From NCBI RefSeq assembly GCF_002217655.1, contig NZ_NEWK01000002.1:1489164-1553163 (forward strand): a stretch of 64,000 nt of DNA, read 5' to 3'. Position 1 is the first letter of the stretch; the number at the start of each line of letters is the position of its first letter. The position numbers and the translations under genes are program-made. Below, one piece after another: positions 1 through 64,000 of the stretch. Origin of the DNA: Geobacillus thermocatenulatus (GTDB lineage: Bacteria; Bacillota; Bacilli; Bacillales; Anoxybacillaceae). Under the pieces are notes generated by a model that ran no database searches, was not told the DNA's origin, and worked only from the letters and a program-made list of their open reading frames with translations.

Positions 1-35
1 TTCCTCAATATACCATATTATATATATTTTTTAAA

Positions 36-1039
36 ACCCGTGGTGCTAGATAAAATGAGATAAGTATAAAAATAGCCCTTGCATGAAGGATCTCCTTTGA
101 AATGAAAGTGCTACCAAACATTCAAAAGGAGAGTTCACATGCAAGAGCACTTTCATTTTACAACAGACGAAGCGAAAATTCAAAAACAATATGCAGCGAT
201 TTTATTCTTTGTATCTGGACAATTGTCTTTAATTCAGATGTATTTACAACGCCGAAATCGCCATTTGTTGAAGCAAGAAGATGAGGTCATCATCGCCGTC
301 CATGTTCTTGGAAAGTTGTTAAGTTTTACATCCGAACGAGCTTGGCACCGATTTGTGATCGGAAACTTATTTTCGAAAGATTTATTTCCTGAACGCTCTC
401 GATATAACCGTCGCTGTCGAGATCTTGGCTTTGCCATCAAATGGATACGACATCAACTAGCCAAACGCGGACAACATCACGCTTATGCAGTAGTGGACAG
501 CTTACCCATTGAACTCTGCCACCACGCACGAATGTATCGTGTCAAACGGTTTCAAGGAATCGCCGATATTGGGTATTGTGCATCCAAAAAGATGGCTTAC
601 TATGGGTTGAAGCTTCATCTTCAGATCACCGACCAAGCGCTTCCGATGGGATATGTCGTCACCGAAGCATCCTGCCACGACCGGACAGCTGCATAAACCG
701 TGATGACCCAACTTCCTCATCCGTACGCACTTGGTGATAAAGGATATATGAGCCAAGACTTGCAAAAGAAGCTGTATGATGAATACAAGATCGCTTTTTG
801 GACGCCCGTTCGGAAAAACCAGAAGATCCACCAATCGAAAGCATGGAAACGGTGGATGAAACGAAAGCGCAAAGTCATTGAAACCGTGTTTTCCGTTCTC
901 ATTGATCAGTACCGGATCACGGAGATTCGAGCCAACTCTGTTTCTGGATTTGAATCAGCTTTGGATGGCATTTTACTCGCTTATTCACTCGTCATTCTTG
1001 GGCTAGTTGAGCGTTAAAGTTCAACTAGCACCACGGGTG
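36..1039 (+). mobile_element. IS982-type insertion sequence
   Basis: The element is bounded by a 14-bp inverted repeat: ACCCGTGGTGCTAG at 36-49 and its complement CTAGCACCACGGGT at 1026-1039. One transposase frame fills the interior. I see no clear target-site duplication at the flanks. The right end abuts a truncated transposase on the opposite strand, so this element landed in, or recombined with, an older IS. The family assignment rests on the look of the transposase and is not from a search. Confidence 0.8.
139..1017 (+). pseudogene. IS982-family transposase interrupted by an in-frame stop
   Basis: The gene would encode a DDE transposase of about 292 residues. The start ATG at 139 follows an AAAGGAGAG site. 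Codons 1-185 read through to AASCHDRTAA-like sequence, then a TAA occurs at 694-696, and the same frame resumes at once with TVMTQLPHPYALGDKGYMSQ and runs to 1017. No frameshift is involved: one nonsense codon splits an otherwise intact frame. The N-terminal part carries VVDSLPIELC, a likely first catalytic Asp region, and the C-terminal part carries the RKVIETVFSVL segment expected near the catalytic Glu. The copy is probably inactive unless the stop is read through or is a sequencing error. Confidence 0.8.
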
Positions 1040-1420
1040 GTATATAGTAAAGTAAGAGGTATGGTTTTCTGGGATTTCCCCCTGCTCGATCAGGTGTTCG
1101 TAGAACACCGTCACGGGCATGGTGGGATGTTCTTTTCTTAGGGCTAAAATATGATCCTCATCATCGGGCGACAGACGCCTTGAGTGGCCGCGGTCCGAAC
1201 GGCGCTTTGGCTTTAAGGCGTCAAAGCCCCCTTTTTTGTATCGGGTGCACCAATCGAGGATCGTCTTGGCTGCGATTCGCTTGTCGCCCTGGTGGGGAAC
1301 ATGGTGCACTCGCTCGCTCACCTCTTTCAGATACGTCTTCGGTTCCACCTGCCCATTCACCAACGGAGCGATCAGCCCGTACCGAAACAGAGCGATGTCG
1401 TGTCTCATCGATTCATCCAT
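1040..1420 (-). pseudogene. truncated HTH-type transposase, N-terminal part
   Basis: The true start is probably the ATG at 1418-1420, preceded by GGAGGAGAT. From there the frame reads MDESMRHDIALFRYGLIAPL and continues with a helix-turn-helix-like segment (AAKTILDWCTRYKKGGFDAL, then KPKRRSDRG), typical of transposases that pair an N-terminal HTH with an rve/DDE integrase core. The frame ends where the IS982-type element begins at 1039, and the catalytic core is missing. I do not recognise the exact IS family. It is a relic of an older insertion, cut by the neighbouring element. Confidence 0.6.
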
Positions 1421-1517
1421 CTGGATCTCCTCCCTGTCTCCCTGTGATGTTGGACCGTCCCGGTCCCCTCTACCCCCTATCTTACGAAACGGCTCGAGAT
1501 TCGTCGAGAGGAAGGGT

Positions 1518-1676
1518 TCAGTGATGGACATCGGTCAACGTTCCCGAAAATCCCTTGGTGGTCAAGGCATCGACAATGTGAACGAGATGCTTCAAGACCG
1601 GTTTGGAAAGTTGCAGCGTCAACCCCAAAGTGAAGAAAAACTTGTCGATTCCTTGGTGATGTGCTAATCTATTCAT
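1518..1676 (-). pseudogene. transposase N-terminal fragment
   Basis: A 52-codon frame starts at the ATG at 1674-1676 (MNRLAHHQGIDKFFFTLG) and reads LSKPVLKHLVHIVDALTTKG before stopping. This resembles the first residues of IS4/IS701-like transposases, but the rest of the gene is absent. Upstream lies a 10-bp inverted repeat, GACATGAACC at 1679-1688 and GGTTCATGTC at 1734-1743, which could be part of the end of the same relic. The resemblance is from memory of the family and is uncertain. Confidence 0.35.
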
Positions 1677-1771
1677 GGGACATGAACCTCTTTGTGGGTA
1701 GTTGGTAGCACATCTATTCTAACCAAGGAGTCCGGTTCATGTCTCCTTTTTTGTTTGATTGTCAATTTATG

Positions 1772-2692
1772 TTAGCGAATTTGCTCATCTACAGTATCAA
1801 TATTTAAAACTAGTGACTTGAATAATTCGACATCCTCTTCCTTGTTTGGATCAAGTTCACACCAAGTGTAATCCAGCAAAGATATGCGAACCGTAGGTTG
1901 TAACCCTTTAATCAAAGGTAAAAAATCCCTTAGAGTATCATACCAGGCCCTTTGTTCATCCCTATCATGAGGGTTATTATCCTTAGACATTATCTTTTCA
2001 CATTGTTCAATCCACTTATTAACGTTAAATCCTGTTTTTAACCCTTTTGGATAATGGGTTAACGATATTTTTCTCGCTTCGGAAAAATGTTGAGATTCAT
2101 CAAGTTCAACCACAAATCCTGGCTGAGGTATATATAGGTCAGAAGACTTTAGAAATTTGCTCCTAACAAAACTTTCATTACCTCTGTAATTCTTTAATGC
2201 ATTATAAATAGCCGCTAAGTCTTTATAATAACTCTCATGGATATAATCCTCCAACCGGGCTTTGATCTCCATCTTATGTTCGATCTTGACATTTCCGAAA
2301 ATAGCTCTAAACATATCGATTATCGTATTTTTACATTCGCTGCATCGATGATTATGCTTGTTCTTCATCCCCCCTTTACTTCTTGCTACATGACAATCTT
2401 TATTATCTTTTTCGGATCCGGTCTTAATTTTAGACGGCGCTTTACTTACAATTTTAAACCCCAGTTTCTCTAGGAAGTTATTCGTCTCTACCCCACCACT
2501 AAATTCCCAAGGTTGCAGCTCTTTTCCATTTGCATATTTATTTGCTAGGGATAAAACATATTTAGGCGGATACAGTCTATTATTATAGGAAAGTTGGAAT
2601 TTCGTTGAATTTCTACTCGCTGGTATACCATTTTCATCAATCTCTTTAATTGCCATGAATACATGATCCTTTTTTATATTGTCAGGAATCAC
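1772..2692 (-). CDS. predicted nuclease beside the BREX locus
   Basis: The protein has 306 residues and starts at a GTG (2692) after GGGAGGTAAGGG. I do not recognise a named family with confidence. The N-terminal part (about residues 1-85) has the pattern of the head domain seen in some McrA/McrB-like restriction proteins, including YPPKYVLSLANKYANG and the tail PWEFSGGVETNNFLEKLGF. A Cys pair with nearby His (HRCSECK, about residue 117) suggests a metal site. FVVELDESQHFSEARK (about residue 195) looks like the core strand and acidic residues of a restriction-like or Vsr-like nuclease fold. It follows the BREX helicase by about 77 bp on the same strand, so an accessory restriction role is the natural guess. 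No catalytic activity is shown. Confidence 0.6.
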   Translation of the reverse strand: MIPDNIKKDHVFMAIKEIDENGIPASRNSTKFQLSYNNRLYPPKYVLSLANKYANGKELQPWEFSGGVETNNFLEKLGFKIVSKAPSKIKTGSEKDNKDCHVARSKGGMKNKHNHRCSECKNTIIDMFRAIFGNVKIEHKMEIKARLEDYIHESYYKDLAAIYNALKNYRGNESFVRSKFLKSSDLYIPQPGFVVELDESQHFSEARKISLTHYPKGLKTGFNVNKWIEQCEKIMSKDNNPHDRDEQRAWYDTLRDFLPLIKGLQPTVRISLLDYTWCELDPNKEEDVELFKSLVLNIDTVDEQIR

Positions 2693-2769
2693 TTACCCTT
2701 ACCTCCCTCTAGACTTGCAACATAAACAGATTTACATTATTCTGTGATCCGATGAATTCAATATTTGTA

Positions 2770-5475
2770 TTAAATGAGAATTAATCGTTCATTTATTACT
2801 TCTCCATTTCGAACGAAATACATATACACACTTCCTTGAAGCTCTGCTAAATCTTCCAGATAAGACTCTGGTAATATCATTTCCGGATTATCTGTTAAAA
2901 TAATGAATCGCGGATTTCCTTGTTCATCCTCGCTCATAAAGTCAACTAGAGATAAAGAAGGATACATTTTTACATGGTTACGACCGTTCGCTTGTTCATA
3001 ACGTTCGACTGCTTCTTTATAATCAACGGAAAAAAGGCGGTACGATGTTTTGTCGTCAGGTAATAACGTGAACAAAGCAATTTTTTTCGGCGGAATGATA
3101 TTTATATTTCGTTCCCGTTCGATTTCCTCTAAACGGGCTTGGCGGCGTTCTTCAATGTCCACTAATTTTGCTTTCATCTGATTGATTAGTGCCGAATTCC
3201 GATTTGCATCGTTCTCTCGGCGATATTTTTCCAGTCTAAATACCGTTTCTTGATATTGATGATCAAAAGCACGGCGAAGAAACTGTATTTTTTTATTTAA
3301 TTGCTCTTCATTAGATAAAACTAACTCTTCCCGTTTTTGCATCACTTTGTTGAGAGCGTGTGCAAGCAATGAAGATTCATTTTGTTCAATAGAATGCAAT
3401 GATACTAGCTCCAATGAATAACCATAGAGCCAGTAGGAATCTATTTCTATGATTTCTCCGTTTTTCCGTCTCGCAAAGTAGACAATATCCTGAAATAATT
3501 CTCTCCCTGTGCCATCTGTCAGGCCAATTTCATAGGCTTCTACCATTAGTGCTTCACGAATTGGAATTTTCGCTTCAAAAGATGGCAGCACCAACCCTTC
3601 GATTTCCTCTTTCACTAATTGCAATGATACAACAAATAACGGATGGTCATTTTTCATCAAAGCAACTTCTTCATTTGCATATTTCGCTATATCGGTAAAA
3701 CGGTACGATTCTTCTTTTCCTTTTAAGCTAATATGGTGTTTTCTCGCAAATTCCCGAATAAATTTTGGCATACGATCGATGCGAAAAACATGATTGTTTT
3801 GAGAAGGATATACCTTTACACGATGACGACTTAACGTATTGATCGCAAATTGCGCATAAGCGCGCGCAGGGATTTTTTGCACAGCGAGATCATACTGTTC
3901 CCTCTTCATTCCTGGTAAATCGATCGTTTCTACTGCAAGACGTTCTTCTTTTGCTATTTTTAATAGCTCCGCATATTCTTCCGCCAACACTTCGTCAATG
4001 CTTTTCTTTATATCTTCCAATCGTTCTCTTTGAAGAATCGCTTGCTGCATTAATGTTGGCAAATCTGCCACTTTATCTTCCAGTCGATCACCGATAAAGT
4101 CGTATACTAAATCATGACCTAAATCTTTTCGCATCTGTTCCATTTTTGTCATTAACGTCAATAAAACGTCCCCTTCTCGTGTATTGCCAGCCACTAAGTT
4201 AAATACAAATACTTCGTTTCTCTGCCCAATGCGATGAATTCTTCCCATTCGTTGCTCAAGCTTATTTGGGTTCCAAGGAATATCATAGTTAATCATTTGA
4301 TTGCAAAATTGCAAATTAATCGATTCGCCTCCAGCATCCGTTGCCAGCATAATTGGACATTCATGTTTGAATCTTTCCACTTGTTTCCGGCGTTCTTCCA
4401 TCGAAAATTTTCCAATAATCTTTGCGACTTCCACTCCATGTGCTCGCAGTTTCTTTTCTAAATAATGCAGCGTATCCGTCGACTCGGTGAAAATGAGAAT
4501 TTTTTCTCCTTTTTGCAACAATCCCTCTGCACCAAATAAAGTCTTTTCTAACTCCATCCATTTACGTTCTACACCATGTTCGCGAAGATAATCTGAGTAA
4601 GCTATTAATTTTTTTAGCTCCTCGATTTCTAACTCTAATTCTGCTAGATCAATGGCATCCACACACGTCTCGCTTTTCATTTCGAAAATTTCTTGTTCCT
4701 CTAACGTTGCTTCTTCATACTCATCGACAAGTATTTCTTCCGATGGAATCACTTGTTTTTGCTTCGCTTCCTCCAGCAAATTCATCAATCGATGATAACG
4801 GCGTTCCAACGACAAATGAATCGCTTCAATAGAAGAACTTAATCGTCTTTGCAAAAGCATCATCGCAAACGCCGTACTATTATTTCCCCGATTGATGGCG
4901 CGATTAAAATGTTCTTTGACGTATTGAGTCACCGCCTCATATAGTTTTAATTCTTGTTCTGATAAATGGTATGTAATCGTTTTTGTTGTTCGCTTTGGAA
5001 ATAAAGGAGTTCCATCAAAATACTTTAAATGTTCTTTCAGTCGGCGAATAATAAACGGATTTGTTTTATCACGCAACGTTTCTTTTATACCGATGGAAGA
5101 AAAAATATCAGGGTCAATAAGCCGCATTAAATGGCGAAAATTTTCGACATCTCCTTTATGAGGAGTAGCCGTTAACAATAAACAATGATCGCTATGCCGC
5201 AAGATGATTTCTCCAAGTTGATACAATTTGGTACGCTTTGTTTTCTTTTTCTTTACTCCTGATGTATATGCCGCCATTTTATGCGCTTCATCGACAATCA
5301 CAAGATCAAAATCCGCCTCGATGACAAGATCCCTGACATCATCTCGCGCAGCCCAATAAAGGGACGTAATGACACAGTCATTTTGATAAAATTGATTTTG
5401 AATCATCGTACAATTTTTTATTTCTACTACTTCCGGCCATAAAGGTCCTTTGACAATATCCCCAACTTGTATCAT
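2770..5475 (-). CDS. SNF2-type BREX helicase lacking motif I (BrxHII/DrmD-like)
   Basis: The best start is the ATG at 5473-5475, preceded by GGGGGAG, giving 901 residues (MIQVGDIVKGPLWPEVVEI). That opening is the usual N-terminus of BrxHII/DrmD-type SNF2 helicases. The protein then jumps almost at once to the DEAH region: LVIVDEAHKMAAYTS lies near residue 60, whereas family members have roughly 200 more residues with the Walker A (motif I) before it. Motifs II, III (LLLTATPHKGD), V (ATDAGGESINLQF) and VI (RMGRIHRIGQRN) are all present, and the frame is open to the end. It therefore looks like an in-frame internal deletion that removes ATP binding. The gene follows pglZ closely, and in this position a type 1 BREX would carry brxL. 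The product is probably inactive as an ATPase. Confidence 0.85.
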   Translation of the reverse strand: MIQVGDIVKGPLWPEVVEIKNCTMIQNQFYQNDCVITSLYWAARDDVRDLVIEADFDLVIVDEAHKMAAYTSGVKKKKTKRTKLYQLGEIILRHSDHCLLLTATPHKGDVENFRHLMRLIDPDIFSSIGIKETLRDKTNPFIIRRLKEHLKYFDGTPLFPKRTTKTITYHLSEQELKLYEAVTQYVKEHFNRAINRGNNSTAFAMMLLQRRLSSSIEAIHLSLERRYHRLMNLLEEAKQKQVIPSEEILVDEYEEATLEEQEIFEMKSETCVDAIDLAELELEIEELKKLIAYSDYLREHGVERKWMELEKTLFGAEGLLQKGEKILIFTESTDTLHYLEKKLRAHGVEVAKIIGKFSMEERRKQVERFKHECPIMLATDAGGESINLQFCNQMINYDIPWNPNKLEQRMGRIHRIGQRNEVFVFNLVAGNTREGDVLLTLMTKMEQMRKDLGHDLVYDFIGDRLEDKVADLPTLMQQAILQRERLEDIKKSIDEVLAEEYAELLKIAKEERLAVETIDLPGMKREQYDLAVQKIPARAYAQFAINTLSRHRVKVYPSQNNHVFRIDRMPKFIREFARKHHISLKGKEESYRFTDIAKYANEEVALMKNDHPLFVVSLQLVKEEIEGLVLPSFEAKIPIREALMVEAYEIGLTDGTGRELFQDIVYFARRKNGEIIEIDSYWLYGYSLELVSLHSIEQNESSLLAHALNKVMQKREELVLSNEEQLNKKIQFLRRAFDHQYQETVFRLEKYRRENDANRNSALINQMKAKLVDIEERRQARLEEIERERNINIIPPKKIALFTLLPDDKTSYRLFSVDYKEAVERYEQANGRNHVKMYPSLSLVDFMSEDEQGNPRFIILTDNPEMILPESYLEDLAELQGSVYMYFVRNGEVINERLILI

Positions 5476-5566
5476 ATTGCTCCCCCTACGTTTGCTCCAT
5501 TTCTCCTTTATTATAGCAAAATAAAGCAGCCTTTCTGGGTATATTTGACCAGAAAGGCTTGCTTGA

Positions 5567-8119
5567 TCATTCAATACTATACAACTTCAACTCAAATTCC
5601 TCTTCGGCATACAGCTCTGTGGTACGTCCTGATACGTCCTCTAAGCGTAAAACACATATTTCTCCCATTCGATACCGGTCTTCTAAAAGATGAAACACCA
5701 CTTCTATTTGCCGTTCTGAAACTTCTCCAGTGGAATCAAAAGTAATCGTTACCTCATTCGAAATTCGCTCGTTATTGCGGTAAAACGCTGCCCGCAACGT
5801 TCGTGGTTGCCGCTCAGGTGAGACTTTTTCTTCTTGGAAAAACGGAACGATAAATCGGTAACTCGTAATCACTTTTTGAATCGAAGCAACCCGTACGTTT
5901 ACCCGTTCCGCTTCAGATTTACGTCCTTTTCCTTTTATTTGCCGGTATTCGATTAACGGAATAATGCTTTCTTGCGGCATTGCACCGCCATGAACAAACC
6001 GCAATCCGCCACCGGCAGTAAAGCGATTGAGCCCCTTCGCAATTACCGCTTCACAATCTATTCCTAAATAATCAAGAGACACTTTGATCGCGCCAGCAGG
6101 GACCGTCAAGTTTTTCCCTATCGCAAAACGGCGATTCCCGTCATAAATCTCGCCTTTTAAACTTTCTGTCTTCTGAAATTGCTCGATTTGGGAAGTTTGA
6201 TATAAAAAGCCGTGATCACTTGTTAAAAATATACGTACAGCTTCATACGTACCTGTTAATTTGCGAACGGCTGCTTTTAACCGTTCTAACGCATTTTCGA
6301 CTGCTTCATACGTATATGCTTCCGTTTTACTCGAGTCGCCAATCGCGTCAATGGCATCATGATACAAATAGACAACGCGCTTGCCGCGAATATATTCTTG
6401 TCCTTCGTCTTTAGTTAATTGAATGAAGTCTTCCATTTTTAAAGCAATAGAATCCACTTCATACATTTGCAAAATGTTATTCCGGTTTTGCAAGCCTTTC
6501 GTAGAAAGATCATTCACATAAATCGTGCCATCTTCTTTTATTCCCGTAATCTTTCCTGGAAGCAATGCTGCCATTCCTAATTGCGTATAAGTAGGAAGCG
6601 TTGCCTGCATCGGAATCATTTTCACTTCTGTATTTAAACGCTGCTGAAACTCTTCTAACAATTCCATTCCTATTTCATAACGAAGCGCATCGGAAATAAT
6701 GACAAAAATACGCTCCCGCGTCGCCTCTAACAACGGCCGTATAAAATGTTGATAAAAATTTCTTTGCTGCATGACACTTGGAATGTTCCATTGTTTGCTG
6801 AGTCTTGTTTCCAACAAATGATCTGTATATGCCGCTAACGTCATTAAATATTTATTCTCATACCAAAATGTTACTCTTTCTATTAATTGTTCGTAACGCT
6901 CCAAATTCGTTCCTTTTCTATACAGAAGATAAATATGGCGATAAAGTTGGTCGATACGGTAATACTTTTCTGTATACAACGAGAACCATTCTTGTTCGTT
7001 TTTCGGCGCATCATCTCGTTCAAAAATGATTTTCCATTCATAAAAATCAAGTATTTTCTCCAACAATTCATACTCTTGTGCAAAATGCGCTTGATACCAA
7101 TAACCTTTCCTTCGTTCCGCCAAAATACTTTTCCATTCATTCACAAGAACCGTTTCATTTAATAATAATTCATGCAAAGCATCAAGCACTTTTTGTTCGA
7201 TAATCGGGAACGTAAAACAACGAATGAACGCTTCATATGTATGCGTTTCTACTAATTGCGGCACATTCCACTTTTGTTCCAGTTCCAACAAAATCGTTTC
7301 TAATCCTTCACGTTCGTCCGATTTCAACCAATCATCAATAAATACTTTACAAATATTTGGAACGCTACAAGGATAATGAACTTGTAATACCCCTTCATCG
7401 ATATGAGAAACGGCATGCTGGTAAACAATTGTTTCGATAATATGAGATAGACGGTGTTCTTCTTTCGGTGAGACGCCAAAATAATCTTCGATTAACTCGA
7501 AAAACAGATTTACATCTAAATATTTGCTCATTTGCATTAGTGCTTCATTATTATCCGACATTCCACCTTTTTTTGCGACGACGCTTTTCAATAACTCCTG
7601 TGGATGGATACTTTTCGCATCACATAATACAGCCATCATCGTTTGCTTCACATCATTTGCATTTGGGTTATTTGGAAGCAGTTTTTTAAATTTGGCAACT
7701 CGTTGCTTGTTTTTAAAAAACGCCCAATGCTCCTCTATAAACGGTCGAATCGCTAAATGATCAATGCGAAGCTCTTTCATCATAATCGCGATTTCATCTG
7801 CTTGAAATTCTCCATATTTGCCGCTGTAAAGAAGGATATCTAATAAAAAGTTATCCTCATCTTTCGGTTTGGCAAATGGAGCGTATATTAAATACGAACT
7901 TTCCGTGTCCTCGAGTTCCAACAATACTTTTGTTTGGAACGCATTGTGATCGTTTAATTTCCAAACTTTGATTCCCTTTTCATTCAACGCTTGTTCTATT
8001 TCTGCTAAATCGCGCTCCTCACTTTGCGCATCATACCAAAAAACAATTGCACGATCCGCGCCAATATTTTCCGTAAGCTGTTTTTCGAATAGTTGCAGTA
8101 ACTCTTGAACAATATCCAT
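5567..8119 (-). CDS. pglZ: BREX phosphatase-like protein PglZ
   Basis: The protein has 850 residues, the normal size for type A PglZ. The N-terminus (FEKQLTENIGADRAIVFWYD) is characteristic. The C-terminal half has the alkaline-phosphatase-superfamily pattern: FVIISDALRYEIGMELLEEF near residue 476 and FLTSDHGFLYQ near residue 635 supply the expected metal-binding Asp and His residues. PglZ is an essential core component of every BREX system and acts with PglX in marking self DNA and excluding phage. It starts 109 bp after pglX, beyond a terminator hairpin and a recognisable promoter, so it probably begins a second transcription unit with the helicase, whose frame follows it directly. Confidence 0.93.
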   Translation of the reverse strand: MDIVQELLQLFEKQLTENIGADRAIVFWYDAQSEERDLAEIEQALNEKGIKVWKLNDHNAFQTKVLLELEDTESSYLIYAPFAKPKDEDNFLLDILLYSGKYGEFQADEIAIMMKELRIDHLAIRPFIEEHWAFFKNKQRVAKFKKLLPNNPNANDVKQTMMAVLCDAKSIHPQELLKSVVAKKGGMSDNNEALMQMSKYLDVNLFFELIEDYFGVSPKEEHRLSHIIETIVYQHAVSHIDEGVLQVHYPCSVPNICKVFIDDWLKSDEREGLETILLELEQKWNVPQLVETHTYEAFIRCFTFPIIEQKVLDALHELLLNETVLVNEWKSILAERRKGYWYQAHFAQEYELLEKILDFYEWKIIFERDDAPKNEQEWFSLYTEKYYRIDQLYRHIYLLYRKGTNLERYEQLIERVTFWYENKYLMTLAAYTDHLLETRLSKQWNIPSVMQQRNFYQHFIRPLLEATRERIFVIISDALRYEIGMELLEEFQQRLNTEVKMIPMQATLPTYTQLGMAALLPGKITGIKEDGTIYVNDLSTKGLQNRNNILQMYEVDSIALKMEDFIQLTKDEGQEYIRGKRVVYLYHDAIDAIGDSSKTEAYTYEAVENALERLKAAVRKLTGTYEAVRIFLTSDHGFLYQTSQIEQFQKTESLKGEIYDGNRRFAIGKNLTVPAGAIKVSLDYLGIDCEAVIAKGLNRFTAGGGLRFVHGGAMPQESIIPLIEYRQIKGKGRKSEAERVNVRVASIQKVITSYRFIVPFFQEEKVSPERQPRTLRAAFYRNNERISNEVTITFDSTGEVSERQIEVVFHLLEDRYRMGEICVLRLEDVSGRTTELYAEEEFELKLYSIE

Positions 8120-8154
8120 ACTTTACACCAACTCTCAATGTATTTCTTTTCCCT

Positions 8155-8182
8155 ATTTTAAAGAAAGACAATCTAATAACAA
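8155..8182 (-). promoter_or_regulatory. probable sigma-A promoter of pglZ
   Basis: On the minus strand TTGTTA (8182-8177) and TAAAAT (8160-8155) are separated by 16 bp, just downstream of the pglX terminator and about 36 bp before the pglZ start. This would allow pglZ and the helicase to be transcribed independently of brxABC-pglX. The call is from sequence pattern only. Confidence 0.5.
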
Positions 8183-8186
8183 GTGA

Positions 8187-8222
8187 AAAAAATGGATAGG
8201 GGACTTCCCCCTATCCATTTTG
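8187..8222 (-). terminator. rho-independent terminator after pglX
   Basis: On the minus strand AAATGGATAGGGG pairs with CCCCTATCCATTT around a short loop, and the stem is followed by a run of seven T. It lies immediately after the pglX stop codon and splits the BREX genes into two transcription units. Confidence 0.8.
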
Positions 8223-8228
8223 CAGCGG

Positions 8229-11200
8229 TTATCTTATTTTCGCAAGGATCGTTTTTAATTTCTCGTAGTTCACAACCACTCCATCATCTAAATCTAAAGC
8301 AATGCGTTGGTTGGCAAGTTCCGCTAATTTTTTATCGAATTCAACGAGCTCTTCTTGCTGGGTTCTAATTTGTTTCAATTGCTTCTCATAACGCTTCTTC
8401 ATCGCAGAAGATAAATCCGGATTGATAAGGTCTTGCTCGAGGCGTTTTTGCTCTTGACGAAGTTTTTCTTGTAAGTTTTGTACATACGTAAAGCGTATTG
8501 TTGCTAGTGTTTCTGGCGTGTAACGGTGTAAGTAAAATAACGCACGGAAACCTTTTTTCGAACCAGACTCAACCATCCAATAAATCGGACGTTTTTGGTA
8601 AATTTTACAATGATCATCATAAAACTCATCAAAGAAATAACGACGCAACCGCTCTGTCGGCGTTTCGTTGTTTTTCATCGTTAATGACTCTGCTAGCCAA
8701 CGAAGATTTTCCGCTAATGTCTCTTCACCGAACATGATAATTAATAGCTCTTGCAAGCGGCTGATGACATCATCTTCAAAATAAGCCGTTTCTGTCAATG
8801 GAATGATGCCATCTTTATCAGGCTGGAATGTTTTATACTTCGAAGCGTCCCACTCACCACCTGCATACGCAAGGCCTTCGACATCTAACGAATAACGCCC
8901 CATCATTAAACCAACGCAGTAAGACAAGAACGACTTCGCATCACGAACGCGATCCGCACGGCGAACGGTTACTTCTTCATCCGGCACTTCTGGTGTTAGT
9001 TCATCCTGTAAACCGTACAATTCAATAAAAATACGATTCAATTCTTCTTCATTTTTTTTCAGTTGCTGGAACTGCTTTTCCACATGGTCTGCCCAGTTGG
9101 CATAGCATTCCTCTAACGTCTTCGCTTCCCCGCGATAGGTGAGGAATGGATGTTTCTTAAAGTCCCAAGATGTTTCAAATGAATCCCAATCAATTTTTGA
9201 AATATGAATCAGCTCTTTAACCTTTTTATTAAATTGAACATTGCCAATAAGGCTTTCATAATTTGGGAGCGGCAATCTCACTACATCAGCAATTTGTAAA
9301 TTAATTGTTGGGTTTAATATCTTTAATAGTATTTGAGCTGGTTTGGAATTCATACACGCCAATATAAATAATCTCTTATCCTCTTCAGCAAAAACTCCAG
9401 GGCCACCAGAATCATATAAAAATCCTTCTGGAATCCATCTCATACTAAAGGGTCCACTAGTTATATATGAAAATCCTATAGAAGGTTTAAAGTAATAACT
9501 CATATTTACAATTGTTCTTGTAAATGATTTATTTATTGTTTTGGCAAATTCTATAACTTCTTGACCGGAATTTTCCCAATTTATTAGGTATTCATTAAAG
9601 CCATACCATTTTCTATATCCTCCGCCCTTACTATATGGAAACCATTTTGCTTTTGATTCTCGTGCTTCTTCGTGACTCTTAGCATGTTTGTAAACTTTTG
9701 TAATTGAAACTTCTGGCCAAAATCGAAGAAATCTTTTGTTATCTGATGTTGTCATTCCCCTTTTTACTTCAGCAAATTCCCCTAGTGGTTGTCCATTTTT
9801 AAAAATCTTTAAAACGTTACTGCTTACCCAATACGCAATCGGCGAACCTGGGATGTCATTAAAATGATGTGTCCCAACAATTGTAAATCTATCATTTCTT
9901 ACTGGAAATTCTTTTGGAATCCCATTTTCCAAATCCTCTAAACTTACATATTGGTATACACCTTTCATACCATAAATGTTTTTCCTAAAAACCGTTGCAG
10001 CAGTGCCAAACGCTATTCCCATTACCATATTTGCCATATGAACCATAGTTTGAATAGAATAACTGTTTATCAAATGTTTACGATATTTTTCGAAAGAAGA
10101 TAGAAACATCCAAGATTGCATTGTTACAGAGACATGGTAATCTTTTGTTAAAGATTCCATTCGTTCCATAAATACAGCAAATAAGTCAGACTTTGTATCT
10201 TTATAGTGTTTTTTCAAATAATTACTTAAATCTGTATTCATCCCTTTTGCCCCCATATACGGAGGGTTTGTCACTACCACACCGTACTGGGATGCTAACA
10301 ATTTAGCTTGTTTTATTAGTTGTTTAATCTTGTCTAGTTGCTCATACACTTCAAATGTTTCAAGTGTATGCTCCCCTGATTGCTGCAACTGTTCAATTTT
10401 CCGTAAGTATTTATCAAAATCCACTTTTTCCGGTTGCAAAATGGAACCATAGTTTTTCGCATCGATAAATGTTTGTAATAATCCTTTGATTTCTGCTACT
10501 TCTGTTTCGTTTTCACCAATTAATTCTGCTGCTTGATCGATGAGAATATCATTTGATTCTTGAATTGAAATGACGTTCAATACAGGCGGATGGCGGAATA
10601 CTTTTTTCGTTTTTTCCCGCGCTTTCATCATTAACGCAAACGCCGCCAACTGTGCTGCACGGTCATCAATATCGATTCCATATAAGTTTTTCTCTAAAAT
10701 GAGAAACGGAATTTCTCGAGCTGGATAACCACGTTCTTCGTAAATTTTGTATAACAAGTCAAACGCATACACAAGAATATGTCCCGATCCACAAGCAGGG
10801 TCTAAGACGGTGATATCCTCTGGTGAAAGATTTGAGTTACGTAGTTCTTCTAATTTCGCTTGTACCTCTGGTTCTTGTTCTGCCGGCTCTACATAATATT
10901 TCATTTCCGCTTTTAAGTTGGATTCCGGATGCGACTCGAGCCACATATGACCAAGTGAGTTTTCCACCATATAGCGGACAATCCAATGCGGTGTAAACAG
11001 CTGTGTTGCGGCTGGGATGTTTTCTTTCGTGATCTTTTTGTTTTTCTTTAACCCTGCAAATACTTCATCTTTTTTCTCTGAAATATAATATTGATACAAC
11101 CAACCAATGACTTCTACATGTTCGAAGTTTTCGTCTCCAAGTTCTTTGCCTAATTTGTTAATCAACGAATCCGCATGCAACAACGACTCAGGCAATAGTA

Positions 11201-11723
11201 GTTCTGTATAGTCTGCTATCTTTTCAAAAAGAAAGTCCATAATTTGATGCAACTCATTACATTGAGCAATTAATAGTTTCCGATACGCTTCTTCACGCTT
11301 TCCTTGTTGTAAAAGAGATGCAATCTCCTCTTTATCGACTGGCAAGTCCGCATATTGGTAATCGGTTAAAATATCCGGATCCACTTTTCCCTTCGTTTCG
11401 CTGGATAAAACGCGAATTTTTGATGGCAAATAGTTATGCACTTCCATATAGCGAATCGCGATTAAGCGGTTAAACCATGTGTACGCGACTTCTTCAATCA
11501 CTTGGTCATAGCCTTTTGTTTCAATTTCTTTTAACAGTTTTTGTAGACCGTTTTTATAAGATAACGGCAGTTTTTTGCCGTTAATTTCAACATAATCAGC
11601 ACCTGTTACAAGCACAGGAGAGCCTTCGGGAGTAATCCCAAAGGCTTGTGCTCGTAAGGCGATTTGATTGCGTAGTTCGTTGCGTGCATAAACAGCAAAT
11701 TCTTTTAATGCTCGTTTGTTCAT
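8229..11723 (-). CDS. pglX: BREX adenine-specific DNA methyltransferase PglX
   Basis: The start is the ATG at 11721-11723 (MNKRALKEFAVYARNEL), which has AGGAGACA directly before it; this gives 1164 residues, normal for PglX. The SAM-binding motif (VLDPACGSGHILVYAFDLLY) is near residue 309 and the catalytic NPPY motif (VVTNPPYMGAKG) near residue 486. The N-terminal and long C-terminal parts, which include a target-recognition-like region and a coiled segment (LRQEQKRLEQDL), fit the family. PglX methylates an asymmetric adenine site on host DNA, and this mark is how BREX recognises self. It starts 17 bp after the brxC stop. The middle of the gene (about 9.2-10.2 kb) is more AT-rich than its ends, as expected of a swapped specificity region. 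Confidence 0.95.
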   Translation of the reverse strand: MNKRALKEFAVYARNELRNQIALRAQAFGITPEGSPVLVTGADYVEINGKKLPLSYKNGLQKLLKEIETKGYDQVIEEVAYTWFNRLIAIRYMEVHNYLPSKIRVLSSETKGKVDPDILTDYQYADLPVDKEEIASLLQQGKREEAYRKLLIAQCNELHQIMDFLFEKIADYTELLLPESLLHADSLINKLGKELGDENFEHVEVIGWLYQYYISEKKDEVFAGLKKNKKITKENIPAATQLFTPHWIVRYMVENSLGHMWLESHPESNLKAEMKYYVEPAEQEPEVQAKLEELRNSNLSPEDITVLDPACGSGHILVYAFDLLYKIYEERGYPAREIPFLILEKNLYGIDIDDRAAQLAAFALMMKAREKTKKVFRHPPVLNVISIQESNDILIDQAAELIGENETEVAEIKGLLQTFIDAKNYGSILQPEKVDFDKYLRKIEQLQQSGEHTLETFEVYEQLDKIKQLIKQAKLLASQYGVVVTNPPYMGAKGMNTDLSNYLKKHYKDTKSDLFAVFMERMESLTKDYHVSVTMQSWMFLSSFEKYRKHLINSYSIQTMVHMANMVMGIAFGTAATVFRKNIYGMKGVYQYVSLEDLENGIPKEFPVRNDRFTIVGTHHFNDIPGSPIAYWVSSNVLKIFKNGQPLGEFAEVKRGMTTSDNKRFLRFWPEVSITKVYKHAKSHEEARESKAKWFPYSKGGGYRKWYGFNEYLINWENSGQEVIEFAKTINKSFTRTIVNMSYYFKPSIGFSYITSGPFSMRWIPEGFLYDSGGPGVFAEEDKRLFILACMNSKPAQILLKILNPTINLQIADVVRLPLPNYESLIGNVQFNKKVKELIHISKIDWDSFETSWDFKKHPFLTYRGEAKTLEECYANWADHVEKQFQQLKKNEEELNRIFIELYGLQDELTPEVPDEEVTVRRADRVRDAKSFLSYCVGLMMGRYSLDVEGLAYAGGEWDASKYKTFQPDKDGIIPLTETAYFEDDVISRLQELLIIMFGEETLAENLRWLAESLTMKNNETPTERLRRYFFDEFYDDHCKIYQKRPIYWMVESGSKKGFRALFYLHRYTPETLATIRFTYVQNLQEKLRQEQKRLEQDLINPDLSSAMKKRYEKQLKQIRTQQEELVEFDKKLAELANQRIALDLDDGVVVNYEKLKTILAKIR

Positions 11724-11739
11724 TGTCTCCTGACTCCTT

Positions 11740-14700
11740 CTACTTCTTAATGACGACAACTTTTCCATTCTGAATTTCTTTTAGCAGTTCCTGTTTCATT
11801 TTTTCTAATAAACGATCCACGTCATCTTCAGTACGAATTTCGACTTGACCGGACGGTATCATGACTTGGATGAATCGTGAGATTGGCACTTCCACTTGAC
11901 GATCATCGCCGTCACTCGTTTCCGACTGATATTGTACATACAGTTCATACACTTTTTCTTCCAAACGACGCAAATCGTTTGTCGCCATTTGTGTGTAGGA
12001 GTAGACACGGGAAATGCTGTCCATATCTTTCAGCTGCTCTATACGGGCTTGCAGCTCTTCTAATTCATGTTGAACCATTGTTTTGATCTCTTCGATGCTG
12101 TACCGCTCTTTCAACTCTTCCATCTTGCGGCGAATTTCTTCCATTTGTTCGAGCTGAGCGCCCAGTTCTTTCTTTACAAAATTCGTAAGTTCTGTTCTTA
12201 ATTTCTCGTTTAAGATTGGTAGATTAGGAATTTCTCGATAAGGATGATCCATTGTCAAGATGGAAACAATTTGATTTTTAATTTTTTGTACTTCTGTTTG
12301 ATTTTTTGCGATATCCAGATCATCCGCACGCTCTTTTAATAGACGGACGCTTTCGTCAAAATAGCGAATGGCGGTTTTTTTATAGAATGCAGATAAAGTT
12401 TGTATATTCTCTAACCATTCCTCCAAGTCTTCATCTAACTCAATGAATTCCTCAACGAGATTCTCGCTCTTGGAATAAGACAACAATTCCTCGATGCTAT
12501 TCTTTAATTTCGCGAGCTGAATGCCGCCTGGATATGGATATTGCGGATCTTCATATTCTTTTATTTTCAGCATCTCTGTTATTGGTTCTAAGAAATGTTT
12601 TTGCATTTGCACGCGAATGTTCTTTGCAATTTCATCATACGTTTCGCCAACATCGTAGAAGTTAAATAACTCCCGCATCATTTCTACGACGATTTTACGT
12701 TTGTGGCTTGGAATGGCGATTTGCGCCTCAATCATTACTTTTTCGCGTTCAGACGCTTTTGTAATCCGAGAAATAAACTGTGGATGACTCGTATCAAAAC
12801 TTTCTCCTAAATACGTTAATTTTATTTTTCCATCATGCATTAAAGCAGCTACTAATCCGGCAATATCGTTTTCGCTCCAGCCGTAAGGCGCGCTTTTAAA
12901 TTTTTCTACAAGCAATTTCATCGTCACCATTTGCCGATTGCGGCTTTGTTCAAGGAAACGAAACACCGTGTCATACGCAAGATGGTTGGCAAACGTTCCA
13001 TCTAATTTCGCTGGAAGACCTTTTGTGGCCCATTCATAAATCGTATCGTTCGCGTTTTTGACAGGAACCGGCTCTTCCATATAGCTTAAGTAGCTGTACG
13101 TATTACGGACAAGAATTTCAAAAGCGCTTTGCAGCTGATTTTCTAAACTGCCGTTAAAACGGTATTCTTGTCCTTGCACATAGTAAGTCGCATGCACCGC
13201 CGCTTCGGCTAGCGCTTCTTTTGCTTTCTTTTCAAATTCGGTGATTTGCTGGCGTTTTTCATCCAGTATTTTACGTTGTCTTTCCGTCAAGCTCGTGGAA
13301 ATTTTTTTATTTGCATAGGATCGGATTTTCAACGCGTATTCCATCGGTTCAAAAAACTTTTCGGTAAATTCTTGTGGAATATGCATGACTAAAATGCCTG
13401 AGTTTGCCTCGGCCCGCGCTTGTTCTTCCGTGACATCTCCCGTGTATACTTGAAGGGTTAGTTCATTCGTTCGCCCACCGCGAGTGTACGTATCAAATAT
13501 TTTATTGAATTCAAAGTCATGTGTTTTTTGATAACGATATGACTTCATTTGCACGATATCTTCGAAAAATATTTTGCCCAACTCATCAATGACGTTCGCT
13601 TCGTTAATATGTTCGTGTTCAATCTCGCGATTCATCTCTTGTTCGTCATCGCTTAAGAACACGAACGTTTTATCCGCATTTTCCGCAATTAACATGTTTC
13701 GGCGAAGACGGTTTAACGAACGGCGAACTTCTTTTTCTAAATCATTTTTTATGCAGTCTACACTGTCGACAAGCAAAGTGGTAATATTTTCTACCGTTGC
13801 TTTAATCTGCTCGATCCCCTTGATCATAAATAACACTTTTAACACTTCAACGTCAAACTCTGTGATGCCTTCGCGTTTCGCTGCCGATGCGATCGTCGCC
13901 GAAACAGAGGTGCTTAAAAATCGTTTAACCGTTTCATAAAATTGGGAAAAACGGGCCAATTGGTTTGTATCTTGGTCTTTTAATTGCAACGCAACTTCCT
14001 GGAAGGCGTTTAATAAGGAGCGTTCTCCGTGCGCTAAATGAGCCCCCGCCTCCCCTTGGCGGCGTACTTTATCAAAAACCCGTTGCAACAATTCGACTTG
14101 ATATGGGACGAACGGATAAATCGCCGCATATTCTTCTTCATTTTTGAATCCGCTTTGAAGCACGCACGTATCTTTTTCAAACGTTAGCGTATTGTTTAAA
14201 CTTTGTCCGATTTGTTCGAATTCAACTTTTAAATGATCGGCAGCTGCCGGCCATTTTTCTAATAGACGGCGTTTAATGACTTCGTCCGTATTAGAGCTCG
14301 TTAAGTGAATACGTGTCGCGAAACGGCCTTGAATTTTAGAAAAATTGTCAGCGCCTTTAATTTTTGTTACGGCATCGATTTGTTCTTGAGAAGTAACAAT
14401 CACCCACACTTTTCCTTGGCAATAGTTACCCAAATCTTCGACAACGGTTTGTAGATTTAACATAAGGTTCGGATCATCGCCAATATACTGGCCGATTTCG
14501 TCGACAAGGAATGTAAGGCGGTAGTTGTCTCCTTTCTCTTTGACGTGTTTGGCCACGATTTTGGCAAATTCCTCTGAGCTGATTTCAAACGTTTTCTTAG
14601 CCGCGTCCAAGAAGCCTGCCGACGTTTCTTCGTCATATCCTAATCTAGCTAACGCCTGAATGAACGGTTTGCGTTTTAATAAAATCCGCGCCCGTTCTTC

Positions 14701-15312
14701 CTTCCACGGTTTCCCTTCTATTTCTTCAAAATGTCTTACGAATTCCTCGTATACTCCTTCGTCCGCCAATTGCCGCTCGATATGGGCAATCCAAAGCGTT
14801 GGAGAGTATCCTAGATATTCGTTAAATACTTTTAAAAATACTTCTACAATAGTTGCTTTTTCTTTTTTACCGCCCGCTGATTTGGAATCAACGTTAAATA
14901 AAATCGCATGGCTATCAAACGTAGCGGAGCGCTGCATCATTTCTAATAATTTTTGGTCATCTGTTTTTTCTGCAAAGAAATCAACCGCTCGTTTGCCATA
15001 TACGGTTTCGTTGTTAAGCAAATAAGATAAGATTTTTAGAAAATGGGATTTACCTGAACCAAAAAAGCCGGAAATCCATACCCCTATTTTTGTCGTCGGA
15101 TGGTCAAAACTATAAGTGTAGTTTTCAAAGAAATACTTCATATTTTCGCTGATTTCTTTCGTCATGACATATTCTTCTAATTCGCTGTGAACCACTTTTT
15201 CGTCGTATTGTCCCGCTTGCACTACCCCATTAATTTCGCGGTCAATCGGCTTTTTAAACAGTTCCTGAATAGTAAATGTGTTTTGTAACACTGCGAACCC
15301 TCCTCTGTCCAT
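11740..15312 (-). CDS. brxC: BREX P-loop protein BrxC
   Basis: The protein has about 1190 residues, the family length. Walker A is GFFGSGKSHFLKIL (residues 83-96) and Walker B is LTFLVDEIGQYIG (266-278). A coiled region near the C-terminus (LEQMEEIRRKMEELKERYSI) is typical. BrxC is the large ATPase of BREX, related to PglY, and is needed for defence. The ATG at 15312 overlaps the brxB stop (TAATG). A GTG at 15291 (reading LQNTFTIQELFKKPID after it) has a better-placed GAGGAGGG and may be the real start. It lies in the operon brxA-brxB-brxC-pglX. Confidence 0.94.
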   Translation of the reverse strand: MDRGGFAVLQNTFTIQELFKKPIDREINGVVQAGQYDEKVVHSELEEYVMTKEISENMKYFFENYTYSFDHPTTKIGVWISGFFGSGKSHFLKILSYLLNNETVYGKRAVDFFAEKTDDQKLLEMMQRSATFDSHAILFNVDSKSAGGKKEKATIVEVFLKVFNEYLGYSPTLWIAHIERQLADEGVYEEFVRHFEEIEGKPWKEERARILLKRKPFIQALARLGYDEETSAGFLDAAKKTFEISSEEFAKIVAKHVKEKGDNYRLTFLVDEIGQYIGDDPNLMLNLQTVVEDLGNYCQGKVWVIVTSQEQIDAVTKIKGADNFSKIQGRFATRIHLTSSNTDEVIKRRLLEKWPAAADHLKVEFEQIGQSLNNTLTFEKDTCVLQSGFKNEEEYAAIYPFVPYQVELLQRVFDKVRRQGEAGAHLAHGERSLLNAFQEVALQLKDQDTNQLARFSQFYETVKRFLSTSVSATIASAAKREGITEFDVEVLKVLFMIKGIEQIKATVENITTLLVDSVDCIKNDLEKEVRRSLNRLRRNMLIAENADKTFVFLSDDEQEMNREIEHEHINEANVIDELGKIFFEDIVQMKSYRYQKTHDFEFNKIFDTYTRGGRTNELTLQVYTGDVTEEQARAEANSGILVMHIPQEFTEKFFEPMEYALKIRSYANKKISTSLTERQRKILDEKRQQITEFEKKAKEALAEAAVHATYYVQGQEYRFNGSLENQLQSAFEILVRNTYSYLSYMEEPVPVKNANDTIYEWATKGLPAKLDGTFANHLAYDTVFRFLEQSRNRQMVTMKLLVEKFKSAPYGWSENDIAGLVAALMHDGKIKLTYLGESFDTSHPQFISRITKASEREKVMIEAQIAIPSHKRKIVVEMMRELFNFYDVGETYDEIAKNIRVQMQKHFLEPITEMLKIKEYEDPQYPYPGGIQLAKLKNSIEELLSYSKSENLVEEFIELDEDLEEWLENIQTLSAFYKKTAIRYFDESVRLLKERADDLDIAKNQTEVQKIKNQIVSILTMDHPYREIPNLPILNEKLRTELTNFVKKELGAQLEQMEEIRRKMEELKERYSIEEIKTMVQHELEELQARIEQLKDMDSISRVYSYTQMATNDLRRLEEKVYELYVQYQSETSDGDDRQVEVPISRFIQVMIPSGQVEIRTEDDVDRLLEKMKQELLKEIQNGKVVVIKK

Positions 15313-15851
15313 TAGATAGAAAATGCCCGATAATATCCGTTGGATTCGAAACGATTAAATAGGCTCAGGCCTTGCCCTGTATATGTTCCTGGATAAAAAA
15401 TAACGATTGGCACGTTGGTTACTTTCGGATGCAATTGATTTAGCAATTCATGAGCCCGTACTAATGGAAATACACTCCCAACACCGGTGATAAAAATGAT
15501 TTGTGCTTGTTCTGCCGCTTCGGCAATTTTATCTACGAGCTCCTCTTCTTCGATCGTTGGCCGCAAAGCGTCAAACAAAGCTTCCGTTCCTTGTTCTTCC
15601 TCAAATTGTTTTAACCCTTCTAATCCAATATCGTCAAATAGTTCAATAACCATTTTCAATAAATTGAGCACTTTAATGTTTAAATGAGTTCGATTCATAA
15701 AATATCGGATCGATTGACGGACAATTAACTCATGTTCCGGTTCGTAATCAAAAATGAAATACGGTACTTCATTTCCTAATCCTCTCATCTGCAAAAATTC
15801 ATCTTTTTGAATCTCTTCAAAAAAACGATCTAATTTTTTTTGAATCTCCAC
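15312..15851 (-). CDS. brxB: BREX protein BrxB
   Basis: The protein has 179 residues and matches the DUF1788/BrxB pattern: an N-terminal helical part (EIQKKLDRFFEEIQKDEFL), a central SIRYFMNRTHLNIKVLNLLK segment, and the closing FYPGTYTGQGLSLFNRFE, which is the most conserved part of the family. The biochemical role is unknown. The stop codon overlaps the brxC ATG, so the two are likely translationally coupled. It follows brxA by 15 bp. Confidence 0.92.
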   Translation of the reverse strand: MEIQKKLDRFFEEIQKDEFLQMRGLGNEVPYFIFDYEPEHELIVRQSIRYFMNRTHLNIKVLNLLKMVIELFDDIGLEGLKQFEEEQGTEALFDALRPTIEEEELVDKIAEAAEQAQIIFITGVGSVFPLVRAHELLNQLHPKVTNVPIVIFYPGTYTGQGLSLFNRFESNGYYRAFSI

Positions 15852-15866
15852 CGTAAACCTCCTATA

Positions 15867-16466
15867 TTATTCGTTCAATGTTAAGATGAGTAAATCACGA
15901 TAGTTTGGATTTCGTTCGACGTAATCACGCAACTCTCTGCTTAATGGAATCGGTTTAATTTCGTATTCGTTTCCATTTTTCTTAAGCAATTCGGCATCTA
16001 CTATTATTTTTAACATCACTTGCTTTAGTTTATATTTTGTTTTATCGGTCCAGTTTCTCACTTGTTCATATTGCTGTTCCTTTTCTTCAAAAAACGTGCG
16101 AATATTTCCTTCTGTTACCGTTGACTTAAACTTTTTCATATTATAATGAATCACTTCCAAAACAAAATCACGAGGAAACGTAAAACGCTTTAAAAATGCA
16201 TATAGTAGGAGCGCGTTTTGGTCGGAACGTGCTCCATGTATTAGAAAAAACTTTAGCTGCTGATCAAGGACTTCGGCTCGTCGATAAACGCGAGGAAATA
16301 GGTCTTTTATTGCCGCCTCGCTGCGACAATGAAGTAAATTTTCTTCAAAAACTTTTTTCTTTATTTCCTCTTTCGATAATCCTTGTAGTTGTAAATGAAC
16401 AATGGTTTTCATTTCATTTCTATAAAGGTGTTCCGCTGTAAACCCTCCGGAATATTTCTTCAACAC
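15867..16466 (-). CDS. brxA: BREX protein BrxA
   Basis: The protein has 199 residues and starts with GTG (16466) 13 bp after the truncated helicase frame. It fits the DUF1819/BrxA family: small, basic, winged-helix-like, with the typical openings YSGGFTAEHLYRNEM and RRAEVLDQQLKFFLIHGARS. BrxA proteins bind DNA in other systems. It is the first intact BREX gene here. The gap to the preceding frame is too short to hold a separate promoter, so transcription must come through the truncated helicase or start within it. Confidence 0.92.
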   Translation of the reverse strand: MLKKYSGGFTAEHLYRNEMKTIVHLQLQGLSKEEIKKKVFEENLLHCRSEAAIKDLFPRVYRRAEVLDQQLKFFLIHGARSDQNALLLYAFLKRFTFPRDFVLEVIHYNMKKFKSTVTEGNIRTFFEEKEQQYEQVRNWTDKTKYKLKQVMLKIIVDAELLKKNGNEYEIKPIPLSRELRDYVERNPNYRDLLILTLNE

Positions 16467-16479
16467 TACATCCCAACCT

Positions 16480-17478
16480 TTACGATTTTTCGTCTAATTG
16501 TTTTCGCATTTCCGCCCAGCGGCGCCAAACTTTCAACCAAGCATGGAAATCGTAATATCGTTCGCGGTCATCTTCAAACGCTTCTTCAACAAACTCTTCT
16601 TCTTCGTCATCAAATAAACGAATCATATCTTCCTTTTTCACACGTTTTACCGCTTCCACTTGTGGTTCCACATACGGATCGTTTATATCCGTAATTAACC
16701 AGTCGGCAAATGATTTTCGTGGTTTTGGCGGCGCGCTAGGGTCTCGCTCTTCCAATAGTGGCGATATATTTCCACGGTAAAATAGATGTAAGTCGTGATG
16801 AGCGCGAGTAATAGACATATACAACATCTTAGCATGTTGCGTTTCATCTTTAAATGTCTCGTCACTTACATCTTCGATAATCACCGCATCAAACTCAAGG
16901 CCTTTGACTAAATAGGAAGGAATAATAACAATTTTCTCTTTCAGCGCTTGGTGTCCTTCTGTAATCACTTCCATTTGCGTAATTTGACGTCTCATTAACT
17001 GGTCATACGTATCAATGGCTCCTTGTTTAGACGCTGTTAAAATCGCAATTTTTTTATAACCTTTTTCTTCAAATAATCGTATCGAATTTACTATTTCATC
17101 ATAAAGCTCACCGATGCTTTCGACTTTCTTAATCGTAGGAACGTCCCCTGGACGGTTTACAGGAATGACAAGCGGAAAATCATAATTGCTATTTAATAAC
17201 ACCCTGTTGGCCAAATCCATAATTTGTTTTGTCGAGCGGTAGCTTGTCTGCAAGTGAAGTCTTTTAAACTCTTTTTCTTTAAAAACATACGATTCTATTT
17301 CTCCCCAACGGTCAAGTCCATAGAAAGAAAAGATTCCTTGCGCAATATCGCCTAATATCGTCATCGATTTCGCATAATCTTTCATAATCGCAAGTTGAAA
17401 CGGGCTATAATCTTGCGCTTCATCAATAACAATGTGTTCGTACTGCAGTTTTTTTCCATTGATTTTCGCATCTAACTC
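16480..17478 (-). pseudogene. HelD-like UvrD-superfamily helicase, 5'-truncated
   Basis: An open frame runs in from about 17478, where an IS relic begins, with no start codon of its own. It reads KINGKKLQYEHIVIDEAQDY (motif II, DEAQD), then ILGDIAQGIFS (motif III), LQTSYRST (motif IV) and KMLYMSITRAHHDLHLF (motif VI). These are HelD/UvrD-superfamily motifs; Walker A and the N-terminal half are lost. An internal ATG at 17385 lies after motif II and cannot give a helicase. It sits directly in front of brxA on the same strand. The motif DEAQDYSPFQ suggests the HelD (RNA polymerase recycling) branch, but that is an inference from a fragment. Confidence 0.75.
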
Positions 17479-17775
17479 ACATTTCGCACCCTCCCGACGA
17501 AAATCGGGAGGATTTTTTCATCCCGATGTCGAATAGGTCCTTGGTACACAAGGAAAGCAAAGGAGTTTCCACACCATGGACGTTCGAATTCATGCTATTT
17601 ATGCGAAGGATTCTGCAAGGATTAGGGATGGACGAGAGTATGTACGTCTGATGAAATAAGGAACCACTAGCGATGGTAAAAAAAGGATACGATCGCTAGT
17701 GGTGTTGGTTTAAAAATTTTTCTAAAAAATGAATAAAAAATCCTCTCGCTCCCCTCTACTATGGTGCGAAATATG
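17476..17775. mobile_element. internally deleted IS relic, copy 1
   Basis: The left end CACATTTCGCACCCTC (from 17479) and the right end GGTGCGAAAT (17763-17772) form an inverted pair, the same ends as the larger relic at 43007-43462. The two share internal blocks, including an ATG frame starting MDVRI (17576) that here closes after 27 codons. The element has cut off the 5' half of the HelD-like gene. I cannot name the family. Confidence 0.55.
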
Positions 17776-17858
17776 AGATGTACACAGATGTGAGAGAATC
17801 TTCGGAACATCGACCCTGTAGCTTGGCTGTCTTGTGTCAAAAGCTGACGAAGCCCTGC
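17726..17858. repeat. 133-bp direct repeat, copy A
   Basis: This stretch recurs at 23686-23818 in the same orientation with one mismatch. It covers the right end of the IS relic and about 86 bp beyond it. The downstream sequence after copy A still reads as the tail of a protein (SKADEALQRMFEERYN then stop at about 17889), which suggests that both copies descend from one transposase-bearing element. Confidence 0.85.
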
Positions 17859-17925
17859 AACGAATGTTTGAAGAACGCTACAATTAACGAAATATTGTAA
17901 ATAAACAAATGAGCAAAGAAAGGGG

Positions 17926-17979
17926 ATTTCCTCTGTCCACACAGGGGACTGAATATTCAGTCTCCTGTGTGGAGGAAAC
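17926..17979. repeat. long near-perfect palindrome
   Basis: TTTCCTC-TG-TCCACACAGG pairs with CCTGTGTGGAGGAAA around a central GACTGAATATTCAGTC, a dyad of about 52 bp with only minor bulges. It lies in a gene-free stretch after IS debris. It is followed by a C-rich tract rather than a T run on the plus strand, so it is not a standard terminator. Confidence 0.7.
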
Positions 17980-18069
17980 AGCCCCCCCTCTGTTCTAAAT
18001 CCATTTCAGAGATACCCTATCTATCTTACATTACACAAAATTCTTGACGGTACCGAAAAAGGAGTGAGT

Positions 18070-18255
18070 TTATTTTTGTCTTTTTAACATTTCAAATACT
18101 TGATATAAACAAATAGCAATTAAAAAGATACCAAATATCATAGAATATAATTTATGTTCTTTCTGAAAAAAAATTTTATATATTCCTAAAGGAAAAACAA
18201 TTAATAATGCAGCTATTAAGCTAAGATCAAATTTACTAAAATCAAATTTACGCAT
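18070..18255 (-). CDS. small two-TM membrane protein
   Basis: The start is taken at the ATG at 18253-18255 (MRKFDFSKFDLSLIAALLIV), with AGGAGGG about 12 bp upstream, giving 61 residues. An upstream in-frame Met would add 35 residues without a better ribosome site. There are two hydrophobic segments: SLIAALLIVFPLGIYKIFF (about 12-30) and MIFGIFLIAICLYQVFEML (about 39-57). The charged C-terminus is KRQK. The family is unknown. It is divergent from the glycine-rich peptide gene at 18420, and small two-helix proteins of this kind often act as immunity or membrane partners, but nothing proves that here. Confidence 0.5.
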   Translation of the reverse strand: MRKFDFSKFDLSLIAALLIVFPLGIYKIFFQKEHKLYSMIFGIFLIAICLYQVFEMLKRQK

Positions 18256-18346
18256 AAAATTAGTTGCCCTCCTGTTATTAACAACCTTAAGTTTATTTTT
18301 GATGAAAAAATACTTTTTTTCAACAAAAAAATGCCACATGAAAATA

Positions 18347-18373
18347 TTTACAAAAATCAAAAAATGATATAAT
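18347..18373 (+). promoter_or_regulatory. possible promoter of the 98-residue peptide gene
   Basis: TTTACA (18347-18352) and TATAAT (18368-18373) are 15 bp apart, about 47 bp upstream of the ATG at 18420. The spacing is slightly short for sigma-A. Confidence 0.4.
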
Positions 18374-18419
18374 TTAATATAAAAAGTAAATAATAAATAT
18401 TTTTAGAAGAGGTGATCTT

Positions 18420-18716
18420 ATGAATCTAAAATCAATAGGTAATGAGCTTAGACACATAGGTCAAGAGTTTAAACAAGGTTGGAAAGACGAGATGAACATC
18501 GTTAAAAAATCGGCTAAACAAGCGTTTGAAGATACCTATGGATTAAGTGCAGCTATTGGAACAGGATATGGAATAAATGAAGCTAGAGTTTCTGGAAAGC
18601 CAATTTCCGGAGCTGTAAAAGGGGCTATAAAAGGTTCTGCTGTTGAGTTTTTAGTTCGTTTCACTATCAATTTAGTAGATAATCAACTTAAATATAATCA
18701 TGGAGTCAAAAAGTAA
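18420..18716 (+). CDS. small glycine-rich hypothetical protein
   Basis: The protein has 98 residues and a clear AGAGGTGATC site. The first 45 residues are a charged amphipathic helix (IGNELRHIGQEFKQGWKDEM). The middle (SAAIGTGYGINEARVSGKPI, then SGAVKGAIKGSAVEFLVRF) is rich in Gly and Ala in a glycine-zipper-like pattern that could insert into membranes. There is no signal peptide or Cys. I do not recognise a family. The divergent two-TM protein and the exporter at 19248 make a bacteriocin-like role possible; this is speculation. A hairpin with arms ATCCTGCTT and AAGCAGGAT follows at 18739-18776. Confidence 0.55.
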   Translation: MNLKSIGNELRHIGQEFKQGWKDEMNIVKKSAKQAFEDTYGLSAAIGTGYGINEARVSGKPISGAVKGAIKGSAVEFLVRFTINLVDNQLKYNHGVKK

Positions 18717-18887
18717 TCGTATTTTTTCATTATCCATATATCCTGCTTGGCACCAAAGAATGTGTTAAGCAGGATAGTTGAGCAACACCCAAACTTGACG
18801 TTTGCTTCGTAAGTAGGTACATAGACAGCACTTATGTTTCTCCAGAGAAAAGTGCCATCGAGCCCGTTGCTTCCTCAGGAGGTATCT

Positions 18888-19034
18888 ATGGTGAAAATTT
18901 TTTATTCTAATTATCCATGATGTAAAAATAATAGATGAGGATAAAAACGTACAACCATTAAGAAAAAACATTGATGATAACAAATGGGAACTAGATGGCA
19001 TTAATACATCATTAAAATATCAATTTACCTGAAT
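18888..19034 (+). pseudogene. gene remnant cut by a 170-bp element
   Basis: AGGAGGTATCT precedes an ATG at 18888 that reads MVKIFYSNYP and then stops. Shifting by one base continues as DVKIIDEDKNVQPLRKNI and DDNKWELDGINTSLKYQF up to the element that begins at 19028. The good ribosome site and the amino-acid-like sequence suggest a real gene that has both frameshifted and lost its 3' part. The function is unknown. The rest of 18717-19027 shows only a hairpin near 18740 and no other gene. Confidence 0.4.
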
Positions 19035-19197
19035 CCGTGATAAAGACGCGTTCAAAGCTGCCAAGAAAACTGGATCAATCAACAAAATATTGCACTCGGG
19101 GTTCTTCACCTAATAGGTGAACATTCGAAATGGAGTCGAAGTCTCGACACGATTGGGTTTCCCAGCATTTTTGATGCACTTCTGTCACGGATTCAGG
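19028..19197 (+). mobile_element. 170-bp MITE-like element, copy A
   Basis: The ends are CCTGAATCCGTGA (19028-19040) and its complement TCACGGATTCAGG (19185-19197). An internal palindrome TTCACCTAATAGGTGAA lies near the middle. The whole 170 bp recurs at 23516-23685 in inverted orientation, and base by base I find no difference. It carries no gene. No clear target duplication is visible. Confidence 0.8.
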
Positions 19198-19247
19198 TTT
19201 TTTTCATGCTGGCAAACACTCTCACTCTATTATAGAGGTGAACATTT

Positions 19248-20483
19248 ATGAAACAACAAATTATTTTTAATCGAAATTTTGCTTTTATATGGTCAGCTTC
19301 CTTATTATCAGGGATAGGAGACTCAATTATGTCTATAGCTGTACTATGGGGAGTTTATTCGTTTACCCAGTCACCGATTGCACTAGGAATAGTAACCTTG
19401 GCACAACTTTTACCAATCATAATCTTTTCGTTTTATTCGGGAGTCTTAGCAGATACATATAGTACAAAAAAAATAATGATATACTCTGATATAGCACGAT
19501 TTTTATTATTACTATTTTTGATTATTTTTTGGTCTTTCGGGTTCAATAGTAAGCTAATTTTACTTTACATAACTGTGTTTTTTTTATCTGTTTTCTCTTC
19601 TTTTTTTGATCCAAGTTTTCAAACGACTATCAAACAAATTGTTAGGAAGGAAGATCTTATCAATGCAAATAGTTGGTTTCAATTTTCTAGAAATTTCTCA
19701 AGATTATTTGGACTAATGTTGGGTGGAATCTTGGTAGAAACCTTAGGTATAGTAAATTCATTTATAATTAACGCCTTGTCTTTTTTAATATCTGCAATAT
19801 TACTATTTCTTTCGGAAATTCCATACGAAAAACAAGCTCTTGTTTCAAAAAAAATTTCTCACCATTTTATAGATTCTTTGAAATATTTAAAAACTGCTCC
19901 GAATACCCTAAAACAATCGCTTTGGTATATTATTATTATTAATTTTTCAGTGGCGCCATTAAGTATAATAATGACGATACTTGCTGATAAAACTGAGTAT
20001 GATTCTCTTGGTTTAGGAGTATTTAATACAGCTCTTGCGATCGGTTCAATTTTGGGTGCTTTTTTTGCTCCTAAGTTGAAAAAAAAATCCAAAGATTCAT
20101 CTATAATATTTTATTACATCACTTTTTATTGCACATTTGTTTTTTTGGCCACTTGCTTCAAAAACCTGTTCTTAGGGTCTTTATTCTTTTTTCTCTCGGG
20201 AGTCTTTTCTAGTGTGACATTAATTTTTGTCAATACAATAATGCAAAGAGATACTGATATAAAATTTATAGGAAAAATAAGTAGCTTTAGATCAATGGCT
20301 CTAAGGATTCCTCCTCCTATAATTGCTTTGGTATACGGTTGGGTTGTTTTGAAATTAGGTTTAATAATATCTACACTATTTATTCAATTAATTACATTAT
20401 CACTTTGTTTTATTATTAAAATAAAGTATAAGGAAAGAAGTGATGAAAAGTGTATAGTGAGCCAGTCTTCCTCGATAAAATAG
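19248..20483 (+). CDS. MFS exporter
   Basis: The protein has 411 residues with about twelve hydrophobic helices and an AGAGGTGAAC site before the ATG. The opening (NRNFAFIWSASLLSGIGDSI) and the loop GVLADTYSTKKIMIYSD, which corresponds to the MFS motif A between helices 2 and 3, place it with the MFS_3/macrolide-efflux-like exporters. The DNA is strongly AT-rich compared with genes after 24 kb, suggesting a different origin. It is in a group with the peptide gene at 18420 and the small gene overlapping its end, so export of a peptide or drug is plausible; the substrate is unknown. Confidence 0.8.
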   Translation: MKQQIIFNRNFAFIWSASLLSGIGDSIMSIAVLWGVYSFTQSPIALGIVTLAQLLPIIIFSFYSGVLADTYSTKKIMIYSDIARFLLLLFLIIFWSFGFNSKLILLYITVFFLSVFSSFFDPSFQTTIKQIVRKEDLINANSWFQFSRNFSRLFGLMLGGILVETLGIVNSFIINALSFLISAILLFLSEIPYEKQALVSKKISHHFIDSLKYLKTAPNTLKQSLWYIIIINFSVAPLSIIMTILADKTEYDSLGLGVFNTALAIGSILGAFFAPKLKKKSKDSSIIFYYITFYCTFVFLATCFKNLFLGSLFFFLSGVFSSVTLIFVNTIMQRDTDIKFIGKISSFRSMALRIPPPIIALVYGWVVLKLGLIISTLFIQLITLSLCFIIKIKYKERSDEKCIVSQSSSIK

Positions 20484-20815
20484 TTAAATATTTAGATAAT
20501 AAATTTTTTGAAAAAAAAGCTAATGCTTACGAAGGAATTTTTGATTTGAAAGTAGTACACCATTTTAAGAATGAGTATTTAAATAGTGAGGGGTTAATAA
20601 AAGAAAAAAATAAAGGATTATATTACTTTGCATTTGAAGAATACGTGGATCAAAAGGTGCGACCTTTTGATGATTCTATAAAAAATTCTTTAGAGTTAAA
20701 ACGTTTTCCAGTATCAGATAAAGAAATACTTTCTTTAAAAGAGTTAGAAGCAATACTTCCTAGTTCGAAAGTAAACCATAAAGAACGTGTTGCAAAACGC
20801 ATAACAAATGCATAA
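20450..20815 (+). CDS. hypothetical protein, partner of the MFS exporter
   Basis: A GTG at 20450 starts a 121-residue frame overlapping the end of the MFS gene by 34 bp, with AAGGAAAG upstream. The sequence is charged and helical (VKYLDNKFFEKKANAYEGIF; DKEILSLKELEAILPSSKV), without membrane segments. The overlap and equal AT-richness indicate co-transcription with the exporter. No family was recognised. Its C-terminus (KERVAKRITNA) stops just before IS debris at 20829, so it may be shortened. Confidence 0.5.
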   Translation: MYSEPVFLDKIVKYLDNKFFEKKANAYEGIFDLKVVHHFKNEYLNSEGLIKEKNKGLYYFAFEEYVDQKVRPFDDSIKNSLELKRFPVSDKEILSLKELEAILPSSKVNHKERVAKRITNA

Positions 20816-20828
20816 ATGCACATAAAAA

Positions 20829-21050
20829 TCCACCACCTTGGAAATCATATACAGTGACCAAAAAAACAACTCTCCAAGGGGTGGACACTATTATGATTTC
20901 CAATTGGAAAACACAAACCGAATCGGGAAATCTTTCATGACATTCACCTACTTGATGAAAAGTCGTTAACGTCGTTTTCCCTTATCGTATCCATGGTTTG
21001 CGACTATTGTAAAGATGTTTTGTCACGGATTCAGGTACTCATCTACAGTT
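20829..21050. mobile_element. IS relic upstream of fixC
   Basis: An inverted pair, TCCACCACCTTGGA (20829-20842) and TCCAAGGGGTGGA (20872-20884), is followed by a short open stretch reading FHDIHLLDEKSLTSFSLIV and then DVLSRIQ, which ends in TCACGGATTCAGG (21023-21035), the same terminal motif as the 170-bp elements. At about 21051 it joins the tail of fixB directly. It is therefore the scar of the event that removed fixA and most of fixB. Confidence 0.5.
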
Positions 21051-21098
21051 CCTAAAATAAAGGCGGCAGCTGGAGCGAAGGAGGGGGATTGCCAATGA
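21051..21098 (+). pseudogene. fixB (etfA) 3' remnant
   Basis: Only the last 15 or so codons remain, reading PKIKAAAGAKEGDCQ and then TGA at 21096-21098. The TGA overlaps the fixC ATG (ATGA), the normal coupling of fixB and fixC. The tail matches the usual lysine/alanine-rich end of the electron-transfer flavoprotein alpha subunit. Everything upstream, including fixA, has been replaced by IS debris. Confidence 0.55.
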
Positions 21099-22391
21099 CT
21101 GAAAAATTTGATTGTATCGTCGTTGGTGCAGGTCCGGCTGGTACGGCTTGTGCGTATGAACTAGCAAAAGGAGGGGTAAACGTACTATTGCTTGAGCGTG
21201 GCGAATACCCAGGCGCGAAAAACGTCATGGGCGGTGTATTGTACCGCAAAATGATGGAAGATATTATTCCAGAGTTTTATAAAGAAGCACCGCTCGAACG
21301 CCCAATTGTCGAGCAGCGATTTATGATGATGGATAAAGAATCGGCTGTGACGTTCAGCTATAAAGGAATTGGAGTGGGGGCGTGAGCCGTATAACAACTT
21401 TACCGTATTGCGGGCGAAGTTTGACCAATGGTTTGCGGAAAAAGCAGTGGAACAAGGGGCGCTTCTCGTTTGTGAGACCGTAGCGGTCGAATGTATCGTC
21501 GAAAACGGGCGCGTCGTTGGCGTTCGGACGGATCGGCCAGATGGCGATATTTATGCCGATGTCGTCGTATTAGCGGACGGCGTCAACTCCCTTTTAGCAA
21601 AACAGCTCGGCTTCCATCGTGAATGGCGGCCAGATGAAGTCGCTTTAGCGACGATGGAAATTTTAAAGCTAGATAAAACCGTCATTGAAGACCGCTTTAA
21701 TCTCGAGCCAAACCAAGGCTGTACGATCGAGATTTTTGGCGATGCGACGAAAGGAATTGTTGGTACGGGCTTTTTATATACGAATAAAGACACGCTTAGC
21801 ATTGGTGTCGGAACGCTGTTATCTGGGCTGATTAAGCATAAAATGAAACCGTATGATTTGCTTGAATACGTGAAAAATCACCCGATGATTCGTCCGTACA
21901 TTCAAGGAAGCGAGCCGGTCGAATATTTGGCGCATTTAATTCCAGAAGGCGGCTATCATTCGATTCCGAAAGTTGCGGGCAACGGGGTGCTCGTCGTCGG
22001 CGACGCTGCACAGCTTGTCAACGCGATTCATCGCGAAGGATCGAATATGGCGATGACATCTGGCCGACTAGCAGCGGAAACGATCATCATGGCGAAGGCG
22101 CAAAACGACTTTTCCGAAAGCATGCTTGACCAGTACCGGATGAAGTTGATGGAAAGCTTTATCGGGCAAGATTTGAAAAAATATAAAGACGCGACGCATC
22201 ATTTTGAGCGATTCCCGCAATATTTTGAGCAATATATCCCGATGATGAACCGCGCCGCAAGCCAAATGTTTACGGTCGACGGCGCATCAAAATGGGAAAA
22301 ACAGAAAAAAATTTGGCGTGACCTCGGCTCGACGAAACAGAAGTTTAAGCTGGCGCGCGATATGATGAAAGCATGGAAGGTGATGAAATGA
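21095..22391 (+). pseudogene. fixC: FixC, ETF-quinone oxidoreductase-like, frameshifted
   Basis: The start ATG at 21095 follows GGAGGGGG. The N-terminus has the FAD-binding fold (CIVVGAGPAGTACAYELAKG, then VLLLERGE). Near 21369 one extra T turns what should be KGMEWGREPYNN into KGIGVGA and a stop; the correct frame then continues to 22391 with the rest of the FixC/ETF-QO body (VLVVGDAAQLVNAIHREGSN is the second FAD-contacting motif). The protein would have about 431 residues if intact. It normally passes electrons from the FixAB flavoprotein to the quinone pool. With fixAB missing too, the operon is dead or decaying, unless the extra base is a sequencing error. Confidence 0.85.
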
Positions 22392-22675
22392 TGAAGGCGC
22401 AAACGATCGAAGAAAAGCAATATTTAGTCCGCTTTAACGCGGATACGAAATCGCATCTTCACGTGCTTGACCCGAATATTTGTTTAACGAAATGTCCGGA
22501 TAAAATTTGTACGATTTTTTGCCCAGCGTCTGTCTATAAATGGGAAGAAGTTCGGATGCACGTCGGCTATGAAGGGTGTCATGAGTGCGGCAGCTGTCGC
22601 ATCGGCTGTCCGTATGAAAACATTCAATGGGAATATCCACGCGGCGGCTACGGCATCGTCTTCCGTCTGGGGTGA
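22388..22675 (+). CDS. fixX: FixX, ferredoxin-like protein
   Basis: The ATG at 22388 overlaps the fixC stop (ATGA). The product has 95 residues. It has a ferredoxin-like C-terminus with the cluster-binding pattern CHECGSCRIGCPYENIQWEY and an earlier Cys series (CLTKCPDKICTIFCPASVY). The closing PRGGYGIVFRLG is typical for FixX/ETF-QO C-terminal domains. It would bind one iron-sulfur cluster and act with FixC. The gene itself looks intact although its partners are broken. Confidence 0.88.
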   Translation: MMKAQTIEEKQYLVRFNADTKSHLHVLDPNICLTKCPDKICTIFCPASVYKWEEVRMHVGYEGCHECGSCRIGCPYENIQWEYPRGGYGIVFRLG

Positions 22676-22680
22676 TCGCC

Positions 22681-22881
22681 ATGTTTCACATCGGAGACTG
22701 CGTCGTCTATACGGATGGAACGAGAGGAATTGTGTTAGAAGTGACTGCCGATCGTTGCCACGTCTTATGGGAAGACTACTTCGTCAGCTGGGAGAAAAAA
22801 GAACTGTTAAAAGTCGATGAAGAGCTAACAAAAAAACAAACAATTCGCGTTTCTTCTCATGTGAGCCACCCTTTATCGTAG
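22681..22881 (+). CDS. small hypothetical protein after fixX
   Basis: The protein has 66 residues; the ATG at 22681 has GGGGTGAT upstream and starts 5 bp after the fixX stop, so it is in the same operon. The sequence (MFHIGDCVVYTDGTRGIVLE, then CHVLWEDYFVSWEKKELLKV) looks like a small beta-barrel (SH3/KOW-like) fold. The function is unknown. A strong terminator begins within its last codons. Confidence 0.6.
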   Translation: MFHIGDCVVYTDGTRGIVLEVTADRCHVLWEDYFVSWEKKELLKVDEELTKKQTIRVSSHVSHPLS

Positions 22882-22892
22882 GGTGGTTTTTT
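22866..22892 (+). terminator. terminator of the fix operon
   Basis: CCACCCTTT and GGGTGG form a short stem around TATCGTA and are followed by TTTTTTG. Confidence 0.8.
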
Positions 22893-22926
22893 GTTTCTTT
22901 ATATACAATTTATTCTAAAAAAGGGG

Positions 22927-22954
22927 TTGACGTATAATTTTTTTTTTTTATGAT
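22927..22954 (+). promoter_or_regulatory. probable promoter upstream of the 92-residue membrane protein
   Basis: TTGACG (22927-22932) and TATGAT (22949-22954) are 16 bp apart with a run of T between them. The next good start is at 23107. Confidence 0.5.
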
Positions 22955-23106
22955 TATTTTACGAACTATACAAGTTGCCATTTTGCTTTACATCCTGTCG
23001 ATCACTTGCCGTGTTGTATTTATAGTCGACTTGTATAGAGAGAACAGAGGAAACGAAAAATCAGAAATTTTTATTGCAATTTCATTTGCAAAAAAGGGGG
23101 GGAATA

Positions 23107-23385
23107 ATGCGAAAAGCTATATTGTTTACGATAATAAGCGCGTGTTTTTATTTTTGTTTATATTTCGTAACATTGTGGGGCATTAATCACTATGAATCTC
23201 TAAAAACGTTCAATATCATTTCAATTTTTCCTATTATCCTTACTACGGTACTTGCTTTTTTATTGGGAATTATTATAAAGATAAATTTTACAAACGACAT
23301 ATCTGATAGAAATTTGTTAGCTGTCATACTAGTTGTTGGTCTTATCGTGTATTTAGCAGTTATATCTGTTGAGTATATGAGATGA
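23107..23385 (+). CDS. small membrane protein
   Basis: The protein has 92 residues and starts at the ATG at 23107 after AAAGGGGGG. Three hydrophobic helices are visible: AILFTIISACFYFCLYFVTL (about 4-23), ISIFPIILTTVLAFLLGIII (about 38-57) and LLAVILVVGLIVYLAVISVE (about 69-88). The family is unknown. It is isolated between the fix terminator and an inverted 170-bp element, and its AT-rich base use matches the peptide/MFS group rather than the flanks. Confidence 0.55.
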   Translation: MRKAILFTIISACFYFCLYFVTLWGINHYESLKTFNIISIFPIILTTVLAFLLGIIIKINFTNDISDRNLLAVILVVGLIVYLAVISVEYMR

Positions 23386-23515
23386 AGATTTTTGTAAAAA
23401 CGCTCATGAGAAGATTTCGTTCCCCATCTAAGCATGAAAGTAGTCTCATGTGGATTCATTATTTTTAGATAAATGTGGTCTCATAACAAAATCATTTTTC
23501 ATACAAAAGGAGATG

Positions 23516-23685
23516 CCTGAATCCGTGACAGAAGTGCATCAAAAATGCTGGGAAACCCAATCGTGTCGAGACTTCGACTCCATTTCGAATGTTCACCTAT
23601 TAGGTGAAGAACCCCGAGTGCAATATTTTGTTGATTGATCCAGTTTTCTTGGCAGCTTTGAACGCGTCTTTATCACGGATTCAGG
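23516..23685 (-). mobile_element. 170-bp MITE-like element, copy B (inverted)
   Basis: CCTGAATCCGTGA begins at 23516 and TCACGGATTCAGG ends at 23685. Read on the minus strand it is identical to copy A at 19028-19197. Its right end abuts the 133-bp repeat that starts at 23686, so it inserted into, or recombined with, that relic. Between 23386 and 23515 I see nothing else. Confidence 0.8.
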
Positions 23686-23818
23686 AAAATGAATAAAAAA
23701 TCCTCTCGCTCCCCTCTACTATGGTGCGAAATATGAGATGTACACAGATGTGAGAGAATCTTCGGAACATCGACCCTGTAGCTTGGCTGTCTTGAGTCAA
23801 AAGCTGACGAAGCCCTGC
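23686..23818. repeat. 133-bp direct repeat, copy B
   Basis: This matches 17726-17858 with one mismatch, including the IS end GGTGCGAAAT. After it, 23819-23966 reads on the minus strand as transposase-like debris (VPVTQRCLRNGRMSTSKCV) with no start or complete domain. Confidence 0.85.
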
Positions 23819-23966
23819 TAACACAAAAGCCTTCCGAGCGGCGTGGCGGTTTCATCCATGGGCGCTCCCATTGTACACACTTGCTTGTGGACATGCGGCC
23901 GTTTCGAAGGCACCTTTGAGTCACTGGAACGGTGTTGCTGGCACAGACCCGCTTCTGTTTCATCCA

Positions 23967-24011
23967 CAAAAAATCGCCTCTTCCCCGCCGATTCGCTGGA
24001 AAAGAGGCGAT
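23967..24011 (-). terminator. terminator of htrA
   Basis: On the minus strand ATCGCCTCTT (24011-24002) pairs with AAGAGGCGAT (23982-23973) and is followed by six T. It lies 6 bp past the htrA stop codon. Confidence 0.85.
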
Positions 24012-24017
24012 GTCTTC

Positions 24018-25223
24018 CTACGACTGGCTGCTGTCTCTCGCTTTTAAGGTGACGGACACGGTCGTCTCAAACCCGTCGCGGTAGACGGTCACGTTAATCC
24101 GGTCGCCGACCGCTGTTTTCGTATACAAATATTTGCGCAACGCGCTGACGCTGTCGATTTTCTCCCCGTTGATCGCCGTGATGACGTCTTTCGATTTCAA
24201 TCCGGCCTCGGCGGCTGGGGAGAACGGTTCGACGGACGTGATGGCCGCCCCGCTTGTGATGTTCGACGGCAACTTCAATTCATTCGTGCGGACGTCATCG
24301 GACAGATCCGCCACATCGACAAGCTGGACGCCGAGGTACGGGCGTTTGATTTTCCCGTCTTTCATCAGCTGCTCGACGATCGGTTTGACGTTCTCGCTCG
24401 GGATAGCAAAGCCGAGCCCTTCAACGCCCGTTTCGGCGATTTTCATGCTGTTGATGCCGATCACTTGCCCCGCGCTGTTGATGAGCGCGCCGCCGCTGTT
24501 GCCCGGGTTGATCGCGGCGTCCGTTTGGATGACGTCGATTTCCCAATCCCCCGCTGACGTCGAGACGGGCATCGTCCGCTTGCCGCTGACGATCCCTTCC
24601 GTCACCGTCCGCGACAAATCAAGCCCGAGCGGGTTGCCGATCGCCGCGACAGGCTCGCCGATTTCCACCTTCGACGAGTCGCCGAAGCTCGCCACTTTCG
24701 TCACTCCTTCAGCGGGGATTTTCAAGACGGCGAGGTCGGTGAGTGCATCCGCACCGACGATCTGGGCTTTCACTTTTTTCCCGTTCGCGAGCGCCACTTC
24801 GACTTTGTTCGCCCCTTCAATGACATGGTTGTTCGTCACAATGTAGGCCGCATCGCCTTCTTTTTTAAAGATGACGCCCGACCCCGTCCCCGCTTCCGTA
24901 TCTTGCGCTTGTTCGGAGAAAAAGTCGACTTGCTTTTGAATGTTGACGACGCCAACCACTGCATCCGCCACTTTATTAATGGCGGTGATCATGTTCGTGT
25001 TGACGTTCGCCGTCGGCTGCAATGGCAGCGCCTCGCTTTTTGCGGTCGTTTCCGCTGTTTTCGTTTGGGAATTCGTTTCTCCGTGCATCCATTTCGGCGC
25101 CACATACCACGTCGCCGCACTCCCAATCACCGCCCCTGCGACGGAAGCGGCAAGCCACGATACGAAGCGGCCGCGGCGTTTCGGTTCTGGCGTTGGGGTT
25201 GGTTCAAATGGCATCATGTCCAT
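24018..25223 (-). CDS. htrA: HtrA-type membrane serine protease with PDZ domain
   Basis: The protein has 401 residues; the ATG at 25223 follows GGAGGAG. After a basic cytoplasmic tail (PKRRGRF) there is one membrane anchor (about 21-43). The protease domain carries the triad His133 (VTNNHVIEG), Asp163 (ALTDLAVLKI) and Ser243 (INPGNSGGAL). A single C-terminal PDZ domain covers about 290-395. HtrA proteins degrade misfolded proteins outside the membrane. In Bacillus they answer to the CssRS secretion-stress system, and here a two-component system lies about 0.8 kb upstream, divergently. No promoter is obvious directly before the gene, so it is probably transcribed with the PepSY-type gene. Confidence 0.93.
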   Translation of the reverse strand: MDMMPFEPTPTPEPKRRGRFVSWLAASVAGAVIGSAATWYVAPKWMHGETNSQTKTAETTAKSEALPLQPTANVNTNMITAINKVADAVVGVVNIQKQVDFFSEQAQDTEAGTGSGVIFKKEGDAAYIVTNNHVIEGANKVEVALANGKKVKAQIVGADALTDLAVLKIPAEGVTKVASFGDSSKVEIGEPVAAIGNPLGLDLSRTVTEGIVSGKRTMPVSTSAGDWEIDVIQTDAAINPGNSGGALINSAGQVIGINSMKIAETGVEGLGFAIPSENVKPIVEQLMKDGKIKRPYLGVQLVDVADLSDDVRTNELKLPSNITSGAAITSVEPFSPAAEAGLKSKDVITAINGEKIDSVSALRKYLYTKTAVGDRINVTVYRDGFETTVSVTLKARDSSQS

Positions 25224-25389
25224 GGGTCATCTCCTCCTTCATGATTCCTAATCGCATATGCGGCATTTTTGCGCGAATAGCCCCCAAGCAGTGAAAAGGC
25301 GGGCGAAATACGACGATGCCACCGACATCGATCGGCCTTGCATAAAGAGAAGACCAGCGTCGCTGTTTCTTCCGGTTGTTCTGATGCAT
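25204..25389 (-). CDS. possible small ORF between the PepSY-type gene and htrA
   Basis: A 61-codon frame starts at the ATG at 25387-25389 behind GGGAGGG with good spacing, 23 bp after the PepSY-type gene, and overlaps the htrA start by 20 bp. It is basic (MHQNNRKKQRRWSSLYARP). The ribosome site and position favour translation, perhaps as a coupling peptide for htrA. There is no recognised family, and chance openness is possible in GC-rich DNA. Confidence 0.3.
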   Translation of the reverse strand: MHQNNRKKQRRWSSLYARPIDVGGIVVFRPPFHCLGAIRAKMPHMRLGIMKEEMTHGHDAI

Positions 25390-25412
25390 CGTTTCATCCC
25401 TCCCTGCGTACG

Positions 25413-25838
25413 TTATGTCGTCTCCGGCGCTGGCGTCATCCGCTTCTGCTTCCGCCTCCGTCCCGCTGCGAGCGTGCGGATCGACAGGAAAATCCCCGTC
25501 GCGGTCAAAATGATCATCGCCACCGCCGCGACATCAACCGCCCAGCGGATGTCAAGCGAACCGATTCTCCCTTCGTGCAGCTGGCGGACGAACATCATGA
25601 GCGACGATCCGCCTCCCTCGGCGCGCGGCGCCATCGGGGCCGTAGATGCCCCCGCTCCCGACGCCTGTCCCACGCCGAACGCGTTCATTCCTTCCTGCGC
25701 GGCGCGGTGCATCTCGCCGCGCTCCGCCTGGCCAATGAGCCACGGCTCAGATAGAAGAAGCCCCGTCACCGCCTCAACAAGCAAAAAGATCGAACTGATC
25801 AGCCCAATCCAAAGATGCAAATTCCTCATTTTCCTCAT
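25413..25838 (-). CDS. PepSY-associated membrane protein
   Basis: The protein has 141 residues; the start ATG at 25838 follows AAAGGAGG. The N-terminal helix (LHLWIGLISSIFLLVEAVTG, about 7-26) with the HLWIGL opening is typical of PepSY-associated TM proteins. A second helix (AVDVAAVAMIILTATGIFLS) lies near residues 100-119. Between them is a Gly/Ala/Pro-rich extracytoplasmic loop (about 30-95), and the tail is basic (RRRKQKR). Such proteins may modulate proteases or bind ligands outside the cell. It is divergent from the response regulator and upstream of htrA. The shared promoter region has paired TTTTCAC boxes. Confidence 0.75.
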   Translation of the reverse strand: MRKMRNLHLWIGLISSIFLLVEAVTGLLLSEPWLIGQAERGEMHRAAQEGMNAFGVGQASGAGASTAPMAPRAEGGGSSLMMFVRQLHEGRIGSLDIRWAVDVAAVAMIILTATGIFLSIRTLAAGRRRKQKRMTPAPETT

Positions 25839-25870
25839 CGCCGTTTGCCTCCTTTTCCTCTTCGTCCATC

Positions 25871-25904
25871 ATGATAGCCAAGGAAGGTGAAAAAATGGTG
25901 AAAA
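25871..25904 (-). promoter_or_regulatory. operator and promoter of the PepSY-htrA unit
   Basis: On the minus strand two TTTTCACC octamers (25904-25897 and 25893-25886), 11 bp apart, lie about ten bases upstream of a TATCAT -10 (25876-25871). The arrangement mirrors the one before the response regulator and suggests binding of an OmpR-family regulator dimer on one face of the helix. Confidence 0.6.
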
Positions 25905-25947
25905 TTCTTTTTGAGAGAACAGCCTTCTGCGCGGCGAATGGGCTGCG

Positions 25948-25982
25948 TTTTCACCGTTTTTTCACGAACGATTTGATATGAT
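25948..25982 (+). promoter_or_regulatory. operator and promoter of the response regulator
   Basis: TTTTCACC (25948-25955) and TTTTCACG (25959-25966), 11 bp apart, precede a TATGAT -10 (25977-25982). No good -35 is present, as expected for an activator-dependent promoter. Confidence 0.6.
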
Positions 25983-26016
25983 AAGAAGGAAGAGAGACAG
26001 AACGGGAGGAATGGCG

Positions 26017-26679
26017 ATGAAAATTTTGCTGGCCGAGGACGATCTTCACCTAGGGGAGCTGATCGTTCATTTATTGAAAAAGAAAGGCATCGGCCATATC
26101 GATTGGGTGCAGGAAGGGGAAGATGCGTACGATTACGCCATGGCGGAGTTTTACGATGTCGTCGTGCTCGATTGGATGCTTCCAAACGGCGATGGGGTCG
26201 ATGTGTGCCGCCGCCTGCGGCAAAACGGCTATACAGGCGCGATTTTGATGCTGACGGCGAAAGACGCCGTCCATGACCGCGTCACCGGGCTTGAGGCGGG
26301 AGCGGACGATTACTTGGTCAAACCGTTTGAAATCGACGAGCTCGTCGCACGGCTCAAGGCGCTCGCCCGGCGCACGTTCGTCCCGCTTCAAGAGGAAAAA
26401 GTGGCGTTTCACGGCTTCACCTTAAACCGGACAAGCCATACGCTCCATCGCGGCGATGAAGAGATTTTCCTCACCCCGCGCGAGTTTCAGCTTCTCGATT
26501 TGCTCGTGCAAAACCAAGGGCAAGTCGTGCCGCGCGAAACGATATTGGACCGCGTCTGGGGATGGGACGCCGATGTATCGATGAAAACGATCGACGCGAC
26601 GATCAAGCTATTGCGCAAAAAGTTGAAAGACGATGTCATTCAAACTGTTCGAGGAGTGGGGTATAAAATTGAAAAATAA
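26017..26679 (+). CDS. OmpR-family response regulator (CssR-like)
   Basis: The ATG at 26017 has GGGAGGA at proper spacing; the ATG at 26011 is too close to it. The product has 220 residues. The receiver domain (1-115) has the acidic pocket AEDD (6-9), phospho-acceptor Asp52 (VVVLDWMLPNGDG) and the conserved Lys in LVKPFEIDEL (about 101). The winged-helix DNA-binding domain (about 125-220) includes LTPREFQLLDLLV and IDATIKLLRKKL and ends in TVRGVGYKIEK. Together with the kinase after it and the htrA unit across the operator region, it resembles the CssRS secretion-stress system of Bacillus. The assignment to CssR rests on context. Confidence 0.9.
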   Translation: MKILLAEDDLHLGELIVHLLKKKGIGHIDWVQEGEDAYDYAMAEFYDVVVLDWMLPNGDGVDVCRRLRQNGYTGAILMLTAKDAVHDRVTGLEAGADDYLVKPFEIDELVARLKALARRTFVPLQEEKVAFHGFTLNRTSHTLHRGDEEIFLTPREFQLLDLLVQNQGQVVPRETILDRVWGWDADVSMKTIDATIKLLRKKLKDDVIQTVRGVGYKIEK

Positions 26680-28042
26680 CTGGAGCGAATGGCGCGACTG
26701 GCTGCGCCGCCTAGGAAGCGCCGACTTGTTCCGCCGCGCCCATTGGCGGCTGACGGCGCTCTACAGCGGCATTTTCACGTTGTTTCTCGCCTTGTTTGTC
26801 ATGATCGCCGCGGCCTTGTTTTACTGGATCGCCACTTCTGACCAAGAGCGGCGCATCAGCCGCCTCGCCGAGCAAGAGGCGAATACGATCGAACAAGTGC
26901 TGCTCAAGCAAAGCAATTTCGACTTGTTTGATGATGAAAATGTCATTTTGTTAAGCGAAGACCAACTCTTTTTTTACGTCATCGGCCCGGACGGGGGCTT
27001 GCTCGCCGGGGATGAAGTCCACCCGCGCCTGCGTCCGTATTTTTTAAACGCCTTGTCCCATCTCAAGGCAAATGAGCGCGCTCCCGCCTACATGAGCGTC
27101 TCTTTGCCGGAACATATGCCAGGCCTCGCGCGCGAAGCGACCCGCGACTGGCGCGTGCTCGCCGCCGCCCGTCCGCTCGTCATTCACGGCGATTTCGTGG
27201 GCATGCTGTATATCGGCATGGATGTCACGTCGTTTTTCGGCGTGTTCCATTGGCTGCTCATTGTGCTCATCGGCTTGGCGGTGCTGTTTCTCGCCGTCGG
27301 CGTCGCGCTCAGCTTCTTTATGTCCAAGCGCGCGCTCGCGCCGATTGAAGAGGCGTACGAGCGGCAGCGCCAGTTCGTCGCCGACGCCTCGCACGAGCTG
27401 CGGACGCCGCTGAGCGTCGTCTTCTCGTCCGTCGAGGCGCTTTCGCTCGAGGAGGATGTGATGAAAAACGACTTTGCCCGCCGCTTGCTCGACCGCCTGC
27501 GTGACGAATTAAAGCGAATCACGAAATTGATGAACGACTTGTTGACGCTCGCCCGCGCCGATGCGAAACACGCCGCGCTGGAGCTTTCGAAACAAACGTT
27601 CGATTTCCGCCCGCACGCCGAGCGCACGTTCCAGCTCATGTCGGAACTGGCGGCGAAAAAACAGATTACGGTGCATTTTCACGCTCCCGAGCAAGCGCTC
27701 GTCACCGCCGACCCGGACAAATTGACGCAGCTGTTGTACATTTTGCTCGACAACGCGATCAAATACACCCCCGAAGGCGGCGAGGTGACGCTGTCGATCC
27801 GCACCGAGCCAAAGCACGTGTTCCTTTCCGTCAAAGACACCGGCATCGGCATCCCGCCGGAAGACATCGGCCGCATTTTCGACCGCTTTTACCGCGTCGA
27901 CAAAGCGCGCTCACGCCAACAAGGCGGCCACGGCCTCGGGCTGTCGATCGCCAAATGGATCGTCGACGCCCACGGCGGCACGATCCACGTCCAAAGCCAA
28001 CTCGGGCAAGGGACGGAGTTTCTCGTCCGTCTGCCTGCTTAG
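26669..28042 (+). CDS. sensor histidine kinase (CssS-like)
   Basis: A TTG at 26669 with GAGGAG upstream is the likely start (457 residues), overlapping the regulator by 11 bp; an ATG at 26633 would give 469. TM1 is near residues 27-54 (YSGIFTLFLALFVMIAAALF), followed by an extracytoplasmic sensor of about 130 residues and TM2 near 191-218. The phospho-acceptor His sits in FVADASHELRTPLSVV. The ATPase domain has the N box (LLDNAIKYTPEGG), G1 (DTGIGIPPEDI) and G2 (GGHGLGLSIAKWIV). It would sense envelope stress and phosphorylate the upstream regulator. Confidence 0.9.
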   Translation: MKNNWSEWRDWLRRLGSADLFRRAHWRLTALYSGIFTLFLALFVMIAAALFYWIATSDQERRISRLAEQEANTIEQVLLKQSNFDLFDDENVILLSEDQLFFYVIGPDGGLLAGDEVHPRLRPYFLNALSHLKANERAPAYMSVSLPEHMPGLAREATRDWRVLAAARPLVIHGDFVGMLYIGMDVTSFFGVFHWLLIVLIGLAVLFLAVGVALSFFMSKRALAPIEEAYERQRQFVADASHELRTPLSVVFSSVEALSLEEDVMKNDFARRLLDRLRDELKRITKLMNDLLTLARADAKHAALELSKQTFDFRPHAERTFQLMSELAAKKQITVHFHAPEQALVTADPDKLTQLLYILLDNAIKYTPEGGEVTLSIRTEPKHVFLSVKDTGIGIPPEDIGRIFDRFYRVDKARSRQQGGHGLGLSIAKWIVDAHGGTIHVQSQLGQGTEFLVRLPA

Positions 28043-28105
28043 GCGGCAGGGCGCGCTTGCCATTGGCAGGCGGCAAGGCGTGTTCATACTTTGCCTCTAA
28101 AACAG

Positions 28106-28136
28106 AAGGTGTCCCAGCTGAGTCGGGACACCTTTT
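28106..28136 (+). terminator. terminator of the two-component operon
   Basis: AAGGTGTCCC (28106-28115) and GGGACACCTT (28125-28134) form a 10-bp stem followed by TTTT. Confidence 0.85.
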
Positions 28137-28172
28137 GATTCTGGCGGCCAGATGAAAAGCCGTTTCCACACT

Positions 28173-28583
28173 TCAACGTTTTTTCACAAACGGAACGTCA
28201 CCCTGCTTCAGGCGATGCAACAGGTGAAGGGAGTGAAGAATGCCGAAATATATCAACGCATTCACGACCGCGTTGATATACAGCATGACCAAGTCGCCGG
28301 CATCGCGGATTTCGATCGGAAACAGGCGGATGATGAGGACAGACACCGCGATGAGGAGGAGCGAACCGATCAGAGTACCGCCGAACCGCGCCTGCGGATG
28401 CCATCGAATTCTCGCCAGGCCGACGATCAACGAGCCGATGGCAAATGCGAGAAACGAGCCGTACGCATAGTACCCCACGTTAAACGTAGAAAACAAAAAG
28501 GAAAACCACAACACCAACAAAGCGCCGACCACATCAATCCCATGCGACCGAACCACGTCTTTCCTTCCTCCCCACCATGTCAT
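28173..28583 (-). CDS. four-helix membrane protein
   Basis: The start is taken at the ATG at 28581-28583 (MTWWGGRKDVVRSHGIDVVG) with GGTGAT upstream, giving 136 residues. Four hydrophobic stretches are visible: VVGALLVLWFSFLFS, YGSFLAFAIGSLIVGLARI, GTLIGSLLLIAVSVLIIRLF and LVMLYINAVVNALIYFGIL. The C-terminus is basic (RLKQGDVPFVKKR). I do not recognise the family. It is convergent with the two-component operon and divergent from the PspA pair. Confidence 0.6.
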   Translation of the reverse strand: MTWWGGRKDVVRSHGIDVVGALLVLWFSFLFSTFNVGYYAYGSFLAFAIGSLIVGLARIRWHPQARFGGTLIGSLLLIAVSVLIIRLFPIEIRDAGDLVMLYINAVVNALIYFGILHSLHLLHRLKQGDVPFVKKR

Positions 28584-28734
28584 GCGAACATCACCGTCTA
28601 TCTTGCGTGGATCCCCTAATGGAGGATATGCGCAAAATTCCTTCAAAAAACATTCGCTTTTCACCTAATTTTCTCCTTCCCCTTCTACAATACAAACCGT
28701 AAGCCAGTCCACCACACAAAAGGAGGTGACGAGA

Positions 28735-29259
28735 TTGAAGAAAGCTCGGGCAGTTTTTCTGCTCGCCCTTATTGCCCTTGCGGGGGTCAGCCTGTTTCAC
28801 GTTCTCGCCCCGCATGAAGTGATGGCGCACGGGCGGCCGGGCGCTCCGTTTGACGGCATGCCGAATGGATTCGGTCATCCCCATCGGGAGTTCATCATGG
28901 AGCGGCGTGAAGGCTGGATGATGCCGATGTTGTTCCTAAAGTGGCTCATCCCTCTTTTGCTTGCCGCCGCCGGGGTCGTGTGGCTCGCTGCGGCGCGGTC
29001 GAAGCGCTGGATCGGCTGGGTGCTCGTCGCGCTCGGAATTGCGGCGTTGCTGCCGAAATGGGTGTTGATTTTGCTCGCACTGGCCGCGGTGTACACCTTG
29101 GGGCGTCGCCAAGGGCGCAAACCGTCCGCCGTTGATGCGTTGATGCCAGCGACGCCATCCGTTTCCGCCGATTGGCTTGATGAATGGGAAAAAACGATTC
29201 AAAAGGAGGCACAAACAAATGGGCATTTTTCGCCGAATGAAGACGATCGTTCTCGCTGA
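28735..29259 (+). CDS. membrane protein partnered with a PspA homologue
   Basis: A TTG at 28735 lies behind AAAGGAGGTGA; the upstream GTG at 28726 is inside the ribosome site. The product has 174 residues. It has an N-terminal membrane helix or signal (AVFLLALIALAGVSLFHVLA), then a His/Pro/Gly-rich extracytoplasmic stretch, then two helices (MLFLKWLIPLLLAAAGVVWL and IGWVLVALGIAALLPKWVLI) and a soluble tail. Its end overlaps the PspA-like gene by 41 bp, so the two are translated together. It probably anchors or signals to the PspA-like protein; the family is not known to me. Confidence 0.65.
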   Translation: MKKARAVFLLALIALAGVSLFHVLAPHEVMAHGRPGAPFDGMPNGFGHPHREFIMERREGWMMPMLFLKWLIPLLLAAAGVVWLAAARSKRWIGWVLVALGIAALLPKWVLILLALAAVYTLGRRQGRKPSAVDALMPATPSVSADWLDEWEKTIQKEAQTNGHFSPNEDDRSR

Positions 29260-29872
29260 AGTGAACGAACAAATCGACCGCTGGGAAGACCCTGTCGCCA
29301 TGACGAAACAATATTTGCGTGAACTTGAAGAACAGCTCGAACGTGGACGCCAGGCGCTCGCCCAACAATGGGTCGCCGAGCGGCGCTACGAGACGCTTAT
29401 CGCCCAAGCGGAGGCGACGATTGAAAAACGGAGCCGCCAGGCGAAACTGGCGCTCGAGCGCAACGAAGAAGCCGTCGCCAAACTCGCTTTGCGCGACAAG
29501 CTGTTGTATGAGAAAAAGCTGGAGGCGTACAAACAACAATACGACGCCATCAAAGCGAAAACGGCGGAAGTCGCCAACCGGCTCAACCAATTGCGCGAGC
29601 GGTATGACGAACTTTCCGCCAAACAACTGGAGCTCGCCGCCCGCGTCAACGCCGCGCAAGCGTTGAAACAAATCGACTCGGCGCTCGCCTCCTTTTCCGC
29701 CGACGAGGCGCTGCGCGGATTCGCCCGCATGGAAGAGCGCGTCATCGCGCTAGAAGCCGAAGCGGCAGCCGCCCGATTCGGAACGAACGCCGTGTTGTCC
29801 CCTGTGCCGTTTGAAGAAGAAGTGGAACGTGAATTGGCGAAATGGAAAGACGCCCAAGCGCATAACGCCTAA
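29219..29872 (+). CDS. PspA/IM30-family membrane stress protein
   Basis: The ATG at 29219 follows AAAAGGAGG. The product has 217 residues and is almost entirely coiled coil. The opening MGIFRRMKTIVLAEVNEQID and the segment DPVAMTKQYLRELEEQLERG are diagnostic of PspA/LiaH/Vipp1 proteins, which polymerise on damaged membranes. The length is close to PspA and LiaH. It lies near the htrA/two-component cluster, so the region as a whole looks devoted to envelope stress. A stem-loop follows at 29903. Confidence 0.88.
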   Translation: MGIFRRMKTIVLAEVNEQIDRWEDPVAMTKQYLRELEEQLERGRQALAQQWVAERRYETLIAQAEATIEKRSRQAKLALERNEEAVAKLALRDKLLYEKKLEAYKQQYDAIKAKTAEVANRLNQLRERYDELSAKQLELAARVNAAQALKQIDSALASFSADEALRGFARMEERVIALEAEAAAARFGTNAVLSPVPFEEEVERELAKWKDAQAHNA

Positions 29873-29902
29873 TTGCCCCCTCCCCCCTTTTGACATAGAT
29901 CA

Positions 29903-29927
29903 CCCCCTTGCCGAGTTGGCAAGGGGG
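29903..29927 (+). terminator. stem-loop after the PspA-like gene
   Basis: CCCCCTTGCC and GGCAAGGGGG form a perfect 10-bp stem with a 5-base loop. The following T stretch is weak (GTCGTTTGTTTC). Confidence 0.6.
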
Positions 29928-30105
29928 AGTCGTTTGTTTCACTCCCTTGGACAAGCGGCGGCCAAAAGCACATGCAGCCCGCGACAAGCCTGCATGATGC
30001 CTTACGGTCATGGTCTTGCCCCATTGATAAGCAAAATCGTTTCCTTTGTTTTTCCATCGTGCTAAAATTGTTAGAGAGACGAAAGAATACAGGAGATGAC
30101 CTGCC

Positions 30106-31338
30106 GTGAACTGGAAACGAAGCGTCCGCATCCTCTGGCTGTGCAATTTCATGGTGTCGGCGGGAATGACGATGGTCATTCCGTTTTTGTCGCTGCTGTT
30201 GTGGGAAATGGGCGTCACCGAGCATCATTCGTTGAGCGTCTGGACCGGTCTTGTCTTTTCGGCGACATTTTTGTCGGCGGCCATCATGGCGCCGATTTGG
30301 GGCATGTTCGCCGACAAGTACGGCCAACGCGCCAACCTCATCCGTGCGGGGATTGGCATGGGGCTGATCACCAGCTGCATGGCATTCGCCCATTCGCCGA
30401 TGGCGTTGCTTGCCCTCCGATTCCTTGTCGGCTTTTTCTCCGGATTCATCACCGTCTCGTTTTCGTACTTGGCGCGCGTCGTGCCAAAAGACCATAGCGG
30501 CGAAGCGCTCGGGACGCTGCAGACGGGAAGCATCGCCGGCAACATCATCGGGCCGCTCATCGGCGGCGCCTTATCCGATTGGTTCGGTTTCCGCCCGGTG
30601 TTTCTCGTGACCGGGTTTTGCATTTTGGCGACATTGCTTCCTGTCGTCTTTTGGCTCGACAAAGATCCCGTCGCGCCGCAGACGAAAGAGCACCACGCCA
30701 GTTTCAAAGAAGTATTCGCACATCGGCCGCTCGTCATCTTGTTTGTCGCCACCTTTCTCGTGCAAATCGCCGTTCTTGGCGTCAACTCGATGATGACGAT
30801 TTTCGTCCAATCGCTCGTCGGCCATTCTCGCAATCTCGCATTTCTATCGGGCCTCGCCTCCTCGATCACAGGGATCGCCACCATCATCGGCGCGCCGTAT
30901 TTAGGCAAGCTCGGCGACCGGATCGGGCAGGGGAAAATGCTGCCGATGTTGCTTGTTCTGTCCGGCCTGTTCGCCTTGCCGCAAGTATGGACAGATCATC
31001 TTTATGAATTGTACGTTTGGCGCTTCTTGCAAGGGCTTGTCATTGGCGGGGTATGGCCTGCCCTTCAAGCGCTGATCAACGCGCAATGCCCGCGCCGCAT
31101 CCAAGGGCGGGTGTTCGGCGTCACGGCTAGCTCCCGCTTCCTCGGCAACCTCGCTGGCCCGACGGCAGCGGGGGCCATTGCAGGATTCGCGTCCATTTCC
31201 GCCATTTTCGCCTTGTCAGGGCTGCTCCTCATCGCCACAGGTGCTTTGGTCGGATACACCGCCCACGACCGGGCATGGCGTGAAGAAATGAAAGAAAAAA
31301 TCGCCGCCTGGGCGCACCGCCTTCACATCCGGCACTGA
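30106..31338 (+). CDS. MFS multidrug transporter
   Basis: A GTG at 30106 follows CAGGAGATGACC. The protein has 410 residues and about twelve membrane helices. MFS motif A appears as GMFADKYGQRANLIRAG between helices 2 and 3, and the motif C-like GNIIGPLIGGALSDWFGFRP at helix 5 is typical of drug/H+ antiporters of the MdtG type. It is a single gene with high GC, like its neighbours. The substrate is unknown. Confidence 0.85.
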   Translation: MNWKRSVRILWLCNFMVSAGMTMVIPFLSLLLWEMGVTEHHSLSVWTGLVFSATFLSAAIMAPIWGMFADKYGQRANLIRAGIGMGLITSCMAFAHSPMALLALRFLVGFFSGFITVSFSYLARVVPKDHSGEALGTLQTGSIAGNIIGPLIGGALSDWFGFRPVFLVTGFCILATLLPVVFWLDKDPVAPQTKEHHASFKEVFAHRPLVILFVATFLVQIAVLGVNSMMTIFVQSLVGHSRNLAFLSGLASSITGIATIIGAPYLGKLGDRIGQGKMLPMLLVLSGLFALPQVWTDHLYELYVWRFLQGLVIGGVWPALQALINAQCPRRIQGRVFGVTASSRFLGNLAGPTAAGAIAGFASISAIFALSGLLLIATGALVGYTAHDRAWREEMKEKIAAWAHRLHIRH

Positions 31339-31359
31339 CAGCGCGGCCAAGGGCAATGA

Positions 31360-31393
31360 AAAAACGGCCTGAGGGGAGCCCCTTCAGGCCGTT
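31360..31393 (-). terminator. terminator of the P1-family peptidase gene
   Basis: On the minus strand AACGGCCTGAAGGGG pairs with CCCCTCAGGCCGTT and is followed by a run of T. It also sits just after the convergent MFS gene and may serve both. Confidence 0.85.
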
Positions 31394-31398
31394 GTCCA

Positions 31399-32445
31399 TC
31401 ATTCCCCCATCCGTCGAAGCAGCGAATACGGCATCGCCTCCCCAACCCGTCCATTCCGTCCCGTCGTCGTCTCAGCCGTCGTGAGCGAATTCCAAATCGC
31501 TTCCTCGGTCGCCTCAATCGCCGCTTGGAACAACTCGTTCATCAGCGGCGCATCGTCGCGGACGAGCGGCGGAACAGATTGCAGTACAGAATCGGAAACA
31601 TGCGGGATCGTATAAGCATTGGAAAACGCAATGACAATATCGCCGCTCCCGTGATGGACACAGCTTCCCGTCCGACCGAGCCCCACCGCCGCCCGCCGCG
31701 CCAGCCGCTTCAACTGCCGCGCATCGAGCGGCGCATCAGTCGCGACGATCATCATAATCGACCCAGGCGGCACATCCCGTTCATCGAACGACGGCGGCAC
31801 ATACGGCACGAACCGCAACTCCTCACGCCGTCCGAAATTGCTCACGACCAGCGCCCCGACCGTATATCCCCCGCTCACGACCCGCGACGAGCTGCCAACT
31901 CCCCCTTTCCAACCGAAACACATCATCCCCGTCCCTGCTCCGACCGCGCCTTCTTCCATCTCCACCCGCGCCGCGGCAATCGCCTCTTTCGCATGCTCCT
32001 TCGTCACCGCCATCACCCGCGCCGTGTTCAAATAGCTGTCATTGCATTCCCCGACAACAATGTTGACTGACCTCGTCACATCTCCAATCTCTGGCGTCAT
32101 CGCAAGCATATGCTCAAGCGTCCCTTGCCAAACTTCCCCGACGCTGAACGTATTCGTCAGCATAATCGGCGACTCGATCATCCCGAGCTCCTCGACTTGC
32201 ACCAGCCCCACCGTTTTCCCAAACCCGTTCAACACAAAACAAGCTGCAGGCACTTTCTCCAAAAACGAATTGCCCCCGTGCGGCAGCACCGCCGTCACCC
32301 CGGTGCGGATCACCGTCCGTTCGTCCATCTCTTCCCGAATCGTCACGTGCCCCACCCTTACCCCGGGCACATCGGTGATTTGATTGCGCTCCCCTGTCGG
32401 AAGCGTGCCGATGGAAAAACCGAGATCGCGAAGCTTGCACCGCAT
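31399..32445 (-). CDS. P1-family (DmpA-like) peptidase
   Basis: The start is the ATG at 32445 (a GTG precedes it in frame at 32448), with a purine-rich GGGAAGGGG upstream; 348 residues. The pattern ITDVPGVRVGHVTI near the N-terminus, the NECNDSYLN-like VGECNDSYLN (about 131-140) and GAVGAGTGMMCFGWKGGVGS (about 166-185) identify the L-aminopeptidase/D-esterase group of N-terminal nucleophile hydrolases. These are made as precursors and cut themselves; I could not place the self-cleavage Ser with certainty (VVSNFGRREE is the candidate region). Single gene, probably cytoplasmic. Confidence 0.85.
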   Translation of the reverse strand: MRCKLRDLGFSIGTLPTGERNQITDVPGVRVGHVTIREEMDERTVIRTGVTAVLPHGGNSFLEKVPAACFVLNGFGKTVGLVQVEELGMIESPIMLTNTFSVGEVWQGTLEHMLAMTPEIGDVTRSVNIVVGECNDSYLNTARVMAVTKEHAKEAIAAARVEMEEGAVGAGTGMMCFGWKGGVGSSSRVVSGGYTVGALVVSNFGRREELRFVPYVPPSFDERDVPPGSIMMIVATDAPLDARQLKRLARRAAVGLGRTGSCVHHGSGDIVIAFSNAYTIPHVSDSVLQSVPPLVRDDAPLMNELFQAAIEATEEAIWNSLTTAETTTGRNGRVGEAMPYSLLRRMGE

Positions 32446-32721
32446 CACCGTTCCCCTTCCCTTTGTTGGCTATACCCATCGTGAAAAGGCAAAAACAAAC
32501 GCCCATCTGGAAGCAAACAAATGTTGCTCCTTCTATCAAGTATAGCGCATCGAACAAAGCTGCCGCGAGAAAAACAGAACGAAGAAGAAGTTTTGCGCGT
32601 GGCGAGGATCAAGGGAAGATGGCGGGTCTTCTCCATATTGCCAGCGAAGACAGCACACAAAGAGAAAAATTGTGCGGATGAAAGCGTGATTCAAATATGG
32701 GTGGGAGACGGGAGTTGGAGA

Positions 32722-33819
32722 GGGTCAATTTCTCGTAGGTACGATGAAAGCCTAACATCAGTATCTCAAGAAACGTTTTGAGGCCGAGTTTCAATCCCTC
32801 ATAGGTACGATAAAAACGTAATCCTAAATCTTTAACATTGTTTGAGCGTTTGCGAGTTTCAATCCCTCATAGGTACGATAAAAACCCAACCTCATCCATC
32901 ATTATACGGCTTGGAGATTTGATTTGTTTCAATCCCTCATAGGTACGATAAAAACTCGACAAGAAACCCCCACTTCGACGCCTACAGGCGGTTTCAATCC
33001 CTCATAGGTACGATAAAAACAGTTCATGCACCCCTTTTCATTGATTGGATTTCATGTTTCAATCCCTCATAGGTACGATAAAAACACGCCTGTGGCATTT
33101 TTGAGGTACTGTTCAGCCGCATGTTTCAATCCCTCATAGATACGATAAAAACAAACATCCATTGAGATAGATGTTGATTTCGGAATAGTTTCAATCCCTC
33201 ATAGGTACGATAAAAACTCGGCGATCGGTGCATGATATGCGGAAGAACACCAATTGTTTCAATCCCTCATAGGTACGATAAAAACGATTGGTTGGCGGCA
33301 GAGTTGGCAAAAGTCGAGAAAGGTTTCAATCCCTCATAGGTACGATAAAAACTTTTGCTTACTTCGGTTCTTCGTTCTGTGAAAAATTGTTTCAATCCCT
33401 CATAGGTACGATAAAAACTAGGTGGCGGGAGTATGTCACGATGAGCGCTTGTAGGTGAGTTTCAATCCCTCATAGGTACGATAAAAACGGGCGAAACAGG
33501 TGTATGAAGACGTTTCGCTGTTGGGTTTCAATCCCTCATAGGTACGATAAAAACCTTCCCAACGGTTTTCTGGTTGGGGAATTTATACGTGTTTCAATCC
33601 CTCATAGGTACGATAAAAACCACCACTTTTAGGAGACATGTCTTTCCACGTACCTTCAAGTTTCAATCCCTCATAGGTACGATAAAAACAAACTTATTTT
33701 TCGTTTCTTCAGTCAATCGAATTAGTTTCAATCCCTCATAGGTACGATAAAAACGTGCGGCGCTAGGGCGTTGCACACACCGTTTCTACGTTTCAATCCC
33801 TCATAGGTACGATAAAAAC
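32722..33819 (-). CRISPR. CRISPR array 1
   Basis: Sixteen 30-bp repeats start at 32788, 32856, 32926, 32991, 33056, 33123, 33188, 33256, 33323, 33389, 33459, 33525, 33591, 33660, 33725 and 33790, separated by spacers of about 35-40 bp. On the plus strand the repeat begins GTTTCAATCCCTCAT and ends CGATAAAAAC. One repeat (33123) has a single G-to-A change, and a seventeenth, badly decayed copy lies at 32722-32751. The decayed end is the old, leader-distal end, and the conserved leader is at 33820-33939, so the transcript runs on the minus strand and mature crRNAs would carry the ATTGAAAC 5' handle. The region 32446-32721 between the peptidase gene and the array shows no gene. Confidence 0.97.
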
Positions 33820-33939
33820 CCAAACCATGCGCATCAAATCAAGCTTTTTCCTTTGGGTTGTTTCTAGAATATCACGTTTCAAAAATTCTGTCAATACAAC
33901 CTCAGCCGTGATGGCTGTAGGATTTCGGCACAAAAAAAC
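33820..33939 (-). promoter_or_regulatory. leader of array 1 with sigma-A promoter
   Basis: On the minus strand TTGACA (33894-33889) and TATTCT (33871-33866) are 17 bp apart, about 46 bp before the first repeat. The leader is nearly identical to that of array 2 and recognisably related to that of array 3. Confidence 0.85.
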
Positions 33940-33989
33940 ATTGTCGTCGATCCCCCGGTTTTTTTGCACGATTGGGGGTCGACGACAAT
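33931..33989 (-). terminator. terminator of the cmr operon
   Basis: On the minus strand ATTGTCGTCGACCCCC pairs with GGGGGATCGACGACAAT, with one bulge, and is followed by GTTTTTTTG. It starts 11 bp after the cmr6 stop and insulates the array-1 leader from the cas genes. The same hairpin occurs before the leaders of arrays 2 and 3. Confidence 0.85.
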
Positions 33990-33999
33990 CGCAAGACCC

Positions 34000-35142
34000 T
34001 CACTTTTCCTCCAACAGTTGTTGAAGTTTGTCCATTTTTTGCTTTTGCTTTTTGCTAACGGCTTTTCCCCATTCTCTGATGCGTTTCCAATACGCCTGCA
34101 ACGCAACGGCGGCTTGTTTGTTTTGCTGCTCGATCACCTGTTGGTAAAGGCTATCCTTGCTTCGCTGCCTATCCGTTTCGCTGTCAGTCAGCCGCTCAAT
34201 TTCGGCCACAAGCCGTTCTTCGGGGGAGAGGAGGGCCAGCCTTGCTCGTTCTTCTTCCTCGCGTCTCTTCCGCTCCAGCATTTCCTGCTCGATTTTCTGG
34301 CGCTCAAGGCGGGCACGTTCTTTTTGCACCAATGGGAGGAATTCCGTTTCTGTCACATCGTCCACCTCAGAAAATCGGCCATATCCCGACGATGTTTTCG
34401 AACCGATGCCCCATTCCATCAACGCCTGTTTGGTATATAACGATGCTGCCTCTAACAAACGGGTAGTTTTTTCATCGTCTCGAAAGCCATGAGCCGTCAA
34501 ATAAATGTCCACCTCTGCAGCCATGACCGTCCAAAACGAAACGGGAACAGGTTTTTGATTATCTGTCGCAGCTTTTTTTCCTTCATAATACTCCTTCATA
34601 TGTACAGCGAGCACATCCTTTTCCAACCGCAAGCCATCGATGAGAAAGATGTCGTAAAACTGCACCTGTCCTTTATGGTCTTGTATCCCAAAAATCGTAC
34701 ATCCATCTTCATGCTCGCTGAGCCGTTTCTCGTCCCCTTCGCAATACGCCTCGATGAACCAATGGCGGACAAGGCCCTTCAAACTGGAAGCAGGGATGTA
34801 AGGAAGGCCGTACACGGGGTGGATCGTCAATGACGTCTCACGGACATGCCCCGCGCCCAATCCGTGGACAATTCGGCCAGAGAGGCGAGCTTTCAGCTTC
34901 TTGACTCCCCCTGTTTGCGCCCATTCCACCATGGCCTGTTCTCGCTGCGCCCGTAGCTGCTCGCCAACCTCTTTCAGCTCTGGGAGAATCGGGACGGATT
35001 TCAACTGTTTCGAAGATTCCCACACTTTTTTACGGTCATTCCACCGATGCTCAATAAAATAATGGAGATGGTACGCCAAATGCCCGATCGATTTATTGGC
35101 CTTTTGCACGACTTCTAGAGTGTCCTTTGGATGAAAAAGCAT
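34000..35142 (-). CDS. cmr6: type III-B RAMP protein Cmr6
   Basis: The protein has 380 residues; the ATG at 35142 follows AAGGAGGGGAGGG. The RAMP core (about residues 85-255) has the Cmr6 signatures GLGAGHVRETSLTIHPVYGL and PYIPASSLKGLVRHW, and a glycine-rich loop near GIGSKTSSGYGRF. From about residue 270 an unusual charged coiled extension follows (RLERQKIEQEMLERKRREEE), ending in a basic tail (AVSKKQKQKMDKL), which makes the protein longer than many Cmr6 proteins. Cmr6 sits near the 3'-end side of the crRNA in the Cmr complex. It is the last gene of the III-B operon. Confidence 0.92.
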   Translation of the reverse strand: MLFHPKDTLEVVQKANKSIGHLAYHLHYFIEHRWNDRKKVWESSKQLKSVPILPELKEVGEQLRAQREQAMVEWAQTGGVKKLKARLSGRIVHGLGAGHVRETSLTIHPVYGLPYIPASSLKGLVRHWFIEAYCEGDEKRLSEHEDGCTIFGIQDHKGQVQFYDIFLIDGLRLEKDVLAVHMKEYYEGKKAATDNQKPVPVSFWTVMAAEVDIYLTAHGFRDDEKTTRLLEAASLYTKQALMEWGIGSKTSSGYGRFSEVDDVTETEFLPLVQKERARLERQKIEQEMLERKRREEEERARLALLSPEERLVAEIERLTDSETDRQRSKDSLYQQVIEQQNKQAAVALQAYWKRIREWGKAVSKKQKQKMDKLQQLLEEK

Positions 35143-35154
35143 GCCCTCCCCTCC

Positions 35155-35559
35155 TTACTCTTCCGCCTTTGCATCGTCTTTCGCCATCCCATCGGCAAAT
35201 TTGCGCATCCAATCTAACAGCGCCATTGCTTCCATCGTCCATAACCGGTAATCAGCGCTCGATAGGTTTACAACAACTTCGACGAATTCTTGATTTTTCA
35301 TCGAAAATTGATCAGGAAACTGTGTTTTCATCCATTTTGCAAGTGATTGATAAATCATCTTGTATTCCTTCCCTTTTTGAAAACAAAACGCCAATGCTTG
35401 TCCGAGACCGTTGACTTGAATTAAGGACGGCATTTTTTTAACGTAAGAACGATAGTTTTCGAAGCTTCCTCTCAATCGTTCTTTTGCCTGCTTCACTTCT
35501 TGAAACGCAAATGAGGCTCGCCCGTTTTCAATCCCCACACGCTTCACGTTTGTTTCCAT
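35155..35559 (-). CDS. cmr5: type III-B small subunit Cmr5
   Basis: The start is the ATG at 35557-35559 behind GGAGGAGGAG, giving 134 residues, the expected small all-helical protein. The C-terminal helix pair (YRLWTMEAMALLDWMRKFAD) is the best-conserved part of Cmr5, which lines the target-RNA channel of the complex. It lies 14 bp after cmr4 and 12 bp before cmr6. Confidence 0.9.
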   Translation of the reverse strand: METNVKRVGIENGRASFAFQEVKQAKERLRGSFENYRSYVKKMPSLIQVNGLGQALAFCFQKGKEYKMIYQSLAKWMKTQFPDQFSMKNQEFVEVVVNLSSADYRLWTMEAMALLDWMRKFADGMAKDDAKAEE

Positions 35560-35573
35560 GGCTCCTCCTCCGT

Positions 35574-36461
35574 TCACACCCAAATCGTTCTCATCATTCC
35601 GCGACCTAATGTACTGTTCCCGCCAAGCTGAAAGACGGATGGAAATTTGTTTTCATTCAGAAAGTACCGTTCAATATCCGCTGCCTTCTCAAGACCGTCT
35701 ATTCCGTCTCCCCGTACATCACCAATGTAGAGGAAACTGTAAAAAACTGTTTCTGGCGGAACATTTTCCTCATACCAAAGCGCACCGTTGTCAACGGTTC
35801 CTGTCTCCGGCGAAATGCGAATGCGCGCGTTAATTTCCGTCGACAGTTTGACGAAATCAGTGAAATCGTCGTCGGAGAGAACAACAAGTCGATCTACAAG
35901 TCGAAGGCGGCAATGCTCCCCAAGGAGGGCGGCAAGTTGTTCCGCCAGCTGTTTCGCTTCAGAAGAGACGGTGACCGAAAACGCATACTCCTCCAGCACA
36001 ATGCGTCCATTGACCGCCATCAACCGATCGGAGCTGACCGTGTTCGGTGCAGGCACCGGAAGAAGGGGAACTTCCTTCCCGATCGATTGCTGATGGACGC
36101 TCATTTCTTGATTCCACCGCTCAATCACACACGGGCACGTAATCCAAGCAAATACACCTCGAAGCGATTTAACCGGAAACAGCAAAACGCGTGCATCACT
36201 CAGAGCAATGGCGCTCGCTTGTGTGACGCTTTCCTGTCCTTTGTCCGCGCCGAAAATCAGTTCAAGCTTCTTCCTATCTTCAGGAAGCGACTCTGTCATA
36301 TGATACCGAAGCGCTCCTTTGAGCGAGGAGCTTTCGATTTTTGGAAATCCTGTATGCTTCTCCCGCTGGATAGGCAAGTCGACAAACCCAATCTCGCTCC
36401 CGCTCCCCGCATGGACAGACGTAATGGCATGCATAAGAAAAGGCCGTACGATCGAATACAT
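35574..36461 (-). CDS. cmr4: type III-B backbone RNase Cmr4
   Basis: The protein has 295 residues. The N-terminus HAGSGSEIGFVDLPIQREKH followed by TGFPKIESSSLKGALRYH is a classic Cmr4/RAMP signature. Asp28 in GFVDLPIQRE aligns with the catalytic Asp known from Pyrococcus Cmr4 (D26), so target-RNA cleavage at 6-nt intervals is expected. The C-terminal GGNSTLGRGMM is the RAMP glycine-rich loop. Start and stop overlap or abut its neighbours, within one operon. Confidence 0.95.
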   Translation of the reverse strand: MYSIVRPFLMHAITSVHAGSGSEIGFVDLPIQREKHTGFPKIESSSLKGALRYHMTESLPEDRKKLELIFGADKGQESVTQASAIALSDARVLLFPVKSLRGVFAWITCPCVIERWNQEMSVHQQSIGKEVPLLPVPAPNTVSSDRLMAVNGRIVLEEYAFSVTVSSEAKQLAEQLAALLGEHCRLRLVDRLVVLSDDDFTDFVKLSTEINARIRISPETGTVDNGALWYEENVPPETVFYSFLYIGDVRGDGIDGLEKAADIERYFLNENKFPSVFQLGGNSTLGRGMMRTIWV

Positions 36462-37591
36462 TACAACTCCTCCTCGCTTTCTTTTGCACTCGTGATCACC
36501 GCAAACCCAAACCCTTCCTCTGCTCCTTCATCAGTGAAATGAACACCGTCAAGGGCAGAAAAGACATGGGGCAAATCATCATCCCGCTCGATCTTCACAT
36601 AAATGACAGAACCCGCTGGAACCATCCATTTTCGCGGTTTTGGACGGTGTCGGACGATGTCCCATCCTCCGTACAACTCCGGTCGTCCGATGGAAGCGGC
36701 AAGCCATGTCACCACCGCTCCGTTCGGCCATGTCCACCGATCACCGTCCATCGCAATCGGACGAGAGCCGTTGGCGAAAATCGCAGGGGACAAAAAGATA
36801 ATCTTTGCCAGCCTCGTCCGCTCGATGTCTTGTTCAATCCTCTTTTTCTCGTCCGGATTCCATATACGAAGCGTTTCCGGCTGCTGGCGGACAGACCACG
36901 GCCGGTTTTCCCCGCCGATCCGAGCCCACTTGACATCAGAGAAATCCGGTCCATCACCGACGAAAGCGACAAGGGACGCCCCGTCTACAAAACGCCCTTT
37001 CGCCACCCGGTATAAAAGCCCCTTTTGGGCTGTTCGGCTGGACGTGTCGAGTTGAATTCCCACCTTATCTTCCCAAGCGATGAACGATGACAATGAACAA
37101 AGGGAAGAGATTGGCTTATTCTCCAGAAGCGCCTGCTTCCATTCCTCCATCGGGACGTAATAGTGCTGTGGACTTTTCGTTTTGTCGCGCCGTGAAGAAG
37201 CAAGTCGCCACATTGAAGAAGATGACGAAAGCTTCCGGTCTCGGACAAGCTGCAATGGATACGCTTTGAGCGATTTTTCCTCCTCTATGACTTGATAATC
37301 AAAGGGCAGGGGAAAGAACAAGACGTCTTCTTTCGCCAGCGTGCAATAATGGAGATAGAACTGCCCCCGCTCTGTCGGGGTGCCCATCCATCTCCTCACC
37401 TGTTCATCACTGCCCGTCGCAAAGTCGTCAAACGTGCTGTACGCATAAATGTACGCCGCCCGCAGCGCGCCGTAAATCGTATTCGGGCGCGGAGGGAATA
37501 TCGACTCCATCACCGTCGCCTCCCCCGCTTGCGTCGCATGATGGTTTTTAAAGAAAAACGTGTCTACCGGTGTCAAGACTAATTTTGTCAT
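36461..37591 (-). CDS. cmr3: type III-B RAMP protein Cmr3
   Basis: The protein has 376 residues. The opening LTPVDTFFFKNHHATQAGE and the segment FPPRPNTIYGALRAAYIY are typical of Cmr3, which binds the crRNA 5' handle next to Cas10. The glycine loop near the end reads DEGAEEGFGFAVI. It overlaps cmr2 by 4 bp at its start and touches cmr4 at its end. Confidence 0.93.
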   Translation of the reverse strand: MTKLVLTPVDTFFFKNHHATQAGEATVMESIFPPRPNTIYGALRAAYIYAYSTFDDFATGSDEQVRRWMGTPTERGQFYLHYCTLAKEDVLFFPLPFDYQVIEEEKSLKAYPLQLVRDRKLSSSSSMWRLASSRRDKTKSPQHYYVPMEEWKQALLENKPISSLCSLSSFIAWEDKVGIQLDTSSRTAQKGLLYRVAKGRFVDGASLVAFVGDGPDFSDVKWARIGGENRPWSVRQQPETLRIWNPDEKKRIEQDIERTRLAKIIFLSPAIFANGSRPIAMDGDRWTWPNGAVVTWLAASIGRPELYGGWDIVRHRPKPRKWMVPAGSVIYVKIERDDDLPHVFSALDGVHFTDEGAEEGFGFAVITSAKESEEEL

Positions 37592-39228
37592 TGCCCGTTC
37601 CCCTCGCTCCGTTTGAAAAAGGTCAATATCTTTAACAGATACAAAAAGTCATAGCCGCTGCGAACCGCTTCATGCAAAGACAAAAGAACTTGCGTGTGAT
37701 GGGCGATCTCTTGGACGCTCAGATGGCTTCCCTCTTTTACAGACCGCTTAAGCAAACGCCGAAGCTCTGTCGCGAGCATGTCGCCATTCTCCCATTTAAG
37801 ACAGTGCCGCTCATACAGCAGTGGGGCAAACGCGGAAGCGAAATGAAAAATAAAGTTCGGCGACAGGGATGTTTTCAACAGCTTAATCCATTGATCCAAC
37901 AATTGTGAAACCTTCTCTCCCCCAATCATCCATGGGAGAACCGCTTCCGAAATCTCACCAGAGCGGGTGTGAAGCGCTAAAGCAAGGGCGTCCTTTTGCT
38001 GCCCCGTCTTGTCGTTGGAATACTGTTTCGCCTTTTTCTCCAACGCTCTGACAGCGTTAAGAACGAGATGGAACGGCGACTTTTTGTGAGCGATGACCAC
38101 GCCAAACGAGGCGGTCGCTCCATGACCTAATCCTTTCCGTTCATCACCAAACGCCAATCGGAGCTCCTCAGCCGCTTTCAGCACCGTCTCGGTCGGCAAG
38201 AAGGCGAGAACATCATCGCCTCCTGCATAAACAAGCTTGCCGTGGCATTGTTCTTCGACAATTTGAGGAACGACTTCTTTCGCAAATCGCGCCAACTTTT
38301 GGCTCGTTTCGCTATACTCCTCTTTCCGCTCCCCGGAGAACCATTTCCCCATGTTGTCCCCATCCATCATGAGCACAGCGTAATAATCGCCCGCTCCGAT
38401 CTCGAGGACAGACGGAAACGACAAAACAGAAGCGCCAAACAAAGTGGAGAAATAATCGCGCGCCACCCGTTTGCCTAAGCAAATGCCGCATAAAAATTCG
38501 TTGTCCTTGATCCGTCCCGAGCGGCGGTCGTCTTCTTCCCCTTCGGCTCCTTGAAATTTCGCTGCACGTTGTTTCCAAAGATGAAGCGTTTTTCGTTTGA
38601 TGTCGCCGAAATGATCCGCTTCCTCAACCTTTGCGAGCCGCAGCGCTTCTCTTTCTTTGCAGACGGAACAAACAAGGCCGGATTGGGAAACGGGGATATA
38701 ATGTTTCTCGTTTTTCAACGCCCCCAACCGCCGCTCGGCCCGTTCCCGGACGGCTCGAAACGAATCAGACGACCCATACGGCTCAGCCACCCAGTATACT
38801 TCCAGAAACGACTGCACTTGTTGTTCAATCATCTCCTCAAGCTGCTCTCGCTCTTCATCATTTAGCCGAGGAAACACACGTTGAAGCGCTTGAAAGCAAA
38901 AGTCAAGAAATAGTTGGCGAACATCATGTTCCACTTCGCGCAGCCAACCGCCAACCTCCGCTTCTGTTCCCTCCATAACGGCCGTCACACGGTTCGGGAT
39001 GGACGCAATGCGAGCATCGCGCAAAGACGGCGACCGCAGCTCTTCCTTTGTGACGAGCGGATAGACGACTTCACAGTTGGCGTTTACTTGATACAATCGT
39101 TTGATCGCCTCTTTCACCAAATAGGACAAAATATAACTCCCGCTCCAAAAATCTTCTGTTTTTCGGGCCGAGGCGATAAACGACTGCACAGGTCCGACCG
39201 TAAAAATGACAACATAGCGATTGGTCAT
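37588..39228 (-). CDS. cmr2: Cas10 (Cmr2), HD-less
   Basis: The protein has 546 residues, short for Cmr2 (many have 700-900). It begins directly with the first palm-like domain (VIFTVGPVQSFIASARKTED); no HD nuclease domain precedes it. Two CxxC pairs (CSVCKE near 193 and CGICLG near 248) form a zinc site. The catalytic GGDD of the cyclase palm is in LVYAGGDDVLAFLPT near 335. The protein should therefore make cyclic oligoadenylates on target binding but lack Cas10 DNase activity. It agrees with the two CARF genes upstream in the same operon. Confidence 0.95.
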   Translation of the reverse strand: MTNRYVVIFTVGPVQSFIASARKTEDFWSGSYILSYLVKEAIKRLYQVNANCEVVYPLVTKEELRSPSLRDARIASIPNRVTAVMEGTEAEVGGWLREVEHDVRQLFLDFCFQALQRVFPRLNDEEREQLEEMIEQQVQSFLEVYWVAEPYGSSDSFRAVRERAERRLGALKNEKHYIPVSQSGLVCSVCKEREALRLAKVEEADHFGDIKRKTLHLWKQRAAKFQGAEGEEDDRRSGRIKDNEFLCGICLGKRVARDYFSTLFGASVLSFPSVLEIGAGDYYAVLMMDGDNMGKWFSGERKEEYSETSQKLARFAKEVVPQIVEEQCHGKLVYAGGDDVLAFLPTETVLKAAEELRLAFGDERKGLGHGATASFGVVIAHKKSPFHLVLNAVRALEKKAKQYSNDKTGQQKDALALALHTRSGEISEAVLPWMIGGEKVSQLLDQWIKLLKTSLSPNFIFHFASAFAPLLYERHCLKWENGDMLATELRRLLKRSVKEGSHLSVQEIAHHTQVLLSLHEAVRSGYDFLYLLKILTFFKRSEGNGQ

Positions 39229-40133
39229 ATCCTCACCCCAACAATTTCTAAAAACCGGTTTCGATCCCGCTCATAGCGCGGCTCTCTGTAGCACGAGTCA
39301 TGGTTTCTCACTTCTGTTACAATCGGGTAGTAGCGGCCTCCGATTTTCCTCACCGTGCACCATAGCGGGGAAGAAAGCTTTCCTTCTTTCCCTCTCATAT
39401 ATCCTAGGCTGCCATAACGATTCGCTTCATGCGATGCCCTGCCAAACACCTTCACCACTTCCGCCGCGCTCTCTTTTCCTTCTCCAACCCACACCGCGGA
39501 CAATACCGGATGAGGTGTTGCGATGTCTTCACGTCGTGCCACAAGGCGGCCGTGCGCCGCAAAGGAAAACGCATCCGCCGCCCCGATGCGTTCTAGCGTC
39601 ATACGCAAACTCTCACCGTATTCCTCAACGTTATCCCATTGATGCCCCGTCCATTGGACAGCTCCAAACCCGCGGCGCGACCGCTGTCCGAAGCTGGCGA
39701 GGTGAAGCATATATTGAAAGTGCCAATCATATTGCGCCAATCGCTCTTGATGACGCTTCCGCACCGAGAGCGTCACGGTCACCTCCCCGCCGGCAGGAAG
39801 CGCCGGAACAAACGTTGGAGACGTACGATGCGGCAAAATATTTTCTCTCATTGTCCCTTCCATCGCTCTTGCCAACGTGAGATGGACAGGCGATTGCTGC
39901 TTTGTTTTCCTCGTGCCGCCAAACCACTCTTCCTCCTTGGCAAGCAACTTTTCGTGATTAGGTTCATCCTGCAGCGTCCGCCACCAGTACCTCCATACCC
40001 CCCGCAACGACGGAAGGCGAAACTCCGCCTTCTCCCTCGGATCAGCGCCGTGAATGGCGGCCGGCGTCAAGAGAACAAGCGGATATAACGACTGAGCAAC
40101 AGCTGTTGCCCCGCTTTCCTGATAGGCCATCAC
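39225..40133 (-). CDS. cmr1: type III-B RAMP protein Cmr1
   Basis: The protein has 302 residues. The signature near the N-terminus, LTPAAIHGADPREKAEFRLP followed by SLRGVWRYWWRTLQ, is diagnostic of Cmr1. A conserved glycine-rich turn, SFGQRSRRGFGAV, lies in the middle (about 145-157). Cmr1 caps the 3' side of the Cmr complex. It overlaps the neighbouring genes by 4 bp at both ends. Confidence 0.93.
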   Translation of the reverse strand: MMAYQESGATAVAQSLYPLVLLTPAAIHGADPREKAEFRLPSLRGVWRYWWRTLQDEPNHEKLLAKEEEWFGGTRKTKQQSPVHLTLARAMEGTMRENILPHRTSPTFVPALPAGGEVTVTLSVRKRHQERLAQYDWHFQYMLHLASFGQRSRRGFGAVQWTGHQWDNVEEYGESLRMTLERIGAADAFSFAAHGRLVARREDIATPHPVLSAVWVGEGKESAAEVVKVFGRASHEANRYGSLGYMRGKEGKLSSPLWCTVRKIGGRYYPIVTEVRNHDSCYREPRYERDRNRFLEIVGVRI

Positions 40134-41476
40134 GCATTCTCCTTTGCGACTTGCATCGTTTTTGCGAGCGCTGACATACGTTCAAAAAACACTCCCAGCT
40201 CTCGGAACGACTGCTCCGCATCGGGCCAAAACTTTTCCGCCTTTAGCGGTTGCGGCCGCGCTCCAGCATGATTGATGTCATTGCGCCGCTCTTTAAGCAT
40301 GCTAAATGGTTTCAAATCCCCCTTATAAGGAGATAAGAAATCGATTATTTGTTCAACCAGTTCCACAGAACGAACGCGCCATTTCTCTTTCGGAATATCT
40401 CGCAATAAAATTTCAATGGCCGAATGAACATCGCCTCGAATTTTCTCATCCCGCAAATCAAACCCCAACACTCGGCAAACGGCTGTCACCGCATTTTCCT
40501 CCAACATCGTCAGCGCCTGCTGAATCAATCCGTGGTCCAAGCACCAACGCACGGCTTTCCAGCTGTTCATGATCGGGTCATCATCAAACATCGCATACTT
40601 TTTCTCCATCACATCCAACAATGGGACAAGCGGTTTAATCGCTTCCACCGATGAGGACCGAACACGGGCGAGCTGTTCATGAAATTTCTGCACTTCCTCA
40701 TCGATTTGCAAGCTTCGGCACGTGCGGAACACTTTTTCCGTCTGATCAAGCCGCTTCGTCAACTGATTTAATTCTTTTACTTCGTTTCGCATCGTCTGGG
40801 TCGAAGACGGATTGCGGAACACTGCGCTGTTTTCTTTCGCGGTTAGCGTCTGGATGATGGAGGCATCCCCCGTGCGCAAAAATTGATCGACCCCGTTCGT
40901 CCAATCGAGCAGCCTCGCCATGCTTGTCAAGTCGACAATCGGCGCTACTCTCTGTTCCGCTGGCATCTGCTCGACATCAACAGGGCGGCCAAGCACCTCA
41001 AACCAGCCATAGACGATCGCCCCAATGTCTGCCTGTTTCACCAAACGGGCGTAATTCAATGCAATGAGCGCCACAAACGGAATGGAGCGAAAACTATGGG
41101 TAATGTCGAAATAAATCGTATCCCCTTCCTCGATTTCACCCATAATGCGGTCAAACAGCCGCCAATTCGACTGCTCGTCTTGGCCGCTTTCAATCTCGAC
41201 GATTTTCACGTTAGCTTCCGGCGCAATGCGGCGAAACGCTGTATCAATCCCTTCGAGGAGCTTGTCCCCTTTTTTTCGATCTTGCCCATTTCGATCCCGG
41301 GCTTCTTTCGTCGCGAACACGACGACATCCATCGGTTCATCTCCACGAAACAACTCATAGACCGCGGTTTGGATAAAGCGGGTATACGAAGACGTGACGC
41401 CCCCGTACGTGTAATAACAATACTCATAATCGCTCAGCCCAAGAAAAGACAACAGCACCCTTCTTCCCATGTTCAT
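40130..41476 (-). CDS. csx1: Csx1/Csx2-type CARF-HEPN ribonuclease
   Basis: The protein has 448 residues. The N-terminal CARF domain (about 1-170) includes SFLGLSDYEYCYYTYGG and TIYFDITHSFRSIPFVALIA, the TIGR02221-like pattern. A long helical linker (LNQLTKRLDQTEKVFRTCRS) leads to a C-terminal HEPN domain with the RX4H active-site motif RNDINH near residue 398. Such proteins are RNases switched on by cyclic oligoadenylate made by Cas10, giving collateral RNA degradation during infection. The start overlaps the upstream CARF gene (ATGA). Confidence 0.92.
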   Translation of the reverse strand: MNMGRRVLLSFLGLSDYEYCYYTYGGVTSSYTRFIQTAVYELFRGDEPMDVVVFATKEARDRNGQDRKKGDKLLEGIDTAFRRIAPEANVKIVEIESGQDEQSNWRLFDRIMGEIEEGDTIYFDITHSFRSIPFVALIALNYARLVKQADIGAIVYGWFEVLGRPVDVEQMPAEQRVAPIVDLTSMARLLDWTNGVDQFLRTGDASIIQTLTAKENSAVFRNPSSTQTMRNEVKELNQLTKRLDQTEKVFRTCRSLQIDEEVQKFHEQLARVRSSSVEAIKPLVPLLDVMEKKYAMFDDDPIMNSWKAVRWCLDHGLIQQALTMLEENAVTAVCRVLGFDLRDEKIRGDVHSAIEILLRDIPKEKWRVRSVELVEQIIDFLSPYKGDLKPFSMLKERRNDINHAGARPQPLKAEKFWPDAEQSFRELGVFFERMSALAKTMQVAKENA

Positions 41477-42672
41477 CTCCCCACTCCGGCCAATTGTTTC
41501 GTAATATCCACAAAGTCAGAATCCTCTTCATAAATCCCTTTTCCTCTTTCCGCCTCCCGCTCGTATCGGTTATGATCCAGCCATAAATAGTTGGCGTACA
41601 AGCAGTCTTCCTTTTCGTCATATCGGTAAGCGAGACGGAACGCCGTTTGCCCGTTGCTGGCTCCTTTGTACAAATGATATTTCACTTTTCGGGCATCAAT
41701 CGCTTTGAATGACTTTTCGTGATACAAAACCGCAACGTCTCCTTCTTGATGCTTCAGCTTCTTTACCAGTTCGCGCATTTGTTGGTGCACAAACAGCGAC
41801 TGGTGATGATTGTGTTGCAGCATATTGGCCACTTGTTTAGACACAAAGTACGTGGTCGCAAACAAATGTTTATATTTTTCATGTTCAAACAAAAATTGTC
41901 CAAATGCACTTAAATACACAAGCCCATCCTCTTGCTGGAACAAAAACGGATATTGAAGAATGCATTGTTTTTCGTGATAAGAAAGCGAAGCTGAATCCAC
42001 CATGTCTTTTTGGCATTTCCGCAACAGATCAAAGTGGTCATGAACAAATTGCTCATCAATATGTATAGGCACAGGGGGAATCTCATGCAACACTTGTCCA
42101 TCTTCATGCATATAAGCCGTCGGGTAATGCAAAAATGCGCCGACGATGTAGCCAAGCGATGTCATCACTTTATACCCGCCGATTGGGGCGAAACAAGTTG
42201 TCGACGGTTCTCCGCACGAAAGGGCATCGGCCACCGTCTTCATATATTCCCCGAGCGTCTCCTGCATCCGCCTCGGGTTATTCACATCCACATCCACGTA
42301 CATGATGCGGACATTTGCTTGAAAATCTTTCTCAAGCAACCTCGTCAACATCGCTTCTACAATCCATCCGCCGACCGTTTCTGTCACAATAAGGACAACC
42401 GTCGGCCTCTCGGCCAGCTTCCCTTGTCTGCGAAGTTCATACATCATCGAATATTCTGCAGACACACGATTCGGGTTCTGGGCAACCTCATGAGCAAACT
42501 GCCAAGCATGGCGAATCCATTGATCAATTTTCCTTTTTTTCTCCTCATCAATATTCACCGCATTCAGCCAAGGCCGGATCTCCCCCATAATCTCATCACG
42601 ATTCATAGAAAAAACGTTTTCGCTCTTGTTTAGCAGTGATACGCCACACGTAATCACAATATGATGATACAA
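41473..42672 (-). CDS. CARF effector, candidate CARF-RelE (Cami1-like)
   Basis: A TTG at 42672 follows GGGAGAGGTG; 399 residues. The N-terminal CARF domain (about 1-185) opens with IVITCGVSLLNKSENVFSM and contains VLIVTETVGGWIVEAML and FAPIGGYKVMTSLGYIVGAF, as in the APE2256/TIGR02619 group. A middle region (about 200-300) looks winged-helix-like. The last 100 residues (VLYHEKSFKAIDARKVKYHL, then YKGASNGQTAFRLAYRYDEK and ANYLWLDHNRYERE) have the strand pattern of a RelE-type mRNA interferase. CARF-RelE fusions (Cami1) are ribosome-dependent RNases activated by cyclic tetra-adenylate. The CARF call is strong; the RelE call is my inference. It is the first gene of the III-B operon. Confidence 0.8.
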   Translation of the reverse strand: MYHHIVITCGVSLLNKSENVFSMNRDEIMGEIRPWLNAVNIDEEKKRKIDQWIRHAWQFAHEVAQNPNRVSAEYSMMYELRRQGKLAERPTVVLIVTETVGGWIVEAMLTRLLEKDFQANVRIMYVDVDVNNPRRMQETLGEYMKTVADALSCGEPSTTCFAPIGGYKVMTSLGYIVGAFLHYPTAYMHEDGQVLHEIPPVPIHIDEQFVHDHFDLLRKCQKDMVDSASLSYHEKQCILQYPFLFQQEDGLVYLSAFGQFLFEHEKYKHLFATTYFVSKQVANMLQHNHHQSLFVHQQMRELVKKLKHQEGDVAVLYHEKSFKAIDARKVKYHLYKGASNGQTAFRLAYRYDEKEDCLYANYLWLDHNRYEREAERGKGIYEEDSDFVDITKQLAGVGR

Positions 42673-43006
42673 TCCTTACACCTCTCCCTATTCATGTAAT
42701 GTTAGGAAGATATATCTATATCAATATATAAATTATACCGATTATTCTAATAAAAGGGAAGTTTTTTATCCTTTTAGATACTAAAGGACTGCGAAAAACT
42801 GCTCATCTCCAGTCTTTTTTAATTGGAAAATCCCTACAAAACAATCTTCCTTTTCTGATAAAATGCATCCATTCTGCGCTTTGTCCCTGCTCCCTGGGCG
42901 ATTACCATCAAAATGGCCCACAAGAACAACGGGTCGTTAGACGGAAAAGGGGCAAATCGGCCTGTTTGGCGTCCTATGCTTCTCTGTTTCACTTACTGTA
43001 GATCTT
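42673..43006. other. intergenic region upstream of the III-B operon
   Basis: No gene is seen here. A TATAAT on the minus strand (42737-42732) lies about 60 bp before the first III-B start and could be its -10, but I find no convincing -35. Confidence 0.4.
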
Positions 43007-43462
43007 ACATTTCGCACCCTCTCGACCAAAATCGAAGAATTGTTGATCTCCATGTCGAATAAACCTTGCAACACAAGGAACGCAAAGGAGTTTTCCCATC
43101 ATGGACGTTCGAATTCGTGCGATTGGCGTCCGATCATCACACCCGAACGCCCACTAAAGGGCGCAGGAGGCCGGAAGCTGACTCAACCGACCGAGCAAGC
43201 GATTTTTCAGTTGTTCTGGTATGTGAAAGTCGTTCTATTGGAGCTGCCAGATGGACAAATCCAACGCGCGTTCGGGAAACCGCTCGCCTCTGATCAGCGA
43301 AGATTTTGCAGGGGGGCATGGATGAGAGTATTTACGTGTAACGTCATACGGAACAATCCGTGGTGGTAAAAAAAGGATTTTCATCGCCAGTCTTGTTGGT
43401 CGAAACGTTATTCTAAAAAACGAAATAAAAAATTCTCTCAGCCCTGTTAGGGTGCGAAATGT
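43007..43462. mobile_element. IS relic, copy 2, with perfect 14-bp ends
   Basis: ACATTTCGCACCCT (43007-43020) and its exact complement AGGGTGCGAAATGT (43449-43462) bound 456 bp. Inside is a broken transposase-like frame beginning MDVRIRAIGVRS at 43102, interrupted by stops and frameshifts. It shares both ends and internal blocks with the relic at 17476. It separates the III-B operon from array 2. Confidence 0.7.
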
Positions 43463-43486
43463 GAGTTGTACGTTGCTTATATTGTA

Positions 43487-43648
43487 GTTTCAATCCCTCA
43501 TAGGTACGATAAACACCAAAAAGCCCACATGATCCACCTGATCATGTGGGGTTTCAATCCCTTATAGGTACGATAAAAACTCAATAAAGATATTGATTTT
43601 TTCTCCATCTCCCTCAATGTTTCAATCCCTCATAGGTACGATAAAAAT
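43487..43648 (-). CRISPR. CRISPR array 2 (three repeats, two spacers)
   Basis: Repeats lie at 43487-43516, 43551-43580 and 43619-43648, each with one difference from the array-1 consensus. Spacers are 43517-43550 (34 bp) and 43581-43618 (38 bp). The leader-distal spacer is a perfect terminator hairpin in the transcribed direction. The array lies downstream of cas3 and its leader. Confidence 0.93.
43523..43550 (-). terminator. terminator-like spacer inside array 2
   Basis: On the minus strand CCCACATGATC (43550-43540) and GATCATGTGGG (43534-43524) form a perfect 11-bp stem with a 5-base loop, followed by CTTTTTGG. This is within a spacer-length segment between two repeats and in the direction of array transcription. 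Confidence 0.7.
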
Positions 43649-43761
43649 CCCAACCATGCGCATCAAATCAAGCTTTTTCCCTTTGGGTTGTTTCTAGAAT
43701 ATCACGTTTCAAAAATTCTGTCAATACAGCCTCAGCCGTGATGGCTGTAGGATTTCGGCAC
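43649..43761 (-). promoter_or_regulatory. leader of array 2 with sigma-A promoter
   Basis: It is almost the same sequence as the array-1 leader. TTGACA (43724-43719) and TATTCT (43701-43696) are 17 bp apart on the minus strand. Confidence 0.85.
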
Positions 43762-43819
43762 AAAAAAACATTGTCGTCGATCCCCCGAGGTTTTTGCGCG
43801 ATTGGAGGTCGACAACAAT
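43761..43819 (-). terminator. terminator of the type I-B cas operon
   Basis: The hairpin with arms ATTGTTGTCGACCTCC and CCCCCGATCGACGACAAT is slightly decayed compared with array 1 and is followed by GTTTTTTTG on the minus strand. It starts about 30 bp after the cas3 stop. Confidence 0.75.
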
Positions 43820-43849
43820 AAGACAACTTTTAAATCATTACCTTCTCCC

Positions 43850-46258
43850 CTAATATAAATACGCCTCTCCACCTTCGTCCTTGAAACCAGTCTGCATGTC
43901 GTAAAATTTATCCACTTCATTGGGCGACACCCAAAAGAAATTCCCCTTGACACCTCCACGAGTCACAAACTCCGCTAGCTGGCTGTTCACCAACCGATTA
44001 GCCCTTATTTGAACCATATATTGGCTCATCGCTGTTGTTATACGGCGGAGAACTGCCTCTTTTTCGTAAACAGGCATATTTTCCGCTGTCATAACGCGCT
44101 CATACTCATCAGCTAACTTAGTTGCCTCTTTCGTTAACTCAACAAATACATCAGCAACTCCGTCCGTCTCAATCAATTGAAATTCATTCAGTTTGTCCAA
44201 GTCAAGCCGACAAACAGCCTCATTCCATAGATCACGCGAAGCATCCATTGGAAGATGTTCTGCTAATTTCTGATAGTAGTCAAACAGCAAACTGGGAAAG
44301 AGCGGTTCAGGGATTTCTTCATACATATCCAATAGCTTCTTTGTCCAATTGAGATGATGAGAGCCATATATATATTGTGCATCATCACCAAGCCTCATTA
44401 CGTATACTGGGCAAAGTTCCCCTCTCTCTCCGCTGCGATTTACCCTGCCGGCTGTTTGGATAATCGATCCCAATGGAGCAAGATCGCGATATCCAATATC
44501 AAAGTTCAAATCGACCCCCGCCTCAATCGCTTGGGTTGACACCAAAATCACAGGATTTCCGTTCGGATCATCCAGCCGTCCCCGCACTGCCTCGATCACT
44601 TGATTTCGTTGCCAAGGAACGATATTGGTCGACAAATAAAAAATTTCTACATTCCTCAATATTCCTTCTGAATGAGCCCTTTTCAACAATTGATAAATCT
44701 CTTTACTTCTCCGAATAGTATTCACTACAATCAATGCTGATTGATGCGATTGCCAGGTATCCAGAAAGAGGTTGAAAAACTCTTCACCGTTTCTTTCACG
44801 TCCGATTTGTGAAATGAGCCTAGTGCGAGTTAAGCTAGAAAAATATTCCCTATGACTAGGCAGCAGTTCTACAGGCTTGCGGAACGATTGACCAAGCAGC
44901 CGATCCCCAAGCTCCAACAATTGAGGCTGAGTGGCGGTCATTAGAATGAATCGGGTTCCGTAGTATTCTGCCATTTTTCTCACTACCGCCCCTATGAGCG
45001 GCATGTATTTTTCCGGAAGCGCCTGCACTTCATCTAGAATAATAATACTTCCAGCCAGTTTATGAAATTTCTTAAGCGGACGGTTCCGATTAGTAAAGAT
45101 CGAATGGAACAGTTGGACGAACGTTGTCAAGACAACATCGGCTTCCCATGCCTCCGTTAGTAGCAAGCGTTGGTCTAGCGGCAACTCTTCGCTCTCTCCA
45201 GCGGAAAAGCTGAAATCAGCAAGGCGATGATGGGTCAACACATAAGCATCCTTGCCAAAAACCCCTTCATAATCCCATCGACTCTGCTCAATAATATTGA
45301 TGAAGGGAATTGCGGTGATAATCCGTGGAATGTATCCCTCCAATTCAGCAATCCGTTGCTGTAGGTAAAGGGCGCATTCCAACGACGCAAGCGTTTTTCC
45401 GATCCCGGTAGGAGCGGTGATCGTAAAAAATTTTTCCTTGCGAATTTGCTCATCCCCTAACCCTTTCAAAACAGATAGCATCTGTTGGCGCGCGCTCTCC
45501 CTTTTCTCTGTCATTGGTGAAGACATCTCTCCTCCATGCTTAGCACCGATGTAGTCGGTTACTCGGGCAGCAGGGACTGTCTTCACAACAGAAGGCAAGA
45601 TCCCTCCCGAATCTAGTTTATCGGAATCAATGAGCAGAGAAAAAAAGTAATATAGAGCAAAAAACCAGTAATCTTTCCGCAATCTCCCTTTCATATGCTG
45701 GGGCATGTGCAGGAAATGGCGGGTATCAGAACGCCACTGACATAAATCAACATGTTGCGGCAACTGGAGAAAGTCTCCATCCTCTTGCAAGCCAAGGTCA
45801 GTTAAAACTTCTATCCATTTTTGACTGAGATTGGCATGTTGTTGCTCCAAGATCGACCATATGTCATTCGAAAACAATTCTTTCAAGGTAGGATTCCCGT
45901 GATGAAAACGTACACAAAGATATGCAATGAACGCCCAAACCTGCTTTTCAGGATCGGGAACATGATCCAAACAATTTTTTGCAAGCGCTCGTGCAAAACA
46001 GGCGGAAATGTGAGCATGGCTGCTCAGCAGTGACGTTTTCCCTTCCATGAGATGAGACTGAAAATAGTCCGTGTACTTGCCAATATCATGCAAAAACATA
46101 ATGATTTTCGCTAAAACTCCCACATCCCTATTTTCCAGACTTGGAAACCGTACAGTGGGCGGAATCAATTGTTGTCCATTTTGAGCAACATTATGGAGAT
46201 GTTCAGCCAATAGATGCCTTATTTCACTCACACTGTCGTAGTGAGCATAATACTTCAT
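43850..46258 (-). CDS. cas3: Cas3 nuclease-helicase (type I-B)
   Basis: The start is the ATG at 46256-46258, with GGGAGGGAGG upstream, giving 802 residues; an upstream Met at 46300 has no ribosome site. The N-terminal HD nuclease has IIMFLHDIGKYTDYFQSHL (His57-Asp58) and further metal-binding His in SSHAHISACF and VRFHHGNPT. The helicase has Walker A TAPTGIGKTLASL near 284, motif II IILDEVQAL near 408, motif III LMTATQPQLL, and motif VI IIQTAGRVNRSGERG. Cas3 is recruited to crRNA-bound Cascade and degrades target DNA. It is the last gene of the I-B operon; cas4, cas1 and cas2, which often follow, are absent. Confidence 0.95.
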   Translation of the reverse strand: MKYYAHYDSVSEIRHLLAEHLHNVAQNGQQLIPPTVRFPSLENRDVGVLAKIIMFLHDIGKYTDYFQSHLMEGKTSLLSSHAHISACFARALAKNCLDHVPDPEKQVWAFIAYLCVRFHHGNPTLKELFSNDIWSILEQQHANLSQKWIEVLTDLGLQEDGDFLQLPQHVDLCQWRSDTRHFLHMPQHMKGRLRKDYWFFALYYFFSLLIDSDKLDSGGILPSVVKTVPAARVTDYIGAKHGGEMSSPMTEKRESARQQMLSVLKGLGDEQIRKEKFFTITAPTGIGKTLASLECALYLQQRIAELEGYIPRIITAIPFINIIEQSRWDYEGVFGKDAYVLTHHRLADFSFSAGESEELPLDQRLLLTEAWEADVVLTTFVQLFHSIFTNRNRPLKKFHKLAGSIIILDEVQALPEKYMPLIGAVVRKMAEYYGTRFILMTATQPQLLELGDRLLGQSFRKPVELLPSHREYFSSLTRTRLISQIGRERNGEEFFNLFLDTWQSHQSALIVVNTIRRSKEIYQLLKRAHSEGILRNVEIFYLSTNIVPWQRNQVIEAVRGRLDDPNGNPVILVSTQAIEAGVDLNFDIGYRDLAPLGSIIQTAGRVNRSGERGELCPVYVMRLGDDAQYIYGSHHLNWTKKLLDMYEEIPEPLFPSLLFDYYQKLAEHLPMDASRDLWNEAVCRLDLDKLNEFQLIETDGVADVFVELTKEATKLADEYERVMTAENMPVYEKEAVLRRITTAMSQYMVQIRANRLVNSQLAEFVTRGGVKGNFFWVSPNEVDKFYDMQTGFKDEGGEAYLY

Positions 46259-46348
46259 CCAAAATGCCTCCCTCCCAATCCCCTCAGACGATAATTTCAT
46301 ATTCGATAAGTAAGACCGGAACGCAACAAGCGTATCCAGTCCTTAAAG

Positions 46349-47113
46349 TCACTGCATCCAAACAATATTGCACCCGTTGCTCAAAGCGATATAAGTGTTG
46401 ACGGTCGCATAAACAGGAGAATCGTTCATGTTAATAATCACGCTCGTTTTGCCCCGGAGCGTCAGACGCCGTTCTCTGTCAAATTCTAGAGGCAAGTCCT
46501 CTTTAACCAATCGATAAGCTCCTTCCGCCACAGGCGCCAGGTCAATGCTCTTCACGGAGTGTACAGGCAATACAGATGACACCATCACCGATTTCTCTTC
46601 TCTTCTCTCTTCCCCTTCCCAGACGCCCCCATACTGCAGCCACCCTAAGTTGTAAGCGGTGCCCAGCGCCACAGAGATTCCTAGACTACCGTAGCCTCCC
46701 GATGTAGAAACCGCCATAAGCTCCTCCAATCGTTGCATAATCTTCGGATTGCGATGAGAGATGTACACCCGGTAATCTAGGTATCCGTTGCGGATGTCCT
46801 GAGGCAAGACCAACTCTGTCGCCGTCTGGCTATGATTTTCCTGAGACCCGTTGCAGTCATCCCATTTTTTCACCATTAACAAATTCACTTTCTGAATCAT
46901 TTTCTTGATCGGCGCATGGCTGGACACAGCAATTTGGCATTTGTCCAAAGAAAAGTCTTCGTAATAAGAGTCTCTCTCATATCCTAACAGTCCTGCCAAA
47001 ACGCCAATGATCGTGGTACGTGGTGGGACTGAATAGGTCAGTGCCGAGGAATTAGAATAGTAACGTCGAAAATGAGCCATCTTGCCGCAAAGCTGAAGTT
47101 CCAACACTTGCAC
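46349..47113 (-). CDS. cas5: Cas5 (type I-B)
   Basis: The start is taken as a GTG at 47113, nine bases after GGAGG and overlapping the cas7 stop region; 254 residues. The Cas5 pattern is clear: QLCGKMAHFRRYYSNSSALT followed by YSVPPRTTIIGVLAGLLGYE. The SVPPRTTIIGVLAGLLG segment is the family hallmark. Cas5 caps the crRNA 5' handle in Cascade. It lies 90 bp before cas3. Confidence 0.93.
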   Translation of the reverse strand: MQVLELQLCGKMAHFRRYYSNSSALTYSVPPRTTIIGVLAGLLGYERDSYYEDFSLDKCQIAVSSHAPIKKMIQKVNLLMVKKWDDCNGSQENHSQTATELVLPQDIRNGYLDYRVYISHRNPKIMQRLEELMAVSTSGGYGSLGISVALGTAYNLGWLQYGGVWEGEERREEKSVMVSSVLPVHSVKSIDLAPVAEGAYRLVKEDLPLEFDRERRLTLRGKTSVIINMNDSPVYATVNTYIALSNGCNIVWMQ

Positions 47114-47115
47114 GC

Positions 47116-48180
47116 TCACGAACCTCCAAATACAGTCAATGGCTCCCACAAGTCAATCGGTTCAAAATCCGGCATCTCCGTCAGTGATTGCCGATCCGCG
47201 AACGGATGAATCCAGCCAATTACACGTTCCACATATCCTTTTTGTTTCATCTCTTTTAGAACTGATGCAAGGGCTGCAAAATCAACACGTAGATCAGAAA
47301 GACTGCGGATTGGCCTGCCTTCATCGGAATTGACTCGCAAGAAACGACGCAAGTCGCCTAGATATCCATCGAATGCCGGGGAGTACACGACTTCCAAGTA
47401 GCAAAGCGGGGTTTGCCCTTGCTTGCTGTCGGATTGATTCGCCATCATTCCTTGCACCAACGCTTTGCGGAAAATCTCACGATCCTGTTCGTTCATTCCC
47501 GTTCGTTGGGCGTTAAACTTGTTGATAGTGCCATAATGAGCGACGCAGGCATAGTGTACCTTGTACTTTTTCCCGAAAGTAGAACTGTCATCGTTCATGA
47601 TCGTCGTAATCGTATTGGATTTCACCAACTCAACCGGGTGAAGTGAATATCCCCAAGTAATCTGCACTGGACCCGTATAAGTGCGAGATACATTTTCCAC
47701 CGCCATCGCACTTCCAAACAGACGAATATCGATAAGCGAGCGTTTGATGATTTCAGTAAGAAAGAGATTGTGGAAATCGGTTAATGCTTGTTTTTTCTTC
47801 TTATCCCCCTTCACTTTGTCATACAAGGCAAGGATATCGTCGCTATCCGATTGTACTAGTTCATTCCAAGCCTTAGCGATCAATGGCTGTTCGGCAAGCA
47901 AATTATGAAATCGCTCTGTATCCTGCATCCACTGCTTCCGGATATGCTCAACCATTTGTGAAACCGGCACTTTCCGATCAGCCAACGTGTCCACAAAAAT
48001 GGAAAACCCTTTTTGTTTGAGAAAATCGCGGCAATCCCGTTTGCGTCGTGCATCGGTAACTAGGAGTGTAGATGTCTCATAATCCATGCGCGGCTTATTC
48101 TCTTGATCCGGATCTCCGTTTGGATTGGTCATGACTGCTTCAAAGAGAAACAGAAAATCGCTATTTTGTCGAATGACCAT
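47116..48180 (-). CDS. cas7: Cas7 (Csh2-type) backbone protein
   Basis: The start is the ATG at 48178-48180 (MVIRQNSDFLFLFEAVMTNP) behind AAGGAGAGGAG; 354 residues. NPNGDPDQENKPRMDYETS near the N-terminus and the segment DIRLFGSAMAVENVSRTYTG are typical of Csh2/Cas7 of type I-B. It polymerises along the crRNA. It sits 22 bp after the cas8b stop. Confidence 0.95.
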   Translation of the reverse strand: MVIRQNSDFLFLFEAVMTNPNGDPDQENKPRMDYETSTLLVTDARRKRDCRDFLKQKGFSIFVDTLADRKVPVSQMVEHIRKQWMQDTERFHNLLAEQPLIAKAWNELVQSDSDDILALYDKVKGDKKKKQALTDFHNLFLTEIIKRSLIDIRLFGSAMAVENVSRTYTGPVQITWGYSLHPVELVKSNTITTIMNDDSSTFGKKYKVHYACVAHYGTINKFNAQRTGMNEQDREIFRKALVQGMMANQSDSKQGQTPLCYLEVVYSPAFDGYLGDLRRFLRVNSDEGRPIRSLSDLRVDFAALASVLKEMKQKGYVERVIGWIHPFADRQSLTEMPDFEPIDLWEPLTVFGGS

Positions 48181-48202
48181 CAAATTACAACTCCTCTCCT
48201 TA

Positions 48203-50266
48203 TCATGGTAATTGGGCAATAGCAGAGGCAGGATCAGATTCTGTTGCATTGCCGTCCTGCTTCCTCCCTTTATGGCCAGCTAAAGCACCCACCTGATAAG
48301 CGTATCCAGACATGATATAAAAGACATTGGCATGATCGCTCAATGACCATTCTCTTTCTCTTAATGTCCCGCAATGCCGATGAAACCCTTCAATGAGCGT
48401 TTCACTGTACCAGTCAAACGCATCGTACTGGCGCAACTTGTCCAACACATCATAGTACAAACGATATACTTCCGATGCGGACATCCCTTGAAAATGAATC
48501 TTTTTGAGCACTGGTTTCGTTTTGTGACCTTTTTTATACTGCTCAACCCCCACACGATGAATCATGCAGCCAAGGTAAAATAAAGCTTTTGCTTCTGAAC
48601 TGAATCCTTGGCGATCAAGAAACTGTTCAATCGCCTCCACGGATTCATATAACTGCATGTCCTGCTCCTCCATTCTGAATGGTGGTGTAAAAACAGGCCT
48701 GTCCAATATGGATAACTCCTGCAAAACTCGAATTAAAGCCAAGTACTGCATCACCATGCGCTGGATAAAAAAATCTACCTTGTCTGGATGATACTCGCCC
48801 AACCCCATGTTGCGATAGTTATCAATCTTTTCTTTGGATAATTGCGATATCCCTTTATCCAAGGCTTCAGAGGCATAATCAAACAAGGTTTCCGAACGGA
48901 TGCGGTAGCCGGAGAACAAGGCTTTATAAAGCGATAAAATCCGTCCCACATTCACCTGCTCTCCCTTTTTCGTTTCACGAACTGGCACCATACGGTATAT
49001 GTTGCCAAGCGACATCCCCTGCAGAAATGGCTTTAGTTGTCCACTTACTTGCCTGATCGTCCTCATAATCTGCATAAATCGCAAAGCAGGAACATCTTCG
49101 AACGTTTCCAACACAGTGAAAGAAGTGCCGTCTGTCCGATAAACAATAATGTGAATAGTAAAGTAGGGATGCTGCATCCAATCAACATCAGCCTCAACCA
49201 TTTTCAGCCATTCTTCAGCTTCCGGACACTGAAACGCGAAGTCCAACTGGTCTTTAATACGGCCAATGTTATCATAAGAAAATGCATCCAGCAGTCCTTC
49301 CGGGAGAAAAAAAGCACTCTCTCTAGCAATTGAACCCTTAAACCTCTTCTCAATCAACGCCTCACCGTTCACCAAATGTCGGTAACACTCAAGGCATATG
49401 GCATAAGTGTCATCATAACTGTAACCTGCTGTCTTATACCGGGCCGAATTGATTGTAGTGGTAGTAAATACTTTATTGATTCCGGTTCGGCTAAATTTTG
49501 TCGTATACTCACTCTTCACTGAATACTTCAACTGTTGACACACATAGCACACTCGCTGCTCACCCGATAGCGAATCTTCCTCCCGCTCATCTGGCAACTC
49601 CAAATTGTTGATTTTTCGCACCAATTTCCGATAGTCTTCATACTGTGACAGGACAATACGATCTCCTTGGTCAAATACAGCGGAGATCACTAACACAAAT
49701 CGGTCTTTCTTATTTCCATGCTCCAGCATGGCGCGAACAAAATCCTCATACTTAAACTCTTTGGAGCCAACGCAAATCTTTTGATTCTCCTTCTGCAAAG
49801 TGACGGATTGTCCCTCAAGAGAGCCTGGGAGTTGAAGGCGATCCAAGCGCACCTTTCCGTTCCCTTTTTTATTGCCTGTGACAATCAATTCAGCCGCTTC
49901 CATTTTTGCGATCCATTTCGACAATTGAGAACCTTCCATGTGCTGTTTCCGAAGAGCTAGTTGCAAATCGTTCCATACACTCGTCAAGAGATAGTGTAGT
50001 GATTCCACTTCTCTCACGACATGACTTTGCAAGGTGGCGGCATCATTATTCCCAAAGTACCCATATTCATACAGTATATCTTGAGAATACGGAATAGGGT
50101 CTTCGATCCGAATGAGCCGTCTCTCTAAGTCGAACGTTAAAAAAACGGCATACGCCCTCTCTTCTGATTTGATCTTCGTTTTAAGCGATTTCACCTTCGA
50201 TTCAAGCGGGTCATAATCCGCAGGCACTAACGATCCGAGATGCGCTGTCAACTGCGGCAGATTCAT
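48203..50266 (-). CDS. cas8b: Cas8b (Csh1-type) large subunit
   Basis: The start is the ATG at 50264-50266 (MNLPQLTAHLGSLVPADYDP) behind AGGAGGTG; 687 residues. A zinc-finger-like arrangement lies in the middle: CYVCQQLKYSV near 240 and CLECYRHLVNG near 295. The C-terminal helical part (MVMQYLALIRVLQELSILDR, FYLGCMIHRVGVEQYKKGHK) resembles the small-subunit-like end of Csh1. It recognises the PAM and completes Cascade. The frame overlaps nothing important upstream; cas6 ends 17 bp earlier. Confidence 0.9.
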   Translation of the reverse strand: MNLPQLTAHLGSLVPADYDPLESKVKSLKTKIKSEERAYAVFLTFDLERRLIRIEDPIPYSQDILYEYGYFGNNDAATLQSHVVREVESLHYLLTSVWNDLQLALRKQHMEGSQLSKWIAKMEAAELIVTGNKKGNGKVRLDRLQLPGSLEGQSVTLQKENQKICVGSKEFKYEDFVRAMLEHGNKKDRFVLVISAVFDQGDRIVLSQYEDYRKLVRKINNLELPDEREEDSLSGEQRVCYVCQQLKYSVKSEYTTKFSRTGINKVFTTTTINSARYKTAGYSYDDTYAICLECYRHLVNGEALIEKRFKGSIARESAFFLPEGLLDAFSYDNIGRIKDQLDFAFQCPEAEEWLKMVEADVDWMQHPYFTIHIIVYRTDGTSFTVLETFEDVPALRFMQIMRTIRQVSGQLKPFLQGMSLGNIYRMVPVRETKKGEQVNVGRILSLYKALFSGYRIRSETLFDYASEALDKGISQLSKEKIDNYRNMGLGEYHPDKVDFFIQRMVMQYLALIRVLQELSILDRPVFTPPFRMEEQDMQLYESVEAIEQFLDRQGFSSEAKALFYLGCMIHRVGVEQYKKGHKTKPVLKKIHFQGMSASEVYRLYYDVLDKLRQYDAFDWYSETLIEGFHRHCGTLREREWSLSDHANVFYIMSGYAYQVGALAGHKGRKQDGNATESDPASAIAQLP

Positions 50267-50283
50267 AAACGGACACCTCCTGG

Positions 50284-51018
50284 TCAACGGCGGATCGGGC
50301 GAATGCATCCGAATCCGCATGAATTTTTGCCGCCAAGGCCCGCATCAACAGCAACTTGCAACAGACGAGAATCCCCCTCAAGCACAAATCGTCCGCTGTA
50401 CGCTTCAATAATTGTGTTTTTATAGAGAATGATCTGCTTGTGAAAATCTCCAATTGTCTTAAGAGAGACCGGCGCGAACGACAGATTGGCCCCATATATC
50501 AGTTTTGCTTTCCTCACCAAGTTTTCAGAAATGATCCGTTGAAAATCTTTTTCATCAGGATGAAAGTATTTCGTGTATTTTCGTCCATCCGGCCGCAATA
50601 ACGTGGAATAGGCGACCACTGGCGAAAGTGTCTCTATTTCAATCACAGATTGATCAACTTTAAAAATCTCGGTTTGGATGGATGCAACACGCAAACAATG
50701 GCTTCCGATGCGCATTCCCTCCATAAACAACAGTTGGGTGATTTCCCGTATAAACTGCTCAATGGGCGAAGACAAAACAAGTTGGACCTTATCTGAAAAA
50801 ACCAACATTTTAGAGGCAGAGATATAATCATAGGGTCCTATCAAACGCGAGAATGAGAAGAGAGTAAATCGTCGGTGATCTACAATATACCCTTGATTAT
50901 GGAGAAAATCAGCAAATTCAGGACTAAGGTGGCGGTAAATCGCCGCTTGTACGAGATGGTTGTAATTAACCGGAATCCCCCAGGGAGCGTCGTTTTGAAA
51001 GGTAATTGTAACATACAT
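50284..51018 (-). CDS. cas6: Cas6 crRNA-processing endoribonuclease
   Basis: The start is the ATG at 51016-51018 (MYVTITFQNDAPWGIPVNYN) with GGAGGAA upstream; 244 residues, the normal size. Reading further upstream in frame only translates CRISPR repeats. The C-terminal glycine-rich loop GLGGKNSCGFGCI is the Cas6 hallmark, and a candidate active-site His lies near the N-terminus (NYNHLVQAAIYRHL). Cas6 cuts each repeat to leave an 8-nt ATTGAAAC handle. It is the only Cas6 in the window, so it probably serves both type I-B and type III-B. The decayed repeat of array 3 ends directly against its ribosome site. Confidence 0.94.
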   Translation of the reverse strand: MYVTITFQNDAPWGIPVNYNHLVQAAIYRHLSPEFADFLHNQGYIVDHRRFTLFSFSRLIGPYDYISASKMLVFSDKVQLVLSSPIEQFIREITQLLFMEGMRIGSHCLRVASIQTEIFKVDQSVIEIETLSPVVAYSTLLRPDGRKYTKYFHPDEKDFQRIISENLVRKAKLIYGANLSFAPVSLKTIGDFHKQIILYKNTIIEAYSGRFVLEGDSRLLQVAVDAGLGGKNSCGFGCIRPIRR

Positions 51019-51030
51019 GTCTATTCCTCC

Positions 51031-51190
51031 GTTTTCATCCCTTGTAGGTACGATAAAAACGATGCGCGGATCAAGGTAGGTCTTGTAAATTTCACGTTTC
51101 AATCCCTCATAGGCACGATACAACCGCGCCATCCTTCCGATTTGGGTGATTGCTTCAATGTTTCAATCTCTCATAGGTTACGATACAAAC
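51031..51190 (-). CRISPR. CRISPR array 3, decayed, in the cas6 leader
   Basis: Three repeats are visible: 51160-51190 (31 bp, one inserted base), 51096-51125 and 51031-51060, each with several changes from the consensus, mostly in the AAAAAC end and around GGTACG. The two intervals are 34-35 bp, spacer length. On the minus strand the order is leader, repeats, GGAGG, cas6 ATG. Confidence 0.9.
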
Positions 51191-51302
51191 CCCAAACCAC
51201 GCGCATCAAATCAAGCTTTTCTCTTTAGGCTGTTTCCAAAATATCACATTTAAAAAATTCTGTCAATATGGCTCGGCCGTGTTGGCTGTAGGATTTTGGC
51301 GC
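51191..51302 (-). promoter_or_regulatory. leader of array 3, probable promoter of the I-B operon
   Basis: TTGACA (51266-51261) and TATTTT (51243-51238) are 17 bp apart on the minus strand. The leader is diverged from the other two but alignable along its length. No other promoter is seen between it and cas6. Confidence 0.8.
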
Positions 51303-51360
51303 AAAAGAACATTGTCGTCGATCCCCGGGGATTTTTGCACGATTGGGGGTCGACGACAAT
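51303..51360 (-). terminator. terminator of the Rpn-type nuclease gene
   Basis: This is the same hairpin as before leaders 1 and 2: ATTGTCGTCGACCCCC pairs with GGATCGACGACAAT. The following T run (GTTCTTTTG) is broken. It lies 26 bp after the stop of the nuclease gene. Confidence 0.7.
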
Positions 51361-51386
51361 GTGGGGCTCGACGGCGAAGGGCCGTC

Positions 51387-52313
51387 TCACCCCTTCATCC
51401 TTTCAATCTTCTCCATCGGCAGTCCGGTCAGTTCGTGGATCGTGTCGACATCATACCCTTTCGCCAGCATTCTCTTCACCACGTCGAGCTTCCCTTCCTC
51501 GATCCCTTGTTGGCGCCCTTGTTTAATACCTTGTTTGATCCCTTGTTTGACCCCTTGTTCGATTCCCTTCTCGATTCCCTTTTCCATTCCCCGCTGTTCG
51601 TACGAGACGATGAGCTCCATCACTTGTTTCGCTTCCTTCGTCTCCATTTGGCTCACCTCGTTTCGCAGTTGGATTTCCTCCGCTTCGGACAACCGCAAAT
51701 ACGTTTCAAAAAAACCGAACAACAGCCGCTGTTTCGCCTCATCGAGCTCAAGGCGGACGAGCATGCGCAAAAACTCTTTTTTCACTTCGACCTTTTCTTC
51801 TTCATTATACCCCATTTTGCTTAACAAGGCAGCGGCGACGGGATTGTCATGGCGGATGTACGCGCGCCACGGCAGTTTGCAGAGCTCCACCGTCAAGTAA
51901 CGAAAATCGAGAACCGTCAAAAACGGAAACTGGACGACCAATGAGGAAGGTTCATCGTGGTGTTCATCATAGCTGAAGATGGCGATCGGAACAATACGGC
52001 GGCGGTATTTTTGAAACAAGCGGCTGAAGTAGAGGAACATTCGCTCGGGGAAGGTCCGCTGTGCGTAGCTTTGGTGTTCGACATGAACAATGACGAGCCC
52101 ATCTTCCCCTTTCATCTTCGTTTCCACCAACAAATCGACGCGGTGCTTCTCTCCGGCCGTCACGTCGGTAAACAGTTCTTCTGTGAGGAAAGAAAGGTGG
52201 TGAACGTCGATGTGCTCGTACACGTGGGGAAAGAAAAGAAGCAAAAACTCTTCGAAAAACGTCGACAGCAGCTCTTTGAACAACCGGTCGTGATCGATTC
52301 GCTGTTTGGCCAC
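51387..52313 (-). CDS. Rpn-family PD-(D/E)XK nuclease
   Basis: A GTG at 52313 with AAGGAGGG is the best start, giving 308 residues; the frame is open for 24 more codons without a ribosome site. The N-terminus (DHDRLFKELLSTFFEEFLLL) and the nuclease core (HRVDLLVETKMKGEDGLVIV, then HVEHQSYAQRTFPERMFLYF) match the recombination-promoting nuclease/putative transposase family. The C-terminus has a run of heptad-like GIEKGIEQGVKQGIKQG repeats, common in this family. It lies between the Wadjet operon and array 3, on the same strand. Confidence 0.88.
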   Translation of the reverse strand: MAKQRIDHDRLFKELLSTFFEEFLLLFFPHVYEHIDVHHLSFLTEELFTDVTAGEKHRVDLLVETKMKGEDGLVIVHVEHQSYAQRTFPERMFLYFSRLFQKYRRRIVPIAIFSYDEHHDEPSSLVVQFPFLTVLDFRYLTVELCKLPWRAYIRHDNPVAAALLSKMGYNEEEKVEVKKEFLRMLVRLELDEAKQRLLFGFFETYLRLSEAEEIQLRNEVSQMETKEAKQVMELIVSYEQRGMEKGIEKGIEQGVKQGIKQGIKQGRQQGIEEGKLDVVKRMLAKGYDVDTIHELTGLPMEKIERMKG

Positions 52314-52445
52314 GTTTTCCCTCCTTGCGACATTGAATTCACGATATAATATTCGCTCTTCGCGGCGGAATTCCTTCTCATCCATTTCACGTTTTGGAGA
52401 AGGAGACCCGATCGCTCCGGGCTCCTTCTCTGGCTCGTGGATGGA

Positions 52446-53666
52446 CTACCCGTTGATATCCTCTGTCAGCCTCCCGATAATTGCCTCTTGATACCCCGCT
52501 TTTTTCGTTTCCGCCATCTCCTCTTTCAGCGGCTGCAGCGGCGTCGACGTTACGGATGCGAGCTTGGCGAGGCGCTCGGGGGTGAGGTCGACGACAGGGT
52601 TGGCGGCCCTATAATCCTCGACGGAAAAGCGCCAAAGGGTGACGGCCTGTCCATACCGCTCCTGCAGCCGCTCTGCCATGGCCAATCCTTCTGGGTCGAA
52701 GTCGCCGGAATAATACAGCTTGGCGCCAGAGGCCGCGAGCAAATCGAGCAGCTTCATCGTCGCCAAGTTCATTTGCCCGTTCGTGCTGACAAGCGGGGCG
52801 CGGGTGTCAAGCAGCGTCGAAAAGACGCCCGCGTTTTCGACAATGTACACCGTCCCCCCATGGGCAGGGCGGGCGCGGACAAGCGATAGCACATCTCTAA
52901 GCGGCATGTTCAGCGCCGTGTTCGTCTCCCAGGCAGCGGAGAAAACAGGATGCGGTCCGTCCTTGGTTTCAGCAAGAATGTTGGCGCATGTGACAAAGTT
53001 CAGGATATCCTCACGGAGCAAGCCGACGGACTGGAGCAACTCGTTGACGCTCTCTACAGATGCCATGTCCCAGTCCCCAGGCACGGTCGCTTGCAACGCC
53101 GAAAGCAACAATCTCCCCGGTAGCGTGGACAAATCGAACGCGTGCGGGTCGCCCGCCACTTGCTGGGCAAAGAGCGGGAGGCGCATGTATGACGGGAGCG
53201 GGAGGCGGCCCAAAGCGGCGCTGACAAGGCGGAGGGCCTCCTCCAGGCTGCGGCGGTCGGTTTCGTACGCCGTTTGGACGAAGCGCTGAGGGCGGACCGA
53301 CTCAACCCAATGATGCTCCTCGGTCAGACGCGCAAAAAAACGATCCCGTTCCTCTTCCTCCGCCTGGCGCCGTTCTTTGTTTGAGACAAGCGGGGCGCCG
53401 AAGTACTGTTCAAGCAGCTCGACAAGCCCAACGCCCGCAAACCTCGTCTGTCCGAGCTGTTTTTCAAACGCGATAAGGGAGACGCGGGAGACGTCTTTGC
53501 CGAAAAAGGCGGCCACCGCCTCCCGCTCTTCATCGGTGAACGCCTCTAAAGACACCGCACCGCCGACGCGGCCGAGCGACTCGTACTTGTGCTTCATCTC
53601 GATAAACAGACGGCGGAAGCCCGGTTCAGAGCGGAAAAAGGCAGCCGCCTCCTTGGCCGTGCTCAC
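52446..53666 (-). CDS. jetD: Wadjet JetD nuclease subunit
   Basis: A GTG at 53666 overlaps the jetC stop by 4 bp (GTGA) and is the likely start, giving 406 residues; an ATG at 53684 is also possible. It matches the TIGR02679 family. The C-terminal Toprim-like domain contains KLYYSGDFDPEGLAMAERLQ (near 320), with the acidic metal-binding Asp residues. JetD is the nuclease that cuts plasmid DNA once the JetABC complex has sensed a small circle by loop extrusion. It is the last gene of the four-gene operon. Confidence 0.93.
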   Translation of the reverse strand: MSTAKEAAAFFRSEPGFRRLFIEMKHKYESLGRVGGAVSLEAFTDEEREAVAAFFGKDVSRVSLIAFEKQLGQTRFAGVGLVELLEQYFGAPLVSNKERRQAEEEERDRFFARLTEEHHWVESVRPQRFVQTAYETDRRSLEEALRLVSAALGRLPLPSYMRLPLFAQQVAGDPHAFDLSTLPGRLLLSALQATVPGDWDMASVESVNELLQSVGLLREDILNFVTCANILAETKDGPHPVFSAAWETNTALNMPLRDVLSLVRARPAHGGTVYIVENAGVFSTLLDTRAPLVSTNGQMNLATMKLLDLLAASGAKLYYSGDFDPEGLAMAERLQERYGQAVTLWRFSVEDYRAANPVVDLTPERLAKLASVTSTPLQPLKEEMAETKKAGYQEAIIGRLTEDING

Positions 53667-56600
53667 GTCTCGATCGTCTCCCATTCTTTATCATTGACCA
53701 TCAGCTGTTTGACGCGGCCGTTCCAACGGTAATGAATGACGGTCACAAACGACGCATTGCGCGGGCGGACGAGTTCGCAAATGGACAAAGCGGGCACGGT
53801 GTCGTAGTCGCCCCAAAGCGCCTGCGAGTTCATGATGTAGTTAAAGCCGAGCTGTTCGACAAGTCCAAACAGGTTGCGGATGTTGTTTTCGTCAACGCCG
53901 GCGAACGCCTCGTCGAGCGAAATGATGTACGGGGCGTCATCGCCCGCTTCTTGGTAGCGCGAATACGCCGCGGCGAAAAGGGGAATGTACATCGCCATCG
54001 CCTTTTCCCCGCCGCTGAATTGGTAAAAACGGTGGTTCGTCAGCTCGCGTTTCGGCTCATTTGTTTTTTCATAGTACAAGGTGAAGGCAAACCATTTCCG
54101 ATAGTCGAGCACTTCTTTAATAATTTGATGGAGTGTGTTGCCTTGGCCGCGCTCCTCAAGCAATTCGCGGGCGCGGGCGATTTTCGAGCGGAAATGGTTC
54201 GTCACCCGCTGCAAATCTTCCTCTTTCAACAGCCGCGAATCGATCCGCAACAGACGGACCAACTCTTTCGTATCCAGCTCCGCTTCCGTCTCCGCCGTTT
54301 TCGGCTTCCATTGAATGGACAGCACGAGCCCTGATGACGTGTCGAGACCTCCCATCAGTTTGTTCATATCGCTCACCCACCGCTCGGCGCGCTGGATGCG
54401 GCTGCGCAAAATGCGGCCGACTGATTTTAAAATGACGTCCTCATACAGCTCGCGGTCTTGCTCCTTCATATACTCGTGCTGCAAGGCGATGTCGCGCTCC
54501 ACCTCGGCGAGCACGGCAAACGGCGTGGCACGCTGGCCTTTGTAGTCGAGATAAATGACATGCCGTTCTTGTTTTTCCCGCCAATCGGCCGCTTTCATCG
54601 CCATCTCGTCGTCTGGGGCGGCGGCGATCCATTCGGACTCCTTTTGTTCCGCCAGCCGCTCGAACGTCGCCCGGTATTCGGTCAAGTTGGACGACTCTTG
54701 GAAGAAGACGGTGTTCAGCCGCGCCAAAAGCGAGGAACGCGTCTCTTTTAACACTGTTTCATACCGTTGTTTCGCTTCTCTGGCCTGCTCCAAAAGCGAA
54801 CGTGAACGATCAAGATCCACGAGCCCAAGCGCCGCTTCATCGGCAAACGACCGCTCCCACATGGCGGCCAGCTGGCAGGCGAACTCTTCCCGTTGCGCTC
54901 CTTTTTCCCGCTCTTCGACTAAGCGCATGAGGCGCTGTTCCGTCCGCGCCCGTTCGTTGACAAGGCGCGGAATTTCTTGGCGCAAAAACGCCAATCGTTC
55001 TTGGATGCGGGCGATTTCCGCGCGAATGTCATCCGCTCCCATTTGGGCGAGCGTCCGTTCCATCTCAACGATCTCCAAGGAGATCCGCTCTTTTTCATCC
55101 CGAATCCGATTTCGTTCGCCTTTCGCTTCGTCGATCTCCGTTTCCAGCGCCGCGAGCCGCTCGCGCTGTTGGGCGATCATGGCCTCGGTATGGCGCGTTT
55201 CGCGGTAAAGCACTTCGAGTTCGTGCAAATGGCGGACGTACGATTTCATGGCGAGCTGGGCTTGTTCGCAGCCGTCCAAGGTAAAAGCCAAATCAAGCTC
55301 GGCCGACTCGTCATGGAGCTGTTGTTTGATTTGTTTCCATTCGCGCGCGAGGAGGGCGGCTTTTTCTTCTTGCCGCTTCCATTCCCGTTCTTTGCTTTCG
55401 GCTTGGCGGCGGGCTTCTTGCCCTTCCTCAAACGCGGTGCGCACATCGCGGTCCGATGGGAAGGACACAAACCAGTCGGCAAGCGCTTGGATGGCCGCTC
55501 CCACCGCCTGATGCTCACGACGTAGACGGTCGATCTCTTGTCCCACAGCGGCGATCTCGGCTTCCAGCGCCGCGATGTTCTCAAGCCGCCACCGCTCCCG
55601 CGCCGCACGGCCGATGAACATCGCCCGCGCTCTCCGCGGCGCATGGCCACGGACAAGGCCGAGCGAATAGCGTCCTGTTTCGTCGATCGTCATGCCGCCT
55701 TTTTGTTCCGCATCGGTGATCACGATGCTTCGGAGCACTTCGTCAATCCGCTCCGCCGACACAGGGGCATCCGCATCTGGGCGCAAATAATCGGCCAACG
55801 TATGCACCATATGAACCGGTTTCGGGATGAGCACACGGTCGCAGTCGACGTCGACATCGCGGGCCGCAATGAGGGCGTCAAGCAACCCAGCGTGCGAAAG
55901 CGCCGATTCGATCCGCTCGCGCACATCGTCAGGCACATCGTCGACAAATTCGACCGCGGCATAAAACGGGACAAACGGAATCCCTTCCCGTTCCAATGCC
56001 AAGCGGGCGGCTGTCGTTTGTTCATCCCGTTCGGGTTCAGGGTCGCGTTGTTCCCGCCATTGACGCAGTTCGGCCTCACGTTCTGCCCGTTTCTCTTCCA
56101 ACAGACGGATGTCATGTTCGAGCCGCCATTTCTCATCCTTTTTCTTACCGACGGCATCGTAATACGCTTGAACGAACGGGCGCTTCAGATCATCGAGCGA
56201 ATACAGCTCATAGAGGGCGCCCATTTGTCGCAAAAACGCCTGAATGTCCGCTTCGGAAACGTCGATTCCTCCTTGCTCGACCCAGGCAAGCACGGCTTGT
56301 TCAAACCGCTCTTTCTCCTGCTCGAGCAGCTCTTCCCATTTCTGTTGCTGATGACGCCATTCGTCCATTTCCCGCCGCCGCTCGCCCGCTTCGGTGCTCG
56401 CTTCTTCATAGCGTCGTTTCACATCGTCATGCCTGCGCCAAAGGCGCGCCAACTCCTCGAGCTGCTCGATATGGCGGTCAGCTTCCTGTTTCCAAGCGGC
56501 AAACGAAAACTCTTGTTGCTTTTGGCGATGGCGGTGAAAATCGTCTTCGTTCGTTTCATGCAAAGAAAAGGCTCCTTCTTCCGCATCCGCTCGCAGCTGC

Positions 56601-57784
56601 GCCAACTCGTCTTCAAGTTTCCGTTCAAGGTCATCCAGCCGCGCTTCCGATTCATCGAGGCGGCGGCGATGTTGGCGTTCCAGCCGTTCTTTTTCCGCGA
56701 TCGTCTGCTCGTGCCGCTCCCACCGCTCCTGCAGACGCTCCCTCTCCGATTTCAACTGTTCATACTTCTCCGCTTGCTGGAACACTTCGTGGCCAGCCAA
56801 GTCGATTTCGCGTGAACGCAGCACGTCTTCTTCACGGCGGAGGCGGGTGATGGACTCATCAAGCTCATCAAGCGTCTTTCGCGCCTGCTCTTCTTCATCG
56901 TGAAGGCGGTGTTGTGCAGCAGCGAGCTGTTCGGCTTGCTTGACCGCTTTTACGTATTCTGTCGCCTTTTCGGCGATCATATATTCGTTGTAAAGGCGGT
57001 ATTGATCGCAAAGACGCTTCAACGCCCGCTCGTCGCGTTCGAGCTGCTCAAGCTGCTGCTTCGCCTGGTCCATGTTTTCGATCGTGTCCGATAAATGGCG
57101 GAGCTCGTCGTCGGTCAACGGAGGCAGCGAGCTTTCCAAAATTTCATAAATCACGGTCGGCTTAAAGTCTTTGGACAGCTTCGGGCTGCGCAGTTGAATG
57201 AGCAGCTCGATCAATTCTTGAAACGCCTCAAGCGATTCAAAGCGAAACACATGCTTATTGACGAGCTCCATATAGTCTTTTTGCGTCTCGACGACCGTCC
57301 CGCCCGCGCCGAGCGCTGTGGCCAGCTCCCGCTTGGTCAGCGGGATTTTTTCACCTGTTTTTTCTTGTTTATACAACTGAAGGTCATAGCCGATGCGGCG
57401 GTTGTCAAAGAGGACAAACCCCCAGAAATCGAGGCTTTTTTGCCGCTTCGCGCGCAGGCCGATGCCCGTTGTGACGTATTGGTCGGATTCTTTCCGTTTA
57501 TATTCCAAAAACAAATACCCGGTCCGCTCATCGCGATTGACGACATCTTTTTCCCCAAGCAAGTAGTCTTCCATGCGCCGCGCCCGTGAACCGAACGGAT
57601 CGAGGCGATCGGGCGTCTTCTTGCCGTCTAAAAGCACCGGGATCAAGCTTTGCATCGTCACCGACTTGCCCGCCCCGTTGCTTCCCCGCAAGAGCAGCTT
57701 ACCGTCAGCGAAATGAAAATACTGCTCGTCGTAATACCAAAAATTAATCAGCCCCGCACGATGAAGCACCCATGGATTCGCCAT
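53663..57784 (-). CDS. jetC: Wadjet JetC SMC-like ATPase
   Basis: The start is the ATG at 57782-57784 (MANPWVLHRAGLINFWYYDE) behind GGGAGGAG; 1373 residues. Walker A is LRGSNGAGKSVTM (34-41 for the P-loop). Two very long coiled-coil arms occupy about 240-600 and 780-1150. The ABC signature YQFSGGEKAMAMY lies near 1255 and Walker B YIISLDEAFAGVDE near 1285. This is the MukB/SMC-like motor of TIGR02680. Overlaps with jetB (41 bp) and jetD (4 bp) indicate coupled translation. Confidence 0.95.
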   Translation of the reverse strand: MANPWVLHRAGLINFWYYDEQYFHFADGKLLLRGSNGAGKSVTMQSLIPVLLDGKKTPDRLDPFGSRARRMEDYLLGEKDVVNRDERTGYLFLEYKRKESDQYVTTGIGLRAKRQKSLDFWGFVLFDNRRIGYDLQLYKQEKTGEKIPLTKRELATALGAGGTVVETQKDYMELVNKHVFRFESLEAFQELIELLIQLRSPKLSKDFKPTVIYEILESSLPPLTDDELRHLSDTIENMDQAKQQLEQLERDERALKRLCDQYRLYNEYMIAEKATEYVKAVKQAEQLAAAQHRLHDEEEQARKTLDELDESITRLRREEDVLRSREIDLAGHEVFQQAEKYEQLKSERERLQERWERHEQTIAEKERLERQHRRRLDESEARLDDLERKLEDELAQLRADAEEGAFSLHETNEDDFHRHRQKQQEFSFAAWKQEADRHIEQLEELARLWRRHDDVKRRYEEASTEAGERRREMDEWRHQQQKWEELLEQEKERFEQAVLAWVEQGGIDVSEADIQAFLRQMGALYELYSLDDLKRPFVQAYYDAVGKKKDEKWRLEHDIRLLEEKRAEREAELRQWREQRDPEPERDEQTTAARLALEREGIPFVPFYAAVEFVDDVPDDVRERIESALSHAGLLDALIAARDVDVDCDRVLIPKPVHMVHTLADYLRPDADAPVSAERIDEVLRSIVITDAEQKGGMTIDETGRYSLGLVRGHAPRRARAMFIGRAARERWRLENIAALEAEIAAVGQEIDRLRREHQAVGAAIQALADWFVSFPSDRDVRTAFEEGQEARRQAESKEREWKRQEEKAALLAREWKQIKQQLHDESAELDLAFTLDGCEQAQLAMKSYVRHLHELEVLYRETRHTEAMIAQQRERLAALETEIDEAKGERNRIRDEKERISLEIVEMERTLAQMGADDIRAEIARIQERLAFLRQEIPRLVNERARTEQRLMRLVEEREKGAQREEFACQLAAMWERSFADEAALGLVDLDRSRSLLEQAREAKQRYETVLKETRSSLLARLNTVFFQESSNLTEYRATFERLAEQKESEWIAAAPDDEMAMKAADWREKQERHVIYLDYKGQRATPFAVLAEVERDIALQHEYMKEQDRELYEDVILKSVGRILRSRIQRAERWVSDMNKLMGGLDTSSGLVLSIQWKPKTAETEAELDTKELVRLLRIDSRLLKEEDLQRVTNHFRSKIARARELLEERGQGNTLHQIIKEVLDYRKWFAFTLYYEKTNEPKRELTNHRFYQFSGGEKAMAMYIPLFAAAYSRYQEAGDDAPYIISLDEAFAGVDENNIRNLFGLVEQLGFNYIMNSQALWGDYDTVPALSICELVRPRNASFVTVIHYRWNGRVKQLMVNDKEWETIET

Positions 57785-58946
57785 GTTCTCCTCCCTCTTT
57801 CGCGTCAAAATCATCCGGATACCGTCCCGACATCCGCCCGAGGAGGGGATAAAGGACGATCATTCCGGTGTCGTGCTCCACATCGGCCATGCGCCATTCG
57901 TTGAGCGCCGAAAGCACTTCGCGGACAAGCTCGGCAGCCGACATGTCGCGGTACGTTTTCCCCCACCCAGCCCCGTAGCGGCGCCGGCAATCGGCAAGCC
58001 AGGCGGAAAATTGTTCAGGCGTCAATCGTATGCGGCCGTATTCATCCGGCGGATATTCCCCAAGCCGCTCGCGCACCAAGGCGGCAAAATGAAGGATGAC
58101 CTCCGACGTTCCTTTCTGATCAGGAAATACGGTGTACGGCGCCTGCCGTTCGGGAAGCGTCAACATGGCGGCGTTTTTGTACAATTCATACCGAAACGGC
58201 GTATGCGCTTCGATATCATCCCGCAGCCGATGGCGGAAGTTGCGCAAGTAGTAAAAGTCTTGCTCGTCCCCTTCCGTCCGGTGCACCGCCGGGGATAAAA
58301 ACAGCTTTCGATACAGGCGATGGCGCCGATAATCTTGCGGTGATGCTTTCCACTCCTCGGCGAGCAATTCGTCGATCGATTCATATTGCAACAAATCTTT
58401 CGGATACGTGCGCATAAAATAACGAGCCAACACTGGCACTTCGTACAACGCCTCTTCCTCCACATGCTGGGCGAACGCCTCAATCTCCCCATCCATCCGG
58501 CGGACGAGTCCGATTTGTTCCGCCGTTTTCAACACGCGGATGAGCGCGCGCCGATGCGAATAGTTCGTCCAATCGACCGGTAGATCACCCGGGTACATGG
58601 CGCGGATTTCTTCACATACGTCAGAAAGCAAAAACTTTTCTTCCACTGCTTTTCCTTCCAAATACGCCATCAAACAGCAAAACAACGCATAGTCAAGCGG
58701 CTCTTGAAACGACTCGATGCCCATCCACGGCTCCGGTTCGGCGGGAATTTTCTCGAGCTTGGCAAAATAGCGGTGAACGATGAGCCGATAGCCAAACTTC
58801 TCCTCCACATACTTTTTCAACACATGTTCGCGCTCACGGACGAGCTGATACAAATCCGGCTCTTTGTCGCGAATGATCCAAAATTGTTCGAACAGCGCGG
58901 CGAGCGCCTCTTTCGCCTTGTCGTCAAACGCCGTTTCCATCCTCAC
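57744..58946 (-). CDS. jetB: Wadjet JetB subunit
   Basis: The protein has 400 residues and matches TIGR02678. It starts with a GTG at 58946 that overlaps the jetA stop (GTGA); an ATG six bases on is an alternative with GAGGTGAG upstream. It is a mostly helical, MukE-like protein: EALAALFEQFWIIRDKEPDL near the N-terminus, the middle IRVLKTAEQIGLVRRMDGEI is winged-helix-like, and AAELVREVLSALNEWRMADV is near the end. It bridges JetA and JetC. Confidence 0.92.
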   Translation of the reverse strand: MRMETAFDDKAKEALAALFEQFWIIRDKEPDLYQLVREREHVLKKYVEEKFGYRLIVHRYFAKLEKIPAEPEPWMGIESFQEPLDYALFCCLMAYLEGKAVEEKFLLSDVCEEIRAMYPGDLPVDWTNYSHRRALIRVLKTAEQIGLVRRMDGEIEAFAQHVEEEALYEVPVLARYFMRTYPKDLLQYESIDELLAEEWKASPQDYRRHRLYRKLFLSPAVHRTEGDEQDFYYLRNFRHRLRDDIEAHTPFRYELYKNAAMLTLPERQAPYTVFPDQKGTSEVILHFAALVRERLGEYPPDEYGRIRLTPEQFSAWLADCRRRYGAGWGKTYRDMSAAELVREVLSALNEWRMADVEHDTGMIVLYPLLGRMSGRYPDDFDAKEGGEHGESMGASSCGAD

Positions 58947-60433
58947 TCACCTCGCGAAAGCACATGAATTTCGTAGTTCGGCATTACGAGTTCTCCATCT
59001 TCTGCGCGAAGGCAAATCGTCCCCTCTTTGTTCACCACGTTGACAACCCACCCGTTTTCCGTCTTCATTGCTTGCCCCTCGCGCCCCATCGCTTTGGCGA
59101 TCCAGCCGAGCAGCGTTTTCCGTACGTATGGGGTCACCTCAGGAAGGTCGGCAAGCACGATTTTCCCGTCGGTCACAAATTGCTTCAGCTCGGCTTCCTC
59201 GCGCGCTTTTTCTTCCAAATAGCGAAGACGCGCTTCTTCTTTCTCCCGTTCTTTGTCTTCAATCGCCTGCGGCTTTTTCTTTTCCCCATAATGGCGGACG
59301 CGCGGTTTCGTCACCCACTCGGCTGGCGGCTCGTCCCATACGTCGCGGTATATGTTGTCTGTCGCCCCGAAATCGGCGACGAGATGTTTCGTATGGAAGC
59401 AACCGAACACGACCGCTGACAGGCAGTGCGCCTCTTCAATCGATTCAAGGCGGGAAAACCAACGGGCCAAATGCAAGTAGTCGCCTTTGCGGCTGCGAAA
59501 ATGGTGATGCCGCTCGCCAAGCCGTTGCACGACGCGCGTCAGGCGGCGAATCGCCTCATTCGTCTGGTATTGCAAAAACGAAAGCTCGCTCTCGCGCCCA
59601 TCGCGGCCTAAAAACCATTCGCACAGGCTGCGCCACGTCTCCCATTTTTCTTCAATCTGGACAGCGCGCGGCGGCAGCGCATCGGCAAAGCGAGGGATGG
59701 ACCTCTCATAGTCGACGACATGCTCGATGAACTGCCGAACCCCGTCTTCCGGCAAGTCTTCAAGCAATTGCTCAATCTGCATCGACGTTTTTTGCAAGGC
59801 GACGATAAAATCGCGCAAATAAGCAGTAAACTGCTCTTTATAAACGAGAAACGACTCCGATGTCATCCGCTCTTCCAAATTTTCACCGTGCAAATAAGCG
59901 ATATAGTCGGCGGAATTTTGGATGATTTTTTTGAAATAATCGAACGTCTCTTCCCATACTTGATGCATTTCATCCGGCTGCTCTTGAAAATCAGAGGCGA
60001 TGATCGTTTCCATGCGAGAAAGAGAGGCATACAAACGGTCAAACCGCGTTCTCTCGAGCGACCCCCCAAATGAATCCCCAAGCTGCTCGAGCGTGCGGAT
60101 CATCCGTTCGATTTCGACCGTGTACGGGCTGCATTGATAGCGGAACCGCTTTTTCTTAAACTCTTCAATCGTCCGCACGTGAGAAGTCTCTTGACGGGCG
60201 ATCAAGTTGTTCCATTTGACGAGCTGGTCGAGGTCTTGCTGCAGCTCTTCCTCAGTGTAATCGGCAAACTCCTCGTGCTGCTTTAAAAAGGCGTACACTT
60301 CTTCCGGAAACAAATATTGCCGCATCCGCTCGTGCTGAATGTAGAAATAGCGCAAAATCGCCCGGTAGCGGTGCGCGTTTTCCGTCGATAAATATTTTGT
60401 TTCGACAATGGGCTTCAACCACGTGGCGTCCAT
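58943..60433 (-). CDS. jetA: Wadjet JetA kleisin-like subunit
   Basis: The protein has 496 residues and matches TIGR02677. The ATG at 60433 has AAAGGTGGACGG upstream. The N-terminal winged helix (AILRYFYIQHERMRQYLFPE), the central helical region and a charged coiled segment (AIEDKEREKEEARLRYLEEK) are followed by a second winged helix at the end. JetA is the MukF-like kleisin that closes the ring with JetC. It is the first gene of the operon. Confidence 0.93.
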   Translation of the reverse strand: MDATWLKPIVETKYLSTENAHRYRAILRYFYIQHERMRQYLFPEEVYAFLKQHEEFADYTEEELQQDLDQLVKWNNLIARQETSHVRTIEEFKKKRFRYQCSPYTVEIERMIRTLEQLGDSFGGSLERTRFDRLYASLSRMETIIASDFQEQPDEMHQVWEETFDYFKKIIQNSADYIAYLHGENLEERMTSESFLVYKEQFTAYLRDFIVALQKTSMQIEQLLEDLPEDGVRQFIEHVVDYERSIPRFADALPPRAVQIEEKWETWRSLCEWFLGRDGRESELSFLQYQTNEAIRRLTRVVQRLGERHHHFRSRKGDYLHLARWFSRLESIEEAHCLSAVVFGCFHTKHLVADFGATDNIYRDVWDEPPAEWVTKPRVRHYGEKKKPQAIEDKEREKEEARLRYLEEKAREEAELKQFVTDGKIVLADLPEVTPYVRKTLLGWIAKAMGREGQAMKTENGWVVNVVNKEGTICLRAEDGELVMPNYEIHVLSRGE

Positions 60434-60577
60434 CTCCGTCCACCTTTGCTTCGGTTTTTTCCTATGTTTATTGTAACGATTTTCTCCGCTCTTTTTCTAG
60501 CAAAAACCGTTTTCCTATTTTTTCTCGCCATCGGCGCGCGTTTTTTGTAAAATAGAGGGGAAAAGGAGGTGAAACGA

Positions 60578-61225
60578 ATGGAAGCGTTGCTGCGGGAAAT
60601 TTTGCATGAAGTGAAAGCGACGCGCACGGCGGTCGAGTCGCTCGAGCAGCGGGTTGGCGCCTTGGAGGGACAAGTGGCCAATCTCAATGAAAGAACGGGT
60701 GCCCTTGAAGTGCTGGCGGCCAACCTTAATGAACGAACGGGCGCTCTCGAAGCGCAAATGGCCCAGCTCAATGAGCGGACGAGCGCCCTTGAGCAACAAT
60801 TCACTCAGCTGAACGAGCGGACAAGCAACCTCGAACACCAAGTCGCCCAACTGAGCGAACGCATGGGCACCGTCGAACACCAAGTCGCCCAACTGAACGA
60901 ACGCATGGGCACCGTCGAACACCAAGTCGCCCAACTGAACGAACAGACGAACACGCTTGCACGGCGAATCGACCTGCTTGATGAGCGCACGAACGAAACG
61001 AAGGCGATCGTTGAAGCGCTCCGCCATGGGCAAGAAGTGCTGACCGCCAAATACGAGGCGATGGCGCACGACCTTCATCATATGAAAGGCGACCTCACCC
61101 GTATCACATCCATCCTTGAAGACAAAGTGCTGCCTGCCCTCGCCGAACATGAAGCGGGACTCTCTGTTTTAAACGCCCGCGTCTTCAAAACGGAAAGCGC
61201 CCTTCATCGCCTTGTTTATGCGTAA
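60578..61225 (+). CDS. coiled-coil protein with tandem repeats
   Basis: The ATG at 60578 lies behind AAAGGAGGTGA, giving 215 residues. Residues about 20-130 are a continuous coiled coil built from a 14-residue unit (xAQLNERTSALEQQ-like) repeated about seven times. The end (HMKGDLTRITSILEDKVLPA) is also helical. Two DNA units of 42 bp are exact tandem copies (60861-60944). There is no signal, membrane segment or known domain. It is divergent from jetA across 144 bp. The function is unknown; related rods occur in bacterial and phage genomes. Confidence 0.75.
   Translation: MEALLREILHEVKATRTAVESLEQRVGALEGQVANLNERTGALEVLAANLNERTGALEAQMAQLNERTSALEQQFTQLNERTSNLEHQVAQLSERMGTVEHQVAQLNERMGTVEHQVAQLNEQTNTLARRIDLLDERTNETKAIVEALRHGQEVLTAKYEAMAHDLHHMKGDLTRITSILEDKVLPALAEHEAGLSVLNARVFKTESALHRLVYA
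60861..60944 (+). repeat. exact tandem 42-bp repeat
   Basis: Two perfect copies (60861-60902 and 60903-60944), each starting GCATGGGCACCG, encode the unit MGTVEHQVAQLNER twice within the coiled coil. Earlier units in the gene are more diverged, so this is a recent duplication. Confidence 0.9.
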
Positions 61226-61271
61226 CACGTTCCCCACAGAGAAATGTTCAACACCTATTCCCTTTTCACTA

Positions 61272-61294
61272 GGCAGCCGTGAGCTGCCTTTTTT
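61272..61294 (+). terminator. terminator after the coiled-coil gene
   Basis: GGCAGC and GCTGCC form the stem around CGTGA and are followed by TTTTTTG. Confidence 0.8.
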
Positions 61295-61680
61295 GTTCGA
61301 GTGTTTATCGATTAGCCTTCACCTTGACCATTTGCCAAGGCGCCGGCCTTCTCGCGGCAAGTGGTAGCATCACCCCGCACTCTCGATGAACGGCGCGGGT
61401 CATGCCTGGCTGGCGCATCGATGGATGAACACGAGGCTTATGCAAACATCTCGAATTCGGAGCATCTAGGAGGATTCGCAAGCATTCCCGAGCATTTTTC
61501 AGGATCAAGGAGGAGAGAACGCTCATCGCCGCGAGAGCAAGCGAGAAGCAAACATATCGGCCGATACCAAATTTGCCAGCCGCACCCAAATTACGGTATC
61601 CTTTGTTTGTGACGCTTTTTCACCTCCCTCCGCGTCCTTTTGCTGCTTTTTTTATCCCCGTTCATTTGTATGATATCAGC
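61295..61680. other. gene-free region before the osmoprotectant operon
   Basis: No supported gene is seen. On the minus strand short open stretches (LRILLDAPNSRCLHKPRVH) read like decayed coding sequence, without a start or domain. No clear promoter for the next operon was found. Confidence 0.4.
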
Positions 61681-61702
61681 TGAAAAAGAAGGAGGAATTG
61701 TG

Positions 61703-62602
61703 TTGCGAAAATGGATGATGACTTTGCTCGCTGTCGGGCTTGTATTTGGACTAGCGGCCTGCAGCGGAACGAGTGATGCGAAAGGAAAAATTGTTATCAG
61801 TGGGAAGAAGTTTACCGAGCAAGTTATTTTGACGCATTTACTGGCGGAGTATGTGAAGGCCAACACCGATTTGGACGTGGAAGTGAAGGACAGTCTAGGC
61901 GGCGCGTTTATGCTCCAGCAGGCCATTGAAAATGGCGATGTCGACATGTATGTCGAGTACACGGGGACAGGGTATTTAAACATTTTAAAACAGCCGTACG
62001 ATCCTAAAAAGACGCCCGAACAAATTTACAACGAAACAAAGAAATTATATAAGGAAAAATACAACATCGCTTGGCTCAAACCACTCGGGTTTAACAACAC
62101 CTACGCCTTGGCCATGCGCAGAGACTTGGCGGAAAAGCTCGGGGTAAAAACGTACTCCGATTTGGCGAAACATTCGTCTTCCCTCACCTTTGGGTCAGAC
62201 GCCGAGTTTTTTGAGCGAAGCGACGGCTATGACGGGCTTGTTGATACGTACGGGTTTCAGTTCAAGAAAAAAGTGACGATCGACCCAGACTTGCAATACG
62301 AAGCAGCGAAAAATGGAGAGATTGACGTCATCACCGCCTACACGACCGATGCCCGGATAAAAAAATATGATTTGGTCGTATTGAAAGATGACAAACAGTA
62401 CTTCCCGCCGTACCACGCCGTGCCGATCATCCGCCAGGAAGTGTTGGATGCCAACCCGGATCTCGAAGAAAAACTGAACAAGTTGGCCAACATTTTGACC
62501 GATGAAAAAATGATGGAACTAAACGGCGAAGTGAACTTGGAAGGAAAACGGCCGCGTGAAGTGGCGATTGACTTCTTAAAAGCGGAAGGACTGATCGACT
62601 AG
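61703..62602 (+). CDS. osmoprotectant ABC transporter substrate-binding lipoprotein
   Basis: A TTG at 61703 with AAGGAGG seven bases before it is the likely start (a GTG at 61700 is close); 299 residues. The signal peptide ends in a lipobox, GLAACSGT, so the protein is lipid-anchored outside the membrane. The mature part begins KIVISGKKFTEQVILTHLLA and contains VDMYVEYTGTGYLNIL, typical of OpuBC/OpuCC/ProX proteins that bind glycine betaine, carnitine or choline. It is followed 16 bp later by the ATPase gene. Confidence 0.92.
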   Translation: MRKWMMTLLAVGLVFGLAACSGTSDAKGKIVISGKKFTEQVILTHLLAEYVKANTDLDVEVKDSLGGAFMLQQAIENGDVDMYVEYTGTGYLNILKQPYDPKKTPEQIYNETKKLYKEKYNIAWLKPLGFNNTYALAMRRDLAEKLGVKTYSDLAKHSSSLTFGSDAEFFERSDGYDGLVDTYGFQFKKKVTIDPDLQYEAAKNGEIDVITAYTTDARIKKYDLVVLKDDKQYFPPYHAVPIIRQEVLDANPDLEEKLNKLANILTDEKMMELNGEVNLEGKRPREVAIDFLKAEGLID

Positions 62603-62618
62603 AAAGCGAGGAATTTGG

Positions 62619-63746
62619 ATGATTCGATTTGAAAACGTCACGAAACAGTATGAGGACGGCTTTGTCGCCTTAAAAAATATCAATCTTGAAATTCGCAAAG
62701 GCGAGCTTGTCGCCCTCATCGGGCCGAGCGGCTGCGGGAAAACGACGACAATGCGGATGATCAACCGCTTGATCGAGCCGACATCAGGCAAAGTGTACAT
62801 CGATGGGCAAGACATTTCCCAGCTTGACCCGGTTGAGCTGCGGCGCAACATCGGCTACGTCATCCAGCAAATCGGGCTGTTTCCGCATATGACGATCGCA
62901 GAAAACATCGCACTTGTGCCGAAACTAAAAAAGTGGGAAAAACACGCCTATGAAAAACGGGTTGACGAATTGCTTGAGCTCGTCGGATTGGATCCAGCGA
63001 CGTTCAAGCATCGCTATCCGTCGGAGCTCAGCGGCGGGCAACAGCAGCGCGTCGGCGTCGTTCGCGCGTTGGCCGCAGAACCGGATATCATTTTGATGGA
63101 TGAGCCGTTCAGCGCTCTTGACCCGATCAGCCGCGAACAGCTGCAAGATGACATCGTCCGCTTGCAAGAGGAGATTCACAAAACGATCGTCTTTGTCACC
63201 CATGATATGGATGAAGCCATTAAAATCGCCGATCGGATTGCGCTCATGAAAGACGGGGAAATCGTCCAGTTTGCGACGCCGGACCAAATGCTTCGGCGGC
63301 CGGCGAACTCCTTTGTCCGCGAGTTTATTGGTGAAGACCGGTTGCGGATCCGCCATACGGCCGTGCCGACGGCGGAGGATTTAATGTCGGCTGACGTCGC
63401 GACGATCTCGCCGCGGCGCGGCTTGGCCGAAGCGTTCCGATTGATGAAAGCGAAAAAGGTCGACAGTTTGGTCGTCGTCGATAAAAAGCAGGTCTTTCTC
63501 GGCATCGTCACCTTAAAACAAATCGAACAGCGCTACCAAGAAGAACATTTATTAGTCGCCGACATCGCCGACTACGATGTGACGACGTTGTCGAAAGAAG
63601 CGGACGTCACCAACGTCGCCGCCCTGTTCCAAGACCCGGATGTGCGCATCATTCCGGTGTTGGACGGCGACCGGCTCGTCGGCGGGATCACGCGCTCGAG
63701 CATGATGCGCGCACTCGCGGAGTGGACGTTCCAGCAACATGCCTAA
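62619..63746 (+). CDS. opuCA: osmoprotectant ABC transporter ATPase with CBS domains
   Basis: The protein has 375 residues; the ATG at 62619 lies behind AAAGCGAGGAA. Walker A is IGPSGCGKTTTMRM, the Q loop is YVIQQIGLFPHM, the signature is LSGGQQQRVGV, and Walker B is IILMDEPFSALDP with the H loop VFVTHDMDEA. Two CBS domains follow (about 255-310 and 315-370), as in OpuBA/OpuCA, where they sense ionic strength or nucleotides. The gene order (binding protein, then ATPase) and the next ribosome site at the edge suggest that permease genes follow. The choice of opuCA over opuBA is uncertain. Confidence 0.9.
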   Translation: MIRFENVTKQYEDGFVALKNINLEIRKGELVALIGPSGCGKTTTMRMINRLIEPTSGKVYIDGQDISQLDPVELRRNIGYVIQQIGLFPHMTIAENIALVPKLKKWEKHAYEKRVDELLELVGLDPATFKHRYPSELSGGQQQRVGVVRALAAEPDIILMDEPFSALDPISREQLQDDIVRLQEEIHKTIVFVTHDMDEAIKIADRIALMKDGEIVQFATPDQMLRRPANSFVREFIGEDRLRIRHTAVPTAEDLMSADVATISPRRGLAEAFRLMKAKKVDSLVVVDKKQVFLGIVTLKQIEQRYQEEHLLVADIADYDVTTLSKEADVTNVAALFQDPDVRIIPVLDGDRLVGGITRSSMMRALAEWTFQQHA

Positions 63747-63955
63747 TGCCAACGAAGACGGGCGAATGGGGGCTTGAAAAAACGATGCCGCCCCGTTTCT
63801 TGTCATCTAGCCAGAAACGTTGCCGCGGCCGTCGCCCCGCCTGAATCACACGTCTCATTTTGAAAAGACAAGGCCGCTCCAAGCGGGCTTGCCGATGGGA
63901 TTCGTTCCGCTAGTGAACCAAAACCTTTTCAAGTTTTCGGTCTCAGCCCATGACC

Positions 63956-63982
63956 AAGCGGCAGCCACCCGCTGCCGCTTTT
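63956..63982 (+). terminator. stem-loop after opuCA
   Basis: AAGCGGCAGC and GCTGCCGCTT form a 10-bp stem around CACCC, followed by TTTT. It may attenuate rather than end transcription, because a ribosome site (AAGGAGGG, 63988-63995) follows at once. Between 63747 and 63955 no gene is seen. Confidence 0.7.
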
Positions 63983-64000
63983 CCGCCAAGGAGGGATACG

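Follow-up and report, generated by a model that had tools for sequence, protein, structure and literature searches.

Why does a short, degenerate CRISPR array sit between a leader promoter and the first gene of a cas operon? The question is raised by the 64,000-nt stretch of the Geobacillus thermocatenulatus genome analysed here (the window), in which decayed repeats separate a CRISPR leader from cas6 of a type I-B operon. The original prediction was that the leader promoter probably drives the whole operon, that its transcript carries substrates for the encoded Cas6 and that Cas6 could thereby limit its own level. We lean, somewhat beyond an even chance, towards a different role: a conserved and apparently still guide-capable mini-array, whose leader promoter would also serve the I-B operon and whose spacers would have been captured from a competing I-B module.

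Results

A decayed mini-array adjoins cas6

Direct reading of minus strand 51360-51031 found a CRISPR leader, three decayed repeats and two spacers, with the cas6 ATG 12 nt beyond, in agreement with the predicted order of promoter, repeats, two spacer-length intervals, GGAGG and ATG. The leader (51191-51360) starts with a 50-nt inverted repeat (51311-51360) that is recognisable in all 12 aligned leaders. It is followed, on the same strand, by repeat 1 (51160-51190; 31 nt, with one inserted A), the 34-nt spacer A (51126-51159), repeat 2 (51096-51125), the 35-nt spacer B (51061-51095) and the terminal repeat 3 (51031-51060). The GGAGG ribosome site and the ATG (51018) lie directly 3' of repeat 3, at 51016-51030; the 12-nt gap reads GGAGGAATAGAC, and the last repeat does adjoin the ribosome site, as had been proposed. 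The genome's 30-nt repeat gave 141 matches at up to three mismatches, against none in a reversed-pattern control, and seven further places in the genome resemble the leader, with 76-87% identity. Since its repeats are copies of this 30-nt repeat and its leader recurs at seven places, the mini-array stands above chance, and by its homologous repeats, spacer-length intervals and leader it belongs to the CRISPR arrays of the genome's shared repeat family. One leader-like match, at C1:758212, had no repeats within its 3,114-nt locus.

The mini-array repeats carry three or four changes each (three each in repeats 1 and 2), and, contrary to the original description, these are not simply confined to the outer ends. 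The 8-nt tags of repeats 1 and 2 are intact, repeat 1 has internal changes as well, and only the last repeat has an altered tag; decay of the terminal repeat is also seen in three other arrays of this genome. Taking non-terminal mini-array repeats together, 18 changes fall in the 22-nt body and one in the 8-nt tag (p = 0.02, for rows related by descent). Plain loss of use, one of the causes originally suggested for the decay, fits less well with the intact tags of repeats 1 and 2 and with the non-random spacer content described below. In repeat 3, the changes are predicted to convert an interrupted stem into nine continuous pairs immediately before the ribosome site. An N-terminal extension of Cas6 through the repeats was considered, as in the window its reading frame runs without a stop from an ATG at 51132, and was rejected: the spacer B frame reads EIYKTYLDPRI here and VRFTRRTLIRA in G. 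proteiniphilus, so that no coding is conserved.

The leader is probably the operon promoter

A scan of 50950-51450 returned a single promoter-like site, located in the leader on the minus strand (51238-51266), with TTGACA at 51266-51261, a 17-nt interval, TATTTT at 51243-51238 and a TG ahead of the -10. Shuffled sequences average 0.8 such sites, so the site is not significant by itself. Its -35 and -10 are, with small differences, recognisable in 12 of 12 aligned leaders; the leader site is the only promoter candidate in G. proteiniphilus, and in G. jurassicus the leader is the only region with candidates. No terminator-like site was found between leader and cas6 in the three operons scanned (the window, G. 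proteiniphilus and G. jurassicus). A separate cas6 promoter 3' of the last repeat, which would have spoken against the prediction, was not found, and the 12-nt gap leaves no room for one. With this and the conserved layout described below, the leader is probably the promoter of the operon; that part of the prediction has gained support, while transcription of the operon from it is what we infer. Any operon transcript started in the leader would hold Cas6-type repeats, as had been suggested.

The operon, a second mini-array and the hotspot

The operon consists of cas6 (50284-51018; TIGR01877), cas8b (48203-50320; TM1802/Csh1 type, with matches below curated cut-offs), cas7 (47116-48249), cas5 (46349-47149) and cas3 (43850-46300), all on the minus strand. 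Just 3' of cas3 lies a leader-array unit (43487-43819) that the original prediction did not include: a second leader copy (43649-43819; 86% identical to the first over 171 nt) and a second mini-array of three repeats (43487-43648) with spacers C (43581-43618) and D (43517-43550), again on the minus strand. The five genes are thus flanked on both sides by leader-array units of the same direction. Because the second leader starts 31 nt after cas3, no cas4, cas1 or cas2 fits between them and the operon is without adaptation genes of its own; the cas1 genes of this genome lie at other places. Spacer D forms a perfect hairpin of 11 bp with a run of T behind it (-18.2 kcal/mol), so that one spacer may act as a transcription terminator. 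Beyond the second array, the window holds a type III-B operon and then a leader with a 17-repeat array.

The operon is bordered on one side by a TIGR02679-family gene, which we take to be jetD of Wadjet, and on the other, in relatives, by a peptidase gene assigned by eye. The contents of this hotspot differ in other Geobacillus; in one genome (G012) the I-B genes are missing, and all that it holds is a leader with an array of four repeats and an Rpn-like gene. In the window, an Rpn-family gene (51387-52385, minus strand) lies between the TIGR02679-family gene and the leader, and Rpn look-alikes, again judged by eye, recur next to leaders at the hotspot in other species. The recurrence of leader-array units at the hotspot in several species suggests that cas modules may be exchanged by recombination between such units.

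Conservation of the layout

At a cut-off of E up to 1e-40, this cas6 is present in four of 41 family genomes: the window genome, G. proteiniphilus, G. jurassicus and G010, where it is split in two. The same position was compared in these relatives, as originally suggested, and a leader with two to three repeats precedes cas6 in all four orthologous operons. Spacer B is common to the window genome and G. proteiniphilus (33/35), and another spacer, J2, to G. jurassicus and G010; in the latter pair the last repeat lies about 120 nt from cas6. Two mini-array repeats of G. jurassicus bear an identical variant, so that the insertion of a spacer there probably came later than the change in the repeat.

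Among 30 cas6 loci listed for the taxonomic order, a scan with the shared-repeat consensus found repeats running into cas6 only in the window's own. A second set of 65 loci combined the four Geobacillus loci and three plasmids with 58 more, the best of those newly reached by two wider searches; 64 were usable, one being dropped for its short upstream sequence. Repeats near cas6 were sought by consensus and pair scans, an exact 14-mer scan being blind even to the window array. Outside the Geobacillus, CRISPR-like repeats oriented toward cas6 were found within about 400 nt of its estimated start at nine of 60 loci (L070, L080, L090, L105, L126 and L129 by the pair scan; L076, L077 and L081 by eye), mostly 120-290 nt from the gene, two of them (L105 and L076) being decayed mini-arrays close to cas6. 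At L105 (genome G1021), two decayed repeats with one spacer stop some 50 nt short of cas6, and a longer array lies 3' of the gene; at L076 (G404), two very decayed repeats adjoin the cas6 ribosome site.

Mini-array spacers match a rival I-B module

Comparison of the hotspot loci of sister species revealed matches between the mini-array spacers and a complete I-B module (cas8b, cas7, cas5, cas3, cas4, cas1, cas2 and cas6) present in genomes G007 and G001, referred to here as the rival module; its arrays use the same repeat as the mini-array. The rival cas1 of G007 is split by an insertion with a transposase-like ORF (L161, 3764-6044, seen by eye). Spacer A matches the rival cas8b from codon 14 (26/34), with TTG as the 5' flank, and spacer B matches the rival cas1 (29/35 in G007, 28/35 in G001), spacer and target encoding the identical amino acids EIYKTYLDPRI. 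Spacer C of the second mini-array matches the rival cas3 (33/38). In the relatives, the G. proteiniphilus variant of B matches the rival cas1 (29/35), its spacer Pdn0 the other strand of the rival cas2 (26/35), and J2 the rival cas3 (28/36), with the amino acids of the target kept exactly. Five of the eight distinct mini-array spacers at the operon in the four species thus match rival cas8b, cas1, cas2 or cas3; the other three (D, J1 and Pdn1) match none of the modules tested. Spacer content, which the original prediction left aside, is the most informative feature of the array.

As a control, we took 151 other spacers, 134 from the window genome and 17 from the long cas3-downstream array of G. 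jurassicus. The highest identity among them was 0.657 to the rival module and 0.694 to nine loci, none of the 151 reaching 0.70; the 17 G. jurassicus spacers gave no rival-module match. A perfect protospacer was found for none of A, B and C, the matches above being the best; either the exact target is unsampled or the spacers have drifted, and their mismatches could abolish cleavage. No convincing protospacer was found for A or B in phages or plasmids, or for B in viral contigs; one phage match for B (23/25 over part of the spacer, E 0.9) was set aside, as it runs through a helicase P-loop. The rival module is absent from the window genome, where the best match to the rival Cas3 is the resident I-B cas3 product (34%) and the Cas1 proteins are 49% and 31% identical to the rival Cas1.

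PAM-like flanks of the targets

In a related Parageobacillus I-B system, the best PAM is reported to be TTA, with CTA, TCA, TTG and TTT weaker (according to the portion of PMC10551041 dealing with them). Five main-array spacers match phages, with 5' flanks TTC, TTA, TTA, CTA and TCA; three of eight phage stretches were dropped, having no alignment to a listed spacer. Of the 13 distinct targets of anti-cas spacers, 10 are preceded by TTA, CTA, TCA, TTG or TTT (p = 8e-9 against a background of 0.091); allowing a 1-nt gap adds one more, the target of a G013 spacer. These 13 flanks leave out two G007 matches to a CRISPR array of G035, the same two being counted against our reading in the comparison below. 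The flank of spacer B is TGA in G001 and G007 and TTA in G032, and that of spacer C is CTG; as TGA and CTG are not listed as working PAMs, three of five operon spacers have one (p = 0.006).

Anti-cas spacers concentrate in short arrays

The survey was extended to 361 spacers from CRISPR loci fetched from 17 genomes (522 with the earlier arrays; one 99-nt merged spacer was dropped), so that outside the window genome it covers arrays at these loci rather than whole genomes. Short arrays were defined as those of up to seven repeats, and a match to a cas module as at least 0.74 identity, a cut-off set after the matches had been seen and only just above the 0.735 that shuffled spacers reach. In Geobacillus, 13 of 44 spacers in short arrays matched cas modules, against 3 of 254 in longer ones. 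The contrast is stronger than these counts, as two of the three long-array matches (both G007) lie inside the G035 CRISPR array and one in a cas gene. It persisted when near-identical spacers were collapsed (10/40 versus 2/245), when the four genomes with the operon were left out (6/34 versus 3/254, p = 1e-4) and in the whole family set (13/59 versus 5/463), where the two further long-array matches are to cas3 (G030) and cas4 (G019) of related modules.

Several of these matches are close: spacers of G012 and G008 match the rival cas8b (35/36 and 33/34), one of G005 the rival cas3 (34/36) and those of G011 and G013 the rival cas7 (28/37). A reciprocal case is a G013 spacer against the window-type cas3 (31/35). 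Separately, the rival carrier G007 has a spacer (L161, 13-repeat array, reverse strand, spacer index 10) that matches a G. jurassicus cas9, identified by eye, at 36/38, with TTA before the target. The rival cas3 is present in two of 14 Geobacillus genomes; nine of the other 12 have an anti-rival spacer, and the two carriers have none among the 82 spacers examined. In G005, G008 and G013, a rival-type cas6 (77-91% identical) lies beside arrays (L160, L163 and L164, respectively), the other seven rival genes are missing from the loci examined, no rival-type cas3 was found in the genomes at E up to 1e-50, and each has a spacer against a missing rival gene.

Discussion

From the array, its conservation, the spacer matches, the PAM-like flank of spacer A and the absence of the rival, all of which are read at the sequence level, we infer co-transcription, processing and exclusion of the rival. 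Spacers A and B would have been taken up from the cas8b and cas1 genes of a competing I-B module of the type found in sister species. Transcription from the leader would then give one RNA with both guides and effector messages, from which Cas6 would release guides A and B, and these would aim the resident Cascade-Cas3 at an incoming rival module. Processing may be poor, given the three changes in each of repeats 1 and 2. Since the rival arrays share the repeat, the guides could act through either machinery; they might instead be loaded into the rival's own, so that the rival attacks itself, as reported for the I-F orphan arrays of Escherichia coli. A bolder and more doubtful extension is that the locus is a self-contained exclusion cassette, in which one promoter and one RNA would provide an adaptation-less interference complex together with guides against a rival for the same hotspot, as part of a genus-wide conflict of cas modules. 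With guides and effector travelling together, such a cassette would exclude rivals wherever it moved.

If the main reading of the array holds, CRISPR-Cas modules would seem to compete with each other by sequence, and short arrays beside cas genes might serve as weapons in this conflict and not be decayed leftovers. The reading would also offer a testable reason for missing cas modules in some genomes, and for the retention of only a rival-type cas6 at the loci examined in G005, G008 and G013. The locus also appears to be a natural case in which a cas operon has taken a CRISPR leader as its promoter.

The mini-array might instead be a fossil record: an old leader-array at the edge of a defence hotspot, which lies upstream of the I-B genes by chance, has stopped growing, has drifting repeats and keeps spacers only from past contacts with the rival module. 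The hotspot of G012, with its leader and 4-repeat array but no I-B genes, speaks for this, terminal-repeat decay is usual, as in this genome, and the three to four changes per repeat agree with it. The imperfect matches and the poor PAMs of B and C make it a serious alternative, although we consider it less likely than not. The concentration of changes outside the tags of non-terminal repeats speaks against it, with the reservation on descent given above, as do the exact retention of target amino acids by B and J2 and the spacer that was probably added in G. jurassicus after its repeats had diverged. Autoregulation, in which Cas6 would bind or cut the repeats of its own 5' UTR and so limit the levels of Cas6 and the operon, we regard as unlikely. 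It has in its favour that the 5' UTR, some 213 nt long if transcription starts about 7 nt past the -10, holds three repeats of which the last adjoins the ribosome site, and the predicted fold of repeat 3, at -7.1 kcal/mol against -3.3 for the canonical repeat (-5.1 in G. proteiniphilus). Cas6 cleavage, however, leaves an 8-nt 5' handle and a 22-nt 3' handle (as given in the relevant part of PMC8501985); were repeat 3 cut 8 nt short of its end, neither the ribosome site nor the ATG would be touched, so that cleavage need not lower Cas6. The 5' UTR and first codons also fold no better than shuffles (z -0.78), and in G. jurassicus and G010, with the last repeat so far from cas6, its hairpin is not stronger (-2.6).

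The least probable explanation, by a wide distance, is autorepression of the CreR type, in which Cascade, led to the cas promoter by the pairing of a mini-array guide, would repress the operon that encodes it. Its anatomy, degenerate repeats beside a cas operon, fits, and the seed test applied here can detect such pairing: at L076, the first 18 positions of the spacer-like stretch between the repeats include 15 non-sixth ones, and all 15 pair with the promoter upstream (14 identical and one G:T wobble), which 0 of 100 shuffles reached, so that this locus is a strong CreR candidate on sequence and served as a positive control. In the window, the best seed runs in the leader are 5 for A and 4 for B, within the 2-8 spanned by 136 other spacers of the genome. 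Allowing wobble lengthens them to 8 and 7, where the run of 8 matches the repeat itself, and 16 of the 136 controls reach at least 8. No exact 10-nt seed of A or B occurs elsewhere in the 64-kb window, and the test was negative for the spacers of the three relatives. Pairing of the seed (positions 1-5 and 7-11) with the cas promoter was therefore not found for the window array in seed tests with controls, and this candidate was rejected.

No earlier description of anti-cas guides within a cas operon's 5' UTR was found in the literature searched, which did not extend to the Shmakov 2023 survey of regulatory elements derived from CRISPR or to the original papers on CreR and by Almendros. The mini-array shares with CreR regulators a crRNA-like guide beside a cas operon; as far as the available text of PMC12737573 goes, these are defined by pairing with the cas promoter, which was not found for the window array. 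Like the two-repeat creA antitoxin genes, as portrayed in sections of PMC8501985, which also derive from mini-arrays, it has repeats that are degenerate but retain what processing requires; unlike them, it has no seed match to the operon promoter. In archaea, cas genes of other systems are described as frequent spacer targets, which was read as lowering the acquisition of further systems; the accessible part of PMC3285040 contains neither an operon-embedded array nor a comparison of short and long arrays. A close likeness is to the E. coli orphan arrays (Almendros 2016), which carry anti-cas spacers. According to the extracts of PMC8616872 and PMC5972030 that describe them, they too are short, with few spacers, most of which match cas genes of a system that the genome itself lacks; in the mini-array, both spacers (A and B) match cas genes, and the targeted module is likewise absent. 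The E. coli arrays are, however, orphan and match their own I-F subtype, whereas the mini-array, with cas6-8b-7-5-3 directly 3', lies in the 5' UTR of a resident operon and matches a different I-B module. As far as those extracts go, it also differs from them in that several Geobacillus species carry different anti-cas spacers and in that the window genome and G. proteiniphilus have a second such mini-array after cas3. Anti-cas spacers as such are already known, and their location in the 5' UTR of a cas operon is a variant.
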